Below are positions 1-64,000 of a DNA stretch of 64,000 nt, piece by piece (the stretch's first letter is position 1; each line of letters starts with the position of its first letter). Where the stretch lies: the NCBI GenBank assembly GCA_016125475.1, contig WGLR01000036.1:124001-188000 (forward strand). The letters are read 5' to 3'. The stretch comes from Betaproteobacteria bacterium. GTDB taxonomy: Bacteria > Pseudomonadota > Gammaproteobacteria > Burkholderiales > Ga0077523. The notes beneath the pieces are model-generated. The model worked only from the letters and a program-made list of their open reading frames with translations. It was not told the origin of the DNA and did no database searches. The translations under genes were made by a program, and so were the position numbers.

Positions 1-2
1 AT

Positions 3-1319
3 ATGTTTAACTTCTTGGTGACTGCGAAGAACGGCGCTTGGGAGGAAAAAGGGTACGCGTACGACCGCGGCCGATTCCTTGAGTACACAAGCGATGAAAT
101 CGCAGCTAGTTTCAGAGAGCTCAACAAACCTCAGCTTGAGGTGTTGAAAGCCATGCCGTGCCTGTTCGCATACGAAGGCACTCACGAGTCCATGCGCGTC
201 GGTCGACTGAAAACGGTCAAGCTTCGTGACCGTCAGCTGTACATCGAGCCGGAGCTTGACCCCACAATAGCCCCCATTCCATTCGAGGCGATCAAGCCGA
301 TTCAACTCACTCTCGACATTCGTGATTGGGAGCTGAGCAGAACGCACTGGGCGATAAAGGACGAAGACTTGATGGGCGAGCTGATACGCCATCAAGTTAT
401 CCAGCCTTCGGCTCCATCTACCAAGGTAGACAAGTCATCGTTGCCTGCGGAATCGCCCCCAGAATTCCAAGCATCGAACGTTGGTGAGTTCATTGCGAAG
501 GTCCTCGGTATGGACCATGACGGCAGGGAGGTTTTCTATCGTGGGCACTCCAACCGTACTAAGTATCGGCTTGAGCCAAGCATCTTTCGTAAGGACAAGA
601 ACGGGAACTTCATTCATCGGGACGCTGAAGACCGGATGTACCGTGAATTGCTCGTTTCGAATTCCATCGACTTTCGAGATGACGTCTACACGCTGGATCG
701 CCTTGTGCGCATGCAACATTACTCGCTTCCCACTCGGCTGCTGGACATTACATCCAACCCGCTAATTGCTTTGTACTTCGCGTGCAAGAGCACCAATCCG
801 GAGAACCGCGACGTAGATGGCGAGGTGATCGCGTTTGCAATGGACCGAATTCAGATCAAGTACTTTGATTCCGATACTGCTAGCTGCATCGCCAACTTAA
901 CGCATCTTCCTGCGGAAGCAAAAGATGCCATCGACTTCGCGAGCAATAACGTCAAAGAGTTCAACAAGCATCCGCAGGTGAAGCGCCTATTGCACTTCAT
1001 CAAGGCCGAGAAGCCATTTTTTGAGGGCCGAGTGAATCCGCGAGACTTACGCTCTGTGATTTGTGTCAAGGGCAAGCACACAAACAGTCGCATTGCATTC
1101 CAGTCTGGCGCGTTCCTCTTATTCGGTCATGATGCGACCCTTGACGAGGACGGCAGCGATGACATCGCGGTGACTCGCATATCGGTAGGGAACAAGGAAG
1201 CAGTGCTGAAGCAGTTGGATCGCATGAACATCAACGACAGCACGGTCTTCCCGTACATTGAAAGCTCTGCGAAGTACATCGCCGAGAAGTTCGCCTTCAA
1301 GGACAAGCAGAAGCCGTAG
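3..1319 (+). CDS. FRG-domain protein, probable defence-related cargo gene
   Basis: The 438-residue protein carries an FRG domain around residues 160-290. The hallmark segments are visible: a FYRGHSN-type segment near residue 178 and QHYSLPTRLLD near 238-248, followed by an NPLIALYFAC segment. The N-terminal 150 residues are not recognised. FRG domains are named for a conserved F/Y-RG motif and are common in mobile and phage-defence loci; the biochemical activity of this protein is unknown. Base composition is clearly lower in GC (about 50% in sampled lines) than the rest of the window, which suggests recent transfer. It lies beyond the 3' end of glmS, a standard Tn7-family insertion point. 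The ATG is only two bases from the window edge, so a longer N-terminus cannot be excluded. Confidence 0.8.
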   Translation: MFNFLVTAKNGAWEEKGYAYDRGRFLEYTSDEIAASFRELNKPQLEVLKAMPCLFAYEGTHESMRVGRLKTVKLRDRQLYIEPELDPTIAPIPFEAIKPIQLTLDIRDWELSRTHWAIKDEDLMGELIRHQVIQPSAPSTKVDKSSLPAESPPEFQASNVGEFIAKVLGMDHDGREVFYRGHSNRTKYRLEPSIFRKDKNGNFIHRDAEDRMYRELLVSNSIDFRDDVYTLDRLVRMQHYSLPTRLLDITSNPLIALYFACKSTNPENRDVDGEVIAFAMDRIQIKYFDSDTASCIANLTHLPAEAKDAIDFASNNVKEFNKHPQVKRLLHFIKAEKPFFEGRVNPRDLRSVICVKGKHTNSRIAFQSGAFLLFGHDATLDEDGSDDIAVTRISVGNKEAVLKQLDRMNINDSTVFPYIESSAKYIAEKFAFKDKQKP

Positions 1320-1693
1320 CGTCCATCGGTCGCATCCTAGCCTTGTGCGCCCGTTGGGCTTGCGAGCTAACACTGGTTTGCCCATCATTGGCAGATGGTT
1401 CGCATCCTTTTGCCATCAAAGTTGCGGGTGCCACGGCCGCTGAGTCAGGACTCGGATGCGCATCGGTCGTTCGAACTGCGGCTCAGATCTGTCTGGAGCG
1501 GTCTACGATCGGTCTATCGCACTGCGTCTCTGCCACGGCATCAACGGCGCGGGCATCCGACGCGTGCTGACCAGCCGTCGAGGCTAGGCGAGGCCGGTCG
1601 TGGGACCGCCAGTTTTCGTAGGCTCGCGATTCCCCGAGCAGATTTATTTGTCACCAACCGACTTATTTGTTCCAGTCAGCAATCGATCCACCA
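1320..1693. other. Non-coding interval between FRG gene and glmS 3' end
   Basis: No convincing gene is seen in these 374 bases; the short open frames lack family features. The part nearest glmS is AT-richer and holds two spaced similar repeats (annotated separately). It is the candidate junction between a foreign segment and the native chromosome. Confidence 0.5.
1641..1674. repeat. Pair of spaced repeats resembling a Tn7-family transposon end
   Basis: Two related 15-base units, gatttatttgtcacc (1641-1655) and gacttatttgttcca (1660-1674), match at 11 of 15 positions and repeat with a 19-base period. On the glmS coding strand they read as ACAAATAA-type units, similar in style to TnsB-binding repeats at Tn7-like ends. 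The nearer unit starts 20 bases after the glmS stop codon, close to where Tn7 elements insert. A clean TGT terminus is not obvious, so this is tentative. Confidence 0.4.
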
Positions 1694-3526
1694 TTATTCC
1701 ACCGTCACCGATTTCGCCAGATTCCGGGGCTTGTCCACATCGGTGCCCTTCGCGATTGCCGCGTGGTACGCGAGCAGTTGCAGGGGCAGCACGTGCAGGA
1801 TCGGGGAGACCCAGCCGGAGTGGTCGGTCAGCTTGATCACGTGGACGCCATCGCTTTCCTCGATGTGGGTGTCCTGGTCCGCGAAGACGTAGAGCTCGCC
1901 GCCGCGCGCGCGCACTTCCTGCAGGTTCGATTTGAGTTTCTCGACGAGCACGTCGTTCGGGGCGACCGTGACGACGGGCATGTCCTTGTCGACGAGGGCG
2001 AGCGGGCCGTGCTTCAGTTCGCCGGCCGGGTAGGCCTCGGCGTGGATGTACGAGATTTCCTTGAGTTTCAGCGCGCCTTCCAGGGCGATCGGGTAGTGGA
2101 TGCCGCGGCCCAGGAACAGGGCGTGGTGCTTGTTCGAGAAGCGCTGCGCCCAGGCCTTCACCTGCGGTTCGACCGCGAGGATGTGCTGCATCGCGGCCGG
2201 GAGGTGGCGGAGCTGACTCAGGAGCTGTTCCTCGCGATCGGCGGGGAGCCGGCCGTTCTGCTTCGCGAGCACGAGCGTGAGCACGAAGAGCGCGGCGAGC
2301 TGGGTCGTGAAGGCCTTGGTCGATGCGACGCCGATCTCGGGGCCCGCGCGCGTGAGGAACTTCAGGCGTGACTGGCGCGTGAGCGTGCTCTCGGGCACGT
2401 TGCAGATCGTGAGCGTGCGCGTGTGGCCAAGCATCTTCGCCTGCTGGAGCGCCGCGATCGTGTCGGCGGTCTCGCCCGACTGGGAGATCGTGAGCACGAG
2501 GGCATCGGGGTCGGGCACGGTCTCGCGGTAGCGGTACTCGCTCGCGACCTCGACGTTGCACGGGATGCCCGCGAGGGCTTCGAGCCAGTACCGCGCGACG
2601 GTGCCGGCGTGGTAGCTCGTGCCGCAGGCGAGCACGGTCACGCGCTTCACGCCCGCGAGTACCTCCGGCGCGTCCGCGCCGAACAGGTTCGCACTCACGC
2701 TCTTCGCGGCCATGACCATCTCGAGCGTGTTCGCGATCGCGCCGGGCTGCTCGAAGATCTCCTTCTGCATGTAGTGGTCGTACGGGCCGAGGTCGACGTC
2801 GTCGGCGGAGAGCTGGCTCTCGTGGACGGGGCGCTCGGTCTGGTTGCCGAGCACGTCGAAGATGCGGGTGCCGGAGAACGTGACTTCCGCGACGTCGCCT
2901 TCCTCGAGGTAGACCATCTGCCGCGTCACGGCGATGAGCGCCGACGCATCGGACGCGAAGTAGCCGCCCTTGTCGGAAATGCCCAGCAGCAGCGGCGCAC
3001 CCTTGCGCGCGCAGATGAGGCGGTTCGGTTCCTCCGAGCACGCCACACCGATCGCGTACGCGCCATGGAGCTGCGCGACGGCTTCACGCGTGGCCGCGAG
3101 CAGGTCCTTGTCCTTCACCCAGTAGCTGTGGATCAGGTGCGCGATGACTTCGGTGTCGGTGTCCGACGTGAATTCGTAGCCCTGTTCCTTGAGCGCCTTC
3201 CGGATCTCGTCGTGGTTCTCGATGATCCCGTTGTGCACGACCGCGAGCACGTCACGGCTGATGTGGGGGTGGGCGTTGCGTTCCGTCACGCCGCCATGTG
3301 TCGCCCAGCGCGTGTGGGCGATGCCGGTGACCGACTGGAGGCCGGACTCGCTGGCGAGGCGGGACAGCTCCGCCACGCGGCCCGTGCTGCGCAGGCGCTT
3401 GAGCCCGCTGCCGTTCAGCACGGCCACGCCCGTGGAGTCGTAACCGCGATATTCGAGCCGTCTCAGGCCGTCGATGAGGACGGGAACGATGTTGTCCCGG
3501 GAGATTGCACCTACGATGCCGCACAT
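1694..3526 (-). CDS. glmS: Glutamine--fructose-6-phosphate aminotransferase (isomerizing)
   Basis: GlmS makes glucosamine-6-phosphate from fructose-6-phosphate and glutamine, the first committed step to UDP-GlcNAc. The 610-residue length is normal. The protein begins MCGIVGA, placing the catalytic cysteine at residue 2 after Met removal. The N-terminal half is the class II glutamine amidotransferase domain. Two SIS sugar-isomerase domains follow, with an SQSGETADT phosphate-binding segment and KHGPLALVD. The conserved tail [11 protein letters not shown] is intact; in other bacteria the DNA encoding this end is the TnsD target of Tn7. The gene lies 30 bases downstream of glmU on the same strand, so the two probably form one UDP-GlcNAc operon. 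That pathway also supplies the likely donor for the GT41 enzymes further along the window. Confidence 0.97.
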
Positions 3527-3556
3527 GATTTGAGCTCGCTCGATCGGGTGAATGGG

Positions 3557-4930
3557 TCAGCGCTTCGCGCCGTTCTTGACCGGGCGCTTCCAGCCCGGGA
3601 TCGTCGTCTGCTTCGGACGGGAAATGGTGAGCTCTCCCGGCGGGGCATCCTTCGTGAGCGTCGTGCCCGCGCCGAGCGTGGCGCCCTTGCCCACCCGCAC
3701 GGGGGCCACGAGCTGCGTGTCCGAGCCGATGAACGCGTCGTCCTCGATGATCGTCTTGTACTTGTTCGCGCCGTCGTAGTTGCAGGTGATGGTGCCCGCG
3801 CCGACGTTCACGTTGCTGCCGATCTCGCTGTCGCCCAGATAGGCCAGGTGATTGGCCTTCGAGCCCACGCCGAGGCGGCTCGCCTTGACCTCGACGAAGT
3901 TGCCGATGTGCACGTCGCGGTCGAGATCGGCGCCGGGTCGCAGGCGTGCGAACGGACCGATGCGGGCGTCGGCGCCGACTTTCGCCCGCTCGAAGTGCGA
4001 AAACGCCTGGACCTTCGTGCCGGCCGCGATTTCCGAGTCGCGGATCACGCAGTACGGACCGATCTCGACGCCCTCGCCGAGAGTGACCCGGCCTTCGAAC
4101 ACGCAGCCGACGTCGATGAATACATCACGTGCGCACTCGAGCGTGCCGCGCACGTCGAGTCGCGCCGGGTCGGCGAGCGTCACGCCGGCGACCATGAGGG
4201 CGGTCGCGATCTCGCGCTGATGGATGCGCTCGAGCTCCGCCAGCTGCTCGCGGCTGTTCACGCCCATCACTTCCCACTCGGTGTCGGGTTGCTCCGTGCA
4301 GATCGGCTTGCCCGCCGCCGCGGCCATGCCGATGACGTCCGTGAGGTAGTACTCGCCCTGGGCATTGTTGTTCCGGAGCGCGCCGATCCACTCGCGCAGC
4401 CACGCGCTGGGCAGTGCGATGATGCCGGTGTTGATCTCGCGGATGGCCTTCGTCGCGGGATCGGCATCCTTTTCCTCGACGATGGCTTTCACGGCGCCGG
4501 CGGCATCGCGCACGATGCGCCCGTAGCCCGTAGGGTTTTCGAGTTCCACCGTGAGGATGCAGAGGGCATCGGCCGCGGCGGCGCTCACCCGCGCGATCGT
4601 GGACGCCAGGATCAGCGGAACATCCCCGTACAGTACGAGCGTGACACCCTCGTCGGCGAGAACCGGCAGGGCCTTACGTACCGCGTCACCCGTGCCGAGC
4701 TGGGGTTCCTGCAGGACGAATCGGGCACCCGTGTCGGCGAACGCCTCGGGAACGGCTTCGCCGCCGTGGCCGTAGACCACGGCGATGCTCTCTGCCGAGA
4801 GCGCCTTCGCGGCGTCGATCACGTGTCCGAGCAGGGGTTTGCCCGCGAGCCCGTGGAGGACCTTCGGCAACGCGCTCTTCATGCGCGTGCCCTTGCCGGC
4901 CGCGAGGATCACAACTTGAAGATTCGTCAT
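3557..4930 (-). CDS. glmU: Bifunctional UDP-GlcNAc pyrophosphorylase / GlcN-1-P acetyltransferase
   Basis: GlmU acetylates glucosamine-1-phosphate and couples it to UTP, giving UDP-GlcNAc for peptidoglycan and lipopolysaccharide. The N-terminal uridyltransferase domain shows [11 protein letters not shown] near residue 8 and a YGDVPL segment near residue 100. The C-terminal left-handed beta-helix acetyltransferase has hexapeptide repeats and the [10 protein letters not shown] motif. I chose the ATG at 4930 (MTNLQVVIL), giving 457 residues, close to the E. coli enzyme. The open frame extends to 4978, but the 16 extra residues are atypical. It is upstream of glmS in the same orientation. Confidence 0.96.
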
Positions 4931-5028
4931 GAACGGTATTCGTGTCGCATTTCGGGAATCGCGCATCCCAGCGTGCAACCCGTTGTTTCCCCGGGAGGTC
5001 GTTCAGCCCGGGCGAATCAGGGGACGGC

Positions 5029-6543
5029 TCAGTCGGACGGGGTGCCGCTGAAGGATCGCGCCCCTCTGGCAGCAGGTTGCATGCCAGTGCAGCAATCGGG
5101 GGAGGAGGCCGTCGCGTAGACCCACTGCATGAGCGCCTCCTGCACCGGAACGGCACGGCGTGCATTCGGGTGATTGATGATGCTCACGGCAACGAGGGTC
5201 CTGCCGGTGCGCCCGTGGACGTAGCCCGCCAGCGCGCGTACTCCGTTCAGGTATCCGGTCTTCAGGTGGGCGTGGCCGGCGGCCTCCGAGCCGTCGAACC
5301 AGGTCTTCAGCGTGCCGTCCACACCCGCGAGAGGGAGGGACGCCACCATTTCGGCGCCGAAGGGGTCGAACCAGGCCTTCCCGAGCAGTTCCGCGAGCGT
5401 CTCGGGCGTGATGCGGGCGTCACGGGACAGGCCGGAGCCGTTGTCGATCACGAGGCCGGCCGTCGCGATGCCCGCGTGTTCGAGCGCCTCGCGGACGGCG
5501 AGGCGGGAGCCATCGAGCGTCGCCGGGGTGTCGTCCTTCCTGCTGAGTGAGAGGAACAGCTCGCGTGCCATCACGTTGTTGCTGTTCTTGTTGATCTTGC
5601 GGATCGCCTCGACGAGCGGCGGTGATTCGAAGCTCGTGACGAGGCGCGCGCTCTCGCCGGGCGTGCCTTCGCGCGCGTGGCCCGAGAAACTGCCGCCCAG
5701 TTCGTGCCAGAGGTGCGTGAAGACGGCCTGCGCGTACGGGAGCGGCGGGAGCAGCGTGAAGTACCGCACCTTCTCGCCGCATGCAGAGGGATAGCGGCCC
5801 TCGAACCGCAGCGTGTGCGCCTCGAAATCCGCGACCGGTTCGTTCGGCCAGTCCGTGCACGGCCCGTCGACGAGAACGAGGTCGTCGATGATCCCGATCT
5901 CCGGGAGAGGGGGTTCGGAGAGAATGCGCACGGAATGCGTCGCCTCGTCGGGTACGAACGTGAGGCGCACCGAGCGGAAGTTCACGAGCAGCGCGGCCGG
6001 TCCCACGTTGTAGGGGCGCGTGCCCTCGCCGTCGAAGGCGGACGGATCGATGTCCGGCACGTCGAACGCGGTGCGGTCGATCACGAGGTCCCCGGTGATG
6101 TCGCGTATGCCCCGCGCGCGCACGTCGCGCAGCAGCATCCAGAGGCGTTCGAACGTGAGCATCGGATCTCCGCCGCCCTTGATCACGAGATCGCCGTCGA
6201 GGCGCCCGTCGTGGACGGGACCGTCCGCGTAGACCTCCGTGTGCCAGGTGTAGGCGGGCCCGAGCTTCCTGATCGCGGCGTACGTCGTCACGACCTTCAT
6301 CACCGATGCGGGCGACATGGGCTGGTCGGCGTTCTCCGCGAGGAGCACCTTGCCCTCCGGCGTCATGACCACGATCCCCATGGCCGATGCCGGAATGTCG
6401 GCTTCGCGCAGCGCGGCCTGCACGGTATCCGGAAGTTTCGGATTCGCGCGCACGGCGACACTCCCGCACGTCAGAAGCGCGAGGAGCAGAAGGCGGAACA
6501 CGAGGCCGAAGGCGAACGGACCGCGCCCCGCGTCGGAAGGCAT
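5029..6543 (-). CDS. dacB: D-alanyl-D-alanine carboxypeptidase/endopeptidase, PBP4 family
   Basis: This periplasmic penicillin-binding protein trims and cleaves peptidoglycan cross-bridges (peptidase family S13). The 504-residue version starting at 6543 has a hydrophobic N-terminal export signal at about residues 10-32. The three serine-penicilloyl motifs are visible: SVMK at 80-83, SNN in the NKNSNNVMAREL segment, and KTG in the HLKTGYLNG segment. The large insertion between the first two motifs is typical of PBP4. An alternative ATG at 6615 would overlap the upstream nuclease gene by 23 bases and add a poorly conserved stretch. A non-coding stretch of about 98 bases separates it from glmU. 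Confidence 0.92.
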   Translation of the reverse strand: MPSDAGRGPFAFGLVFRLLLLALLTCGSVAVRANPKLPDTVQAALREADIPASAMGIVVMTPEGKVLLAENADQPMSPASVMKVVTTYAAIRKLGPAYTWHTEVYADGPVHDGRLDGDLVIKGGGDPMLTFERLWMLLRDVRARGIRDITGDLVIDRTAFDVPDIDPSAFDGEGTRPYNVGPAALLVNFRSVRLTFVPDEATHSVRILSEPPLPEIGIIDDLVLVDGPCTDWPNEPVADFEAHTLRFEGRYPSACGEKVRYFTLLPPLPYAQAVFTHLWHELGGSFSGHAREGTPGESARLVTSFESPPLVEAIRKINKNSNNVMARELFLSLSRKDDTPATLDGSRLAVREALEHAGIATAGLVIDNGSGLSRDARITPETLAELLGKAWFDPFGAEMVASLPLAGVDGTLKTWFDGSEAAGHAHLKTGYLNGVRALAGYVHGRTGRTLVAVSIINHPNARRAVPVQEALMQWVYATASSPDCCTGMQPAARGARSFSGTPSD

Positions 6544-6592
6544 CGGCGGATACCCGTGGGGCGCGGCCGCCCGGCTGCGAGTCGAAGACCTG

Positions 6593-7999
6593 CTATGCAT
6601 CGAAGGTGTCACCAATCTCCGGAAGAGTCGGTTCGGGCCAGCCGAGTTCCCGCGTGATCGTCTCGGCGAACGTCTGGCGGATCGAGCGCTCGCCGTGCAC
6701 GAGGAAGAGCCTGCCGGGCGGGCGCTTCAGCCCGCGCAGCCAGCCGAGCAGGGCGGCCTGGTCGGCGTGCGCGGACAGCCCGCCGATCGTGTGAATGCGT
6801 GCGCGCACCGGAATCTGGTCGCCGAAGATGCGCACGTTCTTCGCGCCGTCGACCAGGCGGCGGCCGAGCGTGCCCCCGGCCTGGAATCCGACGATCACCA
6901 CCGAGCATTCCTTGCGCGGAAGGTTGTGGCGAAGGTGGTACTTGATCCGGCCGGCGTCGCACATGCCGCTCGCGGAGATGATCACGGCGCCGGACCTGAC
7001 CTGGTTCAGTTCGATCGATTCCTCCACGTCCTGCACGAAGTGCACGGCGGGCTTGCCGCCGCTGCCGCGCAGCCACGCCATCGTTCGCGTGGCCTCCGGG
7101 TCGAGATCCGAGAGATGCCGCATCGTGATCTGCGTGGCGGCGAGCGCCATCGGCGAGTCGACGTAGATGTGCATGTCGGGGACGCGCCCTTCGCGGTAGA
7201 GCTGCAGGAGCAGGTATATGACGTCCTGCGTGCGCCCGACCGCGAACGCGGGAATGATCACGTTGCCCTGTCGTGCCGCGATCGTCTCGGTCACGGCGGA
7301 CGCCAGCTCGTCGAGTGTCTCGAGCATCGGGCGGTGCAGGCGGTTGCCGTAGGTCGATTCCATCACGAGCACGTCGGTTTCCTCGACCGGTTCCGGATCG
7401 CGCATGAGCGGATGTCCGGGCTGTCCGAGGTCGCCCGAGAACACCACCTTGGTGCGGGTGCCTCCTTCCTCGACCCAGACCTCGAGATACGCGGAGCCGA
7501 GGATGTGGCCGGCATCGCGGTATCGCACTCTGACCTTGTCGTGCGGCTGGACGTCTTCGTCGTACTCCACCTTGCGAAGCCGTTTCAGCGCCTCGATTGC
7601 CTGCGTCACCGTGTACAGCGGCGCCCTTTCCTGCTGGGAGTGTCGGCCTTCCCTGCGCCGGTGACGGGTTTCCCACTCCACTTCCTTTTCCTGGATGTGT
7701 GCACTGTCCGGCAGCATCACCTCGAGCAGGTCCGCAGTGGCCGCGGTGCAGTAGATCGGCCCGTGGTATCGGAGCATCGACAGTCGCGGCAGCAGTCCGG
7801 AGTGGTCGATGTGCGCGTGCGTGAGCAGCACGAAGTCGATGTCGCGCACGTCGAAACCGAGCGCGTCGCGGTTCTTGCGGTCGGCTTCCCGCCCGCCCTG
7901 GAACATCCCGCAGTCCACGAGGAACCGGCAGCCCGACGTGATGACTTCGAAGCACGAACCCGTGACCTCGCCCGCGGCTCCGTGAAAGCGGATCTGCAT
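6593..7999 (-). CDS. Beta-CASP metallo-beta-lactamase-fold RNA nuclease
   Basis: A 468-residue metallo-beta-lactamase fold protein with a beta-CASP domain, the architecture of CPSF73-like and RNase J-like exonucleases. The zinc-binding THAHIDH motif is near residue 58, a VFSGDLG motif follows mid-protein, and the C-terminal GGLSAHADQ segment and LVHGE motif complete the family set. The predicted role is zinc-dependent processing or decay of RNA in the cytoplasm; the substrate is unknown. The start at 7999 (MQIRFHGAAGEV) is set by family similarity. The same frame stays open far upstream to 10261, but that extension is antisense to the thiolase gene. It is transcribed towards dacB with a gap of about 50 bases. 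Confidence 0.9.
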   Translation of the reverse strand: MQIRFHGAAGEVTGSCFEVITSGCRFLVDCGMFQGGREADRKNRDALGFDVRDIDFVLLTHAHIDHSGLLPRLSMLRYHGPIYCTAATADLLEVMLPDSAHIQEKEVEWETRHRRREGRHSQQERAPLYTVTQAIEALKRLRKVEYDEDVQPHDKVRVRYRDAGHILGSAYLEVWVEEGGTRTKVVFSGDLGQPGHPLMRDPEPVEETDVLVMESTYGNRLHRPMLETLDELASAVTETIAARQGNVIIPAFAVGRTQDVIYLLLQLYREGRVPDMHIYVDSPMALAATQITMRHLSDLDPEATRTMAWLRGSGGKPAVHFVQDVEESIELNQVRSGAVIISASGMCDAGRIKYHLRHNLPRKECSVVIVGFQAGGTLGRRLVDGAKNVRIFGDQIPVRARIHTIGGLSAHADQAALLGWLRGLKRPPGRLFLVHGERSIRQTFAETITRELGWPEPTLPEIGDTFDA

Positions 8000-8296
8000 G
8001 GTGCTAGCACTCCTCGTGGTTGGCTGCGACACAGCTGCGACGCGACTCGCTACGCTTGCGCCAGGAACGGAAGGACCGGCCGTGGCGATGCACCGCAATG
8101 ATGCGACAGCGAGCGGGTCGTTGTCGACGCGCGCACGGAAGGCGTGCCAGCGCTCAAGAAATGTCGCCCGGCATCCGATTTGCAAGGAGGTGTCACGCGA
8201 GGCCGTGCGGATCCGGTCTCCGCGTCGCCGGGCTGCCCGACGTGTCGCGGAAGCCCCGTTCGCGGTCTGTGTGTCTGTGTTGCAGCAGGAGGAAAC

Positions 8297-8944
8297 ATGG
8301 AGCTGTTGGAGCGCATCGAATCCCAGATTCATTCCACGCGTCTGCCGCTGGTCGCGATCACCGTCGCGGCCGTGCCGTGTCCGGACACTCCCGTGATCAT
8401 GACCCTGCACTGGCACGGCTTCGTCAGGGAGAAGCTGATCGACGACAGTTCCGCGCAGACCGTGAGCTACACCCCGCTGCCGAGTTCCGCGCTCCAGGTG
8501 AACGAGTCGTGGGGTGACGTGCGCGCGCTGGACCGCGCGACGCTCGACGCCGCCTGGGAACTCGGCGCATGGGACGTCTCGCGTGCCGAGGCGCCGTCCT
8601 GCACGCGTCCGGGCGCGGACACGCGCGAGGCGATCGACTGCCTCAAGGCGTTCGGGTCGTTCCCGTGGGGTGTCAATGGCAACGACGTCGTCGTGGCCGA
8701 CACGCCCGACGCGGATGATCTCGTCGCCGTCGCGGCCGAGCGCGGCTACCTCATGTGGCTGTTCCGCCCGGTGCACGGAGGCATCTGGAAGGACGTGGCC
8801 GACGACGCGACGCTTCGTCCCGACGGCACGCGCGAGCCGCCGTGTCCCGTCAACCTGATCCCGGCGCTGGCCGGCAAGGCACGCAAGACCGTGTACCGCT
8901 TCGGCGTGTCGCAGGGCCGGGCCGGCAGTTCTCTCGTGATGTGA
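8297..8944 (+). CDS. Conserved hypothetical protein
   Basis: A 215-residue soluble protein with no family I recognise. The start at 8297 is supported by a near-perfect AGGAGG ribosome binding site seven to eight bases upstream. The frame is open to 8144 upstream, but that part looks non-coding. Visible features are several Trp/His/Cys positions (LHWHGF, SCTRPG, DCLKAFGSFPWGVNGND), a PVHGGIWKDV segment and an arginine-containing C-terminus. No signal peptide or membrane segment is apparent. It is divergent from the MBL nuclease across 297 bases that must contain both promoters, and it precedes the thiolase by 123 bases. Function unknown. Confidence 0.75.
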   Translation: MELLERIESQIHSTRLPLVAITVAAVPCPDTPVIMTLHWHGFVREKLIDDSSAQTVSYTPLPSSALQVNESWGDVRALDRATLDAAWELGAWDVSRAEAPSCTRPGADTREAIDCLKAFGSFPWGVNGNDVVVADTPDADDLVAVAAERGYLMWLFRPVHGGIWKDVADDATLRPDGTREPPCPVNLIPALAGKARKTVYRFGVSQGRAGSSLVM

Positions 8945-9067
8945 AGGCGGGGGCGGTCGTGGCGGTGCGGAGCGCCGGTCGCCCCCGACGGGAAACTGCG
9001 TAGAATCGGGGAGAAATCCTGGCGGCCCGGCCGCCTCGTTGCGTCTCACCCGAACGGGAGTTTCTCC

Positions 9068-10246
9068 ATGTCCGAAGCGTATATCGTTGCCGCCGCCCGC
9101 ACGGCCGGCGGTCGCCGTGGCGGCCGCCTGGCGAACTGGCACCCCGTGGACCTCGCCGCGCAGGTCCTCAACGCACTCCTCGATCGTTCCGGATGCGATC
9201 CTGCCGCCGTGGACGACGTGGTGCTCGGATGCGTGAGCCAGGTGGGAGAGCAGTCCACGAACGTCGCGCGCAATGCGGTGCTCGCGTCCCGGCTGCCGGA
9301 GTCCGTGCCGGGCACGTCTCTCGACCGGCAGTGCGGGTCCTCGCAGCAGGCGCTGCACTTCGCGGCACAGGCCGTGATGTCGGGGACGATGGACATCGTG
9401 ATCGCCGGCGGCGTCGAGAGCATGACCCGCGTGCCGATGTTCACGTCCTCCGCGCTGCCCGAGAAGAACGGCATGGGCACCTACATGAGCCCCGAGATGC
9501 AGCGTCGCTACCAGGGCATCACCTTCAGCCAGTTCACGGGTGCGGAGATGATGGCCGAGAAATATCAGCTCGCGAAGGATCAGCTCGACGAGTTCGCGTT
9601 CCTGAGCCACCAGCGCGCGATCGAGGCCACGCGCGGGGGACGGTTCTCGGACGAGATCGTGCCGCTGGAAGTGCGCAAGGCCGACGGCAGCGGTTCCGGC
9701 GAGATGCACACGGTGGACGAGGGCATCCGTTTCGACGCGAGCCTGGAGGGCATCGCGGGCGTGAAGCTGCTGAGCGAGAACGGCCGCATCTCGGCCGCCA
9801 CCGCGAGCCAGATCTGTGACGGCGCGAGCGGCGTGATGGTCGTCAGCGAGCAGGGCCTGCGTGCGATGGGTGCGAAGCCTCTCGCGCGCATCGTGCACAT
9901 GTCCGTGCTGGGGCACGATCCCGTCATCATGCTCGAGGCGCCCCTGCCTGCGACCGAACGCGCGCTGAAACGGGCCGGCATGAAGATCGGCGACATCGAT
10001 CTCTTCGAGGTCAACGAAGCCTTTGCGCCGGTACCGCTCGCGTGGCTGAAGACGACCGGCGCGGACCCGGCCCGGCTCAACGTCCACGGCGGCGCCATCG
10101 CGCTCGGGCACCCGCTCGGTGCGTCCGGCACCAAGCTCGCGACGACGCTGCTGCACGCGCTCAGGCACCACAACAAGCGCTACGGCCTGCAGACGATGTG
10201 CGAGGGTGGTGGCATGGCGAACGTGACGATCTTCGAGCGACTCTGA
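9068..10246 (+). CDS. Acetyl-CoA C-acyltransferase (thiolase)
   Basis: A 392-residue thiolase, which either joins acetyl-CoA units or cleaves 3-ketoacyl-CoA. The nucleophilic cysteine sits in DRQCGSS (C89), the catalytic histidine in ALGHPLG (H348), and the second cysteine in MCEGGG (C378); the usual residue after that cysteine is more often Ile or Leu. Length is standard. Sequence alone does not separate a biosynthetic enzyme (PhaA/AtoB) from a degradative FadA/PcaF type, and no fad or pha gene is adjacent. It converges with livF. Confidence 0.93.
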   Translation: MSEAYIVAAARTAGGRRGGRLANWHPVDLAAQVLNALLDRSGCDPAAVDDVVLGCVSQVGEQSTNVARNAVLASRLPESVPGTSLDRQCGSSQQALHFAAQAVMSGTMDIVIAGGVESMTRVPMFTSSALPEKNGMGTYMSPEMQRRYQGITFSQFTGAEMMAEKYQLAKDQLDEFAFLSHQRAIEATRGGRFSDEIVPLEVRKADGSGSGEMHTVDEGIRFDASLEGIAGVKLLSENGRISAATASQICDGASGVMVVSEQGLRAMGAKPLARIVHMSVLGHDPVIMLEAPLPATERALKRAGMKIGDIDLFEVNEAFAPVPLAWLKTTGADPARLNVHGGAIALGHPLGASGTKLATTLLHALRHHNKRYGLQTMCEGGGMANVTIFERL

Positions 10247-10271
10247 CGAGGCTTCCCGCAAGGGGATCCGG

Positions 10272-10298
10272 ACGGCCGTCCCGGCGGGGCCCGGCCGT
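10272..10298. terminator. Possible bidirectional terminator hairpin
   Basis: A 7-bp inverted repeat, acggccg / cggccgt, with a GC-rich 13-base loop lies between the convergent thiolase and livF genes and abuts the livF stop codon. There is no clear T-run, so it is a weak candidate. Confidence 0.35.
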
Positions 10299-10997
10299 TC
10301 AGACGCCCAGGTAGCGCTTCAGCACGTCCGGATCGGCCTTGATCTCGCTCGCGGGTCCTTCGTGCACCACGTGCCCGTTGTTGATGATGTAGGCGCGATG
10401 GGCGAGCGCGAGGGTCGCGGGCAGGTTCTGCTCGACGAGCACGATCGTCTGCCCTTCGGCCGCGAGCTGTCTGCAGGCACGCATGAGGTCCTGCACGATC
10501 ACCGGCGCGAGTCCCTCGAAAGGTTCGTCCAGCAGGACGATCTTCGGATTTCTCACGAGTGCACGCGCGATCGCGAGCATCTGCTGCTCGCCGCCCGAGA
10601 GGTCCGTGCCGCGGCTGCCGCGACGTTCCTTGAGGCGCGGGAACATCTCGTAGATGCGCTCGAGCGGCCAGCGCTCCTTCGCGTTCAGGCCTGCGAGCAC
10701 GATGTTCTCCTCGACGTTCAGGCTGCCGAAGATGCGCCGGTCCTCGGGGACGAGCTGCATGCCGGCCTGCGCGCAGGCGTGCGGCGGCCGCCCGGCGAGG
10801 TTGCTGCCATCCAGCACCACCGAGCCCGAACGCGGCGTCACGAGGCCCATGAGGCTCTTGAGCGTCGTGCTCTTGCCCGCACCGTTGCGGCCGAGCAGTG
10901 CGACGACTTCGTTGCGGTCCACGCGCAGGCTCACGTCGAACAGGATGTGCGAGTCTCCGTAGTAGCTGTTGAGCCCGTCGACTTCGAGGAGACTCAT
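10299..10997 (-). CDS. livF: Branched-chain amino acid type ABC transporter ATPase, LivF
   Basis: A 232-residue ATPase of the HAAT (LivF) family. It has the Walker A motif GRNGAGKST near residue 37, the signature LSGGEQQM, and the Walker B/D-loop segment KIVLLDEPFEGL. It should pair with the LivG domain of the upstream gene to power uptake through LivH and LivM. Its ATG overlaps the livMG stop by four bases (ATGA), implying translational coupling. It is the last gene of the transport unit. Confidence 0.95.
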   Translation of the reverse strand: MSLLEVDGLNSYYGDSHILFDVSLRVDRNEVVALLGRNGAGKSTTLKSLMGLVTPRSGSVVLDGSNLAGRPPHACAQAGMQLVPEDRRIFGSLNVEENIVLAGLNAKERWPLERIYEMFPRLKERRGSRGTDLSGGEQQMLAIARALVRNPKIVLLDEPFEGLAPVIVQDLMRACRQLAAEGQTIVLVEQNLPATLALAHRAYIINNGHVVHEGPASEIKADPDVLKRYLGV

Positions 10998-12826
10998 TCT
11001 TCGTTCACCCCGCCGAGATAGGCTTCCTGGACCGCCGGGTTGGCCTTGATTTCCTCCGGCGTGCCTTCCACGAGAATCTGACCTTCGCGCAGCACCGTGA
11101 TCTTCTCGGCGAGTTCGAAGATCGCGTCCATGTCGTGATCGATCACGATCATCGTGCGGCCGCGTGCGATCGACTTGAGCAGCTTCACGGTCTCGACGCG
11201 CTCGTGCGGGCTCATGCCGGCGAGCGGTTCGTCGAGGAGCAGGAGCGACGGCGAGGTCGCGAGGGCGAGGCCGATCTCGAGCCGCCGCTTCTCGCCGTAC
11301 GCGAGATCGGAGACAGGGTGATCCGCACGGCCCGCGAGGCGCACGAGCGCGAGCGTCTCGTCGACGCGGTCGGACAGTCCTGGCACGTGGGTCAGGTCCT
11401 TCACGAGATCGGACCTGAACGATCCGCGCTCCCGAGACAGCGCGGCGATCGTGACGTTCTCGCGCACGGTGAGACGCGAGAAGAGCTGGTTCACCTGGTA
11501 GCTCTTGGTGAGGCCCAGCTGGCAGGCCTCGGTCACGCTGTGGCCCGTGATGTCGCGGCCCTCGAACACGATGTGCCCGGCACTCGGCTGGACCTCGCAG
11601 GTCAGCATCTTGAAGAACGTGCTCTTGCCTGCACCGTTCGGGCCGATCACGCCGCGCAGTTCGCCGCGCGTGACGGAGAAGTCGATGTTGCTGTTCGCGA
11701 CGAGGCCCCCGTACCGCTTCGTGAGCCCCTCCGCCTTCAGGATCGGCTCGCCGTCGCGTCGTGCACGCACGGTGTCGGTCGCGTCCGCCTCGGACGTCGG
11801 CCCGGCGTCCGCGCTCCAGTCCGCCTCGACGGGATCCCCGGCAGGTGCGGCCGGCTTGCGGCGGAGCAGGTCGACGATGGCCCCGACGATGCCGCGCCGG
11901 AGGAAGCAGACGAGCACCACGAACACCAGGCCGAGCGCGAGTTTCCAGGCGGCGCCCAGGCCGAGCGTGCTCTGCAGGAAGTCACGGAGGTAGAGCCACA
12001 CCGCGGCACCCACGAGCGGTCCGTACAGCGTGCCGAGCCCGCCGATCACCGTCTGCATGACGAGCTGTCCCGAAGTCGAGAACGTGAAGGCGTCGGGTGG
12101 CATGTACCCCTGGAGCACACCGAGCAGTCCGCCGGCGAGCCCGCCATAGGCGGCCGCGATCACGAAGACGAGCAGCTTGTACCGGTGCACGTTGTGTCCG
12201 ACGGCTGCCGCGCGCAGGGGATTCTCGCGAATCGCGACGAGGATGTGGCCCACGGGGGACCGGACGATCCGGTGCGCGATCACGATGCCGACGAGGTAGC
12301 ACACGGCGAGGAACCCGTACATCGTCCAGTCGGGGCCGATGTGCACTGTCGCGAAGCCGAGGTAGAAGGTGGGCGCCGGTACACCGGGCAGGCCGTTCTC
12401 GCCGCCGGTGAATGCCGACAGCGGGGAGTTCTCCAGGAAGAAGAACATCTCCGCGATCGCGACGGTGATCATCGCGAAATAGATGCCCGTGCGTCGCAGG
12501 GCGACCATGCCGACGAGCACGCCCACGACCGTGGCGGCCAGCGTGCCGATCAGGAGACCGGAAACGACGCTGGGAAGGCCCATGATCGTGAGCAGATAGG
12601 CCGCGACGAAGCCACCGGTGCCGAAGAAGGCGGCCTGCCCGAACGAGAGCAGCCCGGTGTAGCCGAAGAGCAGGTCGAAGCCGATGCCGAACAGGCCGTA
12701 CACGAGGATGCGGTTCATCGTGTCTTCGGAGAATCCCAGAGGCGGCAGCACCCAGGGCGCGAGGAGAAGGCAGACGGCCACGACGATGTCGGGTGTCCAC
12801 AGCTGCAGGCGGGAGCGTCGCATCAT
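10994..12826 (-). CDS. livM-livG: Fused LivM permease - LivG ATPase
   Basis: One 610-residue polypeptide joins two normally separate subunits. Residues 1 to about 325 form a LivM-type membrane permease with many hydrophobic helices and the family's GLFGIGFDLLFGYTGLLSFGQ region near residue 45. A linker of about 35 charged residues follows. Residues from about 365 on form a LivG ATPase with Walker A GPNGAGKST, the signature-like LAYGEKRRLEIGLAL, LLLDEPLAGMSP and VIDHDMD. Both halves look intact, so this is a genuine fusion and not a broken gene. LivM-LivG fusions are known in this transporter class. It begins five bases after livH. Confidence 0.94.
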   Translation of the reverse strand: MMRRSRLQLWTPDIVVAVCLLLAPWVLPPLGFSEDTMNRILVYGLFGIGFDLLFGYTGLLSFGQAAFFGTGGFVAAYLLTIMGLPSVVSGLLIGTLAATVVGVLVGMVALRRTGIYFAMITVAIAEMFFFLENSPLSAFTGGENGLPGVPAPTFYLGFATVHIGPDWTMYGFLAVCYLVGIVIAHRIVRSPVGHILVAIRENPLRAAAVGHNVHRYKLLVFVIAAAYGGLAGGLLGVLQGYMPPDAFTFSTSGQLVMQTVIGGLGTLYGPLVGAAVWLYLRDFLQSTLGLGAAWKLALGLVFVVLVCFLRRGIVGAIVDLLRRKPAAPAGDPVEADWSADAGPTSEADATDTVRARRDGEPILKAEGLTKRYGGLVANSNIDFSVTRGELRGVIGPNGAGKSTFFKMLTCEVQPSAGHIVFEGRDITGHSVTEACQLGLTKSYQVNQLFSRLTVRENVTIAALSRERGSFRSDLVKDLTHVPGLSDRVDETLALVRLAGRADHPVSDLAYGEKRRLEIGLALATSPSLLLLDEPLAGMSPHERVETVKLLKSIARGRTMIVIDHDMDAIFELAEKITVLREGQILVEGTPEEIKANPAVQEAYLGGVNEE

Positions 12827-12831
12827 GTCGG

Positions 12832-13707
12832 TCAGGCCCGCCCCTGTGTGCCCAGCAGACCGTACGGCCGGACGATCAGCACGAGAGTCATGGCTGCGAA
12901 CAGCATCACCTGCGAGTAGGCCGGGTCGAACATGGACGTGATCGAGAGGATTTCACCCGCTATGAGTCCGCCCAGCACGGCACCCGGAAACGATCCGACG
13001 CCCCCGATCACCACGACCACGAACGTCTGCACGAGGATGTCGCCGCCGATGTCCGGCGTGATCGGGGCGACCGGCGCGTTCACGATGCCCGCGAAGCCCG
13101 CTGCCATCGCACCGATGCCGAACACCACCATGAAGACACGGTAGGCGTTGATGCCCAGCGCATCGACCATCTGGGCGTCCTCGATCCCGGCGCGCACGAT
13201 CATGCCCAGACGCGTCCGGTACAGGAGGACGTACAACGCGAGCAGCGCGACGGCGACGATCGCGACCACGGCCAGCCGGTAAGTGGGATAGATCATGAAG
13301 CCGAGCGAGGTGATTCCCGTTGCCCATTCGGGTGCCGGAACCGACTTGGAGAGGCTGCCGAACCCGAGTCGGACGAGTTCGACGATGACGATGCCGAGAC
13401 CGAACGTGACGAGGATCTGGTCTTCCGGCGGGCGGCCGTAGAAGAAACGGATGATGGTCCGCTCGAGGAAGATGCCTGCGACGAGCACGAACAGCGAACC
13501 CGCCACGACCGCTACAACGTAGGAGTGGCTGTACTCGTAGGCAAGCCATCCCGCGTAGCCGCCCAGCATGAACATGGCGCCGTGTGCGAGATTGAGCACG
13601 CCGAGGGTGCCGTAGATGATCGTGAGCCCCGACGAGATCAGGGCCAGCAGGGCTCCCAGCACGAGACCGTTGAAGCACTGCGAAACGAAATTCGCCCAGT
13701 TCAGCAA
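12832..13707 (-). CDS. livH: Branched-chain amino acid type ABC transporter permease, LivH
   Basis: A 291-residue integral membrane protein of the LivH family, with around eight hydrophobic segments. It has the conserved early region GLTIIYGTLGVLNLAHGAMF and the later VVVIGGVGSFPGAVLGGL loop that contacts the ATPase. It pairs with the LivM half of the next gene to form the translocation pore. The gene lies 202 bases downstream of the binding-protein gene, with two hairpins between them. Confidence 0.95.
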   Translation of the reverse strand: MLNWANFVSQCFNGLVLGALLALISSGLTIIYGTLGVLNLAHGAMFMLGGYAGWLAYEYSHSYVVAVVAGSLFVLVAGIFLERTIIRFFYGRPPEDQILVTFGLGIVIVELVRLGFGSLSKSVPAPEWATGITSLGFMIYPTYRLAVVAIVAVALLALYVLLYRTRLGMIVRAGIEDAQMVDALGINAYRVFMVVFGIGAMAAGFAGIVNAPVAPITPDIGGDILVQTFVVVVIGGVGSFPGAVLGGLIAGEILSITSMFDPAYSQVMLFAAMTLVLIVRPYGLLGTQGRA

Positions 13708-13819
13708 GGTGTCTTCCCGCGAGGGCCTTCCCGATGACTGTGCATGCGCGTGGCCTCCGTCCCGGTATTGTTGTTTACGTCCCGCCGGCCCGCCGGATGG
13801 CGCCGGTCGTCAGCGGGAT

Positions 13820-13854
13820 CCTTCGGGACCCGGCCTGTCGCCGGGCCCCGAAGG
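13820..13854 (-). terminator. Strong intra-operon hairpin between binding-protein gene and livH
   Basis: Arms 13820-13834 and 13840-13854 form a 15-bp stem with one mismatch and a 5-base loop. No T-run follows. It is placed after the substrate-binding protein gene and before livH, so it may stabilise the upstream mRNA or partly terminate transcription. Confidence 0.5.
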
Positions 13855-13863
13855 GCCAGTCAT

Positions 13864-13889
13864 GTGCACCCGCACGCGGGCGGGTGCAC
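13864..13889 (-). terminator. Second hairpin after the binding-protein gene
   Basis: A perfect 10-bp inverted repeat (gtgcacccgc / gcgggtgcac) with a 6-base loop lies 20 bases past the stop of the binding-protein gene. With the neighbouring longer hairpin it could act as a partial terminator or RNA-stabilising element. Confidence 0.45.
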
Positions 13890-13909
13890 GGTCGCCTGCC
13901 CCGACGCTG

Positions 13910-15259
13910 TCAGGTGTAGCTTCCGAGCTTACAGCCAAACGCGTCCGGTTTCTGCATCAGCGGGCCGCCGTCGACGACTTCCACCACGTCGTAGTAGTCG
14001 TCGGCGCTCTTCATCGCGCCCGGCTTCTTGCCCTTCACGATGATGACCGGACGCACGAGCTGGTGATCTTCGGGGCGGAAGTGCACGGGGCCGACGGTCG
14101 ACTGGACGGTCTTGCCCTGCTCGTAGGCCTTGATCACGTCGACCGGATAGAAGCTGCCGGCCCGCTCGACGGCATCGGCCCACATCGCGACCTGCATGTA
14201 GGCCGAATTCGCCCCCCACTCGGGCATGTAGTTGTGCTTCTTGAAGAATGCTTCGTTGAAGAGTTTCGCCAGCGCGAAGCGGTCCTGCACGGTCCACCAG
14301 TAGTCGGTGCCCGCGTACACGCCCTGCATGATGTTTGCCCCCACTTCCTTTGCGAGGAAAGGCGTGTTGTACGGCATCACGAGCGTCATCTGGTCGAGGA
14401 TGCCGAACTGCTTCGCCTGCTTGATGGAAAGCACTGCATCCCGGCCGAAGTTGATGTTGATGACGACGTCCGCACCGGAGTTGGCGACGTTGAGCAGGTG
14501 CGAGGAGAAGTCGGTCGTGCCGAGCGGCGAAATCTGATTGGTGGCCACGGTCCAGCCGCCCAGACTGGCGAGAGCGTCCTGCATGGACTGTCGGACCGTG
14601 TGACCGTAGGTGTAATCCGGCGTCAGGAAGGCGATCTTCTTGTTGCGGCCGAGATTCTTGACGAGCACGGGGCCGATCGCGTTCGCGGCCGTCTCCGCAT
14701 AGAAGCACTGCCGGAAGGAGTAGCGCACGCAGTCCTTGCCTGTCGTGTCGTTCGACCCCGTGATGCAGGGGAGATAGATCACCTTCTCGCGTTCGGCGAG
14801 CTTGTTGATCGCGACGGCGACCGCGCTGGACACGGACCCGCTGATCATGATCGCCTTGTTCTCGCTGATGAACCGAGACTGGGCCTGGACCGCCGTGTTG
14901 GGCTTGGCCTCGCTGTCGGCGATGCCGTATTTCACGGTCTTGCCGAGCACGCCCTTGCGGATCCTGGGGGAGATCCGGTGCATGAGTTCGTTCCCCGAAT
15001 TCAGGTGCTCGATCGCGAGCTCGTAGCCCTTGATCTCGTCCTCGCCCTGCGCCGCATAGGTGCCGGTGCGCGGCGTGCAGATGCCGATGAACACGGAGGA
15101 GCCTGAGGTGCCCGCCGGGTAGTTGCCGAGTGCGGGCTTGTCGGCCGCAAGCGCGTTCAGCGGGAAACCGGAACCGAGCAGGGTCGCGCCGGCGAGTCCT
15201 GCACCCGCCTGCAGGATTCGGCGACGGGACGGCGGGTCGTTGGAATCACGGTAGTCCAT
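13910..15259 (-). CDS. Periplasmic substrate-binding protein of HAAT ABC transporter (LivK-like)
   Basis: A 449-residue type I periplasmic binding protein that should capture the substrate for the Liv-type importer encoded downstream. The N-terminus has a twin-arginine signal (SRRRILQAG followed by a hydrophobic stretch, cleavage near ALAA), so folded export by Tat is likely. The early segment GICTPRTGTYAAQGEDEIKG and the mid-region ITGSNDTTGKD are typical of the Peripla_BP_6 family. It is longer than LivK proper (about 370 residues), and the ligand could be an amino acid, amide, urea or aromatic acid; the sequence does not decide. First gene of the transport unit; its promoter should lie in 15260-15388. 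Confidence 0.88.
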   Translation of the reverse strand: MDYRDSNDPPSRRRILQAGAGLAGATLLGSGFPLNALAADKPALGNYPAGTSGSSVFIGICTPRTGTYAAQGEDEIKGYELAIEHLNSGNELMHRISPRIRKGVLGKTVKYGIADSEAKPNTAVQAQSRFISENKAIMISGSVSSAVAVAINKLAEREKVIYLPCITGSNDTTGKDCVRYSFRQCFYAETAANAIGPVLVKNLGRNKKIAFLTPDYTYGHTVRQSMQDALASLGGWTVATNQISPLGTTDFSSHLLNVANSGADVVININFGRDAVLSIKQAKQFGILDQMTLVMPYNTPFLAKEVGANIMQGVYAGTDYWWTVQDRFALAKLFNEAFFKKHNYMPEWGANSAYMQVAMWADAVERAGSFYPVDVIKAYEQGKTVQSTVGPVHFRPEDHQLVRPVIIVKGKKPGAMKSADDYYDVVEVVDGGPLMQKPDAFGCKLGSYT

Positions 15260-15388
15260 CTTCTCTCCTCCTTGTATCGATAGGTGTGGTGCGTGTCTCC
15301 CAAAACGATCGAACCTTCTTTTGGCTGACTCGAACGACGCATCAACTGCCGGCCGGGCCGGCGCGTCGGCCCCGGGCCGGCAGGCGCG

Positions 15389-16383
15389 TTACCTGCCCGC
15401 GGCGTGCGTCGCGGACTGGCAGGCCGCGAGCGCGGTCTGGGTCTGTGCGGAATATTCCTGGCTGAGGGCCATCTGGTCCGCGGGAGCCTGGAGGCGCGTC
15501 AGCGGGCGGTAAGGATTCTTCGGGTCATCGACCTTGGGCACGGTCGTTCCGCCCGACTTCGCGGCTTCCCGGACGGCGGCGATGTCGGCTTTCCACTTCG
15601 CGCGCTCGTCCGCGGAGAGTTCCAGCGTCTTCATCTTCTTTTCCATCATGTCCGCCATGATGGTGTAACGCAGGCCACCGATGCCCTTCATGCAGTCGGA
15701 GTGCGACGGGTGCGATTCGGCGTGCTTCCGGCGGTATTCCGCGACGGCCTCGTCGCCGGTCATCCCGAAGTCCTTGATCAGTTCCGTGCGGTGGCCGGTG
15801 CCCATCTGGTCGGCGCCTTCGCACTTGTTCATGATCCGGTTGCGGTACCGGCCGTACTCGGCATTGACCCACACCTGGTCCTCGGGATCGATGTCCGACA
15901 GATAGCGCTGCGATTCCTTCTGCCCGGCGATCGTCGGTTCGTCCGAGTGGTTCGCTGCGGCTTCCTGTGCGGCGTCCCGGTCCTCCTCCAGAACCTTGCG
16001 CTTTTCTTCCGGCAGCTGCTCGTTCTTGAGCCTGTAGTCGATGCGCTGGGCGAGCATCTTCATGCGGTAGCCCTTGATCGGCTCGAGGCACTGGGTCAGC
16101 AGTTCGGTCGCGTCGAGACAGGTGGCGGTGTTGTGGCCGTGGCAGTGGCCCTCGTAGTGATCCTCGAGACGCAGCGGGTGATCCGGATCTTCCTCCGCCG
16201 GCTTCGACTCGTTCGCCGGCTGGGACGAGCCGGACTGAAGCTTGCCGGCCTCGTCCTTGATCTTCTTCGCCGCGTTGTTGAGCATGTCCATGATCCCGGC
16301 CTCGGCGGGGTGGATGGAGACGAGGCAGACGGCAGTGCCGAGAACGGCGAGGGTGAGGGCGATGTTCGCGGGCTCCTGTGCAT
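15389..16383 (-). CDS. Exported cysteine-containing protein of unknown function; 5' end uncertain
   Basis: The conserved-looking part begins with a hydrophobic stretch, ALTLAVLGTAVCLVSIHPAEA, which is a good export signal ending in an AEA-type cleavage site. About 290 hydrophilic residues follow, rich in Glu, Lys and His, with several Cys (HCHGHNTATC, TQCLEPIKG, NKCEGADQ, SDCMKG, AACQSATH). No family is recognised. In-frame starts are poor: the only upstream ATG is at 16588, giving an implausible 70-residue leader, and the next ATG (16291) would remove the signal. An ATG at 16383 is one base out of frame; one extra base would give MHRSPRN followed by the hydrophobic core, a textbook signal. 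I give that position as the probable gene start. An AUC start at 16363 behind CAGGAG is the other option. Confidence 0.6.
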
Positions 16384-16565
16384 GGCGCGACGTTCCCGCA
16401 CGGCATGTCCCGGAATCGGAGGCTGCCGGGCGTCCGGCCTCTGGCGGAACGCGCGAGACCGTTACCGGCCGTACCGTACCAACGCGAGACGCTCGGAAAC
16501 GACATACAAGAAAGACGGCGGAGGTCTCGCGACGGCTGCCCGGGCACGGGGCTGCCGCGCGCGGG

Positions 16566-17996
16566 TCAGGGCAGGACGCCCCCGCCATTCCCGCGGCTGG
16601 ACACGACCGTCTGGCCCACCATCGACTCCGGTCGGACCCACGTGTCGAACTCTTCCGCGGTGACGAATCCGGACGCCGTCGCCGCTTCCCGGAGCGAGAC
16701 GCCGGAAAGGTGCGCCGTCCGGGCGATCCGGGCCGCCCGGTCGTAGCCGATGTGCGGGCTCAGGGCCGTCACGAGCATGAGCGACCTGTCCAGAAGGCTC
16801 GCGATGCGGTCGCGGTCGGGCTCGATGCCGCGCGCACAGAACGTGTCGAAGCTCCGGATGGCGTCGCCCAGCAGGCGGATGCTCTGGAGGGCGTCGTGTG
16901 CGATGACGGGCTTGAAGACGTTGAGTTCGAAGTTTCCGGATGCACCCGCGACGTTGATCGTTACGTCGTTTCCGAACACCTGGCAGCACACCATCGTGAG
17001 CGCCTCGCACTGCGTGGGGTTGACCTTCCCCGGCATGATCGAGCTGCCCGGCTCGTTCTCGGGGATGCGAATCTCGCCGATGCCGCAGCGCGGGCCCGAC
17101 GCGAGCCAGCGGACGTCGTTCGCGATCTTCATGAGCGCGGCCGCCAGGGTCTTCAGGGCACCATGGGCATGGACGATCGCGTCGTGCGCGGCGAGTGCCT
17201 CGAACTTGTTGGGCGCCGGGACGAATCCGAGACCGGTCAGACGGTCGATCTCGGCGGCGGCGCGCCCGGCGAACTCCGGATGTGTGTTGAGACCGGTGCC
17301 CACGGCCGTGCCGCCAAGCGCCAGCTCGCGGAGGTGGGGCAGCGCGGCATCGAGGTGTCGCCCGGCATGCCCGAGCTGGGCAGCCCAGCCGGAGATCTCC
17401 TGGCCGAGCGTGACCGGCGTTGCATCCTGGAGGTGCGTGCGCCCGATCTTGACGATGTCGCGGAATGCTTCTGCCTTCTCGCGGAGCGTCTGTTCGAGCG
17501 CGGCGAGGGCGGGCTTCAGTCCCTGCACGATCCCGGCGACGACGGCAACGTTCATCGCGGTCGGAAACGTGTCGTTCGACGACTGGCCGAGATTGACGTC
17601 GTCGTTCGGGTGAACGACGCGATCGGCGCCCATGTTGCCGCCGAGGAGCACGGAGGCACGGTTCGCGAGGACTTCGTTCATGTTCATGTTCGTCTGGGTG
17701 CCGGAGCCGGTCTGCCAGACGGCGAGAGGAAACTCGCGATCGTGGTCCCCTGCCCGCACCTCGTTCGCGGCCCTGACGATCGCGTCCGCCTTGTTCGCGT
17801 CGAGCAGGCCGAGACCGGCGTTGACGGTGGCTGCCGCGCGCTTGACGAGGGCAAGTGCGCGAACGAGTTCCATCGGCATGCGTTCGTGCGAGATCGCGAA
17901 GTGTTCGAGCGAGCGCTGGGTCTGGGCGCCCCAGAGTCGCTCGGCCGGGACGGCGACGTTGCCGAGACTGTCGTGTTCCGTGCGGGTGGAGGTCAT
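16566..17996 (-). CDS. fumC: Fumarate hydratase class II
   Basis: This oxygen-stable fumarase interconverts fumarate and malate in the TCA cycle. The 476-residue protein shows the superfamily blocks in order: [12 protein letters not shown] near residue 101, [19 protein letters not shown] near 131, [22 protein letters not shown], and the signature [13 protein letters not shown] near 320 containing the catalytic serine loop. All are intact. It is divergent from the GAF protein gene across a 344-base interval. Confidence 0.96.
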
Positions 17997-18340
17997 GTGC
18001 GGGCTCCGTTGAAGTGACGAAACGTGAAGACGGGAACGTGGGCGACGGATCGTGCGACCACGGCCCGTCGCTTCGGTGTGATCTTCCCTTCCTGTCAGGC
18101 GAGACCTGCGTCAGGCCGCCGGAGTTCGGAAGCGCGGACGCCCTGCGCGACGCGGCGCGGAACCTGGAGCGCGTCGCAGCCGGCGTGCGGGCCGGCGGAG
18201 CCGCCGGGACTCGCGGGGTTATCATGGGGCACGGTGTCCGGGCCTGGGGTCGACTGCGCGCGCATTTTCACGAACCCCGGACCGGGCCGAACGAGAACAA
18301 CGCCAGGCGAGAGACGCCCCGAAACCACACGGAGGGGCGC
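17997..18340. other. Divergent promoter interval between fumC and the GAF gene
   Basis: Frames run through these 344 bases but none shows family features. It should carry promoters for both flanking genes; I see no clear sigma-70 elements or operator. Confidence 0.4.
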
Positions 18341-18883
18341 ATGCAGGTCGAAATCGATGGCATCGCGGATCCGCGTCGACTGTCGGAGCGCATCGGTCAT
18401 CATGTGCGGCTGCAGCACTACGACCGTGTGCGCGAGTCCATCTACCATCCTGCCGTCAGGTTTCAGGATATCGCGCGCCTGGCCTGCCGTGTGACGCAGG
18501 GCGACCTCGCGTCTGTCGTGATGGTCGAGCCCGAGCGGGTGGTCATCCTGGCCACGCACGGCTGGACGAAGCTCCCGCGAGAGAAGGCCGTGCTCGACGC
18601 GTTCTGCGCACACACCGTCGCGGTCGCGCGTCCGGTGGTGATAAGCGACGCGCGACGAAGCCTGACGTTGAAGGCGCTGTCGGCCGTCTCGGCGCTCGGC
18701 GTGGTCGCCTATCTCGGCGTGCCGGTCATGGTTGCGCCGGAGGTGGCCATCGGGACAGTGTGCGCATTCGATCGACGGATCCGGAAGTGGGAAGCGGGAG
18801 ACATCGATGCGCTGATCGATCTTTCCGCGCTGGTTCTGGAGAGGATCCACAACCGGAATGCGATTCGCCGTCAGCGGCACTGA
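18341..18883 (+). CDS. GAF-domain protein
   Basis: A 180-residue protein consisting of little more than one GAF domain (about residues 35-170), a small-ligand or redox sensing fold. Segments such as VTQGDLASVVMVEPERVVILATHG, FCAHTVAVARPVVISDAR and YLGVPVMVAPEVAIGTVCAFDR follow the usual order, with the conserved GVPV and G-CAFD positions. No output domain is attached, so it may act through a partner. The start at 18341 follows a GGAGGGG ribosome binding site; the upstream open frame to 17855 is antisense to fumC. Ligand unknown. Confidence 0.82.
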   Translation: MQVEIDGIADPRRLSERIGHHVRLQHYDRVRESIYHPAVRFQDIARLACRVTQGDLASVVMVEPERVVILATHGWTKLPREKAVLDAFCAHTVAVARPVVISDARRSLTLKALSAVSALGVVAYLGVPVMVAPEVAIGTVCAFDRRIRKWEAGDIDALIDLSALVLERIHNRNAIRRQRH

Positions 18884-19186
18884 CGCGACCGTTCTCCATG
18901 GCCGGCTCACCGACCCAATCCGTCAGGGAGCGATCCTCACAGCGGTTCCGCCCCTGCCGGTCCGTCGGGCGATGCACGCAATGCCCCGGACGCGCGCAGT
19001 GCAGTAACATTGCGCCCGATTCGATCAGCGACCAAGGCGTCAGCCGAAATCTCCGGGCGGAACGCTCGCGACGGGCACCCATCGGCAGCGACCTGACACT
19101 TGCGCACAACCCTTCCCGGCCTGCCGCGCGCACGGCACGATCCCGATCACGACACACCGCATTCTCGACCACACGGATGATCCACC
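18884..19186. other. Intergenic region upstream of ilvD
   Basis: About 300 bases without a convincing gene. Nothing clearly resembling an ilv leader peptide or attenuator is visible; it presumably holds the ilvD promoter. Confidence 0.4.
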
Positions 19187-20890
19187 ATGAATTCTGACAC
19201 CAGACACAAGAGCCACGTCCTGTTCGACGGTCCGGACCGCGCGGTGGCCCGCGCCATGATGAAGGCCGCGGGCTTCACCGACGAGGACATGGCCAAACCC
19301 CAGGTCGGGGTCGCGCACTGCTGGATCGGCACGATGCCCTGCAATCTCAACCACCGTGACCTGGCCCGGCGCGTGATGGAGGGCATCCGCGCCGCCGGGG
19401 GCACGCCCGTGGAGATCAACACGGTCGCCATCAACGATGGCATCACGACCGGCACGGAGGGCATGAAGACGTCCCTCGTGAGTCGGGAACTGATCGCGGA
19501 TTCCGTCGAACTCGTCGCGCGCGGTCACATGCTCGATGCGATCGTCACGATCTCGGGTTGCGACAAGACCATCCCGGCCATGGCGATGGTGCTCGGTCGG
19601 CTCGACATTCCCGGACTGACGCTCTACGGCGGTTCCATTGCGAGCGGTCGGTGCCATCGGCCGAACCGGATGTTCGGCGATCGCAAGCTCACGATCCAGG
19701 ACGCGTACGAGGCGATCGGCGCCTTCAACGCCGGCCGCATCGACGCGGACGAATTCAAGGACGTGGAGGATCACTCCTGTCCGGCTGCCGGCGCCTGCGG
19801 CGGACAGTTCACCGCGAACACCATGGCCACGGCCTACGAAATGATGGGCATCTCGCCGATGGGCTTCAACGACGTGCCTGCCCTGCATCCCTCGAAGGTG
19901 GACGTGGCATTCGAATGTGGCAGACAGGTCATGGAACTGCTCAGGCAGGGCATCACGCCGCGGTCTCTGGTGACCCGCAGAAGCTTCGAGAACGCGATCA
20001 CGGGCGTGATGGCCACCGGAGGGTCCACCAACGCCGTGCTGCACCTTCTGGCGACCGCGCACGACTTCGGCATCGAACTCGCGCTCGAGGATTTCGACCG
20101 GATCTCCCGCAGGACACCCGTCGTCGCGGACATGCGTCCGTGGGGGACGTACACGGCACCGGAGATGTTCGAAGCGGGCGGCATGCCGGTCGTCGGCAAG
20201 CGGCTCGTGCAGGCCGGCCTGCTGCACCCGGACGAGAAGACGGTGAGTGGGCGCACGCTCGGCGAAGAAATCGCCCGCGCGGAAGAGACGCCCGGACAGG
20301 ACGTGATCAAGCCCTTCGGTGAGGCCCTGAAGCCCGAGGGCGGTCTCGCGATCCTGCGTGGCACGCTCGCGCCGGGCGGCTGCGTGATCAAGGTGTCCGG
20401 ACAGAAGAAGGCCGTGCATCGGGGGCCCGCGCGCGTGTTCGACACCGAGGAGGAGGCTTTCCACGCCATCAAGGGCGGACGTATCCAGCCCGGCGACGTG
20501 ATGGTCCTGCGCTACGAAGGGCCGATCGGCGGTCCCGGCATGCGCGAAATGCAGCTCGTGACGGGTGCGCTTCAGGGCGCCGGACTCGGCGACACCGTCG
20601 CGCTCATCACCGACGGCCGCTTCTCCGGGGCCTCACGCGGATTCGTGATCGGGCACATCGTGCCCGAAGCCGCGGAGCGTGGCCCGATCGCTGCGCTGAA
20701 GGACGGCGACACGATCGTCATCGACGTCGAGAATCGTCGCCTGGACATGGACCTGAGCGACGAGGAGATCGCGAAGCGCCTGGCCGGCTGGAAGGCGCCT
20801 GCGCCACGGTACACGAGCGGTGTGCTCGCGAAGTACGCGCGGCTCGTTTCGAACGCGTCCGTGGGAGCGGTCACCGACATTCCGCGGTGA
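19187..20890 (+). CDS. ilvD: Dihydroxy-acid dehydratase
   Basis: IlvD dehydrates 2,3-dihydroxy acids to 2-keto acids in valine, leucine and isoleucine synthesis, using an Fe-S cluster. The 567-residue length fits the short form of the family. Candidate cluster cysteines are in MPCNLN (C52), SGCDKT (about C124) and CPAAGACGG (about C198). The C-terminal [14 protein letters not shown] segment is conserved. The start at 19187 gives [10 protein letters not shown]. It is a single-gene unit followed by a strong hairpin. Confidence 0.96.
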
Positions 20891-21518
20891 CGAAACCGGC
20901 CCGATCCCGGCGCACGGTCTGCGTCGGGATCGGGCCGGATCCCATCGGCTCTTGACCCGGGTTTCGACGACCCGGGAACCCGCAGCCCGGTCTCGCGCGC
21001 TTCCCGGCCCGTCGACGGCCGTTCACCACAGGTCCCGACCGGCCGATCGCGAGACCGACGGTGCCGATGCTCTTCACGCCTGTCTGCCGGTCGGCGTTCG
21101 TTCGGTGTCCCGGCGCCCGTGACCGGTATCAGTGAGCAGTCCGCTCGTGGTTGCCCGGGTCCTTCCACCGGTACTTTCCCGGCCGCCTCGCCCGCCTGGT
21201 GCGTCATCCGGATGATCGACGCACCGATCGCCGGATCACACGATCACCGACGATTGACCCCGAAAATCCGCTCTGTCATATTGGACTTCGCGTCAGTTAA
21301 GCCCGGCGGCGACCATCCCGACACGCCGCCACACGCATTCCACGGCTCGCACGCGCGAGGATCACGGCCTTCACCGTCTCGACCGCGATTCGTTCCCCAG
21401 AGCCCTTGCCCTGACTCCAGCGGCTTCGTCCAGCTTCGTTCATCCGACCTCCGACGCGTTCGTGCACGTCGCATGAACGACCGTTCGTGAGCCGCCAGGG
21501 CCTCACCTGGAGGTAATC
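20891..21518. other. Long intergenic region between ilvD and the methyltransferase gene
   Basis: 628 bases with no gene I can support. It contains the ilvD hairpin and a shorter inverted repeat (acccggg ... cccgggaa, about 20955-20977). Open frames on both strands look like GC-driven artefacts. The last bases contain a GGAGG site before the next gene. Confidence 0.45.
20896..20938 (+). terminator. Hairpin after ilvD
   Basis: Perfect 14-bp arms ccggcccgatcccg (20896-20909) and cgggatcgggccgg (20925-20938) start six bases past the ilvD stop. There is no T-run, so it may be an RNA-stabilising or Rho-assisted terminator. Confidence 0.55.
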
Positions 21519-22301
21519 ATGAGCCTCTTCTACAAGTTTCAGTATCTGGTCGGCCTGACGCCCTGGGAGCAGATGCCATCCCTTCCCCTGGGCGATCAGG
21601 CCGTTGCGCTCCTCGACCGAGTGGGTAGCGGTTGTGAACCGCCCGGCGAGCGAGCGCTCGACCTCGGTTGTGGCACCGGGTTCTGGTCGGTTTGGCTCGC
21701 TCGACGCAGGTGGGAGGTGACGGGCGTGGACATCGTGCCGAAGGCGGTGCGCGCCGCTCGCGACCGCGCACGCGGAGCTGCCGTGAGCAGTCACTTCATC
21801 GAAGGGAGCATCACGGCGCTCACGACTCTGGATATCGGTTCGGGATTCCGCCTCGTCCTGGACTTCGGCGCCGTGCATGGCCTTACGCCGGAGCAGGTAC
21901 GGGCCGTTGGCCGTGAGGTGACGGCGATCGCGTCCGTCGATGCCACGCTTCTCATGTACGCATTCTCTCCCGGCCACAGAGGACCGCTACCGCGCGGGAT
22001 CGGTCGGGAAGAGATCGAACAGGCTTATGGAGCCGGATGGAAGATCATCGCCGAGGAATCATTCGACCTGACGGCGGCTCCGCGTTTCGTGCAGAAGGCG
22101 CACCCAAGCTTCTATTGCCTTCGCCGCACCGGGGAGTCGGAAGGGGAACATCCCGGAGCCCGTGCTGGCGGACGTCACTGGTGCCGGATATCGGAGTCAA
22201 GCCCAGCGGGGATGCTGGGTTTGCGGCGATCGGTGGTATTCGTCCACCAATTGTTCCGCCAGCATCTTCGAGAGGTGTTGCGTAGCTGGTTCGGGGCGTG
22301 A
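21519..22301 (+). CDS. Class I SAM-dependent methyltransferase with a chimeric C-terminus
   Basis: A small-molecule type methyltransferase. The SAM-binding motif I is ALDLGCGTGFWSVWLARR near residues 46-64, followed by VTGVDIVPKAV (motif II) and VLDFGAVHGL (motif IV region). The domain appears to end near residue 207 with SFYCLRR. The remaining 53 residues run through the 15-bp repeat at 22178-22192 and into the inserted segment, so the tail is probably acquired. If the tRNA-Thr sequence were joined there instead, the frame would stop within about ten codons. The start at 21519 has a GGAGG site upstream. Substrate unknown. Confidence 0.8.
   Translation: MSLFYKFQYLVGLTPWEQMPSLPLGDQAVALLDRVGSGCEPPGERALDLGCGTGFWSVWLARRRWEVTGVDIVPKAVRAARDRARGAAVSSHFIEGSITALTTLDIGSGFRLVLDFGAVHGLTPEQVRAVGREVTAIASVDATLLMYAFSPGHRGPLPRGIGREEIEQAYGAGWKIIAEESFDLTAAPRFVQKAHPSFYCLRRTGESEGEHPGARAGGRHWCRISESSPAGMLGLRRSVVFVHQLFRQHLREVLRSWFGA
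22178..22192. repeat. Distal att-like direct repeat
   Basis: Perfect 15-base copy of the tRNA-Thr 3' end (ctggtgccggatatc), lying inside the extended frame of the methyltransferase gene. Confidence 0.6.
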
Positions 22302-22540
22302 CCCGACGGCAAGTTATGCGCTCATTCAGTACACGAGCCGCGAGCAGTGCTTCGGCCGACCTTTTGCTCTTGCGCACCCGCACCCGCAACATGGCCTCAT
22401 TTCAAAGTCTGGCCGATCACGCGCCGGAGTCCTCGGTCAGCCATTTCGGATACATGCAAACCGTTGCGAATTCCCGCAAACGTGCGGGTAGGCAACATCC
22501 GGGAATCTCCGGATAACTGGCGCGGACCAAAGACACCACC

Positions 22541-25500
22541 TCAGCCTTGCCCATGCTGGCGCAAGTACGCCATCAACCGTTCAAAGCGCTGGTCAGTCTC
22601 GAGTTCTGGTGTCGTTGACCGGATCGCATCAAGGCAGGCGCCGAGGTCACTAGGCGGCCATTGGGTCTGATCCCCTATCACCAAGCTGAGGAACTCTAGG
22701 GCCTGTTCGGAGAACCTGCCGCAAAGCTCCGCCTCATGAAGGCGATCCACTAGGTAGTCCGGGTGGGCAAGCGGTTGCAGCCAGCCACGGAGCAGCGCCA
22801 AGGCTTCGGGGAACGCATCCTGTGCCGCTACGCACAGGCGGCCGAGGCTTTCGGCGATGGCAGGTGAAACGTTGTCTCGCGTCTTGGGCCAGATGGCATG
22901 CAGATACGGGGCAACCCGGTTCGTCCAATAGTCGGCCCGTTGCCCGCCCGCACCTTGGAGCGCTCTCACCAATGCCTGTGCTGCATCGTGCAAACCATCC
23001 GGTGGCAGTGCGCGAGTGGCGGCCGCCAGCTCGGCAGTGGTGAAGGTTTCACCCGGGTCGAGGGCAGCGAATGTCAGCAGCGATGCGTATTGCCCGTCGT
23101 GCTTGCCCAGTGCTGCATAGTGACGAGCGGTGTCCAGGAATGTCGGCTTGAGCAATTCCATCAGAGGGCGGTATAGTCGCGGTGACCACAGGAAGCCTTC
23201 CCACGCCCCACGTGCTTCGGCTTCCGAGCGCTGCCAGTCGAAAAGCGGCAACAGGTGTTGCGTCGCCCAATCCCCGTCGACGCGGAACAAGGCGATGACA
23301 TGGGCCGCCAGCAACACACGGCCATGCCGATACTTGTCGATCTGGGTATCGCAAAGTTCGGTGAACGTGAGCTTGATTTCTTCCGGCAGGCCTTGTCCAT
23401 CCTCCAGCGAGCGTCGATACCACCAGCGTAGCAGTGCCTCGGTGACGTGGCCCACGGGATGATTGATGGCTCGTCCGACGGGGTCGTTGGTATCGACGCC
23501 GTCCTGATGGTCCTGCGCCAGGATACGGCGAGCGAGCGTGAAGAAGGTTGCGTCGTGACCTTCGAAGGTCTTGGCAATGGCCTGTAGCCACCAGCTGACA
23601 CCATGGGCGAGCGGCTGCAGTACCTCGTCAGGTGCGGCGGCCAGGATCGGCGCCATGTAACGCCAGGAGCGCTTCAGGAGTTTTTCCTCTGACCAGGCCT
23701 GCACGGCCTCGCGCCAGCGATTCGTTGGCCAGACATCTTCCCTGGCCAGGGCGCACAAGGCACAAGCGGTCGTGGCAAAGTTGTCGCGACAGCGCTGCCG
23801 CCAGTCATCCTCCTGCCAATGATCTGTGCCGGGTTGCTGCCTGAGCCATTCGATCAATTCACGGCGACGACGCGGTGTGGCGACGAACTTGCGCCATTCG
23901 TCGCCATCGCCCATCCAGTAAGGAAACTCGTCGCGCTGATCCTCTGCCAGCTTCCACTTCGGATACTGTGCCGAAAGCTCCTGAAGTCGTTCGGTTCCGT
24001 CAGCACCCAAGGACGCGCCGGCCTCTGCCATTTTTGCCAGCCGCAGCCAGATTTCGCGTTCAACGATCCGTGTCCAGCGCTCTGGCTCAATGTCATCCTT
24101 GAACATGTCGCGGGGAGGACCGGCGAGTACGGCCTGTTCCAGTTCCTGCAGCATCACCTCATTGAGGTGCTGCGCCAGGGCCACCAGCAGGCGCATGGCC
24201 TCCCGTTCTGTTTCCACCGACCACAGCCACCAGTGATCGTCCGCCAGCAGCCAGTCGAGCGCTTGGCGATGGGGGATCACGCTATTCTGTGCGGCGGCGA
24301 AGAAGGCGAGGCGCCGGAACAGCGGATAAGGCGCGTGCCACCAGGACTGCGCCACGAGCGCTGCGCGCGCCGGCGATTGCGCCATCGTGGCGAGCCAGGC
24401 ATCGCGGGTCAGGTCGATCAATGCGGTCCAGTCATGGAAGTCACGGTTCTGTGGGTGTTCACTGATCGACGGTTGATGCATGTAGGACAGGTCGCTCCTG
24501 TCCTCGGCACTGCCAAGCTCGCGCATCAGATCAAGCGCGTCGCGCAACAATGCGCTCACATCGGACAGCAGCTCCGGCAATGCGGCGTCCCAGCGCTCAT
24601 CCCTGGGCAGATCACGCAGGCTGGAATGGACGTGATCCGTCGACAGCACGATCTCCCATTCCACCAGCTCCTTGATGCGCTCCGGCTCGCGACTTTCGCC
24701 GTCCTCGGTAGGCCAGCGGAACGGTTCGCGCAACGATACGCGCGGTGTCAGCATCTCGCGCAGTTCCAGGCGCAGAGTGGCGGTGAGGCCATCGCGCTTG
24801 AAACGGTCGCGCCAGCGGTACAGGTCGAAGTCGCGCAGCCACGATTTCACGCGTCCGGTCAGTAGCAGTCGCCACAAGGTGCGCATCAGCGGGCCGGGGA
24901 TCGCCTTGGGTGCGTTCGCGCGAATCCGTGCCAACTCGGCGGTTTTGCTGTCGCGTTCCAGCTGGGCCAGCTCGTCCAGACGGTGTTCGATCCACCAGAG
25001 CAGATCGTCATGAAGCTGCCCGCCGCGCTTGACCAACCAAAGCAGCAGCGCCGGGTCGTCCAGATGACGGATCAGCCAGCGCGCCAGTTGCCGCATCACC
25101 TCGTCCCAGCGGCTGCCACGCGCACCGGCATCGACGACACACATCGAGGGTGCGAGCGGATACGGCGAGGGTCGGCGGGTCAGGCTGAAGTTGAGCTTGT
25201 TATCCACGGTCGTTCTGGGCGGGACACCGAAGCGGCCCAGATCGGCATGTCGGTAGCGTTCCTCGCTCAGCGGCTCCAGCCAATCCAGTGACGGCACCGG
25301 GTCCAGATCGGCAAAGCGTCTGGCGGGCAGGCCGCCCGGATCGCTCAGCGCCCACAGCAGGCGCCCGACGAAGTCGTCCTGTCGGGTGCTGGCCAAGGGA
25401 CGGGCCATGGCGTATTCGACCACGATGCGCTCCTTGCCGCGCACGCCGTCGCGGTAGGTTTCGGCCCAGGCCCGCAGGGTCTTTTGCAGGTAAGCGTGCC

Positions 25501-26323
25501 GGTTGTGCTCGCGGTAGAGGATCGGGGTGACGTTTTTGGCCCGCCACTCGTTGGCCCGTTCATCTTCCTTGCCTTTGGAGAAACTGCCAAACGCGAACAT
25601 CTCCGGCGGCGACTCGCCGAGCAGGCGGTCGGCGGCCAGTGCATCCATCATGTAGCGCAGCACAGGGTCGTTGATGCTGTAGCCGACGAAGCAGACGGTG
25701 TAGTTGCGGAACAACTCGCTGACGAAACGCGCCGCCCAGCGCTCGGTGAGATAAGCCAATCCGAAATCACCGCTGGATACGACCAGGCGATCCAGTTCGC
25801 TCGCGGTCGGTGTAGCGCTGAGCAGGCCATGCAGATACACCAGGCCATCCCAGCGGTTCTTGGGCACCGGCAGCAGGGGCGCCTGAAACCGCTCGATGGG
25901 CAAGGGCTTCGCCGCAATCACCTCCTCGAACAGACGGTCGAAGTTGGTGGTGATGAGGCGTGTATGGCCATTGCGGCACTTGCCGAGCGTCAGCAGGGCT
26001 TCATGTGTGGCGGTCGTGTTCGGGGCACTGAGATGGGGTGTCAGGATGCCGGCCAACGTCCGGCGCACCGTCTCGCGTCCGCCGACGATGTCTGCCTCCA
26101 GCAAGCCGATGGCGGTATCGAACTGCCCGGCCTTGATGGCCGCCTGCTGCACCGCGTTGGGCGCGGTGGCCAAGGTCTCATACACCTTCTCCACCAGCCC
26201 GGCGAAGCCCGGCAGGCGCGCCGGGTAAGAAATGCCCGCACCGCAGAAGAACACCACGCGCCCGTCCTCGTGCGCCTGCAGTAGGCGTTCGGGGATATCG
26301 GGGCCTTGGCGGACGAACTGCAT
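22541..26323 (-). CDS. SIR2-domain protein, probable anti-phage effector
   Basis: A 1260-residue protein. Residues about 20-270 form a SIR2 (NAD-binding) domain: CGAGIS at 27-32, TTNFDRLFE at 125-133, LHG at 164-166 and GYSINDP at 214-220, keeping the Asn and His positions used for NAD hydrolysis in prokaryotic defence sirtuins. The remaining roughly 950 residues are Trp- and Leu-rich, look alpha-helical, and resemble the DUF4020-type C-terminus often attached to SIR2; that assignment is tentative. Large SIR2 proteins are known to deplete NAD and abort infection. The start codon at 26323 directly follows the stop of the hsdS remnant (TGA-ATG), so it was co-translated with a type I restriction operon. 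No membrane segments or signal. Confidence 0.85.
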   Translation of the reverse strand: MQFVRQGPDIPERLLQAHEDGRVVFFCGAGISYPARLPGFAGLVEKVYETLATAPNAVQQAAIKAGQFDTAIGLLEADIVGGRETVRRTLAGILTPHLSAPNTTATHEALLTLGKCRNGHTRLITTNFDRLFEEVIAAKPLPIERFQAPLLPVPKNRWDGLVYLHGLLSATPTASELDRLVVSSGDFGLAYLTERWAARFVSELFRNYTVCFVGYSINDPVLRYMMDALAADRLLGESPPEMFAFGSFSKGKEDERANEWRAKNVTPILYREHNRHAYLQKTLRAWAETYRDGVRGKERIVVEYAMARPLASTRQDDFVGRLLWALSDPGGLPARRFADLDPVPSLDWLEPLSEERYRHADLGRFGVPPRTTVDNKLNFSLTRRPSPYPLAPSMCVVDAGARGSRWDEVMRQLARWLIRHLDDPALLLWLVKRGGQLHDDLLWWIEHRLDELAQLERDSKTAELARIRANAPKAIPGPLMRTLWRLLLTGRVKSWLRDFDLYRWRDRFKRDGLTATLRLELREMLTPRVSLREPFRWPTEDGESREPERIKELVEWEIVLSTDHVHSSLRDLPRDERWDAALPELLSDVSALLRDALDLMRELGSAEDRSDLSYMHQPSISEHPQNRDFHDWTALIDLTRDAWLATMAQSPARAALVAQSWWHAPYPLFRRLAFFAAAQNSVIPHRQALDWLLADDHWWLWSVETEREAMRLLVALAQHLNEVMLQELEQAVLAGPPRDMFKDDIEPERWTRIVEREIWLRLAKMAEAGASLGADGTERLQELSAQYPKWKLAEDQRDEFPYWMGDGDEWRKFVATPRRRRELIEWLRQQPGTDHWQEDDWRQRCRDNFATTACALCALAREDVWPTNRWREAVQAWSEEKLLKRSWRYMAPILAAAPDEVLQPLAHGVSWWLQAIAKTFEGHDATFFTLARRILAQDHQDGVDTNDPVGRAINHPVGHVTEALLRWWYRRSLEDGQGLPEEIKLTFTELCDTQIDKYRHGRVLLAAHVIALFRVDGDWATQHLLPLFDWQRSEAEARGAWEGFLWSPRLYRPLMELLKPTFLDTARHYAALGKHDGQYASLLTFAALDPGETFTTAELAAATRALPPDGLHDAAQALVRALQGAGGQRADYWTNRVAPYLHAIWPKTRDNVSPAIAESLGRLCVAAQDAFPEALALLRGWLQPLAHPDYLVDRLHEAELCGRFSEQALEFLSLVIGDQTQWPPSDLGACLDAIRSTTPELETDQRFERLMAYLRQHGQG

Positions 26324-26707
26324 TCAGTACGCCTCGGAAAACACGCGTTCCAGCGTCGCCGGGATCAGCGCGTCGTTGGCCTGGCGGATGGTGGCGTGGC
26401 GCGAGCGCAGACGGGACTGCCGGTCGAGGATTTCAACAACCTTGCGCTGCATATTCTCCGGGGGCATCGGTAGTTCGATGTTCAGAAATTGCTCCGGACG
26501 GGTCCGTTCACGACGAGCGCCGACTCCGCGCGTGGCATCTTGAAGGAGGCTCCAGAACCAAGGCGTCCGGACCAGTTCCCCAATGTATGCGAGCGCGGCT
26601 TCGTCTGAAACGCAGCGAAACGTGCGGTACTCGGGGGACACACACATTCCCGCAAGCTCGGCCGGGCAGAGTGCAAGTGCACCTTCCCATCCTTTCACCT
26701 GGCTCAA
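26324..26707 (-). pseudogene. hsdS: 3' remnant of type I restriction-modification specificity subunit
   Basis: The frame encodes the C-terminal part of an HsdS target-recognition subunit. It has VKGWEGALALCPAELAG, VSPEYRTF, an ELPMPPENMQRKVVEILD segment typical of the conserved spacer, and a terminal ALIPATLERVF helix. Full HsdS proteins are about 400 residues; only 128 remain from a TTG at 26707. The frame stays open upstream through the att-like repeat into the tRNA, with coding-like sequence up to the repeat, so the gene was cut at the element boundary. No hsdM or hsdR is present. A product is unlikely to give specificity alone but translation may still feed the SIR2 gene. Confidence 0.75.
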
Positions 26708-26733
26708 TACCAGCGCATCTACGTAGAGGCTAT

Positions 26734-26748
26734 CTGGTGCCGGATATC
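26734..26748. repeat. Proximal att-like direct repeat at the tRNA-Thr 3' end
   Basis: The sequence ctggtgccggatatc covers the encoded CCA, the discriminator base and the acceptor stem; it matches 22178-22192 exactly. Confidence 0.6.
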
Positions 26749-26810
26749 CGACTCGAACGGATGACCTACCGCTTACAAGGCGGTTGCTCTACCAACTGAG
26801 CTAATCCGGC
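26738..26810 (-). tRNA. tRNA-Thr (anticodon UGU)
   Basis: The minus strand folds as a complete cloverleaf of 73 bases plus encoded CCA (26735-26737). Acceptor arms GCCGGAT/ATCCGGC, D arm GCTC/GAGC, anticodon stem ACCGC/GCGGT with loop CTTGTAA, and T arm ATCCG/CGGAT with TTCGAGT are all paired. The anticodon TGT reads ACA threonine codons. Its 3' end is one copy of the 15-base direct repeat. Confidence 0.97.
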
Positions 26811-26869
26811 AGGGAAGTCTGTCCTTTGGCGGCCGATTATAAGCCGGGCATGTGGAACGGGACGTACGG

Positions 26870-27298
26870 CTACTTGACGATCTGGAGCTTCGGCCGGCCG
26901 CCCCCGCTGGGCGGGGGATCGCGGTCGTCAGGCCCGGAATCGTCCGGAGACTCGGGCTCGTCGGTTTCGCCCGCATCCGATGGCGGTTCGGTCGCCGGGA
27001 ATGCGAGGCCCTGACCGTTTTCCTTCGCAAAGATGCCCGCGACGCAGTCCACGGGGACTGACAGTTCGCGGGAGACACCGTTGAAACGCGCCGAGAACTG
27101 GATGACTTCGTTGCCGAGCGTGAGATTGCGGGTGGCATCCGCGCTCACGTTCAGCACGATCTCCCCGTTCCTGACGTACTCGACCGGCACCTTCGTCCGC
27201 TCGTTCACCCGCACGGCCACATACGGCGTGAAGCCGTTGTCGACACACCACTCGTAGATCGCTCGCAGCAGATACGGGGTGGTCGGGGTGATTTTCAC
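26870..27298 (-). CDS. sspB: ClpXP adaptor protein SspB
   Basis: SspB delivers ssrA-tagged and other substrates to ClpXP. The 142-residue protein has the folded substrate-binding domain at about residues 1-105 (TPYLLRAIYEWCVDNG, PYVAV, NVSADATRNL, IQFSARFNG). An acidic Pro/Asp/Glu linker follows, and then the C-terminal ClpX-binding tail GGRPKLQIVK. Its start overlaps the sspA stop by four bases, so the two are coupled. Confidence 0.95.
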   Translation of the reverse strand: MKITPTTPYLLRAIYEWCVDNGFTPYVAVRVNERTKVPVEYVRNGEIVLNVSADATRNLTLGNEVIQFSARFNGVSRELSVPVDCVAGIFAKENGQGLAFPATEPPSDAGETDEPESPDDSGPDDRDPPPSGGGRPKLQIVK

Positions 27299-27894
27299 TT
27301 GCGCATCACCTTCTCGGCAGGCGTCAGGGCCTCGATGAAGGCCGGACGGCTGAAGAGACGTTCCGCATACTTCAGCAGCGGGGCTGCCTGCTTCGGGACC
27401 TGGATACCGTAGTACTCCAGCCGCCAGAGCAGCGGGGCGATGGCCACGTCGAGCATGGAATACTCGTCCCCGAGCATGTACTTCTGCTTCGCGAAGACGG
27501 GCGCGATCTGCGCGAGACTGTCGCGGACGACCTGCCGCGCACGATCGCCTTCCTTCTGCTTGCCCTTCTCGAGCGCTTCGATGTTGCAGAACAGCTCGTT
27601 CTCGAAGCGGAACAGGAACAGCCGCGCCCGCGCACGCATCACCGGATCCGCGGGCATGAGCTGCGGGTGCGGGAAGCGGTCGTCGATGTACTCGTTGATG
27701 ATGTTCGATTCGTAGAGGATGAGATCCCGCTCGACGAGCACCGGCGTGCGGTTGTAGGGATTCATCACCGCGAGGTCTTCGGGCTTGTTGAAGAGATCCA
27801 CGTCGTGGATCTGGAAATCCATGCCCTTCTCGTAGAGGACGATGCGGCAGCGCTGGCTGAAGGGGCAGGTGGTACCGGAATATAGAGTCATCAT
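27295..27894 (-). CDS. sspA: Stringent starvation protein A (GST fold, RNA polymerase associated)
   Basis: SspA has a glutathione-S-transferase fold but acts as an RNA polymerase-bound transcription regulator in stationary phase. The N-terminal thioredoxin-like part reads MTLYSGTTCPFSQRCRIVL, and the family segment NPYNRTPVLVERDLILYES is present. Two consecutive ATGs (27894 and 27891) are possible starts, giving 199 or 198 residues. The frame extends to 27954 but the extra residues are not typical. It lies 188 bases after petC and overlaps sspB. Confidence 0.94.
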   Translation of the reverse strand: MMTLYSGTTCPFSQRCRIVLYEKGMDFQIHDVDLFNKPEDLAVMNPYNRTPVLVERDLILYESNIINEYIDDRFPHPQLMPADPVMRARARLFLFRFENELFCNIEALEKGKQKEGDRARQVVRDSLAQIAPVFAKQKYMLGDEYSMLDVAIAPLLWRLEYYGIQVPKQAAPLLKYAERLFSRPAFIEALTPAEKVMRK

Positions 27895-28082
27895 CTTTTC
27901 AGGTCTCGTGAAGCCGGTCTCGAAGCCCGGGAAACACATCGGCTTCCGGGCCACCCCTTGTGCAGGTCTGTTACGGGGTGGTGGAAAGCCCGCGACACCG
28001 GGCCAGGACCGTCGCTACACCACAGTTGCGTCGAAGGAAGGGAGCGACCCGGAGGGCGCTCCCGCCGTGCCATGGACGCGAA

Positions 28083-28844
28083 TCAATGAACGTCCTTCCA
28101 GTATTCCTTCTTGAGTGCGTAGGCAAACACCAGCAACACACCGAGGAATAGCAGGGTCAGTATCCCGATCTGGACGCGCTTGGCCCGGGCCGGTTCGGCC
28201 TGGAAGACGAGATAGTTGACGAGGTCGGCCACGGCAGCGTCGTATTCCTTCGGCTCGAGCTTCCCCGGTTCTGCCAGTTTCAGCGTCGGACCTTCGTGCG
28301 CTGCAGCGTGTTCCCCGCCGTGTTCGCCTTCCTCGGCTTTCGCGGGCTCGAGCTCCTGCTGGCCCTGCAGTTCCCAGAGCACATGCGGCATGCCTACATT
28401 CGGGAAGACCACGTTGTTCCAGCCCGTGGGCCGCGAATCGTCCCGGTAGAACGTCCGGAGATACGTGTACAGCCAGTCGGCGCCTCGTGCGCGGGCGATC
28501 ACGGAAAGGTCGGGAGGCGCGGCACCGAACCACTGTTTCGCGTCCTTCGCATCCATGGCGACCGTCATGTGCTCGCCGACCTTGTCGGCCGTGAACATCA
28601 GGTTGTCCTTGATCTGCTGCTCCGAGATACCGATGTCCATGAGCCGGTTGTAGCGCATGAACTTCGCGGAATGGCAGGTCAGGCAGTAGTTCACGAACAG
28701 CTTCGCGCCCCGCTGGAGCGAAGCGATGTCGGTCTTGTTGATCGGTGCCTGGTCCAGGTGGACGTGCTCGCCCGCGGCGAAAGCGAAGGTCGGTACCAGT
28801 GCGACGACGGCCAGGAGTCTTCTCAGCGTTCTCATCGTTTTCAT
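28083..28844 (-). CDS. petC: Cytochrome c1 of the bc1 complex
   Basis: A 253-residue membrane-anchored c-type cytochrome that passes electrons from the Rieske protein to a soluble cytochrome c. A signal peptide ends near AFAAGEH. The heme motif CLTCH is near residue 54, and a methionine ligand candidate lies in VFPNVGMPHVL. A single C-terminal membrane helix precedes KKEYWKDVH. It follows petB by four bases in the petABC operon. Confidence 0.96.
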   Translation of the reverse strand: MKTMRTLRRLLAVVALVPTFAFAAGEHVHLDQAPINKTDIASLQRGAKLFVNYCLTCHSAKFMRYNRLMDIGISEQQIKDNLMFTADKVGEHMTVAMDAKDAKQWFGAAPPDLSVIARARGADWLYTYLRTFYRDDSRPTGWNNVVFPNVGMPHVLWELQGQQELEPAKAEEGEHGGEHAAAHEGPTLKLAEPGKLEPKEYDAAVADLVNYLVFQAEPARAKRVQIGILTLLFLGVLLVFAYALKKEYWKDVH

Positions 28845-28848
28845 TGTC

Positions 28849-30114
28849 TTATCCCGTCACTCGCTCGGGTTCGGGCTTTTCCCTGTCGCTGCTCGTGTAC
28901 CACGGCATGAGCAGGAAGAACAGGAAGTAGATGATCGTGAAGACCCTCGCGAGCAGTGTCGCGAGCTCGAGGTCCGAACTGCCGACCTTGCCGAGGAAGT
29001 CCGTCGGATTCACGCCGAGCCAGCCGAGGATGAAGAAGCTCACCACGAATGCGGCAATGGCCACCTTGAACTTCGGCCCCCTGTAGCGGATCGATTTCAC
29101 GCGACCCCGGTCGAGCCAGGGCAGTGCGAAGAAGATCAGCACCGCAGCCCCCATCACGATCACGCCCGGAAACTGCGAACTGAACATCGCCGGCACGGCG
29201 CGCAGCATCGCGTAATAGGGGGTGAAGTACCACACCGGCGCGATGTGCGGCGGCGTCTTCATCGGGTCGGCCGGGAAGAAGTTGTTGTCCTCGAGGAAGT
29301 AGCCGCCCATGTTCGGGATGAAGAACACGATGACCGTGAACACCATCAGGAAGACCACCACGCCGACGATGTCCTTCACGGTGTAGTAGGGATGGAACGG
29401 AATGCCGTCGAGGGGAATCCCCGTCTTGGGATCCTTCTTCTTCTTGATCTCGATGCCGTCCGGGTTGTTCGAGCCGACCTCGTGCAGCGCGACGATGTGC
29501 GCCGCGACCAGGCCAAGCAGCACCAGCGGGATCGCGATCACGTGGAATGCGAAGAAGCGATTCAGCGTCGCGTCGGAGACCACGTAGTCGCCACGGATCC
29601 AGATGGCGATGTCGGGCCCCACGAACGGGATCGCACCGAACAGGTTCACGATCACCTGCGCGCCCCAGTAGGACATCTGGCCCCACGGGAGCAGATAACC
29701 GAAGAAGGCCTCGGCCATCATGCAGAGGTAGATCAGCATCCCGAAGATCCACGTCAGTTCGCGCGGCTTGCGGAACGAGCCGTAGATCAGGCCGCGGAAC
29801 ATGTGCAGGTAGACCACCACGAAGAACATCGAGGCGCCCGTCGAGTGGATGTAGCGCACGAGCCAGCCCCAGGGGACGTCCCGCATGATGTACTCGACGG
29901 ATCCGAATGCCTGGTTGGCGTCCGGCTTGTAGTGCATGGTCAGGAAGATCCCAGAGAGGATCTGGATGACCAGCACCATCAGGGCAAGGGAGCCGAAGTA
30001 GTACCAGAAGTTGAAGTTCTTGGGCGCGTAGTACTCCGACAGGTGCGCCTTCCAGGTCGAGGTGAGCGGAAAGCGGTCGTCGATCCACTGCAGCAGGGCT
30101 GCTGTCTTGCTCAT
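28849..30114 (-). CDS. petB: Cytochrome b of the bc1 complex
   Basis: A 421-residue, roughly eight-helix membrane protein carrying the two b hemes and the quinone sites. The Qo-site region reads VPWGWLVRYIHSTGASMFF and the PEWY-equivalent appears as PVWYFTPYY, a variant common in proteobacteria. The helix with GYLLPWGQMSYWGAQV is conserved. It sits five bases after petA and four before petC. Confidence 0.96.
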   Translation of the reverse strand: MSKTAALLQWIDDRFPLTSTWKAHLSEYYAPKNFNFWYYFGSLALMVLVIQILSGIFLTMHYKPDANQAFGSVEYIMRDVPWGWLVRYIHSTGASMFFVVVYLHMFRGLIYGSFRKPRELTWIFGMLIYLCMMAEAFFGYLLPWGQMSYWGAQVIVNLFGAIPFVGPDIAIWIRGDYVVSDATLNRFFAFHVIAIPLVLLGLVAAHIVALHEVGSNNPDGIEIKKKKDPKTGIPLDGIPFHPYYTVKDIVGVVVFLMVFTVIVFFIPNMGGYFLEDNNFFPADPMKTPPHIAPVWYFTPYYAMLRAVPAMFSSQFPGVIVMGAAVLIFFALPWLDRGRVKSIRYRGPKFKVAIAAFVVSFFILGWLGVNPTDFLGKVGSSDLELATLLARVFTIIYFLFFLLMPWYTSSDREKPEPERVTG

Positions 30115-30119
30115 CGCGG

Positions 30120-30719
30120 CTACGCTCCTTTCTTGTCTTCACCGATCAGCAGCCGCGAGTCGGTGAGGTACATGTAGGGGGGGACGGTCAGATTGACGGG
30201 TGCCGGCATGCCCTTGAACACGCGGCCCGCGAGATCGAACTTCGAGCCGTGGCACGGACAGAGGAAGCCGCCGGGCCAGTCGTCGCCCAGGCCGCTATCC
30301 GGCCCGATCTTGAGCTTCTCGGACGGCGAGCAGCCCAGGTGCGAGCAGATGCCGACCATCACCATGACCTCGGGCTTGATCGAGCGCGTGGGATTCCTGG
30401 CGTAGTCCGGCTGCAGGGGCTGCTCGGAATCGGGGTCGGCGATCTTGTCCGTGTCCTTCGTGAGGGACTCGAGCATTTCCTTGGTGCGACGAAGGACCCA
30501 GACGGGCCGGCCGCGCCACTCGACGGTGATCAGCATGCCGGGTTCCAGCTTCGAAATGTCCACCTCGACTGGGGCGCCGGCTGCCTTGGCGCGCTGACTC
30601 GGAGACATGCTGACAAGAAATGGGGTTGCCACGAATGCGGCCCCGACGGCCCCGACGACGCTGGTCGCGGCGACCAGGAATCGTCTCTTCTTGCCGTCAG
30701 GTGCAGACATCTGCGCCAT
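30120..30719 (-). CDS. petA: Rieske iron-sulfur subunit of the bc1 complex
   Basis: A 199-residue protein with a twin-arginine-like anchor (KKRRFLVAATSVVG) that stays as the membrane helix. The [2Fe-2S] ligands are in CSHLGC and CPCHGSKFD. It accepts electrons from ubiquinol and gives them to cytochrome c1. First gene of petABC; its promoter should lie in 30720-30940, downstream of a terminator on the same strand. Confidence 0.96.
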   Translation of the reverse strand: MAQMSAPDGKKRRFLVAATSVVGAVGAAFVATPFLVSMSPSQRAKAAGAPVEVDISKLEPGMLITVEWRGRPVWVLRRTKEMLESLTKDTDKIADPDSEQPLQPDYARNPTRSIKPEVMVMVGICSHLGCSPSEKLKIGPDSGLGDDWPGGFLCPCHGSKFDLAGRVFKGMPAPVNLTVPPYMYLTDSRLLIGEDKKGA

Positions 30720-31169
30720 GATCGTTTACCTAGCGAAAAAGACTCGAAAGTATAGCGACTGATTTCCGGAATGTCTCGAAAACAGCATGTAAGGCTTTGA
30801 AAAACATGCAGATGTTGTCGATGGCATCCGGGCCCTGGAGGCGGCGGCACGAAGTTCGTCGCGGCGCCTGTTGCGCAGCACCATCCGGCGCGAAGGCGGC
30901 AGGGTGGCGCGAGGAGCTGCGCCAGAAGTCCGGCCGTGACCAAAAAAAAGCGCAGCGAATGCGCTGCGCCGGACTTGCTGCCTTAGGAGGAGATTGCAAT
31001 GTTGCACTGAGCGGACCGGTTTATCGGAGCTGCGTCAACGCCGGCGAGTCTCTCATATTGCGGTGCAAAACAAAAGGCGGCCGGTGCCGTCCGGCCCGCC
31101 CACGTGCGGGCAACGCAAGCCGCGGTGCCGTCATTACAATCGAGGTTTCAGCCGCTGCGGAAGACAGAC
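30720..31169. other. Intergenic region between petA and the OsmC-like gene
   Basis: 450 bases containing the petA promoter region, the minus-strand terminator at 30942-30969, and an inverted repeat tgcaatgttgca near 30995-31006. On the plus strand AGGAGGAG is followed by ATG-TTG-CAC-TGA, a striking ribosome binding site in front of a three-codon frame. The 200 bases above the terminator could encode a small RNA. Confidence 0.45.
30942..30969 (-). terminator. Rho-independent terminator on the minus strand with no obvious gene upstream
   Basis: On the minus strand an 8-bp stem, GCGCAGCG / CGCTGCGC, with a 4-base loop is followed directly by eight T. This is the clearest intrinsic terminator in the window. 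It lies upstream of petA, and no annotated minus-strand gene ends just before it. Confidence 0.8.
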
Positions 31170-31592
31170 ATGAAAGCGCGAGTCAAATGGGTCGAGGGAG
31201 TGACCTTCCTCGGAGAGACGGAAAGCAGCCATGCGATCGTGATGGATGGCGCCCCGGAGGGGGGCGGCAGGAATCTCGGTCCCCGGCCGATGGAGACCCT
31301 CCTCGTCGGCGCCGGAGGATGCACGGCCTACGACGTGGTCACGATTCTCCGCAGAGGGCGCCAGGACGTCGCGGATGTCGTGGTGGAGATGGACGCCGAA
31401 CGCGCGCCATCGGATCCGAAGGTGTTCACGCGCATCCACCTCCATTTCGTGATCAAGGGACGGGGCGTGCGAAACGACGCGGTGGCGCGGGCGATCGAGC
31501 TCTCCGCGACGAAGTACTGCTCGGCGTCGATCATGCTCGGACAGACCGCCGAGATCACGCACGACTTCGAGATCGTCGAACTGACTGCCTGA
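31170..31592 (+). CDS. OsmC/Ohr family protein (YhfA-like)
   Basis: A 140-residue OsmC-fold protein. The family layout is visible: an N-terminal strand region (MKARVKWVEGVTF), the helix GPRPMETLLVGAGGCTAYDVV carrying the first conserved Cys, and a second Cys in ATKYCSASIML. The closest group is YhfA-like OsmC proteins and not the peroxidase Ohr; function is not established. The start at 31170 gives the standard N-terminus. It converges with coq7, leaving five bases between stop codons. Confidence 0.88.
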   Translation: MKARVKWVEGVTFLGETESSHAIVMDGAPEGGGRNLGPRPMETLLVGAGGCTAYDVVTILRRGRQDVADVVVEMDAERAPSDPKVFTRIHLHFVIKGRGVRNDAVARAIELSATKYCSASIMLGQTAEITHDFEIVELTA

Positions 31593-31597
31593 TCCGT

Positions 31598-32260
31598 TCA
31601 GACGTAGTAGGTCGACCGGGTCATGATTCTGGACGCGAGCTTCATCGCCGCCCGGAGCGGGGCCGGCAGTTCGGCGCCGCCGTGTTCGGTCGCGGTGCGC
31701 GCGTGTCGGGCCTCGTCCTCGCGCATTTCCGTCACGATCGTGCGACTCTTCGCGTCCTCGGCCGGCAGGCGTGACAGGTGGTCCTCGAGATGGCCCTCGA
31801 CCTGGCGCTCGGTTTCGGCCAGGAAGCCGAGATTCCAGCGATCGCCGGCCAGCCCCGAGACCGCTCCGAGGAGGAACGATCCCGCAAAGAATGCGGGATT
31901 CAGCACGCTCTTCGAGCCGCCGAGTTCCGCGATCCGCTGCTCCGTCCAGGCGAGGTGATCCGTCTCCTCCCGGGCGGCGTCCTCGAGTATGGCGCGGACG
32001 TCGGCGTCGCGGGCAGTGAGGGCCTGCCCCTGGTAAAGGGCCTGCGCACACACTTCACCGGTGTGGTTGACGCGCATCAGCGCTGCCGACAGTCGCCGCT
32101 GCGAGTCGCTCAGTTCGGGGTCCGCCACCGCGGCGTCCGGGTGCGCGCGTGTCGAGTGAGCGGGTGCGGCGATCGTCCGGATGCCGCTGTCGAAGGCGAC
32201 GATCAGCCGGTCCACGAGGGTGAGGGAGGCAGTGCGGCCGTTCGGGCGGGGACGCGTCAT
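31598..32260 (-). CDS. coq7: Ubiquinone biosynthesis hydroxylase Coq7 (DMQ hydroxylase)
   Basis: Coq7 carries out the last hydroxylation of ubiquinone synthesis with a diiron centre. In the 220-residue protein the iron-ligand glutamates and histidines occur in [36 protein letters not shown] and REDEARHA. The start at 32260 overlaps the tusA stop by four bases (ATGA), so the frame to 32509 is only an out-of-frame reading of tusA. Presence implies aerobic ubiquinone synthesis, in keeping with the bc1 genes nearby. Confidence 0.94.
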
Positions 32261-32499
32261 TTCTTGCGGAGCAGGAACAGGAACTCCCCCGACGCTTCCG
32301 ACATGTCGACCAGCGCGTTGCCGGTCTGCTTCGAGAACGCCTGGAAATCCCGGACGGAACCCGGGTCGGTGGCCATCACCTTCAGGATCTGGCCCGACGT
32401 CATGCCGTTGAGGGCCTTCTTGGTACGCAGGATCGGCAGCGGGCAGTTGAGACCCCTCGCGTCGAGTTCGAAATCGTGTCGTACCTGTTCTTCGCTCAT
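32257..32499 (-). CDS. tusA: Sulfur carrier protein TusA
   Basis: An 80-residue TusA/SirA-fold protein that carries a persulfide on the cysteine in the conserved GLNCPLP motif (C19). It serves sulfur trafficking for tRNA thiolation, molybdenum cofactor synthesis and sulfur oxidation. The start at 32499 is fixed by a GGAGG site and family length. It sits between the kinase gene (26-base gap) and coq7 (4-base overlap). The soxXYZA cluster is 4 kb away. Confidence 0.93.
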
Positions 32500-32525
32500 G
32501 TTCCTCCACTTCGCCCTGCCTGAAT

Positions 32526-33827
32526 TCAGCCCGGCTGAACGGCCACGTTGCGTTCCATCAGAAGTTGCGAGACCCGGATGTTGGCATCCTCGAGACGGCT
32601 CACCAGCAGCTCGAGAAACGCGGCGTTGAACCGGTTGCGGCACGATTCCGTCGACTGCGACAGGGCTTCGTCGGCGATCTCGATCAGCGTGATGTCCGAG
32701 ACGGCCGTGACGGTCGCCGAGCGCTGAAAGTCCCGGGTGCCAAGATAACTCATTTCACCGAAACATTCTCCCGCGCCCAGCCCCGTGAGTAAACGCCCTT
32801 TCTTGGTGATCTGGACGCGTCCCGATGCCAGGATGAAGAACGACCGTCCCGGCTCGCCTTCCCGGATGACGTCCGTGCCCGGCCCCAGCCGGGACCAGGT
32901 CGAGATGCGGACGACCTGCCACAGTTCGACGTCGCTGAAGCCCCTGAAGAAGGACAGGCAGCGCAGCGTGTTGAATTTCTCGGTTTCCGGCACCCGCTCG
33001 CTGGCCGACTGGATGTCGCTGAAGACGGACGCCAGCGCAGAGGAGAATTCGCTCCACGTCTGGTAGCGTCGCTCGAGGTTCTTCTGGAGCGCCTTCTTGA
33101 CGATCATGTCCACCGCTGGCGGGATCTCCGGCCGGTGCAGGGAGGGCGGCGCCGGGTCGACGTTGATGATCTGGTAGACCATGCTGAAGTTGTTGGTCGC
33201 CTTGAACGGCAGGCGCCCCGTCAGCATCTGGTACATGACCACGCCGAGCGAAAAGATGTCCGTCTGGTGATTGAGCTGCTGGTCCCGGACCTGTTCCGGG
33301 GACATGTACGCGGGCGACCCCACGCCCGTCACCTGCGTGGTTTCCGACCCCAGCGACAGCGCTGCGCCGAAGTCGGTGATCTTGATCTCGCCGTCGCTCG
33401 CCAGGAGGATGTTGGCCGGCTTGATGTCGCGGTGGATTATTCCGAGCCGGTGCGCGTAATCGAGCGCCTTGCTGCACTTGAACACGAGCTCGATGATCCG
33501 GGAGACCGGAAGGAGGTTGTCGATGCGGCAGAAGTCCTCGAGCGTCGTGCCTTCGACGTACTCCATGACGATGTAGCTGCCGTCCTCGTCGGCCATGGCG
33601 TCGTAGATGGCTGCGATGTGCGGATGCTGGAGGCGACCCGCTAGCGACGCTTCCGTCAGGAAGAGCTTCTGGAAGCGTCTGCCGTGTTCCTTGTCCCCGA
33701 GCGCCTCCTGACGCACGAGCTTGATCGCCACCTGCCGGCCCGCGAAGCTGTCGGTCGCCAGGTAGACCTCGCTCGTCGCGCCTCGGCCGAGTTCACGAAC
33801 GACTTCGTACTTTCCGATTCGATCCAT
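32526..33827 (-). CDS. Ser/Thr protein kinase with C-terminal cyclic-nucleotide-binding domain
   Basis: The N-terminal 270 residues form a Hanks-type kinase: [12 protein letters not shown]-loop near residue 14, VAIKLV lysine, catalytic [13 protein letters not shown] at about 130-142, DFGAAL and SPAYMSPEQ. Residues about 300-425 form a cNMP-binding domain ([41 protein letters not shown]). No membrane segment is seen, so it should be cytoplasmic and possibly switched by cAMP or cGMP. A predicted nucleotide cyclase and an MBL hydrolase are encoded in this window. It heads a unit with tusA and coq7. Confidence 0.92.
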
Positions 33828-34145
33828 GGCGGGAAGGTTGACGTTTCTTGTCCGGGAACGGAAGGGGGCAGGGACTTCCGTCCGCTCACGACCTCCGGAT
33901 CGGGCGGTGCTGGAGACGCTGCCCGGCCGCTACGCGGCGGCCGGTCGGGTGTCGCCCCGGCCCTGCCGTGCGCGGGGCGTCTGTCCTGAGCCTCATGCGC
34001 AATCGCCCGGAACGAGATCGTCGCGTGCGGCGACGTGATGGCTTCTGCCGTCGTGCACGACTCCGGCGCCTGTCCTGTCGAGTATCGGCATTCTAGCCAG
34101 AAACTCGAGCCGTCCCCGCTCCGGCAGAGGCTGGCGCCCACCCGG
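33828..34145. other. Intergenic region upstream of the CNB kinase gene
   Basis: 318 bases without a supported gene. It holds one 8-bp inverted repeat, ccggccgc / gcggccgg, at 33923-33944, which could be a weak terminator for the protease gene or part of the kinase leader. Confidence 0.4.
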
Positions 34146-35570
34146 TCAGCGTCGGGCTGCGGTGAGGGCGCGCAACTGCCGCATGCGGGCCTCGACGCTC
34201 GACACGTCGTAGAACGTACCGTCGCGCGCCCGCAGTGCAAGCTGCAGCTGTTCGAGTGCCTGCCCGATGTCACCGGAGGCCACGTAGGCTTCGGCGAGCG
34301 ACCGGTGCTTCAGCATCGTCTTGCCGAGGGAGGCATAGGCGCGTGCCTGGATCTCGTAGAGCCGGCCGTCGTCCGGGTCGTCCCGCATCCTGTCGTCGAG
34401 CACCGCATTCGCGCGTTCCGCATGTCCGGTGTCGATCAGCAGTCCCGCGTAGTCGTAGATGAGTGCGCGCGTGTTCGGGAAGTCCGCGAGCGCCTTCGCG
34501 TAGGTCGCGAGCGCCTGCTCCCTGTGGCCGAGTGCCACGTCACAGCGTGCCTCGAGTCCGGCGATCATCGGGTGCGCCGGGGCGATCTTCATGAGTTTCG
34601 CGAGTTCGCCCGGAAGACGGTCGAGCATCTCGGCCCGCCGCAGCGCCTCCACGAGGCCGTAGCGCGCGACCACTTCGTTCGTGTACTTGTGCTCCTTCAG
34701 GACGTCGTCGTAGAAGGCCACCGCGTCACGCGGGTCCTTCTGCATGGCACGAAGCTTCGCGCGCACGAGCTGGAACTCGAGAGAATCCGGGATCTGGCGG
34801 TAGGGCAGGTCGAACGTGCGGTTCTGAATGTCCGCGATGCGCTCGTAGGTGATCGGGTGCGTGCGCAGGTAGCTGGGCGCGCTGCTTTCCATCACGCTCG
34901 TGGCCTTCTGGAGACGCTCCAGGAATTCGGGCATCGCGTGGGGATCGAAGTTCGCGCGCTCCATGATCTCCAGGCCGATGCGGTCTGCCTCGCGCTCGTT
35001 GTCCCGCGTGAAGGCGAGCTGATCGGACAGCGCCTGGGCCTGCGTGGCGGCGATCGCACCGGCGGCCGCCTGGGGATTGGAGCGTGCGGCGAGGATCGCG
35101 AGGGCGATGGCTGCCATCGACGCGATTCCCTGACGCTGCTGGGCGGCGATGAGCCGGGCGATGTGCTTCTGCGTGACGTGCGCGATCTCATGGGAGAGCA
35201 CGGCGGCCAGTTCGGACTCGCTCTGCGTCGTCAGCACGAGGCCGGAGTGCACGCCGATGAACCCACCTGGCAGCGCGAAGGCGTTCACGGTGCTGTCCAT
35301 CAGTGCGAAGAAGCGGAACGGCTGCCGTGCGTTGGGGCTCACCGCGACGAGGCGGTAGCCGATCCGATTCAGATAGTCGGTGATCTCGGGATCGCTGATG
35401 TAGCTCGGCAGCGACTGGATCTGCCGCATGATGCTGAACCCGAGCGCGCGCTCCTGCGCGGGCGAGAGGGTCGCCTGCGATGCGTCGCCGAGTTCCGGCA
35501 AGGAGTCCGCCTGCGCGCCCGTGAGCACGCCGGCAAGCAGGCAGGAGAAGAGGAAGAGAATCGCTCGCAT
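34146..35570 (-). CDS. bepA: M48 metalloprotease with TPR domain, BepA-like
   Basis: A 474-residue periplasmic protein starting at 35570 with a signal peptide (MRAILFLFSCLLAGVLTGAQA). The zinc motif HEIAH lies in AAVLSHEIAHVTQKH near residue 130, followed by the EREADRIGL segment with the third ligand. The C-terminal half is TPR-like helices. BepA helps assemble or degrade outer-membrane proteins such as LptD. The frame is open beyond 35570 (an ATG at 35597 gives nine extra residues), but the signal favours 35570. Divergent from moaC. Confidence 0.9.
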   Translation of the reverse strand: MRAILFLFSCLLAGVLTGAQADSLPELGDASQATLSPAQERALGFSIMRQIQSLPSYISDPEITDYLNRIGYRLVAVSPNARQPFRFFALMDSTVNAFALPGGFIGVHSGLVLTTQSESELAAVLSHEIAHVTQKHIARLIAAQQRQGIASMAAIALAILAARSNPQAAAGAIAATQAQALSDQLAFTRDNEREADRIGLEIMERANFDPHAMPEFLERLQKATSVMESSAPSYLRTHPITYERIADIQNRTFDLPYRQIPDSLEFQLVRAKLRAMQKDPRDAVAFYDDVLKEHKYTNEVVARYGLVEALRRAEMLDRLPGELAKLMKIAPAHPMIAGLEARCDVALGHREQALATYAKALADFPNTRALIYDYAGLLIDTGHAERANAVLDDRMRDDPDDGRLYEIQARAYASLGKTMLKHRSLAEAYVASGDIGQALEQLQLALRARDGTFYDVSSVEARMRQLRALTAARR

Positions 35571-35627
35571 GTGGATGCTATGATAGCTGCGAGCCATCGA
35601 TAGTTCTTTCCCGTCCTTGCTTTGCCA

Positions 35628-36137
35628 GTGAACGAACTCACGCATTTCGACGCCGCCGGCCAGGCGCACATGGTCGATGTCGGCGAGAAGGCCGTCACGC
35701 ACCGGGTGGCGGTTGCGCGCGGCCGCATCCGCATGCGGCCGGAGACGTTTGCCCGCATCCAGGCAGGTACGGCCCACAAGGGCGACGTGATCGGGGTGGC
35801 GCGCATCGCGGCCATTCAGGGGGCGAAGCGCACGTCGGACCTCATTCCTCTGTGTCACCCCGTCGGACTGACGCGCGTGGCCGTCGACTTCGAGATGAAG
35901 GAGGCCGAATCCGCCGTGGACTGCATCGCCACGGCGGAATGTCTCGCACGGACCGGTGTGGAGATGGAAGCACTCACCGCAGCGACCGTGGGCCTGCTCA
36001 CGATCTACGACATGTGCAAGGCGATCGATCGCGGCATGGTCATCGAGTCCGTCCGGCTCCTCGAGAAAAAGGGTGGCAAGTCAGGGCATTGGGTCGCCCC
36101 GGAACTTCAGGCGGGCGCCACCGTCAACAACGGCTGA
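35628..36137 (+). CDS. moaC: Cyclic pyranopterin monophosphate synthase
   Basis: MoaC performs the second step of molybdenum cofactor synthesis. The 169-residue product has [11 protein letters not shown] and the signature [20 protein letters not shown] with [11 protein letters not shown] chose GTG at 35628, giving (M)[17 protein letters not shown], the usual family start; a TTG at 35622 is also open. No strong ribosome binding site is visible. It precedes the sox genes by about 70 bases. Confidence 0.95.
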
Positions 36138-36204
36138 TCCGCGGCCGTTGAGGGACGAGGGCCGAGAAGTCGAGGCCATGAAGGCCGGTCACTCCGGGGA
36201 AGAG

Positions 36205-36546
36205 ATGAAATTCTTGCTGGTGGCATTCCTGTGGACCTGCTGGGCGCTCCCGCTTGCCCGGGCCGACGACGTCGCGGCGGGCCGGGCGATCGCCCAGGAC
36301 CAGTACAAGGGCAACTGTCTGGCCTGTCACCGGATGCCCGGGGATCCTTCGGCCGTCACGCTCGCGAACCTGGGGCCGGTCCTGAAGGACATTCGTTCAC
36401 GCTACCCCGACCGGGCGGAACTCCGGCGCCGGGTCTGGGACGCCTCCACCTTCAATCCGGACACGATCATGCCGCCCTACGGGCGACACAGGATTCTCAC
36501 CGAGCAGGAGATCGACGCGGTCGTCGACTACATACGAGGGCTTTGA
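36205..36546 (+). CDS. soxX: Monoheme c-type cytochrome SoxX
   Basis: SoxX is the small subunit of the SoxAX cytochrome, which couples thiosulfate to the SoxYZ carrier in the periplasm. The 113-residue precursor has a signal peptide ending near PLARADD, the heme motif CLACH near residue 37, and a methionine ligand candidate in TIMPPYG. The C-terminal LTEQEIDAVVDYIRGL helix is typical. The start at 36205 follows GGGGAAGAG; a longer start at 36178 is possible. The soxY GTG begins directly after its stop. Confidence 0.93.
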   Translation: MKFLLVAFLWTCWALPLARADDVAAGRAIAQDQYKGNCLACHRMPGDPSAVTLANLGPVLKDIRSRYPDRAELRRRVWDASTFNPDTIMPPYGRHRILTEQEIDAVVDYIRGL

Positions 36547-37056
36547 GTGAATCTTCCGCACCTTCCGACACGACGCACGCCCGGCCCGGAACCCCGACGC
36601 CGCTTCCTGGGATCGGCTGCCCGCGCTCTGGTATGGGTGTCGGCCCTGCCGCTCGGCCTCGGCAGGATCGCGGAAGGGTGGGCTGCAAGGCGCAACGAGA
36701 AAGCCTTCAACGACAAGGAACTGGACGCGGCTCTGATCGACGCCGGCGTGCCGGACGCCATCGAGACGGATCAGATCACGCTGCACTCGCCCGAACTCGC
36801 GGAAAACGGTGCCCTGGTCCACCTCGAGATCGAATCCCGGATTCCCGACACGCAGAGCATCCTCGTCTTCGCCGAGAAGAATCCGCAGCCGCTCGTCGCA
36901 CAGTTCGACATGCTGCCGGGCCTCGAGCCGTTCGTGGCCGTGCGCATCAAGATGGCCGAGTCCGCCTTCATCCGGATCGTGGTCAGGGCCGGAGGCAGGG
37001 CCTACTACATGCGCAAGGAGACCAAGGTGACCGAAGGAGGGTGTGGCGAGGTATGA
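36547..37056 (+). CDS. soxY: Sulfur-carrier subunit SoxY
   Basis: SoxY carries sulfur intermediates covalently on a C-terminal cysteine while bound to SoxZ. The 169-residue precursor starts with GTG and has a twin-arginine signal (EPRRRFLGSAARAL). The carrier domain follows, and the swinging arm ends EGGCGEV. The usual ending is GGCGG or close to it, so the reactive Cys is kept but the last two residues differ. Location is periplasmic. Confidence 0.92.
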   Translation: MNLPHLPTRRTPGPEPRRRFLGSAARALVWVSALPLGLGRIAEGWAARRNEKAFNDKELDAALIDAGVPDAIETDQITLHSPELAENGALVHLEIESRIPDTQSILVFAEKNPQPLVAQFDMLPGLEPFVAVRIKMAESAFIRIVVRAGGRAYYMRKETKVTEGGCGEV

Positions 37057-37122
37057 CCGACCCTGTCCTTCTCTGCTGCAACAGATTCGAGGCGCCCGCG
37101 CCGGGCCGTCCGGGAGGCTGAC

Positions 37123-37437
37123 ATGTCGGACAGGATCAGGATGCGCATCTCCCTGTCGGGCGACGTCGCCACCGTCAAGGTGCTGATGCCGCACCCGATG
37201 GAAACCGGCCTGCGCAAGGACCCCATCACGGGCGACATCGTTCCGATGCACTTCATCGATCACGTCGTCGCGAAACTCAACGGGCGCGCCGTTCTGGACG
37301 CGCAGTGGAGCCGCTCCGTGTCCAAGAATCCGTTCCTGGAATTCCGCGTGCGCGGTGCCAGGTCCGGCGACACCGTCACCATCACCTGGGAAGACAACTG
37401 GGGCGCGACCAAGACCGGGGAGATGGCTGTTCCGTGA
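37123..37437 (+). CDS. soxZ: Sulfur-carrier partner SoxZ
   Basis: SoxZ is the immunoglobulin-like partner of SoxY. The 104-residue protein shows MRISLSGDVATVKVLMPHPM, ETGLRKD, and FIDHVVAKLNGR, with the C-terminal GDTVTITWEDNWG strand pair typical of the family. It has no signal and is probably exported with SoxY. Its stop overlaps the soxA GTG start (GTGA). Confidence 0.95.
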   Translation: MSDRIRMRISLSGDVATVKVLMPHPMETGLRKDPITGDIVPMHFIDHVVAKLNGRAVLDAQWSRSVSKNPFLEFRVRGARSGDTVTITWEDNWGATKTGEMAVP

Positions 37438-38279
37438 CGACCCGTTGCCTCGCAGGGTTCCTCGCCGTCGTCGCGTGCCTCGCCGCGTCGTCGCCCGCAC
37501 GTTCCGGAGAGCCGGAGCCGGAGCAGGACAGGGTCGCGATGATGCGACTGTTCGAGGCGCGATTCCCGGGCATTCCGGCCGACGACTACGTGCTCGGCGC
37601 GTTCATGCTGAACGATGACGCTCGCGAACACTACGAGGAGATCATGTCCTTCCCGCCGTTCACGGTCGACATCGATCGTGGGCGTGAACTCTGGAACACA
37701 CCGCTCCACGACGGAAAGACCTATGCACAGTGCCTGCCGAACGGCGGGCGAATGATCGCCGGCAACTATCCCGCGTACGATCCCGTGGCGAAGCGCATCG
37801 TCACGTTCGAGATGGAGATCAACCGCTGTCGCGTGGAGAGCGGCGATGCCCCGTACCGGTACGACGATGCGCGCACGATGGGAACCCTGACCGCCTACGC
37901 ACGCACGCTCTCGGACGGCATGCGCATGAACATCCGCGTCGACGGGCCGGAGGCGCTCGCCCACTACGAGGCCGGCAGGGCACTCTACTACCGGCGCATC
38001 GGGCAGATGAACTTCAGCTGCGCGAACTGTCACGTCGACAACGCCGGCAAGATCATGCGCATGGAAACGATCTCGCCCGCGATCGGTCAGGCGACCCACT
38101 TCCCGGTGTTCCGGGGCGGGGACAAGCTCTACACCCTCCAGGCGCGCTACACGCGTTGCATGAAGCAGGTCCGCGCCCAGCCGTTCCCGATGGGCAGCGA
38201 GACGTTCAACGACCTCGAATATTTCCACTCATATCTGAGCAACGGTCTGCCGTTAAAAGCCTCGGTCTATCGGCGCTGA
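37434..38279 (+). CDS. soxA: Cytochrome SoxA, single-heme type
   Basis: SoxA is the catalytic subunit of SoxAX. The 281-residue precursor starts at GTG 37434 and has a signal peptide ending near PARSGEP. Only one heme motif is present, CANCH, near residue 200. The first heme site of diheme SoxA is replaced by a non-heme pair, AQCLPNGG and INRCRVES, probably a disulfide. The active-site cysteine ligand is in YTRCMKQVRAQPF. This fits the monoheme SoxA group. No soxB follows; the next gene is a TPR glycosyltransferase 42 bases on. Confidence 0.93.
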   Translation: MTTRCLAGFLAVVACLAASSPARSGEPEPEQDRVAMMRLFEARFPGIPADDYVLGAFMLNDDAREHYEEIMSFPPFTVDIDRGRELWNTPLHDGKTYAQCLPNGGRMIAGNYPAYDPVAKRIVTFEMEINRCRVESGDAPYRYDDARTMGTLTAYARTLSDGMRMNIRVDGPEALAHYEAGRALYYRRIGQMNFSCANCHVDNAGKIMRMETISPAIGQATHFPVFRGGDKLYTLQARYTRCMKQVRAQPFPMGSETFNDLEYFHSYLSNGLPLKASVYRR

Positions 38280-38321
38280 CTCTCGCGCCGCCTTGTGCAA
38301 TGCGGACGTGCCGTCCGCCCC

Positions 38322-40367
38322 ATGGAGGATTCGAGCTTGTTCGGATGGCTGCGTCGCAGGCGCGAACGTGTCCCCGCGAGCCGCTTCAGCGAAACGCAGC
38401 GCACGGCACTCGAGGCGCGGGCCGAAGACGCCGTTCGGGCCGGGGATCTCGTGGCTGCAAGCGAGGCGCTGGGCCCGCTGCTCGGTGACACGGTCGTTCA
38501 CGCGCATGCGTCACACCTCGCCGGCATCGTGGCTTTCCGTTCGGGCGACTTTGCAGCGGCCGACACCCACCTTGTCACCGCCACGGCGACGGATCCGGCA
38601 CGAGAGGCGTCGTGGCGCGCACTCGTCGAGGTGCGCGAGGCACTGGATCGGCCCGCAGCCGCAGTCGAAGCCGTCCGGGGGTTGCTGGCACTCGTGCCCG
38701 GTGACGCGGATGCGCTGTCCGGTCTGGTCCGGGCGCTCGCCGCGGCAGGCCGTCACGACGAGGCGATCGAGGCGTGCCGGATGCACCGTCTGCTCGACTG
38801 GCAGTTCGACACGGATCGAAACCCTGCCGCCGTGCTGCACGCCCAGGGACGCCTCCGTGACGCCGTCGATCTTTTGCGTAACCGGATCGCAGCGGATCGC
38901 GCGAATCCGTCACTCTGGGGCTACCTCGGGTGCACGCGGCAGGCACAGGCGCACCTCGATACGGCGATCGCGTGTTTCCGGGAAGCCGTGACCCTGGATG
39001 CGGGGTCGCCTGTCGCGCGACGGCGGCTCGCGCGTGCACTCGCTGCCGTCGGCGAACTCGATGCCGCACTGGAGCATCACGACGCGGCCGTCGCGCTCGT
39101 GCCGGACGATCCCCGGGCGCATTCGGACCTGTTCGCGGCCCGCCTCTATGCAGGCTGGCCGAGCCGCGAGGCACGCGAGGCGGCCCATCGGAGGTACGAC
39201 GAACGCTTCGGAGCCGCGCGCTTCGCGCCCGAGTCCGTGGCGCGCCCCGCGTCCGCTGACGGCCGCATCCGGGTGGGCTACGTGTCCGGAGACTTCCGTG
39301 AGCACGCCCTCATGCACTTCCTCGAGCCGGTTCTGGCGCGCCATGATCGCGGGCGCTTCGAGGTCTGGTGCTACGACCGGACGGGCCAGCGCGATGCGGT
39401 GACCGCCCGTCTCGAGACGATGGCCGACCAGTGGCGGCGCGTGCGCGGTGATTCCTGGGACGAACTCGCGCGCCGGATCCAGGACGACCGCATCGACATT
39501 CTCGTCGACCTGAAGGGGCACTTCGACGACAGTCATCTTCCCCTGTTCGCGCGGCGTCCCGCACCGGTCCAGGTGACGTGGCTCGGCTATCCCGGAACGA
39601 CGGGGCTCTCCGCGGTCGATGCGTGTCTGACGGACGACCATGTCGCCGCCGACTTGCGTGACGACTACGCTTCCGAGGCCATCGTGTCCCTCGGCCCCGT
39701 CTTCGCGTGTTTCCGTCCACTCGATTGCGCATCCCGACCTGGCCCTCTGCCGATGGCCGGTCGCGGTCATCCCACGTTCGGGTGCTTCAACGACTTCGCG
39801 AAAGTCAGTCCGGCCATGCGCGAAGCGATAGCGGAAATCCTGCGGCGCGTGCCGGAGGCGCACTGTCTCGTGACGACCGTCCCGGACGGGAATACCCGCC
39901 GGCACCTCGAGGCGTTCTTCGCCGAGCGGGGGATCGATCCGGCGCGGGTGGAAATCCGGGGACGGGGGCGCCACGACGAGTTCCTGCGATGGCACGACGA
40001 GATCGATGTGTCGCTGGACAGCTTTCCCTGCAACGGGAGGACGACGACGCTGCACTCGCTCTGGATGGGCGTGCCCGTCGTGACACTCGCCGGCCATACG
40101 CACGCCTCCCGCGTCGGTGCCAGTATCCTCCTGAATCTGGACCTTGCGGACTGGATGGCGCACGACGTCGAGGAATACGTCGGGATCGCCGTCCGCGCAG
40201 TGACCGATACGCGGGCGCTTGCCGCCCTGCGTGCGGACCTCAGGCATCGGCTCGCGGTTTCGCCGATCATGGACGAGACGCGGTTCTCGAGAAGGCTCGA
40301 ACGCTGTTACGACCGGTTGCTGCGTGCCCACGCCCTTTCCGAAGCGACGGAGGTACAGGAATGCTGA
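38322..40367 (+). CDS. TPR O-GlcNAc-transferase-like glycosyltransferase (GT41), array gene 1
   Basis: A 681-residue protein with N-terminal TPR helices to about residue 290 and a GT41 (SPINDLY/OGT) catalytic region. Diagnostic pieces are VGYVSGDFREH near 319, PVQVTWLGYPGTTGLSAVD, TFGCFNDFAKVSP, and the UDP-site loop GRTTTLHSLWMGVPVVTLAG near 572. It should move a sugar from a nucleotide donor to Ser/Thr of protein targets; donor and targets are unknown. No signal, so cytoplasmic. The start at 38322 gives an LFGWLRRRR opening similar to the KW motif of the other array members. Its stop overlaps the next start by seven bases. Confidence 0.88.
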   Translation: MEDSSLFGWLRRRRERVPASRFSETQRTALEARAEDAVRAGDLVAASEALGPLLGDTVVHAHASHLAGIVAFRSGDFAAADTHLVTATATDPAREASWRALVEVREALDRPAAAVEAVRGLLALVPGDADALSGLVRALAAAGRHDEAIEACRMHRLLDWQFDTDRNPAAVLHAQGRLRDAVDLLRNRIAADRANPSLWGYLGCTRQAQAHLDTAIACFREAVTLDAGSPVARRRLARALAAVGELDAALEHHDAAVALVPDDPRAHSDLFAARLYAGWPSREAREAAHRRYDERFGAARFAPESVARPASADGRIRVGYVSGDFREHALMHFLEPVLARHDRGRFEVWCYDRTGQRDAVTARLETMADQWRRVRGDSWDELARRIQDDRIDILVDLKGHFDDSHLPLFARRPAPVQVTWLGYPGTTGLSAVDACLTDDHVAADLRDDYASEAIVSLGPVFACFRPLDCASRPGPLPMAGRGHPTFGCFNDFAKVSPAMREAIAEILRRVPEAHCLVTTVPDGNTRRHLEAFFAERGIDPARVEIRGRGRHDEFLRWHDEIDVSLDSFPCNGRTTTLHSLWMGVPVVTLAGHTHASRVGASILLNLDLADWMAHDVEEYVGIAVRAVTDTRALAALRADLRHRLAVSPIMDETRFSRRLERCYDRLLRAHALSEATEVQEC

Positions 40368-41884
40368 AGTGGCTCGCGGGCCGACGGACACCACGCCCGG
40401 CCCCGGAAGAACTCGCAGAACGGGCAGACAGCCTGCTGGCGGCGGGAGATCTGGCTGCGGCGGAAGGCACGATTCGCGAAGCGCTCGACCGGTCGCCACG
40501 CGATGCACGATTGCACGCCAGGCTCGGCACGATATTTCACGCCCGCGGCGACCGGGACGGTGCGATCGCCGCATACAGGGAGGCATGGTCGTTCGACCCC
40601 GCGTATGCGCAGATGCCCTACAACCTCGCGATCGCCGAGGCGGAACGGGGGAACGTCGCGCTTGCCGTGGAGCGTTACCGTGAGGCGATCGCGCTGCGTC
40701 CCGATTTCCTGGAGGCGTGGTTCAACCTCGCGTGCCTGCACTTCGAGAACAACGACGCCGGTGCCGCGCGCGAGGCATACGTGCGGGTGCTCGAACTGGA
40801 CCCTGCCCACGTCGAGGCCCGGCTGGGCCTGGGTGTGGTGCTGCAGGAGATGAGGTCGCTCGAAGAATCCGAGCGCGAATTCGATCGTGTCCTCGAAGCG
40901 GATCCCGCGAATGCGGGTGCGAACGTGCACAAGAGTTTCAACGCCCTCATCCGCGGGGACCTGCGCGAAGGCTGGCGCCGCTACGCGTATCGATGGCAAC
41001 TCCCGGCGATGGTGGAGTACCGGCGGCACTACCCCGTGCCTCGATGGCAGGGAGAGAATCCGGGCGGGCTTCGCATTCTCGTCTACCCGGAACAGGGCTT
41101 CGGTGACATCCTGCAGTTCGTGCGGTTCGTGCCCAGGCTCGTCGCGGCCGGCGCCCACGTGATTCTGGAGGCTCCGGGTGCGCTATGCCGGCTTTTCGGT
41201 TCGCTCGAAGGTGTCGAACTCGTCCCGATGCGGCAGGCGCTGCCGCCGTTCGACCGGCACGTGTCGATCATGGATCTTGCCGAGTATCTGGCTCCGTCCC
41301 TCGAGGACGCCGGCATGCGAGCCCCCTACCTGACTGCCGATCCCGACGACGTCGCACGCTGGCGTGCCCGCGTGAGCAAGGATCACGGCTTCAAGGTCGG
41401 AATCGCGTGGTCGGGAGACCCGCGACCGGACGTGCCCGACGCGGCCCGCATCGACCGGAAGCGGAGTCTTTCCTTCGACCAGTTGCGGCCGCTTGCCGCG
41501 GTGGAGGGCGTGTCGTGGTACAGCCTGCAACTCGGCGCGCCGGCCGCTCAGGCCAGGAGGCCGGGGGCGCCGCTGGCGCTCGTCGATTTCACGTCGGACC
41601 TGCATGACTTCGCGGACACGGCCGCGCTGATGATGGCGCTGGATCTCGTCGTCACGGTCGATACGTCCGTCGTTCACCTCGCGGGAGCTCTCGGGCGGCC
41701 CGCGTGGATGCTGTCACGCTTCGACGGATGCTGGCGCTGGATGCTCGAGGGAGAAGACTCTTCGTGGTACCCGACCGTGAGGGTGTTCAGGCAGGGCGAG
41801 GCCGGGAACTGGGCGCCCGTGCTGGAAGCGTTGTCCCGGGCTCTGCGCGATCGCGTCGGCCTGGCCCGCGAAGGCACCGCGTGA
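40361..41884 (+). CDS. TPR protein with GT9-like glycosyltransferase domain, array gene 2
   Basis: A 507-residue protein starting MLKWLAGRR. Residues about 15-215 are TPR repeats. The C-terminal domain differs from its neighbours: YPEQGFGDILQFVRFVPRL near 241, VGIAWSGDPRP, YSLQLG, and MALDLVVTVDTSVVHLAGALGRP near 430 resemble the heptosyltransferase-like (GT9) fold often fused to TPRs. Predicted to be a cytoplasmic sugar transferase; acceptor unknown. The seven-base overlap with gene 1 indicates translational coupling. Confidence 0.85.
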   Translation: MLKWLAGRRTPRPAPEELAERADSLLAAGDLAAAEGTIREALDRSPRDARLHARLGTIFHARGDRDGAIAAYREAWSFDPAYAQMPYNLAIAEAERGNVALAVERYREAIALRPDFLEAWFNLACLHFENNDAGAAREAYVRVLELDPAHVEARLGLGVVLQEMRSLEESEREFDRVLEADPANAGANVHKSFNALIRGDLREGWRRYAYRWQLPAMVEYRRHYPVPRWQGENPGGLRILVYPEQGFGDILQFVRFVPRLVAAGAHVILEAPGALCRLFGSLEGVELVPMRQALPPFDRHVSIMDLAEYLAPSLEDAGMRAPYLTADPDDVARWRARVSKDHGFKVGIAWSGDPRPDVPDAARIDRKRSLSFDQLRPLAAVEGVSWYSLQLGAPAAQARRPGAPLALVDFTSDLHDFADTAALMMALDLVVTVDTSVVHLAGALGRPAWMLSRFDGCWRWMLEGEDSSWYPTVRVFRQGEAGNWAPVLEALSRALRDRVGLAREGTA

Positions 41885-41933
41885 CGGACCTTCCCGGTGC
41901 CGGCGACGGCGTGCGTCGAACTGCGACGACCTG

Positions 41934-42245
41934 CTATTTCTTGTTCTGGGCGAGGCGGACGACCATGCCGCGGGTGAGCTTCTCGATGAACCCGTCGGTG
42001 TAGCCGATCTCCTTGAGCTGCCAGCGGAACGTGTTGCCGAGCTTTGCCTTGCGATAGAGGCCGAGCCTGTTCTCCTGGTGAAAACGAATCGCGCGCCCGT
42101 AGATCGCTTCCGAGACGACCGAATACTGACTCGTCACGCCCTTGTCGGTGCGCCCTTCGTTGGCAGGCGGAAAGCGCCGCGCAAAGTCCTGCGCGAGAGA
42201 CTTCGCGAAGTCGTCCACCTTCCGCGTGTCGAAAATGCCTAGCAT
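41934..42245 (-). CDS. Conserved hypothetical protein inside the glycosyltransferase array
   Basis: A 103-residue basic, soluble protein (MLGIFDTRKVDDFAKSLAQD...), with RRFPPA and a C-terminal RGMVVRLAQNKK. It looks like a small conserved protein found in betaproteobacteria, but I cannot give a function. It is the only minus-strand gene between 36 and 48.8 kb and splits the array into 2 + 3 genes. Codon use looks like that of its neighbours. Confidence 0.75.
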   Translation of the reverse strand: MLGIFDTRKVDDFAKSLAQDFARRFPPANEGRTDKGVTSQYSVVSEAIYGRAIRFHQENRLGLYRKAKLGNTFRWQLKEIGYTDGFIEKLTRGMVVRLAQNKK

Positions 42246-42380
42246 GGTTCAAGCAGCTCCGTGACTGGTGACAACAGGTCGCGACGGGCCGACGTGCGCC
42301 GGCCGGAGGCGATCGACCAAAGGGTGCCATGACGATGGCACAAGTATACTATCCGCCACTGCCTCATCCGACCGCTCCTG

Positions 42381-44288
42381 ATGCTCAAGTGGTTCACGAA
42401 CGTCCTGTCGAGGCGGATGGCGACACCGCGATCGACAATGAGTAACGGCGCGAGCCCGGCCATTCTTGATGGTGCCGATCACCCGGTTTCTCCCGATGTG
42501 CTGAAGCAGGAAGGCGACCGGCTGTCCGATCTGGGCCGGCTCGACGAAGCCGTGCGCGCCTACAGGCGCGCTGTGGCCGCGGATCCCGGGCACGCCGGCG
42601 CATGGAACAATCTCGGACTCGTCCTGTTTCACGGGGGCGACATCGACGGTGCCGCTTCGTCGTACGAACGTGCCCTCGAAGCCGACCCGCGGCTCGTCGC
42701 CGCCTGGATCAACCTCGCCGCGGCGCAGGAAAGCCGGGGGGAATGGGAACTCGCGGCACGGAGCCTCGACGCGGCCATCGCGATCGACCCGGCGTCCCGG
42801 GAAGCCCGGAACAATGCGGGCGTGAACGCGCTCGCGCGCGGTCGTCCCGTCGAGGCATTCTCGCACCTCCGGAGGGGCCTGGACGCCCACGCCGGCGACG
42901 AGCGGCTGCTTCTGAATACGGCCCGGACGCTCGGTGCGCAGGGCCGCATCGAAGACGCGCTCGACCTGTACCGTGTCGCACTCGAATCAGGCGCGCACAG
43001 TGCGGATCTCATCCACAACTACCTGCTGGCCCTGAACTACGCCGGACATCTCTCGCCGGAGCAGGTCCACGACGAACATCGGCGGTATGCCCGCCTTGCG
43101 GTCCCGACGCCTCCCGAGAGTGTTCCCTGGCCGGGAACGGGCCGACGCCCGGGCCGACCGCTGCGCGTCGGCTTCGTTTCGGCCGATCTGGGTTTCCACG
43201 TCGTGAGCTTCTTCATGGAGGGGGTGTTTCGGGAACTCGATCCTCTGGCCGTCGAGACATTCGTGTACTTCGCGGGAGGCGGGGAGGATGCACAGACCGG
43301 CCGGTTGCGCGAGCGCGTGGCGGCCTGGCAGAACATCACGCACGAAGGAACGGAGGACTGCGTGCGCCGTATGCGCGCCGACGCACTCGACGTGGCGGTC
43401 GATCTCTCCGGCCACATGGCAGGAAACAGGCTCGACGTCTTTGCGTGGCGCGTGGCGCCGGTTCAGGTGACCTGGCTCGGTTATCCCAACACGACCGGTA
43501 TGCCCGAGATGGACTATCGCCTCACCGACGAGTGGGCCGACCCGTCGGGCCGGACCGACCACCTGCACACCGAGAGACTCTGGCGACTGCCCGGTGGATT
43601 TCTCGCGTACGGACCGCGGGCGGAAGCGCCTCCGGTCTCGCCTTCCCCCTGTCTCGCGAATGGCCATGTCACGTTCGGCTGCTTCAACAATCTCGCGAAG
43701 GTCTCGCAGAACACGCTGATGATCTGGGCATCCGTGCTCGACCGGGTGCCCGGCGCGCGCCTGTTCGTCAAGGCACGCGGTCTGGGCGAAGCGGAAACGG
43801 CGAACGGCCTTCGCGCGCGTTTCGCGGACCTCGGCGGCGACCCGGCGCGGCTGGACATCGAAGGGGATCTGCCCGGGTTTGCCGACCACCTGCAGGCATA
43901 CGGCAGGGTCGACATCGCACTCGACACGACCCCGTATTGCGGGACGACCACGACCTGCGAGGCGCTCTGGATGGGGGTTCCCGTGGTGTCGCTCGCGGGG
44001 AGTGCCCATGTCTCGCGCGTCGGCGTCAGTCTGTTGAATCAGGTGGGTCACCCGGAGTGGGTCGCTCAATCCAGTGACGAACTTGCCGATATCGTGGAAA
44101 GGTTGTCGCGCGACGCGACATGGCTTGCCGACGTGCGGAATCGCCTCCGCGCCGAGATGGCGGCGAGCACGCTCACGAACAGCGTCAGGTTCGCCCGGGT
44201 GCTCACGGACGCCCTGTACGGGATGCACGAGGAGCAGGTTCGCTCCGGACGACCCACCCTCATGGGGAAACTATGTTCAAGTGGTTGA
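42381..44288 (+). CDS. TPR O-GlcNAc-transferase-like glycosyltransferase (GT41), array gene 3
   Basis: A 635-residue protein beginning MLKWFTNVLSRRM. TPR repeats occupy about residues 30-220. The GT41 region contains VGFVSADLGFHVVSFFMEG near 263 (with the catalytic-type His), PVQVTWLGYPNTTGMPEMDY, TFGCFNNLAKVSQ, and TTPYCGTTTTCEALWMG near 515-530. It resembles the array neighbours strongly in the catalytic part, pointing to tandem duplication. Cytoplasmic; acceptor unknown. The end overlaps the next gene by 16 bases. Confidence 0.9.
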   Translation: MLKWFTNVLSRRMATPRSTMSNGASPAILDGADHPVSPDVLKQEGDRLSDLGRLDEAVRAYRRAVAADPGHAGAWNNLGLVLFHGGDIDGAASSYERALEADPRLVAAWINLAAAQESRGEWELAARSLDAAIAIDPASREARNNAGVNALARGRPVEAFSHLRRGLDAHAGDERLLLNTARTLGAQGRIEDALDLYRVALESGAHSADLIHNYLLALNYAGHLSPEQVHDEHRRYARLAVPTPPESVPWPGTGRRPGRPLRVGFVSADLGFHVVSFFMEGVFRELDPLAVETFVYFAGGGEDAQTGRLRERVAAWQNITHEGTEDCVRRMRADALDVAVDLSGHMAGNRLDVFAWRVAPVQVTWLGYPNTTGMPEMDYRLTDEWADPSGRTDHLHTERLWRLPGGFLAYGPRAEAPPVSPSPCLANGHVTFGCFNNLAKVSQNTLMIWASVLDRVPGARLFVKARGLGEAETANGLRARFADLGGDPARLDIEGDLPGFADHLQAYGRVDIALDTTPYCGTTTTCEALWMGVPVVSLAGSAHVSRVGVSLLNQVGHPEWVAQSSDELADIVERLSRDATWLADVRNRLRAEMAASTLTNSVRFARVLTDALYGMHEEQVRSGRPTLMGKLCSSG

Positions 44289-46993
44289 AGCGAAAGGATG
44301 CCTCCGCCGAGGATGGCCGGGCGCTCGTCAAGTCGGGGTACGAACGGTTCCAGAACGATGATCTAGACGGTGCGGCGGACGACTTCTCCGCGGCGTGCTC
44401 CGTCGATCCGGGAAACGCCGACGCACACTATCTGCTCGGGCTCGTCGCACTGCGACGCGGTGCGCCGCTCGACGGCCTGCGTCACGTCGATGCCGCGATC
44501 GCGCTGCAGCCGGACAATGCCTTCTTCCTCTATTCGCGGGCGGATGCCCTCAAGGTACTCGGCAAGACGTCCGAAGCGATCGACTGCCTGCGGCGGGCGC
44601 TGGTCCTCGATCCGAGCGACGTCAAGTGGTGGCTCGAACTCGGCTCGATGCTCGCGGACGCCGGCCGGGACGACGAAGCGCTCGACGCGTGGCGCGAGGT
44701 GGTCGCCCGCGATGGTTCGAACGTCGTGGCGCTCTGGGAATTCGGGCGCACCCTGAAGCGGGTCGGCCGCGACGACGAGTCGGCCGAGGCGCACGCCCGA
44801 GCAGAACGACTGGCATCCGCCTCGACCGACGCAACCTTCGATCTGGCGCTGCACGTGCAGAGCCGGTCACAGCACGAGGAAGCCGCCAGGCTCTACGGCA
44901 CCATACTCGAGGCCGATCCCGTGCATCGCGCGGCGCTCGCGAATCTCGGGGCACTCGAAACCGCTCGTGGCGACCACGCGCGAGCGCTGGAGCTGCTCGA
45001 GCGTGCCGTTGGGACGTATCCGGACTACGTGGAGGGCTGGATCAACCTGGCCACCGCATTGCGCCTGGTCGGACGGCTCGACGAGGCTCGGGACGCGCAC
45101 CTCCGCGCGCTCGAGATCACCCCGGCCTCGCGTGAACTGAAGATGGAGTACGCCACGACGCTCGATCTCATCGGCGAGCGTGCCCAGGCTGAAGCCGTGT
45201 TGCACGAGGTGATCGCGATGGAGCCCGGTGCGTCGCGACCGCATTACCTGCTCGGCCAGGTACTTCATGCGCAGGGACACTTCGACGAGGCCGAACTCGA
45301 ATTCCGGCGTGCCCACGAATGCGCGGGTGGTTCGTCGGAGGCCCTCATCGACCTGCTCATGGTCCAGATCAAGCTGGGGAGGCTGCGCGAGGCCGCCGTC
45401 GTGCTCGACGAAGTGCGCAAGCTGATGCCCGAAACGGCCCTCGCGTACAACAACATCGGGATCGCCCTCCAGACACTCAAGCGCCCGGACGAGGCGGAGG
45501 CAGCGCTCCGGCGCGCCGCCGAGATCGACCCGCTGACACCCGTCCCCCACGTGAACCTCGCCAACCTCCTGAATCTGGCGAACCGGTACACGGAATCCGA
45601 ATCGGCAGCGCGGCAGGCGCTCGAGCGCGATCCCAGCAATGCGGACGCGCTCGGCAACCTCTCCGTCTCGCTCAGCGCACAGGGCCGCCACGCCGAGAGC
45701 ATCGAGGTGATGCGGCGAATCGTCGCGATGCAGCCGGACAACGGGCAGGCGTGGAGCAATCTGCTGTTCACGCTCAACTACCGGGAAGACCTCGGTCCAC
45801 TCGAACTGCTCGACGAACACCGGGCATTCGACGGGCAGTTTGCACCACCGCCGGGCGAGGAACGCAGCTTCGAGGCATGGGACCGTCGTCCGGACCGCAA
45901 GCTGCGGATCGGGTACGTGTCTCCGGATTTTCGTCAGCACGTCGTGGCGTTTTTCTTCGAGCCACTGCTCGACCACCACGACCGCGATGCCTTCGAGGTG
46001 TTCTGCTATTACAACCACGCGGTCGCCGACTCCACGACCGGTCGCCTCAAGCAGAAGGCCGATTACTGGCGGGACATCGCGGCGCTCTCGGACGACGAGG
46101 TCGAGAGGATCATGCGCGAGGACCGACTCGACATCGCGGTCGACCTCGCCGGGCACACCGCGAAGAACCGTCTGACGGTGTTCGCGCGCCGCGTCGCGCC
46201 CGTCCAGGCGACGTGGCTCGGGTATCCGAACGGCACCGGGCTGCGAAATGTCGACTGGCGAATCACGGACGCGCACGCGGATCCGTCGCCGGAAACCGAC
46301 GCGCACTACGTGGAACGGCTGTGGCGTGTGCCCGACGCCTTTCTCGTCTATCGTCCGGCCGCCGACAGTCCCGAGGTCGTGCCGACTCCCTGCCTGTCCA
46401 CGGGACAGGTCACCTTCGGTGCGTTCAACAATTACGTGAAGGTCACCGACGAGATGCTCGCGGTCTGGGTGCGGATTCTCGAAGCCGTACCCGGTTCGCG
46501 CCTGCTCGTGAAGACGCTGGCCCTCGCGGACGAGCAGGTCCGCGATCTCGCCACGGAGCGGTTCGTCGCCGCGGGCGGAGACCCGAAGCGACTGGTGTTG
46601 CTGGGGCCCACCAAGACGTTTCGCGACCATCTCGCGACGTATGGTCAGGTGGACGTCGCGCTCGACACCTACCCCTATCACGGCACGACGACGACCTGCG
46701 AGGCGCTCTGGATGGGGGTGCCGGTCGTGACGCTCGCCGGCCGCCACCATGCCGCGCGCGTCGGCGTGAGCCTGCTCGCCGCCGTCGGCCTCCAGGAGAA
46801 TGTCGTTCATTCCACCGCGGAGTACGTGGACAGGGCCGTGCAACTCGCCGCGGACCCTGTTCGTCTCCAGGCGCTCCGGACGACCATTCGAAGTCGCGTC
46901 GAAGGATCGCCGCTCGTGGACGAACGGCGGTTCGCGGCGGCGATGAAGGACGCCTATCGCGGCATGTGGCGCGAATGGGTGCAGCCTCGCTGA
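44273..46993 (+). CDS. Large TPR O-GlcNAc-transferase-like glycosyltransferase (GT41), array gene 4
   Basis: The longest member, 906 residues, starting MFKWLKRKDAS. About twelve TPR units fill residues 15-510, an acceptor-binding superhelix of the size seen in eukaryotic OGT. The catalytic region has GYVSPDFRQHVVAFFFEP near 547, PVQATWLGYPNGTGLRNVDW, TFGAFNNYVKVTDEM, and TYPYHGTTTTCEALWMG near 800. Start chosen from the shared M-F/L-KW opening; the frame open to 44120 is out of phase with gene 3. Overlaps of 16 and 19 bases with its neighbours imply coupled translation. Confidence 0.9.
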   Translation: MFKWLKRKDASAEDGRALVKSGYERFQNDDLDGAADDFSAACSVDPGNADAHYLLGLVALRRGAPLDGLRHVDAAIALQPDNAFFLYSRADALKVLGKTSEAIDCLRRALVLDPSDVKWWLELGSMLADAGRDDEALDAWREVVARDGSNVVALWEFGRTLKRVGRDDESAEAHARAERLASASTDATFDLALHVQSRSQHEEAARLYGTILEADPVHRAALANLGALETARGDHARALELLERAVGTYPDYVEGWINLATALRLVGRLDEARDAHLRALEITPASRELKMEYATTLDLIGERAQAEAVLHEVIAMEPGASRPHYLLGQVLHAQGHFDEAELEFRRAHECAGGSSEALIDLLMVQIKLGRLREAAVVLDEVRKLMPETALAYNNIGIALQTLKRPDEAEAALRRAAEIDPLTPVPHVNLANLLNLANRYTESESAARQALERDPSNADALGNLSVSLSAQGRHAESIEVMRRIVAMQPDNGQAWSNLLFTLNYREDLGPLELLDEHRAFDGQFAPPPGEERSFEAWDRRPDRKLRIGYVSPDFRQHVVAFFFEPLLDHHDRDAFEVFCYYNHAVADSTTGRLKQKADYWRDIAALSDDEVERIMREDRLDIAVDLAGHTAKNRLTVFARRVAPVQATWLGYPNGTGLRNVDWRITDAHADPSPETDAHYVERLWRVPDAFLVYRPAADSPEVVPTPCLSTGQVTFGAFNNYVKVTDEMLAVWVRILEAVPGSRLLVKTLALADEQVRDLATERFVAAGGDPKRLVLLGPTKTFRDHLATYGQVDVALDTYPYHGTTTTCEALWMGVPVVTLAGRHHAARVGVSLLAAVGLQENVVHSTAEYVDRAVQLAADPVRLQALRTTIRSRVEGSPLVDERRFAAAMKDAYRGMWREWVQPR

Positions 46994-48828
46994 GGCGGCT
47001 GTTTGCGGCGCTGAGCGGGAGGCGGGCAGAGCCCGCCCCGGTCGAACTCATCCGTGGCGCACTCGAATGTCATCATCGGGGTGAGACGGATGCGGCGATC
47101 GACCTGCTCGATCGGGCGACCCGCATCGCGCCCGCTGATGCCGAAGCGTATTTCGTCCGGGGGCTGCTGCGCGACGAGGTCCGGCCCGGTGAGGGCGTCG
47201 ATGACATGCGGCTGGCGGTGCAGCGTTGTCCTGGCGTTTCGCGCTACCGGTTCGCACTCGGCGAGGCATTGCGACGCCAGGGGGCCTGCGGCGAGGCGAT
47301 CGACCAGTTCGAGGCCGGTGTCGACATCGACCCCGACGATCCCGAGCGATGGGCTCAACTCGGCGATCTCTGTCTCACTCTGGGCAGGTTTGTCGCCGCC
47401 GAAGGCTACGCGCGCCGGGCGCTGGACCTCGATTCCGGCAACGAGTGGGCGCTACACCTCGTCGGACAGGCCCTGCGGGCGCAGGGGCGGAGCGCCGATG
47501 CGCTGGAGACATTCCGGCTGCTCGCGTCCCGGGAACGGGACTTCGGAGACGGCGCGAAGTCCCTGCTGCTGACGTGTCACTACTCGGATGACGTCACGTG
47601 CGAACAGGCCTTCGAATGGCACCGCGAGTTCGCGGGGCGCCTGTCGCAGTGGGGGGCTCGAGGTGACGCCGGGGCGCCCTGGGAGGTGGCCCCTGCGGTT
47701 CTCGGTCATGCCCGCCGGATGCGTATCGGTTACGTTTCCCCGGACCTCGGGCAGCACGTCGTGAGCTTCTTTCTCGAGCCTGTCCTGCGTGCCCACGATC
47801 GGCGGGAGGTCGAGGTGTTCGTGTTCGACACGCGCAATCTCGCGGACGCGCAGACGGCTCGCATGCGGGATCTCGTCGAACACTGGCAGGTGGTGTCTCA
47901 CCTGGACGACGCAACCCTGGCGGAGACGATCCGCGCGTGCGAGCTCGACGCGGTCGTCGATCTGTCGGGACACACCGCCGGACAGAGGCTCGGTGTGTTC
48001 GCGCGACGTGTCGCGCCCGTTCAGCTGACCTGGCTCGGTTATCCCGGGACCACCGGCATCCCGGCGATCGACTACCGTCTCACCGACACCACGTGCGATC
48101 CCGTGGGCCTGACCGACGCGCTGCACACCGAGAAACTGTGGCGGCTGCCCGGGCCGTTTCTGTGTTACGGGCCAAGAGCCGACAGCCCGGCGTTGCGGAC
48201 GCATGCCCCTCGTGAGGCGCGCGGCTACGTGACGTTCGGCAGCTTTTCCAATTTCGCGAAGGTCAGCGACACGACGCTGCGGATGTGGGCGGACGTGCTC
48301 GCGCGTGTTCCCGCCGCGCGGTTGCTGCTCAAGTCCAGAGGGCTCGACGAGCCGTCGCTGGGCAGCCGACTGCGGGAGAGATTCGCGGCGCTAGGAGGGG
48401 ATGCGGCCCGACTCGACCTGGAAGGTTTTTCCGGGGGGCTGTCCGAGCACCTCGCCCGTTACGGCGATGTGGACATCGCGCTCGACACCTATCCCTACCA
48501 TGGCACGACGACGACCTGTGAAGCGCTCTGGATGGGGGTGCCGGTCGTGACACTTGCGGGACGGTCACATGTATCGCGTGTCGGCGCATCCCTGCTGGCG
48601 TCCGTCGGGCACGCGGAGTGGGTGGCGAGTTCGGCGGAGGAGTATGTCCGCATCGCGACCGCCCTTGCGACGGGCGCGCTCGAACTGCCTGTCGGTTCAC
48701 GTCTGCGCGAGCAGATGCGGCGGAGCCGCCTGTGTGATGGCGATCGGTTCACGCGTGCGCTCGAATCGGGAATCAGGCAGATGCTCGAGCAGACCAGTCG
48801 GGAGAGGGCGCGAGCGTCCGCGGACTGA
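46975..48828 (+). CDS. TPR O-GlcNAc-transferase-like glycosyltransferase (GT41), array gene 5
   Basis: A 617-residue protein starting MGAASLRRLFAAL at an ATG inside the end of gene 4 (19-base overlap). TPR repeats span about residues 25-190. Catalytic motifs are GYVSPDLGQHVVSFFLEP near 252, PVQLTWLGYPGTTGIPAIDY, TFGSFSNFAKVSDT, and TYPYHGTTTTCEALWMG near 505. It ends the plus-strand array and converges with a COG4627-type methyltransferase gene, 32 bases away. Confidence 0.89.
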   Translation: MGAASLRRLFAALSGRRAEPAPVELIRGALECHHRGETDAAIDLLDRATRIAPADAEAYFVRGLLRDEVRPGEGVDDMRLAVQRCPGVSRYRFALGEALRRQGACGEAIDQFEAGVDIDPDDPERWAQLGDLCLTLGRFVAAEGYARRALDLDSGNEWALHLVGQALRAQGRSADALETFRLLASRERDFGDGAKSLLLTCHYSDDVTCEQAFEWHREFAGRLSQWGARGDAGAPWEVAPAVLGHARRMRIGYVSPDLGQHVVSFFLEPVLRAHDRREVEVFVFDTRNLADAQTARMRDLVEHWQVVSHLDDATLAETIRACELDAVVDLSGHTAGQRLGVFARRVAPVQLTWLGYPGTTGIPAIDYRLTDTTCDPVGLTDALHTEKLWRLPGPFLCYGPRADSPALRTHAPREARGYVTFGSFSNFAKVSDTTLRMWADVLARVPAARLLLKSRGLDEPSLGSRLRERFAALGGDAARLDLEGFSGGLSEHLARYGDVDIALDTYPYHGTTTTCEALWMGVPVVTLAGRSHVSRVGASLLASVGHAEWVASSAEEYVRIATALATGALELPVGSRLREQMRRSRLCDGDRFTRALESGIRQMLEQTSRERARASAD

Positions 48829-48860
48829 TCCTGCCGATGCGACGACGCGCACCGGCGGAG

Positions 48861-49388
48861 TCAGGCGCGCCGGCGCGCGGTCACGTTGCAGCTGATCGGG
48901 ACACCCTTGAAGGTGTAGGTGCTCGTATCGTCGAAGAGGCCGAAATCGTCGACGCGCCGCACGTCCGTGAATCCCGCCGCGTCGAGATACATGCGCAGGA
49001 ATTCCTCGTTGAGGCCCGTCAGGTGGTAGTCGGACTCGTCCGTGTGGCCGCCGAACATCATCCTCATCACGAGCCAGCGGTCTTCGAGCGAGAGACTCTC
49101 CCGGAGCAGGAACATCTCCGCGAGGATGTCGAGGTCCGGGATGCTGACGTACAGCGTGCCATCCGGGTGCAGCACGCGACGCCATTCCTTCAGCACGTCG
49201 AGCAGCCGCTCCTCGGCGTAGTCGAAGTGTTCCAGGACATGCGAGGCATACAGGGCGTGGAACGACTCGCTGGCAAATTTCGAAAGGTCGGAGGCGTCAC
49301 CCACGTGATCCACTTCGGGCCGGGAACTCGCGTCCAGCACCTCCCAGCCATTGGTCCGGATGCGTCCACCAATGTGCAGTCTGCGCAT
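48861..49388 (-). CDS. Predicted SAM-dependent methyltransferase, COG4627 type
   Basis: A 175-residue protein of the group annotated as predicted SAM-dependent methyltransferases that open with a (K/R)LHIGG motif in place of a classical GxGxG loop. It has LHIGGRIRTNGWEVLDA, the DASDLSKF region, LYASHVLEHFDY, GTLYVSIPDLDIL, and a C-terminal FGLFDDTSTYTFKGVPISCN. Such genes often sit next to TPR glycosyltransferases or surface polysaccharide genes, as here. Its substrate is unknown; methylation of a glycan or glycoprotein is one possibility. It is 171 bases downstream of pilA on the same strand, beyond the pilA terminator. Confidence 0.85.
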   Translation of the reverse strand: MRRLHIGGRIRTNGWEVLDASSRPEVDHVGDASDLSKFASESFHALYASHVLEHFDYAEERLLDVLKEWRRVLHPDGTLYVSIPDLDILAEMFLLRESLSLEDRWLVMRMMFGGHTDESDYHLTGLNEEFLRMYLDAAGFTDVRRVDDFGLFDDTSTYTFKGVPISCNVTARRRA

Positions 49389-49509
49389 GTTGCTCGATCG
49401 TCTTGAACCAGGGGGCGCCGCGGCTGCGATGTGCCGTCGACGCGGAACTTGATCGGGGAGGAACGGGAGGATCGTCCGGGCCGTGAGGGCCGGAACGCCC
49501 TCCCAAAAT

Positions 49510-49538
49510 GCAGAAAGGAGGCCGAACCTCCTTTCTGC
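49510..49538 (-). terminator. Terminator of pilA
   Basis: A perfect 12-bp stem (49510-49521 with 49527-49538) and 5-base loop, followed on the minus strand by ATTTT. It lies 22 bases past the pilA stop codon. Confidence 0.8.
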
Positions 49539-49559
49539 TTCATGCCGACTCTGCCTTGC

Positions 49560-49991
49560 TTAGACTTTCGGCAGGTACTTGGAGGGAACGCTGCCGCTGA
49601 CCGTCCAGCGGTTGCCGGCGGCGTCACACGTCGAGGTCCAGACGATGTTCGAGCCGTTGACGGCCGAGTTGATGTTCTGCAGCACGACCGTGACCGTCCC
49701 GGAACCGGTGGCACCAGCGAACGTGACGCTCGTCACGTACTTGCCGGAGATGGCGGTGGCGTCCGGGAGGCCGGCGGTGGAGTTGGTCGTGACATCGGTA
49801 CCCAGCGTGCCCTCGGAACATGCCTGGCCTGCGGCGAGACGCGCCGGGTCGGACATGGAAACGGCTTCCTGGATCTTCGCGCGGATCGTGTAATCCTGAT
49901 ACGCGGGCAGCGCAACGGCGGCCAGAATACCGATGATCGCAACGACGATCATCAGTTCGATAAGAGTAAAACCTTGCTGGATACGCTTCAT
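49560..49991 (-). CDS. pilA: Type IV major pilin
   Basis: A 143-residue type IVa pilin. The short leader MKRIQQG is cut by PilD before Phe, and the conserved helix [20 protein letters not shown] follows with Glu5. The C-terminal part is rich in Ser, Thr, Gly and Ala and contains two cysteines (QACSEG and TSTCDAAG), probably the disulfide loop. It forms surface fibres for adhesion, motility or DNA uptake. The start at 49991 has an AGGAG site. Regulation by sigma-54 is predicted from the promoter at 50057-50071. Its Ser/Thr-rich head makes it a candidate acceptor for nearby glycosyltransferases. Confidence 0.95.
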
Positions 49992-50290
49992 CTCGAAAAA
50001 ACTCCTAGTGGCGGTTGGTACGAACACATTCGGGCTCTGTGCGAGAGCCATCGAACGCAAACGGCGTGCCAGTAAGAATTGCCTTACACCCACTGTCGCC
50101 GGGCAAAACACTTTCGCGAAAAAGGGGTGGGGCGGAGCCGGCCGCCTGCCGGCCATTGGCCCGAAATTCGGGCCGTGTTCCGGGTCTTCCGGTCCTGACA
50201 GGCTGTCCGGGCCGGTCATGGTGACAATCTTCAGCAGCACCGGCGGCACTCCCCACGGCGCAGAAGTCAATTCGTGACGATTTCCGTCAG
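49992..50290. other. pilA upstream region
   Basis: About 300 bases between the HD-GYP gene end and pilA. It contains the sigma-54 promoter and, just upstream, gtaaggcaattcttac (50072-50087 region), a small inverted repeat that could be an activator site. The remainder shows no gene. Confidence 0.5.
50057..50071 (-). promoter_or_regulatory. Sigma-54 promoter of pilA
   Basis: Minus-strand TGGCACGCCGTTTGC matches the RpoN consensus TGGCACG-N4-TTGC exactly, with correct -24/-12 spacing. Transcription would start near 50046, giving a leader of about 54 bases before the pilA ATG. PilR-type activation is expected for such a promoter; no pilS/pilR genes are in the window. Confidence 0.85.
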
Positions 50291-51955
50291 TCAGGCCGAG
50301 AACCCGGGAATCGTTACCGGATCCACGTCGTCGATCTGTTCCGGATCCAGAAACTGTCGCGCGTAGCGGAGATAGACACGCTCGCGCACGAAGATGTCGA
50401 ACAGGTCCGGATCGATGTGGCCGTTCAGCCTGAACCGCCCCAGAATGCCGAGCGACTCCGTCAGGGTCTTCCCTTTCTTGTAGGGACGGTCCTTCGCGGT
50501 GAGCGCCTCGAAGATGTCGGCGATCCCCATGATGCGTGCCTGCACCGACATCTGCTCGCGAAGCAGCCCGCGCGGGTAGCCCTTTCCGTCCATGCGCTCG
50601 TGGTGGCCGCCGGCGTATTCCGGCACGTTGTGGAGATGCTTCGGCCAGGGCAGGGCTTCGAGCATCTTGATCGTGACTTCGATGTGGTGGTTGATGATGT
50701 GGCGCTCCCGGGCGGTCAGCGTGCCGGCGCGAATCGTCAGATTCTCGACTTCGTCGGGCGAGAGGAACGGCTGAATCGAACCGTCAGGCCCGCGCCACGT
50801 GTACTTCCGGGCGATCTCGCCGATGCGCGCCTGGCTTTCGGGCAGCATCGCTTCCGAGCCGACGTTCGCTGCTCTGACGGATTCACGGTCGTCGTCGATC
50901 TCGCGCAGGCGACGCGAGAACGACTGCTCCAGGGCGGCGAGATCTGCCGTGTGGCCGGCAGCCTCTGCCGAGAGGCGCGCGCGCAGCATCTCGATCTCGG
51001 CGTCCCGCCGCACGACTTCGAAGCGTGTGTCCACGAGGTCGATCCTGTCGAAGATCGTCTGCAGTTTCGTGGCCTTGTCGACGACGTGCACGGGTGTGGT
51101 GACCTTTCCGCAGTCGTGAAGGAGGCCCGCGATCTTCAGTTCGTAGCGGTCCTTCTCGGTCATCTTCCAGTCCGCGAGCGGGCCGGATTTCGTGTCGTGC
51201 ACGGCTTCGGCAAGCATCATCGTGAGCACGGGTACACGCTCGCAGTGCCCCCCGGTGTAGGGGGACTTGTCGTCGATCGCTTCGTTGATCAGGTTGATGA
51301 ACGACTCGAACAGCTCCTCGAGCTGGGTGATCAGGAGGCGATTCGTGAGCGCGACGGCCGCCTGGGACGCGAGGGACTCGGCGAGTTGCCGGTCGGCCGC
51401 GCTGAACGGAACGATGGCGCCGGTTTCACGATCCTTGGCATTGATCAGCTGAAGCACGCCGATGATCTGATTCTCGTGGTTCTTCATCGGCACGGTCAGG
51501 AAGGATTTCGAGCGGTAGCCGGTGTGGCGGTCGAAGTCCTTCGTGCCCGAAAAGTCGAACCCTTCCGCGGAATAGGCATCCGCGATATTGACCGTCCGGT
51601 CTCTCAGCACGCTGAACGCCACGACCATGGAGGTGTTCTCGTGCCCGGATTCGTCACGGAGCCGGATCGGATCGAACGGGATCGGCCGGCCGGTCGTGCC
51701 CCCCATCGCGATCCCGAGCGCCTCGTTGCGGATGATCTCGAAGTGCAGCAGGTTCTCGTCCGCCGCGTGGCGACGGTAGAGCGTACCGCCCTCGGCGTTG
51801 GTGATCTTCTTCGCGGCCAGGAGGATGGCTTCGAGCAGCGCCGAAATGTCCCGTTCACGGGAGAGCGCGATGCCGATCCCGTTCAGTTCCTCGAGCCGCT
51901 GAAGCAGGTCTGCTGTCGCGATGTCCCCGTCTGTGGGCGGTGCCTCTTCGGACAC
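50291..51955 (-). CDS. GAF - HD-GYP protein, predicted c-di-GMP phosphodiesterase
   Basis: A 554-residue protein with a GAF domain at about residues 20-195 and an HD-GYP domain from about 215. The HD motif is HDCGK near 280 and the GYP motif is [11 protein letters not shown] near 447, both intact. About 165 residues separate them, far more than the usual 60 or so. The insert includes a charged coiled-coil-like stretch ([20 protein letters not shown]). HD-GYP proteins cleave c-di-GMP and often control pili. The gene lies 52 bases after the pilus ATPase gene and 300 before pilA, the last member of the signalling block. Confidence 0.9.
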
Positions 51956-52007
51956 GGTTTCTCCCGATCGCTGTCGGGCCGACGGCTGGACCGCGGGCCC
52001 GGGTGAG

Positions 52008-54398
52008 TTACTTGATGCAGACCGCGCGCACCTGCTTCATGTCGGTGATGCCCTGCAGGACCTTTTCTATGCCGTCCTGCTTCAGCGTGCGCATCCCTTC
52101 CCGCAAGGCCGTGGCAAGAATGTCGGCGACCCGCGCATGCTCCTGGATGTGCCGCTTCACGTCTTCGCTGCCGATCAGGAGTTCGTGCAGGCCGACGCGT
52201 CCCTTGTAGCCCGTCCCGCTGCAGACGTCGCATCCGACGGGCGCGTACAGCGTGAACTGCCCCTTCTCGTTTGCGAACTCGCCGACCCACTCCTTGTACA
52301 TGGCCTCGAACGCGGCCTTCGGGTCGCGCTTCCATTCGTCGGTCTGACGGAGCTCCAGTGCGTACTCTTCGAGCAGCGCCCTGATCTCGTCCTGGGAGGC
52401 AACGTGCGACTGCTTGCACTTCGTGCAGAGGCGTTTCGCGAGGCGCTGGGCCAGTACGCCCAGCAGTGCGTCCGCGAAGTTGAACGGGTCCATGCCCATG
52501 TCGAGCAGACGGATCACCGATTCCGGCGCGCTGTTCGTGTGCAGCGTCGCGAAGACGAGGTGGCCGGTGAGGGAGGCCTCGATGCCGATGGCGGTCGTCT
52601 CCTTGTCGCGCATCTCGCCGACCATGATGACGTCCGGGTCCGCGCGCAGGAACGCGCGCATCGCGTTCGCGAACGTGACGCCCGCCTTCGGATTCATCTG
52701 GACCTGGCGAAGTCCCTTCTGCGTGATCTCCACGGGGTCCTCCGCGGTCCAGATCTTGGTCTCGGGCGTATTGATGTAGCCGAGAATCGAATGCAGCGTC
52801 GTCGTCTTCCCGGAGCCCGTCGGGCCGCACACGAAGAACAGCCCGTAGGGCTTCGATATCGTTTCCTTGACGTTCTTCAGGTTCCGACGGGACAGTGCAA
52901 GCTTGTCCAGCGGTATCGGCTCCCCCGCCGACAGGATACGCATGACGATGTCTTCGACGCCGCCCTGCGACGGGATCGTCGCGACCCGCAGCTCGATGTC
53001 GAGCGGGCCGAACTTCCTGAACTTGATCTTGCCGTCCTGCGGCTTGCGCCGTTCGGAAATGTCCAGGTCGCACATGATCTTGAGTCGAGCCGCGAGCGCA
53101 TTGCGGTAGGACGCGGGGACCGAGATGTACGGGAACAGCGTGCCGTCCTTCCGGAACCTCACCTCGGTCTTTCCTTTTCCCGGGAACGGCTCGATGTGGA
53201 TGTCGGAAGCGCCCTGGTGGTAGGCGTCGACGATGATCTTGTTCACGAGCCGCACGAGCTCGTTGTCCTGAGCGAGGGTGGCATCGTCGTTGGCGACGGC
53301 GAACTCCGCATCGGCTTCGTCGTCGAGCTTGTCGAGGAGCTCGCCCACGTCCCCCACGAAGTCCTCGCTGCCACCCATGCCGCCGAAGAACTGGTCGAGC
53401 GAAGCCTTGAATTCGCGCTGCGTGGTGACGGCGTACACGACTTTCGCGCGCGGGAAGATGTTGTTGACCATCCGCGACGCACGCAGACGCTCGGGGTCGG
53501 TCGTGAGAACGAGCAGGCCGTCCTTGTTCTCCTCGAGCGGCAGCCAGCCACTGCTTTCGACGAACTCGCGCTTCAGGTTGCGGAGGAGATCGGCCGGCTT
53601 GATCCGGTCCGGGCGAAACGCTTCGTAGGGCACGCCGAAGAATGCGGACACGGCCTCGCCGATGGCCTGCGGCTTGACCTGAAACTCGTCGATCAGGACA
53701 TCCTCGATGTCGAGACCCTTGCGTCGTGCCGAGCGCGTGGCGAGCTCGATCTCCTCGGCGGACAGTATCGCGTTGGTGACGAGGCCGTCGTACTTGCCAC
53801 GCAGGCTCATGACGGGCTTCTGGCGCTGCTTGAGCGCGATCGCGAGCGTCTCGCACAGGTTGACGGCCCCTTCTTCCGAGGGCTGTCCGAACGCGTCATC
53901 CGCCTTCGAGTTGATGATCTGGACGACCCCGACGAGTTCGTTGCTCCCGGATTCCAGGATCGGGACCACGAGCATCTGCTTCGTGCGATAGCCCGTGCGC
54001 CGGTCGACCTCCTTCAGGAACTTGAGCTGCGGACTCAGGCTGCGCAGCTCCTCCTCGTCGTACACGTCGCGAATGTTCACGAGCCGTTTGTGCATCGCCA
54101 CGAACCCGGCGACGCTCTGCTCGTTGACGGGGAGCTTGAGATCCTTGAACGAGGAAAGGCCCGTCTTCACCTTCGAGACGATCGAGGTGCGGTCCTCCGA
54201 GGCCGTGTAGATCGTGAGACGGTCCGCGTCGAAGAGATCGCAGATCTCCTGCGAGACCTCGAGCATGATCTCGTCGACGTTCGCGGTTGCATGGATCTTG
54301 TTCGTGACCGCCTGCAGCTTGCGCTGGAACTCGAGTCTGCTGCTGATCTCGGCCAGGTTCTGCCCGGGCTGGGGTTTCGATTCGATGACCGTGCTCAT
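52008..54398 (-). CDS. GAF-tagged type II secretion / type IV pilus assembly ATPase (PilB/GspE family)
   Basis: A 796-residue protein. Residues about 20-190 form a GAF domain similar to that of the downstream HD-GYP protein (both have TGYR-K, VPI and VVQIINSK-type segments). An MshEN-like N-terminal region follows, a module that binds c-di-GMP in several PilB/MshE proteins. The ATPase then shows ASDIHIEP, Walker A GPTGSGKTTTLHS, Walker B VIMVGEMRDKETT, and a C-terminal zinc knuckle CTKC...CDVCSGTGYKGR. It would power pilus extension or secretion. No PilC or PilT gene is near, so the cognate machine lies elsewhere. Confidence 0.92.
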   Translation of the reverse strand: MSTVIESKPQPGQNLAEISSRLEFQRKLQAVTNKIHATANVDEIMLEVSQEICDLFDADRLTIYTASEDRTSIVSKVKTGLSSFKDLKLPVNEQSVAGFVAMHKRLVNIRDVYDEEELRSLSPQLKFLKEVDRRTGYRTKQMLVVPILESGSNELVGVVQIINSKADDAFGQPSEEGAVNLCETLAIALKQRQKPVMSLRGKYDGLVTNAILSAEEIELATRSARRKGLDIEDVLIDEFQVKPQAIGEAVSAFFGVPYEAFRPDRIKPADLLRNLKREFVESSGWLPLEENKDGLLVLTTDPERLRASRMVNNIFPRAKVVYAVTTQREFKASLDQFFGGMGGSEDFVGDVGELLDKLDDEADAEFAVANDDATLAQDNELVRLVNKIIVDAYHQGASDIHIEPFPGKGKTEVRFRKDGTLFPYISVPASYRNALAARLKIMCDLDISERRKPQDGKIKFRKFGPLDIELRVATIPSQGGVEDIVMRILSAGEPIPLDKLALSRRNLKNVKETISKPYGLFFVCGPTGSGKTTTLHSILGYINTPETKIWTAEDPVEITQKGLRQVQMNPKAGVTFANAMRAFLRADPDVIMVGEMRDKETTAIGIEASLTGHLVFATLHTNSAPESVIRLLDMGMDPFNFADALLGVLAQRLAKRLCTKCKQSHVASQDEIRALLEEYALELRQTDEWKRDPKAAFEAMYKEWVGEFANEKGQFTLYAPVGCDVCSGTGYKGRVGLHELLIGSEDVKRHIQEHARVADILATALREGMRTLKQDGIEKVLQGITDMKQVRAVCIK

Positions 54399-54482
54399 GA
54401 CATTCGCTCTTTCTCACTGACCGTCCGGCAGAACGTGACCGTGACGGTGTGGAATGAAAACTCGACCTTCCGGGCCGGCACC

Positions 54483-55247
54483 CTACAGCTTGAACACGTG
54501 GCCGTTGGCGAGCATCCTGGGATTGAACGCTTCGGCGCATTCCTCGATGTCGGACATCGTGATCGCGCCTTCGCCCGGCTTCAGGTGCGTAATATAAATC
54601 CTGGCCTTGCGTTCGAGCCTGCCGAGTTCCTCTGCCAGCTTCTCGGGCCACAGATGCTTCGATGCGCGTGCGAGATCGGCCTCGCCGTTGTGAAACGCCG
54701 TCTCGATGATCAGATACCGCAGGTTCTCGATCCCGTTTGCGACCTTCCAGATGTCGTCGCACACCGTCGTGTCGCCCGTGAACACGAGGCTCGCCTCGCC
54801 GCTGTCGATCCAGTATCCCACTGCGGGCACCGTGTGGTTCGCGGGGATCGGGGTGAAGCGGCGACCGTCCAGCTCGACCGTCTGGCCCGGCGCGATCGGC
54901 ACGAACCGGAGGAAGGGCTGCCTTTCGTCCGGAATCTTCGAGAAGTCCGGCCAGATCTTCCAGTTGAAGATGTGATCGCGAAGGATCTCGAGCGTTTCTT
55001 CCGTGGCGTACACGTAGATCGGCTTGCGGCGCAGGCCTCCCACCGTGTCGACGAGAAACGGCAGCATCGCGATGTGGTCCAGGTGCGAATGCGTGAGGAA
55101 CACGTGGTCGACGAGCTGCAGTTCGGTCAGGCTCAGGTCGCCCACGCCCGTCCCCGCATCGATGAGGACATCCTGATCGACGATCATCGACGTCGTGCGC
55201 AGATTGCCTCCGATGCCGCCACTGCACCCCAGCACTCGAACTAGCAT
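54483..55247 (-). CDS. MBL-fold hydrolase, possible cyclic-nucleotide phosphodiesterase
   Basis: A 254-residue metallo-beta-lactamase fold protein of the RNase Z / class II cAMP phosphodiesterase type. The metal motif is THSHLDHIAMLPF near residue 67; other ligands are in NHTVPAVGYWI, FTGDTT and ITHLKPGE. It starts eight bases after the cyclase gene, so hydrolysis of the cyclase product is a reasonable guess; the sequence does not prove it. The start at 55247 (MLVRVLGCSGGIGG) matches the fold's first strand; the frame open to 55280 overlaps the cyclase. Confidence 0.82.
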   Translation of the reverse strand: MLVRVLGCSGGIGGNLRTTSMIVDQDVLIDAGTGVGDLSLTELQLVDHVFLTHSHLDHIAMLPFLVDTVGGLRRKPIYVYATEETLEILRDHIFNWKIWPDFSKIPDERQPFLRFVPIAPGQTVELDGRRFTPIPANHTVPAVGYWIDSGEASLVFTGDTTVCDDIWKVANGIENLRYLIIETAFHNGEADLARASKHLWPEKLAEELGRLERKARIYITHLKPGEGAITMSDIEECAEAFNPRMLANGHVFKL

Positions 55248-55254
55248 TTGGTGA

Positions 55255-57480
55255 TCACTTGGTGTCGAAATCGAAAACACCGCTCCAGCCGGAACCGGGC
55301 GGGTGGGCGCGCAGGTACGTCACGCGCTCCAGGAAAGCGGCGTAGAGCCGGTCGTGCGGATCGGCCCGTTGCAGGTTCAGCAGCTGCAATTCTGCCTTGT
55401 CCCAGTCCTGGGTCCGGTAGAACTTCAGAGCCTGCTGGAAGAGCTTCATCCTGTCCAGAATCTCCTTGCCGACTTCCCCGTGCAGCCCGAGCGGCTCGAA
55501 TATCGCGACCGGTTCGTCCTTGCCCTTGACCCGCACGCGGTCGAGTTCCCGGAAGACGACGTCCGGCAGCGCCGCCTTCGTCGCTTCTCCCACTATCATC
55601 GTCACGCCGTATCGCTTCGTGAGGCTTTCCAGCCGGGACGCGAGGTTCACGGCATCGCCCATCACGGTGTATGCAACCCGGATCTCCGATCCCATGTTGC
55701 CGACGTACATCCTGCCCGTGTTCACGCCGATGCCGACGTTGAGGGGCGGCCATCCGCGGGCCTCGAACTCCGGCCCCAGCGCGGCCAGCCGCTTCTGCAT
55801 CTCCAGACCGGCGAGTACGGCGTGGCGCGCGTGCTCCGCATCGTCGACCGGCGCGCCCCAGAACGCCATGATCGCGTCGCCCATGTACTTGTCGATCGTT
55901 CCGCGCTGCGAATAGATGACGCGCGTCATGGGTGTCAGATAGGCATTCATCAGCTGCGACAGGGACTTGGGGTCCAGGTTCTCCGATATCGTCGTGAATC
56001 CCCTCACGTCCGAAAAGAGGACGGTCATTTCCCGGGCCTCGCTCTCCATCGAGAAACGGTCCGGATCCTGGCTCATCTCGTCGACCAGTTCCGGCGGGAC
56101 GTACTGCCCGAACAGCCCGGCGATCCGCTGCTTCGTGCGCGACTCGACGAAATACCCGTACGACATGTTCAGGGCGTACAGGGCCACGATCAAAAGCAAC
56201 CCTGATGCCAATGGCAACACGAGGTTGCCATATTGCCACACCACGAGATTCATCCCGGACACGAGGGCGAGCGCGACGAGACTCGCGACGGTCGCCTTCG
56301 CGGGGGTGAGCAGCGGCAGGCCGACGGAGAGCAGGACGCCCGCGAGCGCGAGCAGAATCACTTCGGCGCCGAGCACGTACGGTGGCCGCTGCTTGATGGT
56401 CCCGTCCAGCATGCCCGCGATCAGGTTCGCGTGGATCTCCACGCCCGGGAAGAGCGGGGCCACCGGGGTCGAACGCAGGTCCTGGAGGCCGGGCGCCGTG
56501 GTACCCACGAGCACGATCCTGTCCTTGAGCACGTTCGCATCCGCGGTCTCCCTCAGGACATCCGACGCCGACACGTACGGAAAGCTGCCCTGACGTCCGC
56601 GATACGGTACGAGCGCGTTCGCGCCTTCGTCGACCGGGATCCGCACGGGGGCTGCCTCGATCCATTCGAGGCCCGGGTAGTTGCGCGTGAGCATCGAGTC
56701 CGAGGGATAACCGGGAACGACCCTGGGCGACTGGAACAGAAGCCGCACGACGGCGAGGGCCAGCGGTTCGTAGTAGGCCCCCTTGTACTCTGCGAGCATC
56801 GGGACGCGCCGATGGACACCGTCGGGGTCCGTGGCCGGTGTGAAATGTCCGCTGCCGGCGGCGGCGCTCTCCAGTTCGGGCAGGTTGCTCCCGTACCCGT
56901 CGAAGGAAGCGAAAGCGATGTTGCGCCCGATGAAGGTGCCGGCCGGCAGTACCGGGGGCGGCAAGGCGCCGATCGCGAGCCCCTTCCCGTCTACCTTCTG
57001 GTTCGAGAAGTAGTAGCCGAGCACCACCGGCCGGCCGCGGAGATGGTCCGCGAAGATCCGGTCGTACTCGAGACGTGGCGCGACCGCGTCGATCGCGCTC
57101 TGCACCTGCGGGATGTCCTTGAGTTCGGTGGCCGCCAGCTGCCGCAGCGTGGCGAGTCCGGAACTCTCGTCGCGTTCCGGGAAAACCACGTCGAAGCCGA
57201 CGACCGTCGCGTGATAGTGATCGAACAGTTCATCCACGAGCCTGGCAAGGCGGTCGCGACGCCAGGGCCAGCGGCCCTCGACGGCGAGGCTCTTCTCGTC
57301 GATGTCGACGATCACGATGCGGGGATCGAGCGTGGAAGGCATCGTGAGCTTCAGACGTGTGTCGTACGTCATGGCCTCCAGCGTGTCCATGAACGGGACG
57401 TCGAAGAACCTCGCTGCGTGCAGGACGAACGCGAGCACGATGGCGAGCCCGAGCACGATGCGGACGACGTTCTTTTTCAT
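55255..57480 (-). CDS. CHASE2 - adenylate/guanylate cyclase (class III)
   Basis: A 741-residue membrane protein. After an N-terminal helix, residues about 30-330 form an extracytoplasmic CHASE2 sensor (IVIVDIDEKSLAVEGRWPWRR, VGTTAPGLQDLRSTP). Around three membrane helices follow at about 360-440. The class III cyclase domain runs from about 480: TVLFSDVRGFTTIS with the first metal aspartate, DKYMGDAIMAFWGAP with the second, and YTVMGDAVNLASRLE. It should make cAMP (or cGMP) in response to an external signal. Between the FHA gene and the MBL gene. Confidence 0.93.
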   Translation of the reverse strand: MKKNVVRIVLGLAIVLAFVLHAARFFDVPFMDTLEAMTYDTRLKLTMPSTLDPRIVIVDIDEKSLAVEGRWPWRRDRLARLVDELFDHYHATVVGFDVVFPERDESSGLATLRQLAATELKDIPQVQSAIDAVAPRLEYDRIFADHLRGRPVVLGYYFSNQKVDGKGLAIGALPPPVLPAGTFIGRNIAFASFDGYGSNLPELESAAAGSGHFTPATDPDGVHRRVPMLAEYKGAYYEPLALAVVRLLFQSPRVVPGYPSDSMLTRNYPGLEWIEAAPVRIPVDEGANALVPYRGRQGSFPYVSASDVLRETADANVLKDRIVLVGTTAPGLQDLRSTPVAPLFPGVEIHANLIAGMLDGTIKQRPPYVLGAEVILLALAGVLLSVGLPLLTPAKATVASLVALALVSGMNLVVWQYGNLVLPLASGLLLIVALYALNMSYGYFVESRTKQRIAGLFGQYVPPELVDEMSQDPDRFSMESEAREMTVLFSDVRGFTTISENLDPKSLSQLMNAYLTPMTRVIYSQRGTIDKYMGDAIMAFWGAPVDDAEHARHAVLAGLEMQKRLAALGPEFEARGWPPLNVGIGVNTGRMYVGNMGSEIRVAYTVMGDAVNLASRLESLTKRYGVTMIVGEATKAALPDVVFRELDRVRVKGKDEPVAIFEPLGLHGEVGKEILDRMKLFQQALKFYRTQDWDKAELQLLNLQRADPHDRLYAAFLERVTYLRAHPPGSGWSGVFDFDTK

Positions 57481-57679
57481 GAGGCAGCCATCTGGGGTGC
57501 TTCAGAGAGGGCGGAGGTCGTGGTTCCGCCTGTCGGCACACCGGCCGCCGGCATGCATGACCGGCCGACCTTACCCGGCGACGCGGACGGGGCGCCGGAC
57601 CGCTGGCGTCCGCGCTCGGCGGTGATGCCTGTGGCTTTCGGAAAGCGCACCGAGCGGCCTTCCGGACCGACCAGGCAGA

Positions 57680-58480
57680 TCAGGCGGCCGGCTTGAAGAA
57701 GAATTCCATCTTCACACCCGCCAGCTCGATGATGTCGTGATCGGACAGCAGGTGCGCCTGGGCGTCGAGTGTCTTTCCGTTCACGATCGGATAGTTCGCT
57801 CCCTCGACGTGCGTGATGAAGAATCCCTGCGGGCGCTTGGCGATGACTGCCACCTGGACGCCGGGCTTGCCGAGCGTGGTCAATGCCTTGGCGAGTGCAA
57901 GCTCGCGGCCCGCGTTGGGACCGGAGAGGATCTGGATGACACCCTGGAGGGTACCGGTGCCCGTGCCCGGGATCGACGCGACGGTACTCGTCACGGCGCC
58001 GGGAAGGGACTGGCTGGGGGGCGGGATGGGATGGGACGACGTCGCCCGTGCATTGATCTGCGTGTCCGTGTAAGGACGCCGGACGTCGGTACGGGTGCCG
58101 GTCTGCGTGTCGCCGATCCGCGCCTCGGCGGGTCGCGGCGTCGACCGGAGGACCATGGTCTTCTCGAAGTCGGCGGCGGTCGTGCCCGTGGTCTGCTCGT
58201 TCATGTACTTGACCTTGTACTTCCCGATCTCGATCACGTCCCCGTTCTGGAGGAAGTGCTTCTTGATCGGCTGGCCGTTCACGAGTGTCCCGTTGGTGCT
58301 GCCGAGATCTTCCAGGAACGAATCGTTGAGGATGGTGACGATCGCGGCGTGTTCGCCGCTCACCGCAAGATTGTCTATCTGGACATCGTTGTGGGCCTTT
58401 CTGCCGATCGTGGTTCGCTCTTTCGTGAGCGCGTATTCCTTCAGCACCACACCGTCGAGCGTGAGAATCAACTTGGCCAT
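57680..58480 (-). CDS. FHA-domain phosphopeptide-binding protein
   Basis: A 266-residue soluble protein. The N-terminal FHA domain (about residues 5-95) has the canonical IGRKAHNDVQID, VSGEHAAI and STNGTLVNG positions that read phosphothreonine. A Pro/Thr/Ser-rich linker follows (about 100-170), and then a second, more degenerate FHA-like domain to the end (LGKPGVQVAVI, YPIVNGKTL). Flanked by a PP2C phosphatase and a Ser/Thr kinase, it is probably the phosphorylation-dependent adaptor of that set. Start at 58480 chosen over 58510 by domain fit. Confidence 0.9.
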   Translation of the reverse strand: MAKLILTLDGVVLKEYALTKERTTIGRKAHNDVQIDNLAVSGEHAAIVTILNDSFLEDLGSTNGTLVNGQPIKKHFLQNGDVIEIGKYKVKYMNEQTTGTTAADFEKTMVLRSTPRPAEARIGDTQTGTRTDVRRPYTDTQINARATSSHPIPPPSQSLPGAVTSTVASIPGTGTGTLQGVIQILSGPNAGRELALAKALTTLGKPGVQVAVIAKRPQGFFITHVEGANYPIVNGKTLDAQAHLLSDHDIIELAGVKMEFFFKPAA

Positions 58481-58497
58481 AGCTTGCGTCCCCGTCT

Positions 58498-59322
58498 TCA
58501 CTTGAACCACGACAGCACCCGGGAAAGCCAGGTGTCAGCCGCGGGAAAATCCCGGTTTACCTTTACCAGCACTACGGACACGTTGTCGCGTCCACCATTG
58601 TCGTTGGCCATCTGCACCAACTGGTTCGCCGCAAGCGGCAGGTTGGAACCCATCGCGTTGAGGGTGAGTTCGATGTCCTCGTCTTCCACCATGTCGTTCA
58701 GTCCGTCCGAACACAGCAGGAAGATGTCGCCCGGCTCCACGTCGTAGGTGTGGATCTCTGCCTCGACTTCGGGCTCGATGCCGAGCGCACGGGTCACCAG
58801 GTTCTTGTTCTGCGAGCGCCGCGCCGCCTCCTTGCTCAGCATGCCGCTGTCGATCTGTTCCTGCAGCAGCGAGTGATCCCGAGTGATCTGGTCGAGCTTC
58901 TCGTTGCGCAGCCGGTACAGCCTCGAGTCGCCTATGTGGGCCACCGAGATGCGATTATCGCGGAACAGGGCGACCACGAGAGTCGTCCCCATCCCCGCGT
59001 ATTGCGGCTGACTGTTGGCCGACTCGAATATCGACGTATTCGTCTTCGCGACGATGCCCTTTAACAGCCGGACGGTCTGGGCATCGCCGTCTTCCTGGCC
59101 GAGAGAGTGCAGGCCCGTCTTGGTAATGGCCTGTCTCATCTCGGACGTGATCAGCGCGACCGCGATGCCGCTCGCGACTTCTCCGGCATTGTAGCCACCC
59201 ATGCCGTCGGCGAGCACTGCCAGGCCGATCGAGCTGTCGGTCGAGATCGCGTCTTCGTTGTGGGACCGAACCATGCCAGTATGCGTGGCGCTGGCGAATT
59301 CCAGGGATTTTGCGAGGTCCAT
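58498..59322 (-). CDS. PP2C-family Ser/Thr phosphatase
   Basis: A 274-residue PPM phosphatase. Metal-binding motifs are visible: VRSHNEDA near residue 20, LADGMGGYNAGE near 37, GDSRLYRLR, CSDGLNDMVEDEDIE, and NDNGGRDNVSVVLV near the C-terminus. It should reverse phosphorylation by the upstream kinase, four bases away, and feed the FHA adaptor. No membrane segment. Confidence 0.94.
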   Translation of the reverse strand: MDLAKSLEFASATHTGMVRSHNEDAISTDSSIGLAVLADGMGGYNAGEVASGIAVALITSEMRQAITKTGLHSLGQEDGDAQTVRLLKGIVAKTNTSIFESANSQPQYAGMGTTLVVALFRDNRISVAHIGDSRLYRLRNEKLDQITRDHSLLQEQIDSGMLSKEAARRSQNKNLVTRALGIEPEVEAEIHTYDVEPGDIFLLCSDGLNDMVEDEDIELTLNAMGSNLPLAANQLVQMANDNGGRDNVSVVLVKVNRDFPAADTWLSRVLSWFK

Positions 59323-59326
59323 TCTG

Positions 59327-61873
59327 TTATAGCGTCACGTCGAGTTCAGCGAAGCCGGCGGCACACGCGCGAATCGCGGTCGCGACCTCCTCACCGGTCG
59401 CGAAGCGGTCTTCCTTGGCCTTTGCCAGGCAGCGGGCGATGATCGCCACGTAGCAGTCGGGCAGCGCGGGATTCAGCGTGAGTATGTCGGCCGGTTCCTC
59501 GTTGGCGATCTTGTACATGAGCTGCGTCATGGTCTCGCCCTGGAACGGGAGCGATCCGGTGGCGAGCTGGAACATCATCACGCCAAGCGAAAAGAGGTCC
59601 GACTGGCCGTCGATCTTGCGCCCCGCGAGCTGCTCGGGCGACATGAACGAAGGGGTTCCCAGCACCATCCCGGTTTTCGTGCGCGACGAATCCGTGATTC
59701 GCGCAATGCCGAAATCCGTGACCTTGACCATGTCCGTCCCCGGGTCGTACATGATGTTCGCGGGCTTGATGTCGCGGTGCACGACGTTCTGCCTGTGGGC
59801 ATAGTCCAGCGCATCGGCCACGCGCGCCATGATGCTCATCTGCTTGGGCAGAGGCAGGACGGTGGCGGGCTTGGTGAAGGGCGTCAGATCCTTGCCCGTC
59901 AGGAATTCCATCGCGATGTAGGCGAGGTCGTGTTCCTCGCCCGCGTCGTAGATGGTCACGATGTTGGGGTGATTCAGGCGGCCGGCCGTCTCCGCCTCAC
60001 GGAAGAACCGGTCCTTGACGTCCTGAAGCTCGTCTTCCTCGAACTCCTGGGACAGCGCCATGGTCTTGATCGCGACGACACGTCCGATCTTCGGATCCTT
60101 GCCGAAATAGACGACCCCCATCGCTCCCTTGCCGAGTTCCTTCTCGACCTGGTAGCGGCCCAGCATCGGCTTCTCGATCTGGCCGCCCTCGAGTATCAGC
60201 GTGGAGGCGTTGGTGCGCCCGCCCGAGTTGCCGAGGATGACGGTCTCGGACATCTGCTTGGCCCGGGCCCGCTTCTGCTCGAGATCGCGGAAGGACGGGT
60301 TGAACGTCGCCATGTGGTCGTAGACGGCCTGGGCCTTGTTGAATTGCCGCTTGCGTTCGAAGTCGAGGGCCAGGTTGTAGAGGTTGTCCATCAGCGTGTC
60401 GTCCAGCGGACACTTGCGGAACTTGTCGAACGCGATGTCGAGCTGTCCCTGGCCCTGGAATGCGAGTCCGAGCATCCGGTTCGACTCGGCCGATTCGAGA
60501 TCGGACCGGAGCTTGCCGCGCTCGGTCACGAGGAACCGCTTGGTGGTGAGGGCGAGGTGCCCCAGGAGCAGCATCACCACCGGCACCATCAGGGGTACCC
60601 AGGTGAGCTGGGTCGTCATGAGCGCAAAGTGGGTGCCCAGCAGTGCGACGATGATCGCCGCCGTGAGCCCTGCCGCGAGGCCTGCCTTCAGTCTGGGCAG
60701 CAGGATCGCGAGATAGAGCGCGATCAGCACGTAGAGACCCAGCACGACCCACTGACCCCACGCAGGGGCGACGAAGAAGTTCTCCTGCAGGATGCTCGAC
60801 ACCGAATGGGCCAGCGTGAGGACGGGCGGCATGGCAGGGGAGACGGGGGTCACCTGGGTGCTGCCCACGCCTGCGGCCGTCGCTCCGATCAGCACGATCT
60901 TGTCGCGGTACTTGTCGAGCGGGATCTTGCCGCTCAGCACGTCGTAGAAGGAATCGACCGGAAATGCGGGGCGGCCGTCGACGTCCTTGTAGTAGTACGT
61001 GTACATCTGCAGCTGGGGGTCGGTCCGGATGCGCAGGGAGCCCACGGTGACCCCTTCGCCGAGCTGGACCTTCACGTCGGCTGGCGTGAGATTCAGGCTG
61101 CGGGCGGCAATCATGAGCGACAGCGAGGGGAAGAAGCTGTCGTAGTAGCGGATGACCAGCGGTTCCTGCCGGATGCTGCCGTCCACGTCGGGCGCGACGT
61201 TGAGATGCCCGATGCCGACGGCGCCCGCGCCGAAGGACGGCAAGGGCAGGAGAACGTGCGTCGCGGGAAGCGGGTAGAGATTCGACTGCGCGGCGCCGAC
61301 GTTGTCCTGGATCGTGGGGAGCGTGCTCTTCTGCGCGAACTCCGGCAGGGCGCTGTCGGGGTTGCCGCGTGGCTCGCCGAGCTCGAACACGATCGGGAGG
61401 ACGACGTTACCGGCCCCCGCGATGGAGGATGCGAGCTTCCGGTCGGTGTTGAGCGAGTCCTCGGCCTCGGCGAGGAGCATCTCCATCGGGGCGAGCTGCT
61501 CCTTGGTTGCCTCCGGCACGGCCTGATAGGCATCGATAAGCTTGTCGATGTAGACGAGGCCGGGATCAACCTGGGGCTCGGCGAAGAAAACGGTTTCCGC
61601 GACGACCTTGGCGTGTGCCTGCCGCAGCATGTCGAGCATGTGCGCGTGGACGTCGCGCGACCACGGCCAGCGGCCGATGTTCGCGATCGAGACATCGTCG
61701 ATGGCGATGACGGCCACCTTGTCGCTCGGCGTGCGCGCCGTCGCTCGCAGGCCCATGTCGTAGGCTTGCCGCTCGAGCCCCTGCAACAACTCCCCCCGCG
61801 AGAGCACGAGCACCACCAGGACGACAACGATCGCCAGGAACCAGTCTGATTTCCATATCGACAGCTTGCTCAT
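59327..61873 (-). CDS. CHASE2 - Ser/Thr protein kinase
   Basis: An 848-residue receptor-like kinase. After an N-terminal helix it has an extracytoplasmic CHASE2 domain (about 30-340; VIAIDDVSIANIGRWPWSRD, VLIGATAAGVG), around three membrane helices at 350-430, a helical linker, and a Hanks-type kinase from about 570 to the end. Kinase motifs are [22 protein letters not shown] at about 697-707, DFGIAR and GTPSFMSPEQLAG. It shares the sensor type of the cyclase three genes on, so both may answer the same signal. It heads the signalling block. Confidence 0.94.
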   Translation of the reverse strand: MSKLSIWKSDWFLAIVVVLVVLVLSRGELLQGLERQAYDMGLRATARTPSDKVAVIAIDDVSIANIGRWPWSRDVHAHMLDMLRQAHAKVVAETVFFAEPQVDPGLVYIDKLIDAYQAVPEATKEQLAPMEMLLAEAEDSLNTDRKLASSIAGAGNVVLPIVFELGEPRGNPDSALPEFAQKSTLPTIQDNVGAAQSNLYPLPATHVLLPLPSFGAGAVGIGHLNVAPDVDGSIRQEPLVIRYYDSFFPSLSLMIAARSLNLTPADVKVQLGEGVTVGSLRIRTDPQLQMYTYYYKDVDGRPAFPVDSFYDVLSGKIPLDKYRDKIVLIGATAAGVGSTQVTPVSPAMPPVLTLAHSVSSILQENFFVAPAWGQWVVLGLYVLIALYLAILLPRLKAGLAAGLTAAIIVALLGTHFALMTTQLTWVPLMVPVVMLLLGHLALTTKRFLVTERGKLRSDLESAESNRMLGLAFQGQGQLDIAFDKFRKCPLDDTLMDNLYNLALDFERKRQFNKAQAVYDHMATFNPSFRDLEQKRARAKQMSETVILGNSGGRTNASTLILEGGQIEKPMLGRYQVEKELGKGAMGVVYFGKDPKIGRVVAIKTMALSQEFEEDELQDVKDRFFREAETAGRLNHPNIVTIYDAGEEHDLAYIAMEFLTGKDLTPFTKPATVLPLPKQMSIMARVADALDYAHRQNVVHRDIKPANIMYDPGTDMVKVTDFGIARITDSSRTKTGMVLGTPSFMSPEQLAGRKIDGQSDLFSLGVMMFQLATGSLPFQGETMTQLMYKIANEEPADILTLNPALPDCYVAIIARCLAKAKEDRFATGEEVATAIRACAAGFAELDVTL

Positions 61874-62423
61874 GGTCGCGATCGAAGGGCCTTAATTCAT
61901 TGTGTTTTCGGCAGTTAGTCGCGTCATTTGAACATGTTAAAACATTTCTTCGGAAAGTCTATGATTTTTTTCCGAAACAAGAGTATCGCGACGACTGCTC
62001 AGGTGTATCGGATTCCTCCAAGCGGCGATCGTGCCAGCGCGATGGTGCGCGTACGCGGGGCGGCGCGGGCATGCGCGTCGTGCCCCGGCGAGCGGAGGCT
62101 GCGGACGGGTGAGCGGCGCAGGCTGGTGCCGTCGCGCGCGGCGCGCGCGCGTCATCGTCCCTTGCCCCTGCGGGCGGCAAAGTCGGACCGCCTTCGGCCG
62201 ACGTCCGGCCTCCCGGAACCGGTCGGGGCCCGGACGCATTCGTGCCAGGGCGTGAAAGCGCGGCAGGCTCACGGGCTCGGGCGCCGACGGCACACCATGC
62301 CCGGTGCCTGCGAGGCGGCACCCCCCGCCGGGCGCGTCAGGTTTTCCGTCACGCCGGTCGTGTCGCCGGTGTGTCTGCCTGCCCGGCGCCTGCGCCCGTG
62401 CGGGCGCAGGCGCAGGCGGTCGA
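61874..62423. other. Regulatory interval upstream of the signalling block
   Basis: 550 bases without a gene. The first 110 (61874-61985) are strikingly AT-rich for this genome and should hold the promoter of the kinase operon. They include the palindrome aacatgtt (61931-61938) and an inverted repeat ttcggaaa / tttccgaa (61949-61956, 61969-61976). The rest is GC-rich and includes an alternating CG run at 62133-62151 and the tpx hairpin. Confidence 0.5.
62386..62413 (-). terminator. Hairpin after tpx
   Basis: Perfect 12-bp stem gcgcctgcgccc / gggcgcaggcgc with a 4-base loop, ten bases past the tpx stop. No T-run follows. Confidence 0.55.
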
Positions 62424-62924
62424 TCAGCCGAGTGCGGCCAGAGCCGCGTCGTAGTTCGGCTCGCTGCCGATCTCGGGAACGAGTTCCGAGTGCAGCACCT
62501 TGTTCGATTCGTCCAGTACGACGACGGCCCGGGCAGTCAGGCCGCGCAGGGGGCCTTCGGCTATGTCCACGCCGTAGCTTGCGTGAAAGCCCTTGTCGCG
62601 GAACGTCGAGAGAGTGACGACGTTCGCGAGCCCCTCGGCACCGCAGAACCGGTTCATCGCGAACGGCAGGTCGGCGGCGATCACCAGAACCACGGCGTTC
62701 TTCATGGACGATGCCTTTTCGTTGAAGACGCGGGTCGATTGCTGGCAGGTGGGCGTATCCAGGCTCGGCACGATGTTGAGCACCTTTCGCTTGCCTGCCC
62801 AGGCCGACAGGCTCACGTCGGCAAGCTCCTTGTTCGTCAGCGTGAAGTCGGGGGCGGTGTCGCCGGGCCCCGGCAGCTTGCCGGCGACGTTGACGGGGTT
62901 TCCTCTCAGGGTGACGGTGGCCAT
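62424..62924 (-). CDS. tpx: Thiol peroxidase
   Basis: Tpx is an atypical 2-Cys peroxiredoxin that reduces hydroperoxides with thioredoxin. The 166-residue protein starting [11 protein letters not shown] has the peroxidatic cysteine in [13 protein letters not shown] (about C60) and the resolving cysteine in [11 protein letters not shown] (about C94). Length is normal. An ATG four codons upstream (62936) is possible. A single-gene unit ended by a strong hairpin. Confidence 0.95.
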
Positions 62925-63149
62925 GGGTTGCTCCATTAGGTCGTGGGGTGGTCGGTATCAGGGGCGAGAGCGCCGGCGCCCGGCATGGCCAGCCCGGTTC
63001 CGCACGCGGAACCCGGAGGGCGTTCGCCGACAGTCGCCTGGGTGTGAGGTTGTTCGATCCGTGGCCGGACGTTCCGGCCACTCGGCGCCGTCGCGCGGGA
63101 AGTATGCCGGCCGCCCCGGGACGGTTCAAGGTTGCGGGTGGCGCCGGGC

Positions 63150-64000
63150 TCAGCGATGGAAGAGGAAGATGCGGTAGCCGGCTGCGACCACGGTACCGGT
63201 GTCGAGCTGAAGCCTGAGATCGGCTTCTCCGCCGGGTTTCATGCCGGCCGTCGTGACGTCCGGCCGGTCGAGGTAGTCTGCCGGCGAGAACACGCGTCGG
63301 GCCACCACGCGATCCTGCGGGTCCGTGAGCGTGAGTTCGATCTCCGGAAAGGCCTGGGGATACCGTGCGGTGTTCCTGATTGCCGCGACGAGCACGACAC
63401 GATTCGGACGGGCGGGGTCCAGGGCCTGAAGGTCCGACGACTCGATCACGAGTCGGTCGGTGAGCCGGGGAAGGGCGACCCGGCATCCGAAGACGCCGCA
63501 GATCCCGACCATGGCGGGCCGGACCGACGGCAGGCGGGTCGCGATCTGGTCCCGGAAGAACACGAAAGTCTGCACCGGAATGCCGAGTGCGAGGGCCGCG
63601 ATCGCCGCGCGCAGTGCGGTCGGTGCCCACGAACGCCGGGGTTCCCGCTCGTCGGCGTCCGGGGCGGCGCCGAGGCGAACGGACTCCGGCACCAGTTCGG
63701 CCGTCGCCGTCTCAGGCATTGCCCGGGCCAGTTCGGCTTCGACGATCTCCACGGGTGGTGCCGGTGGTTCCGGGGTCTGCGGATAGGTGAAGGGCGCGTC
63801 CTCGAAAACCGGTTCGACGGGCGTGTTCTCGTCGGGCGCGTCCGCCGGGACGGGCTGTGCATCGCCTGGCGCTGGAGGCGCCGATTCGTCCCCGGCGCCG
63901 CCCGATGGGCCGGGCGGCGCCGCTTCCGGAGGCGTCGTCCCGCCGGCCCGGTCGTGGAGCACCGGCGCCTCGCGCTCCAGGGCCACGGCGACCTCGATGG
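63150..64000 (-). CDS. DUF3426-domain membrane protein, N-terminus beyond the window
   Basis: At least 283 residues are visible. A Pro/Glu/Ala-rich low-complexity linker is followed by a single membrane helix (ALRAAIAALALGIPVQTFVFF) and a DUF3426 beta-rich domain. That domain has the typical CGVFGCRVALPR, VIESSDLQALDPA, LVAAIRNTARYPQAFPEIEL, RRVFSPADYL and GYRIFLFHR. Related proteins begin with an MJ0042-type zinc ribbon. The frame stays open to the window end, so the true start lies outside; the internal ATG at 63986 is not a likely start. Function unknown. Confidence 0.88.
   Translation of the reverse strand, partial: IEVAVALEREAPVLHDRAGGTTPPEAAPPGPSGGAGDESAPPAPGDAQPVPADAPDENTPVEPVFEDAPFTYPQTPEPPAPPVEIVEAELARAMPETATAELVPESVRLGAAPDADEREPRRSWAPTALRAAIAALALGIPVQTFVFFRDQIATRLPSVRPAMVGICGVFGCRVALPRLTDRLVIESSDLQALDPARPNRVVLVAAIRNTARYPQAFPEIELTLTDPQDRVVARRVFSPADYLDRPDVTTAGMKPGGEADLRLQLDTGTVVAAGYRIFLFHR

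Follow-up and report, generated by a model that had tools for sequence, protein, structure and literature searches.

Known pilin glycosylation is carried out by membrane enzymes in the periplasm, and to our knowledge no pilin is modified by a cytoplasmic enzyme before its insertion. The gene for the transferase HMW1C adjoins that of its substrate. HMW1C is described as a GT41 N-glycosyltransferase that modifies an exported adhesin in the cytoplasm before export (PMC3012730), FlmG of Caulobacter as a flagellin O-glycosyltransferase made up of TPR and GT-B parts (PMC7591256), and SPINDLY as an O-fucosyltransferase (PMC9715652). In Pseudomonas, the TfpO and TfpW genes are described as filling a modification slot beside the pilin gene (PMC11841053), and linkage of a transferase gene to the major pilin gene is reported to go with substrate dedication (TfpO/PilO, TfpW; PMC11841053, PMC12645811).

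The locus described here occupies positions 38322–48828 of a 64,000-nucleotide stretch of DNA (the window) from a Betaproteobacteria bacterium and consists of five TPR glycosyltransferase genes on the + strand, four of them GT41 and one GT9-like (Table 1). The likeness to FlmG, as that enzyme is described, lies in a TPR N-terminus predicted to bind the acceptor, a putative GT-B-like C-terminus and, also as a prediction, the modification of a filament subunit in the cytoplasm ahead of export; g2 is likened to it by this described architecture. Unlike FlmG, the present genes lie beside a type IV pilin gene, bring several transferases together and are accompanied by the small gene P0010. With the GT41 enzymes OGT, SPINDLY, TtOGT and XcOGT, as described in PMC9715652, the array GT41s share PF13844 and counterparts of the catalytic Lys and His, but there are four copies in one array, and in the g1 clade the nucleotide pocket has lost both its acidic residue and its stacking His. 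Modification in the cytoplasm before export, as described for HMW1C, is predicted here as well; however, HMW1C has no TPRs and modifies Asn, whereas the array enzymes have TPRs and their predicted acceptor is a pilin. As with TfpO/PilO and TfpW, a transferase gene is linked to a major pilin gene: a pilin orthologue and a GT41 gene share a contig in 8 of the 12 genomes of the genus, its own included, and the association is enriched in the order. TfpO/PilO and TfpW, in contrast, are membrane-bound enzymes of OTase or GT-C type. No Wzy_C domain exceeded the cut-off among the Pfam matches listed for g1–g5 (25 of 28 for g4), a match of the g4 TPR region to PF11846 (Wzy_C_2) fell below it, and by eye none of the five has GT-C or membrane-protein character.

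Organization of the Array and Its Neighbors

Table 1. Features of the array and its pilin-side flank (positions in the window).
Feature	Coordinates	Strand	Description
g1	38322..40367	+	681 aa, TPR + GT41; PF13844 182.8 bits; altered nucleotide pocket
g2	40361..41884	+	507 aa, TPR + GT9/heptosyltransferase-like; PF01075 sub-threshold
P0010	41934..42245	-	103 aa; without Pfam or NCBIfam family
g3	42381..44288	+	635 aa, TPR + GT41; PF13844 150.4 bits
g4	44273..46993	+	906 aa, long-TPR + GT41; PF13844 173.4 bits
g5	46975..48828	+	617 aa, TPR + GT41; PF13844 162.7 bits
Class I methyltransferase	48861..49388	-	PF08241 37.5 bits; between array and pilin
Type IV pilin, major-type	49560..49991	-	143 aa; PF00114 48.5 bits, PF07963 39.7 bits; predicted acceptor
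GAF + HD-GYP protein	50291..51955	-	PF13487, PF01590; conserved flank of pilin locus
PilB/MshE-type ATPase with GAF domain	52008..54398	-	PF00437, PF05157, PF01590; conserved flank

A preliminary description of this DNA had reported five adjacent genes with N-terminal TPRs. All five do have TPR matches in Pfam, but they are not all adjacent, since g2 and g3 are separated by 496 bases that include P0010 on the opposite strand. The reported overlaps of 7, 16 and 19 bases agree exactly with the gene coordinates, and the count of four GT41 genes is borne out by g1, g3, g4 and g5, which score far above the PF13844 cut-off of 25 bits (150–183 bits), while g2 has no such match. The genome has six GT41 genes, two of them at other places. 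The shared motifs hold in part: WLGYP is present in all four GT41 proteins, but TTTTCEALWMGVPVV occurs only in g3, g4 and g5, g1 having RTTTLHSLWMGVPVV instead. Similarly, the MLKW/MFKW opening is found only in g2, g3 and g4, whereas g1 begins with MEDSSLFGW and g5 with MGAASLRRLF. By domain boundaries, 225 (g2) to 540 (g4) residues precede the catalytic domain. The suggested range of about 5 to 12 units is thereby replaced by a ceiling of ≈7 to 16 units of 34, obtained by dividing the residue length by 34.

The match of g2 to PF01075 (GT9) is weak and local, at 21.1 bits against a cut-off of 22. The same family was matched at E ≤ 0.01 by 12 of the 18 members of the g2-family alignment A3, and an EQGxGD motif is invariant in alignments A2 and A3. 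A single-sequence model of g2 had a mean pLDDT of 51 with a poor C-terminal part and was set aside.

Just past the array lie the methyltransferase and pilin genes, which the preliminary description had overlooked. The pilin gene, 0.7 kb from the end of the array, is convergent with it and outside its operon. Orthologues of the pilin were found in eight congeners (65–78% identity), and a ninth, in G001, is 70% identical and has an internal stop. Methyltransferase homologues are present at six loci (L043, L047, L049, L053, L109 and L110) and adjoin the pilin gene in several congeners; in G001 and G010, two genomes beyond the eight in which pilin and GT41 share a contig, the pilin gene is close to where its contig ends, and the methyltransferase is on the side facing that end. 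The HD-GYP protein and the ATPase are the same neighbors that pilin loci have in other families. We considered the Ser/Thr content of the pilin as evidence, but there was no contrast between these pilins (22–32%) and major-type pilins elsewhere (19–29%, pseudopilin-like rows excluded).

Phylogeny and Active-Site Residues of the GT41 Enzymes

The sequences of g3, g4 and g5 and their congeners form one clade of 17 rows (SH-aLRT 94 in a 126-row tree and 98 in a 97-row tree), in which the split between g4 and g3/g5 predates the species; the branching of g3 relative to g5 was not settled by the tree. In the free tree, g1 was placed apart, hinting at a separate lineage, but the one-clade test did not uphold this, the placing of all 26 array sequences in a single clade being compatible with the data (p-AU 0.666). 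The tandem duplication proposed earlier is consistent with the clade of g3, g4 and g5 and may or may not extend to g1; g2 has a different catalytic domain.

Key catalytic residues are intact across the copies, counterparts of SPINDLY K665 (the catalytic Lys) and H495 (the active-site His) being kept in 26/26 of the array sequences from the genus. Those of SPINDLY H728 and E752, on the other hand, are absent from all nine members of the g1 clade, the only one among the array sequences in which the nucleotide pocket has changed. The acidic residue of a TTTxxE/D motif, presumably equivalent to human OGT D925, is present in 17/17 sequences of the g3/g4/g5 type and in 0/9 of the g1 type, which have H, F or N; variation at this position is also seen among the remaining GT41s of the tree. 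Among solved structures, g4 is best matched by plant SPINDLY (E 1.2e-124) and g1 by 5djs, which we take to be the Thermobaculum OGT. To call the enzymes O-GlcNAc-transferase-like as to their sugar, as had been done, was thus an overreach, with an O-fucosyltransferase as the closest solved match of g4. GlcNAc appears to be without support as the sugar, and prediction from the residues was ambiguous, pointing to no one donor.

Linkage to Type IV Pilin Genes

All 12 genomes examined of the genus have GT41 genes, and the number of TPR-glycosyltransferases at one place ranges from one to at least six. GT41 arrays recur at the same place in the genus, which rules out a one-off array, and their content varies while the chromosomal place stays fixed. 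The earlier statement that the arrangement had not been described was too narrow a view, since tandem GT41 arrays also occur in Planctomycetota, Verrucomicrobiota and Pseudomonadota. One congener (G006) has an array and P0010 without a close pilin orthologue (best E 2.8e-8), on a contig that ends inside the array. The GT41 nearest to the pilin is a member of the g4 clade in G003, G007, G008 and G011.

When 80 genomes were sampled from the order, a pilin gene lay within 5 kb of a TPR-glycosyltransferase gene in 10 of the 38 genomes with both, compared to 0.46 expected (9/37 and 0.45 with the own genus excluded); in the other 28, none of the listed pilins was that close. For pilin and GT41, the count was 4 of 33 genomes with both (0.22 expected), or 3 of 32 once the own genus was excluded, while a control pairing of pilin and flagellin gave 0/44. 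These counts are not independent, because the locus shares one chromosomal place across several families. Part of the linkage is inherited, and in many families the locus has HD-GYP and ATPase genes at its flank. Grouping the array with four GT41s from other genomes' pilin loci as one clade was rejected (p-AU 0.0007, 30 rows), so GT41 probably reached pilin loci more than once.

The place beside the pilin gene is not always taken by TPR enzymes. In five genomes lacking P0010 (G024, G034, G054, G056 and G086), it holds a protein of 580–665 aa that reads as polytopic, and in G065 a Wzy_C protein, while in G055 the pilin, a Wzy_C protein, a TPR-GT9 and P0010 occur together. From these sequences, the position reads as a pilin-modification slot, in which other genomes can have an OTase or a protein resembling GT-C enzymes.

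P0010 Marks Pilin/TPR-Glycosyltransferase Loci

P0010 is conserved in relatives. Searches of Pfam, NCBIfam and the PDB gave no significant relative (best E 0.14 for a profile against the PDB). It was found in 12 of the 80 order genomes; in all 12 it lies beside a TPR-glycosyltransferase gene, and in 11 the surrounding stretch also has a pilin, at a distance of up to ≈12 kb. Among 26 further carriers, a TPR-glycosyltransferase was present within ≈10 kb in 24 and a pilin in 18; the eight in which no pilin was seen include some on short contigs. In G471, P0010 adjoins the HD-GYP gene, and no TPR-glycosyltransferase was found in the 19 kb examined. A weak paralogue accompanies a second pilin-like/GT41 locus in G021 (L141). 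In a wider sample of the class, P0010 was detected at E ≤ 1e-8 in 2/370 genomes, its own and G213, which belongs to another order; there, too, P0010 adjoins TPR-GT9 genes, and no pilin was recognized in the stretch examined. None was found on plasmids. The best of five models (mean pLDDT 77; range 50–77) has four helices and gave no fold match at E ≤ 0.001.

Proposed Function

By analogy with the action of FlmG on flagellin, we lean towards the view that the array represents an expanded set of transferases within a module dedicated to the neighboring type IV pilin, which it would O-glycosylate in the cytoplasm under TPR guidance. The basis for assigning the pilin is gene context; what the sequences show is the architecture, intact key residues and a conserved, recurrent linkage. 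The same context gives good support to the earlier prediction of a dedicated protein O-glycosylation locus; its suggestion of different acceptors, however, gives way to one likely acceptor, the pilin next door.

A regulatory role, in which the enzymes would glycosylate the MshE-type ATPase and the GAF/HD-GYP protein in the cytosol and so tune pilus activity, comparable to OGT and SPINDLY on regulators, is credible but unlikely. The genes for these two proteins are the usual pilin-side neighbors in many families, OGT- and SPINDLY-like enzymes are described as acting on cytosolic proteins (PMC9715652), and the topology problem of the periplasmic pilin domain would disappear. Yet G024 and G039 have the ATPase flank and the pilin with no TPR-glycosyltransferase genome-wide at the thresholds used (in G039, the contig stops shortly past the pilin), and in G034, with the same flank and pilin, GT41 is only at another place. 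Moreover, the same enzyme families adjoin flagellin in other genomes and a giant repeat protein in this one. We regard as rather improbable a general O-glycosylation of many exported or cytosolic targets, with the proximity to the pilin being inherited synteny of no functional meaning. The constant chromosomal place in several families would agree with this, as would GT41 arrays with no pilin seen in the stretch examined (e.g., Planctomycetia L072 and Sterolibacterium L077), but the changing array content at that place, the lack of a single clade among the tested pilin-locus GT41s and the weak P0010 paralogue at the second locus of G021 speak against it.

It is very improbable that the pilin is instead glycosylated by a periplasmic OTase (a Wzy_C protein), with the array making or extending, for example, a lipid-linked glycan or polysaccharide. 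The three Wzy_C proteins of this genome make such a route conceivable, and G055 combines an OTase-like protein with a TPR-GT9; however, two of the three genes lie on a different contig and the third at a distance of 99 kb from the pilin, and N-terminal TPRs, present in all five array enzymes, are typical of enzymes with protein acceptors (FlmG, OGT, SPINDLY).

If the array does glycosylate the pilin, its enzymes, which have no obvious signal peptide by eye, would act in the cytoplasm, as FlmG, OGT and SPINDLY do. The TPR superhelices would bind the pre-pilin, and the catalytic domains would transfer single sugars, taken from nucleotide donors, onto Ser/Thr or partly onto the first sugar. Since the globular domain of the pilin finally resides in the periplasm, an enzyme of the cytoplasm has to reach it ahead of insertion, and sugar attachment would then precede or accompany entry into the membrane, which would bear on how pilins are translocated. 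The different pockets (g3/g4/g5-type GT41, g1-type GT41 and GT9-like g2) could yield a short glycan or several modified sites, and the methyltransferase may cap the glycan. More speculatively, P0010 may be a small, probably helical partner in the pathway, perhaps an adaptor or, at a guess, a holding chaperone. As with known pilin glycosylation, the decorated pilus may then have altered phage binding or adhesion; since attack by phages is affected by pilin sugars, the changing arrays could be phage-driven.

The recurrent grouping of sugar transferases, pilin gene and P0010 in many related bacteria suggests an intracellular sugar-coating of pili that is as yet undescribed. A tentative extension, possible but short of probable, is a third way of glycosylating type IV pilins, in which soluble TPR-guided GT41 and FlmG-like GT9 enzymes would act on cytoplasmic pre-pilin kept accessible by a dedicated, small and helical protein of the P0010 family; it would exist in many families of one order, be exchangeable with periplasmic OTases at the pilin locus and form a five-enzyme assembly line here. 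Such a route would provide a soluble, TPR-programmable means of glycosylating filaments. It would also explain the several OGT-like genes of some bacteria by surface filaments (pilin, flagellin, secreted repeat proteins) rather than by eukaryote-style signaling. In the order sample, TPR-GT9s of the g2 family and flagellin were no more than 5 kb apart in 7 of the 31 genomes with both.

Array Architecture and Gene Content

The array consists of five same-strand genes at 38322-48828 of the window, g1 to g5, that encode TPR proteins with C-terminal glycosyltransferase domains. The preliminary description was right on the start sites, on the 7-, 16- and 19-base overlaps and on the presence of GT41 domains in four of the genes (g1, g3, g4 and g5). 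The C-terminal domain of g2 is unlike the other four: in Pfam it gave a GT9/heptosyltransferase match below threshold, 12 of 18 aligned relatives matched PF01075 at E ≤ 0.01, and an EQGxGD motif was invariant across alignments of the family. The 496-base gap between g2 and g3 contains P0010, a 103-aa gene on the opposite strand.

Features of the array and its surroundings in the window
Feature	Position	Strand	Location
SoxY protein; SoxA/TsdA-type cytochrome			upstream of array
g1, GT41	38322-40367	+	array
g2, GT9-like	40361-41884	+	array
P0010	41934-42245	-	between g2 and g3
g3, GT41	42381-44288	+	array
g4, GT41	44273-46993	+	array
g5, GT41	46975-48828	+	array
Methyltransferase	48861-49388	opposite to array	downstream of array
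Type IV pilin, major type	49560-49991	opposite to array	downstream, after methyltransferase
GAF/HD-GYP protein; PilB/MshE-type ATPase; metallo-beta-lactamase-fold protein; CHASE2 cyclase			beyond pilin, in this order

The Locus within the Genus

Of the six GT41 genes in the window's own genome (G000; 4.88 Mb in 48 contigs), four belong to the array. GT41 was present in all 12 genomes examined for the family, which represent a single genus. A pilin orthologue and adjoining GT41 genes shared one contig in eight of the 12, own genome included (G000, G002, G003, G004, G005, G007, G008 and G011), and the orthologues were 65-78% identical to the window pilin. In G001 and G010 the contig ends close to the pilin, the methyltransferase lying on that side, and the G001 match has an internal stop. 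No close pilin was found in G006 and G009; in both, the contig that carries the array terminates at the array or close to it. Counts of TPR-glycosyltransferases (TPR-GTs: GT41, or TPR-GT9 of the g2 type) in the interval bounded by the sox genes and the pilin were lowest in G008, with one, and highest in G004, with at least six; P0010 lies among or next to them wherever the contig gave a view. The G004 array also includes a 475-aa TPR protein in which a catalytic domain was not recognised (stretch L047, 7855-9282). In G002, one stretch has a major pilin in three tandem copies of the same gene (L111, G002:C16, 9146-10981); no TPR-GT was found in the 19.5 kb examined there.

Phylogeny and Active Sites of the GT41 Domains

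Phylogenetic analysis of 126 GT41 domains, with SH-aLRT support, placed g3 and g5 and their congeners in one clade (nine sequences, 99), sister to a separate g4 clade (eight sequences, 97; 17 together, 94). The g1 clade (nine sequences, 99) was placed apart from these in the free tree. Constraining all 26 array sequences of the genus together was not rejected (p-AU 0.666), and the constrained tree was more likely than the free one. The test did reject (p-AU 0.0007) a single clade that also took in one pilin-locus GT41 each from four other genomes (G013, G020, G021 and G068). In a Sterolibacterium MAG, two neighbouring GT41 domains (L077, 9716-12079 and 12049-14328) are almost identical, with end branches of 0.005 and 0.002; this pair is a recent tandem duplication.

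Active sites were compared using the residues described for SPINDLY (PMC9715652). In the alignment, the counterparts of H495 and K665 were retained in all 26 array sequences. The pocket histidine and acidic residue were retained in 17/17 of the g3, g4 and g5 types; in the g1 clade the H728 counterpart is Phe in all nine members, and the E752 counterpart, numbered by alignment, is never acidic. From this retention and the comparison of pocket residues, all four array GT41s look catalytically competent, one with a divergent pocket.

Proximity to Pilin and Flagellin Genes

Among 80 genomes of the order, GT41 was found in 41 (E ≤ 1e-10), the g2-type domain in 39 (E ≤ 1e-8), and PF00114 pilins and flagellin in 57 each. 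Proximity was scored as within 5 kb among genomes carrying both gene kinds. A pilin lay near any TPR-GT in 10 of 38 genomes, with 0.46 expected under random placement and independent genomes, a presumption that does not fully hold because the locus is often at one chromosomal place and inheritance contributes to the counts. Leaving out the own genus gave 9/37 (expected 0.45). For TPR-GT9 the counts were 9/26 with pilin (0.27) and 7/31 with flagellin (0.41). Those for GT41, which may be too low since they come from among the matches listed, were at least 4/33 with pilin (0.22; at least 3/32 without the own genus) and at least 3/34 with flagellin (0.32). The control pair, pilin and flagellin, gave 0/44 (0.35).

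In five genomes (G024, G034, G054, G056 and G086) the gene adjoining the pilin encodes a 580-665-aa protein, polytopic by our reading. Those that were read have an N-terminal FDD/YDD/SDD-like motif. Pfam recognised a TPR at the C-terminus of two and nothing else; the putative assignment of these proteins to the GT-C kind is our reading and does not come from a database. The slot holds a Wzy_C protein in G065 and G055. TPR-GTs are present elsewhere in the genomes of G034, G054, G056, G065 and G086. Pseudomonas pilin accessory genes are described as including the unrelated glycosyltransferases TfpO and TfpW, which affect phage binding (PMC11841053), and oligosaccharyltransferases specific to pilin as gene-linked, with general ones not (PMC12645811).

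The Small Gene P0010

P0010 had no family in Pfam or NCBIfam and no significant relative in PDB. It occurred in 12 of the 80 order genomes, beside a TPR-GT in all 12; in 11 of these the stretch also contains a pilin, no more than about 12 kb away. In a wider sample it was found in 43 of 300 genomes. Neighbourhoods were then examined for 26 carriers not already seen: a TPR-GT lay near P0010 in 24, a pilin in 18 (each with a TPR-GT) and GT41 in 13 (10 of them also with pilin), some of the misses lying on short contigs. The two carriers in which no TPR-GT was found near P0010 were G471 and G575, the latter the weakest P0010 match. Over the neighbourhoods examined, pilin, TPR-GT and P0010 occur together in 14 families.

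The conserved flank alone may hold P0010 in place, as in G471, where P0010 adjoins the conserved HD-GYP gene although a TPR-GT was not found there. However, G024, G034 and G039 have the pilin and ATPase flank with no TPR-GT seen beside the pilin, and P0010 is absent; G024 and G039 showed no TPR-GT anywhere in the genome at the thresholds used, although in G039 little of the contig remains beyond the pilin.

Elsewhere in its genome, G021 has a second, weak match to P0010, a paralogue that stands between a pilin-like gene and a GT41 gene (L141, G021:C31, 4822-8715). The row includes three pilin-like genes in all, and an ATPase gene lies in the same stretch, so that this one genome has the module in a second version.

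Predicted Mechanism and Wider Occurrence

In the flagellin enzyme FlmG, the TPR N-terminus can select the filament subunit, which the GT-B domain glycosylates in the cytoplasm (PMC7591256), and HMW1C is a GT41 enzyme whose substrate can be modified while still in the cytoplasm, ahead of its export (PMC3012730). The array would act on pre-pilin in the cytoplasm as these enzymes act on their own substrates. Because of the linkage of pilin and array and these precedents, such predicted modification of pre-pilin is the simplest reading; it is weakened by the topology, by the convergent orientation of pilin and array and by the Wzy_C proteins in the genome. No report of cytoplasmic type IV pilin glycosylation by TPR enzymes was found among the matches listed for open-access literature other than preprints, judged by titles and abstract starts.

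Elsewhere in the own genome (G000:C17; L013, 3904-15999, minus strand), a 1716-aa frame fuses one GT41 and two GT9-like domains. It adjoins a repeat protein of at least 2248 aa with a serralysin-type C-terminus (Peptidase_M10_C), and an ABC transporter is nearby; the repeat protein is probably exposed at the surface after type I secretion and served by a glycosyltransferase of its own. In G005 (L050), two GT41 domains lie at least 2.6 kb from a flagellin gene. Given these two arrangements, filament and secreted surface proteins are recurrent neighbours of these enzymes.

Arrays with five or more GT41 genes occur in L069, L072 and L081, two of them titled Planctomycetota. A methyltransferase like P0008 lies among the genes, and the L069 and L081 arrays are orthologous, with the same gene order.
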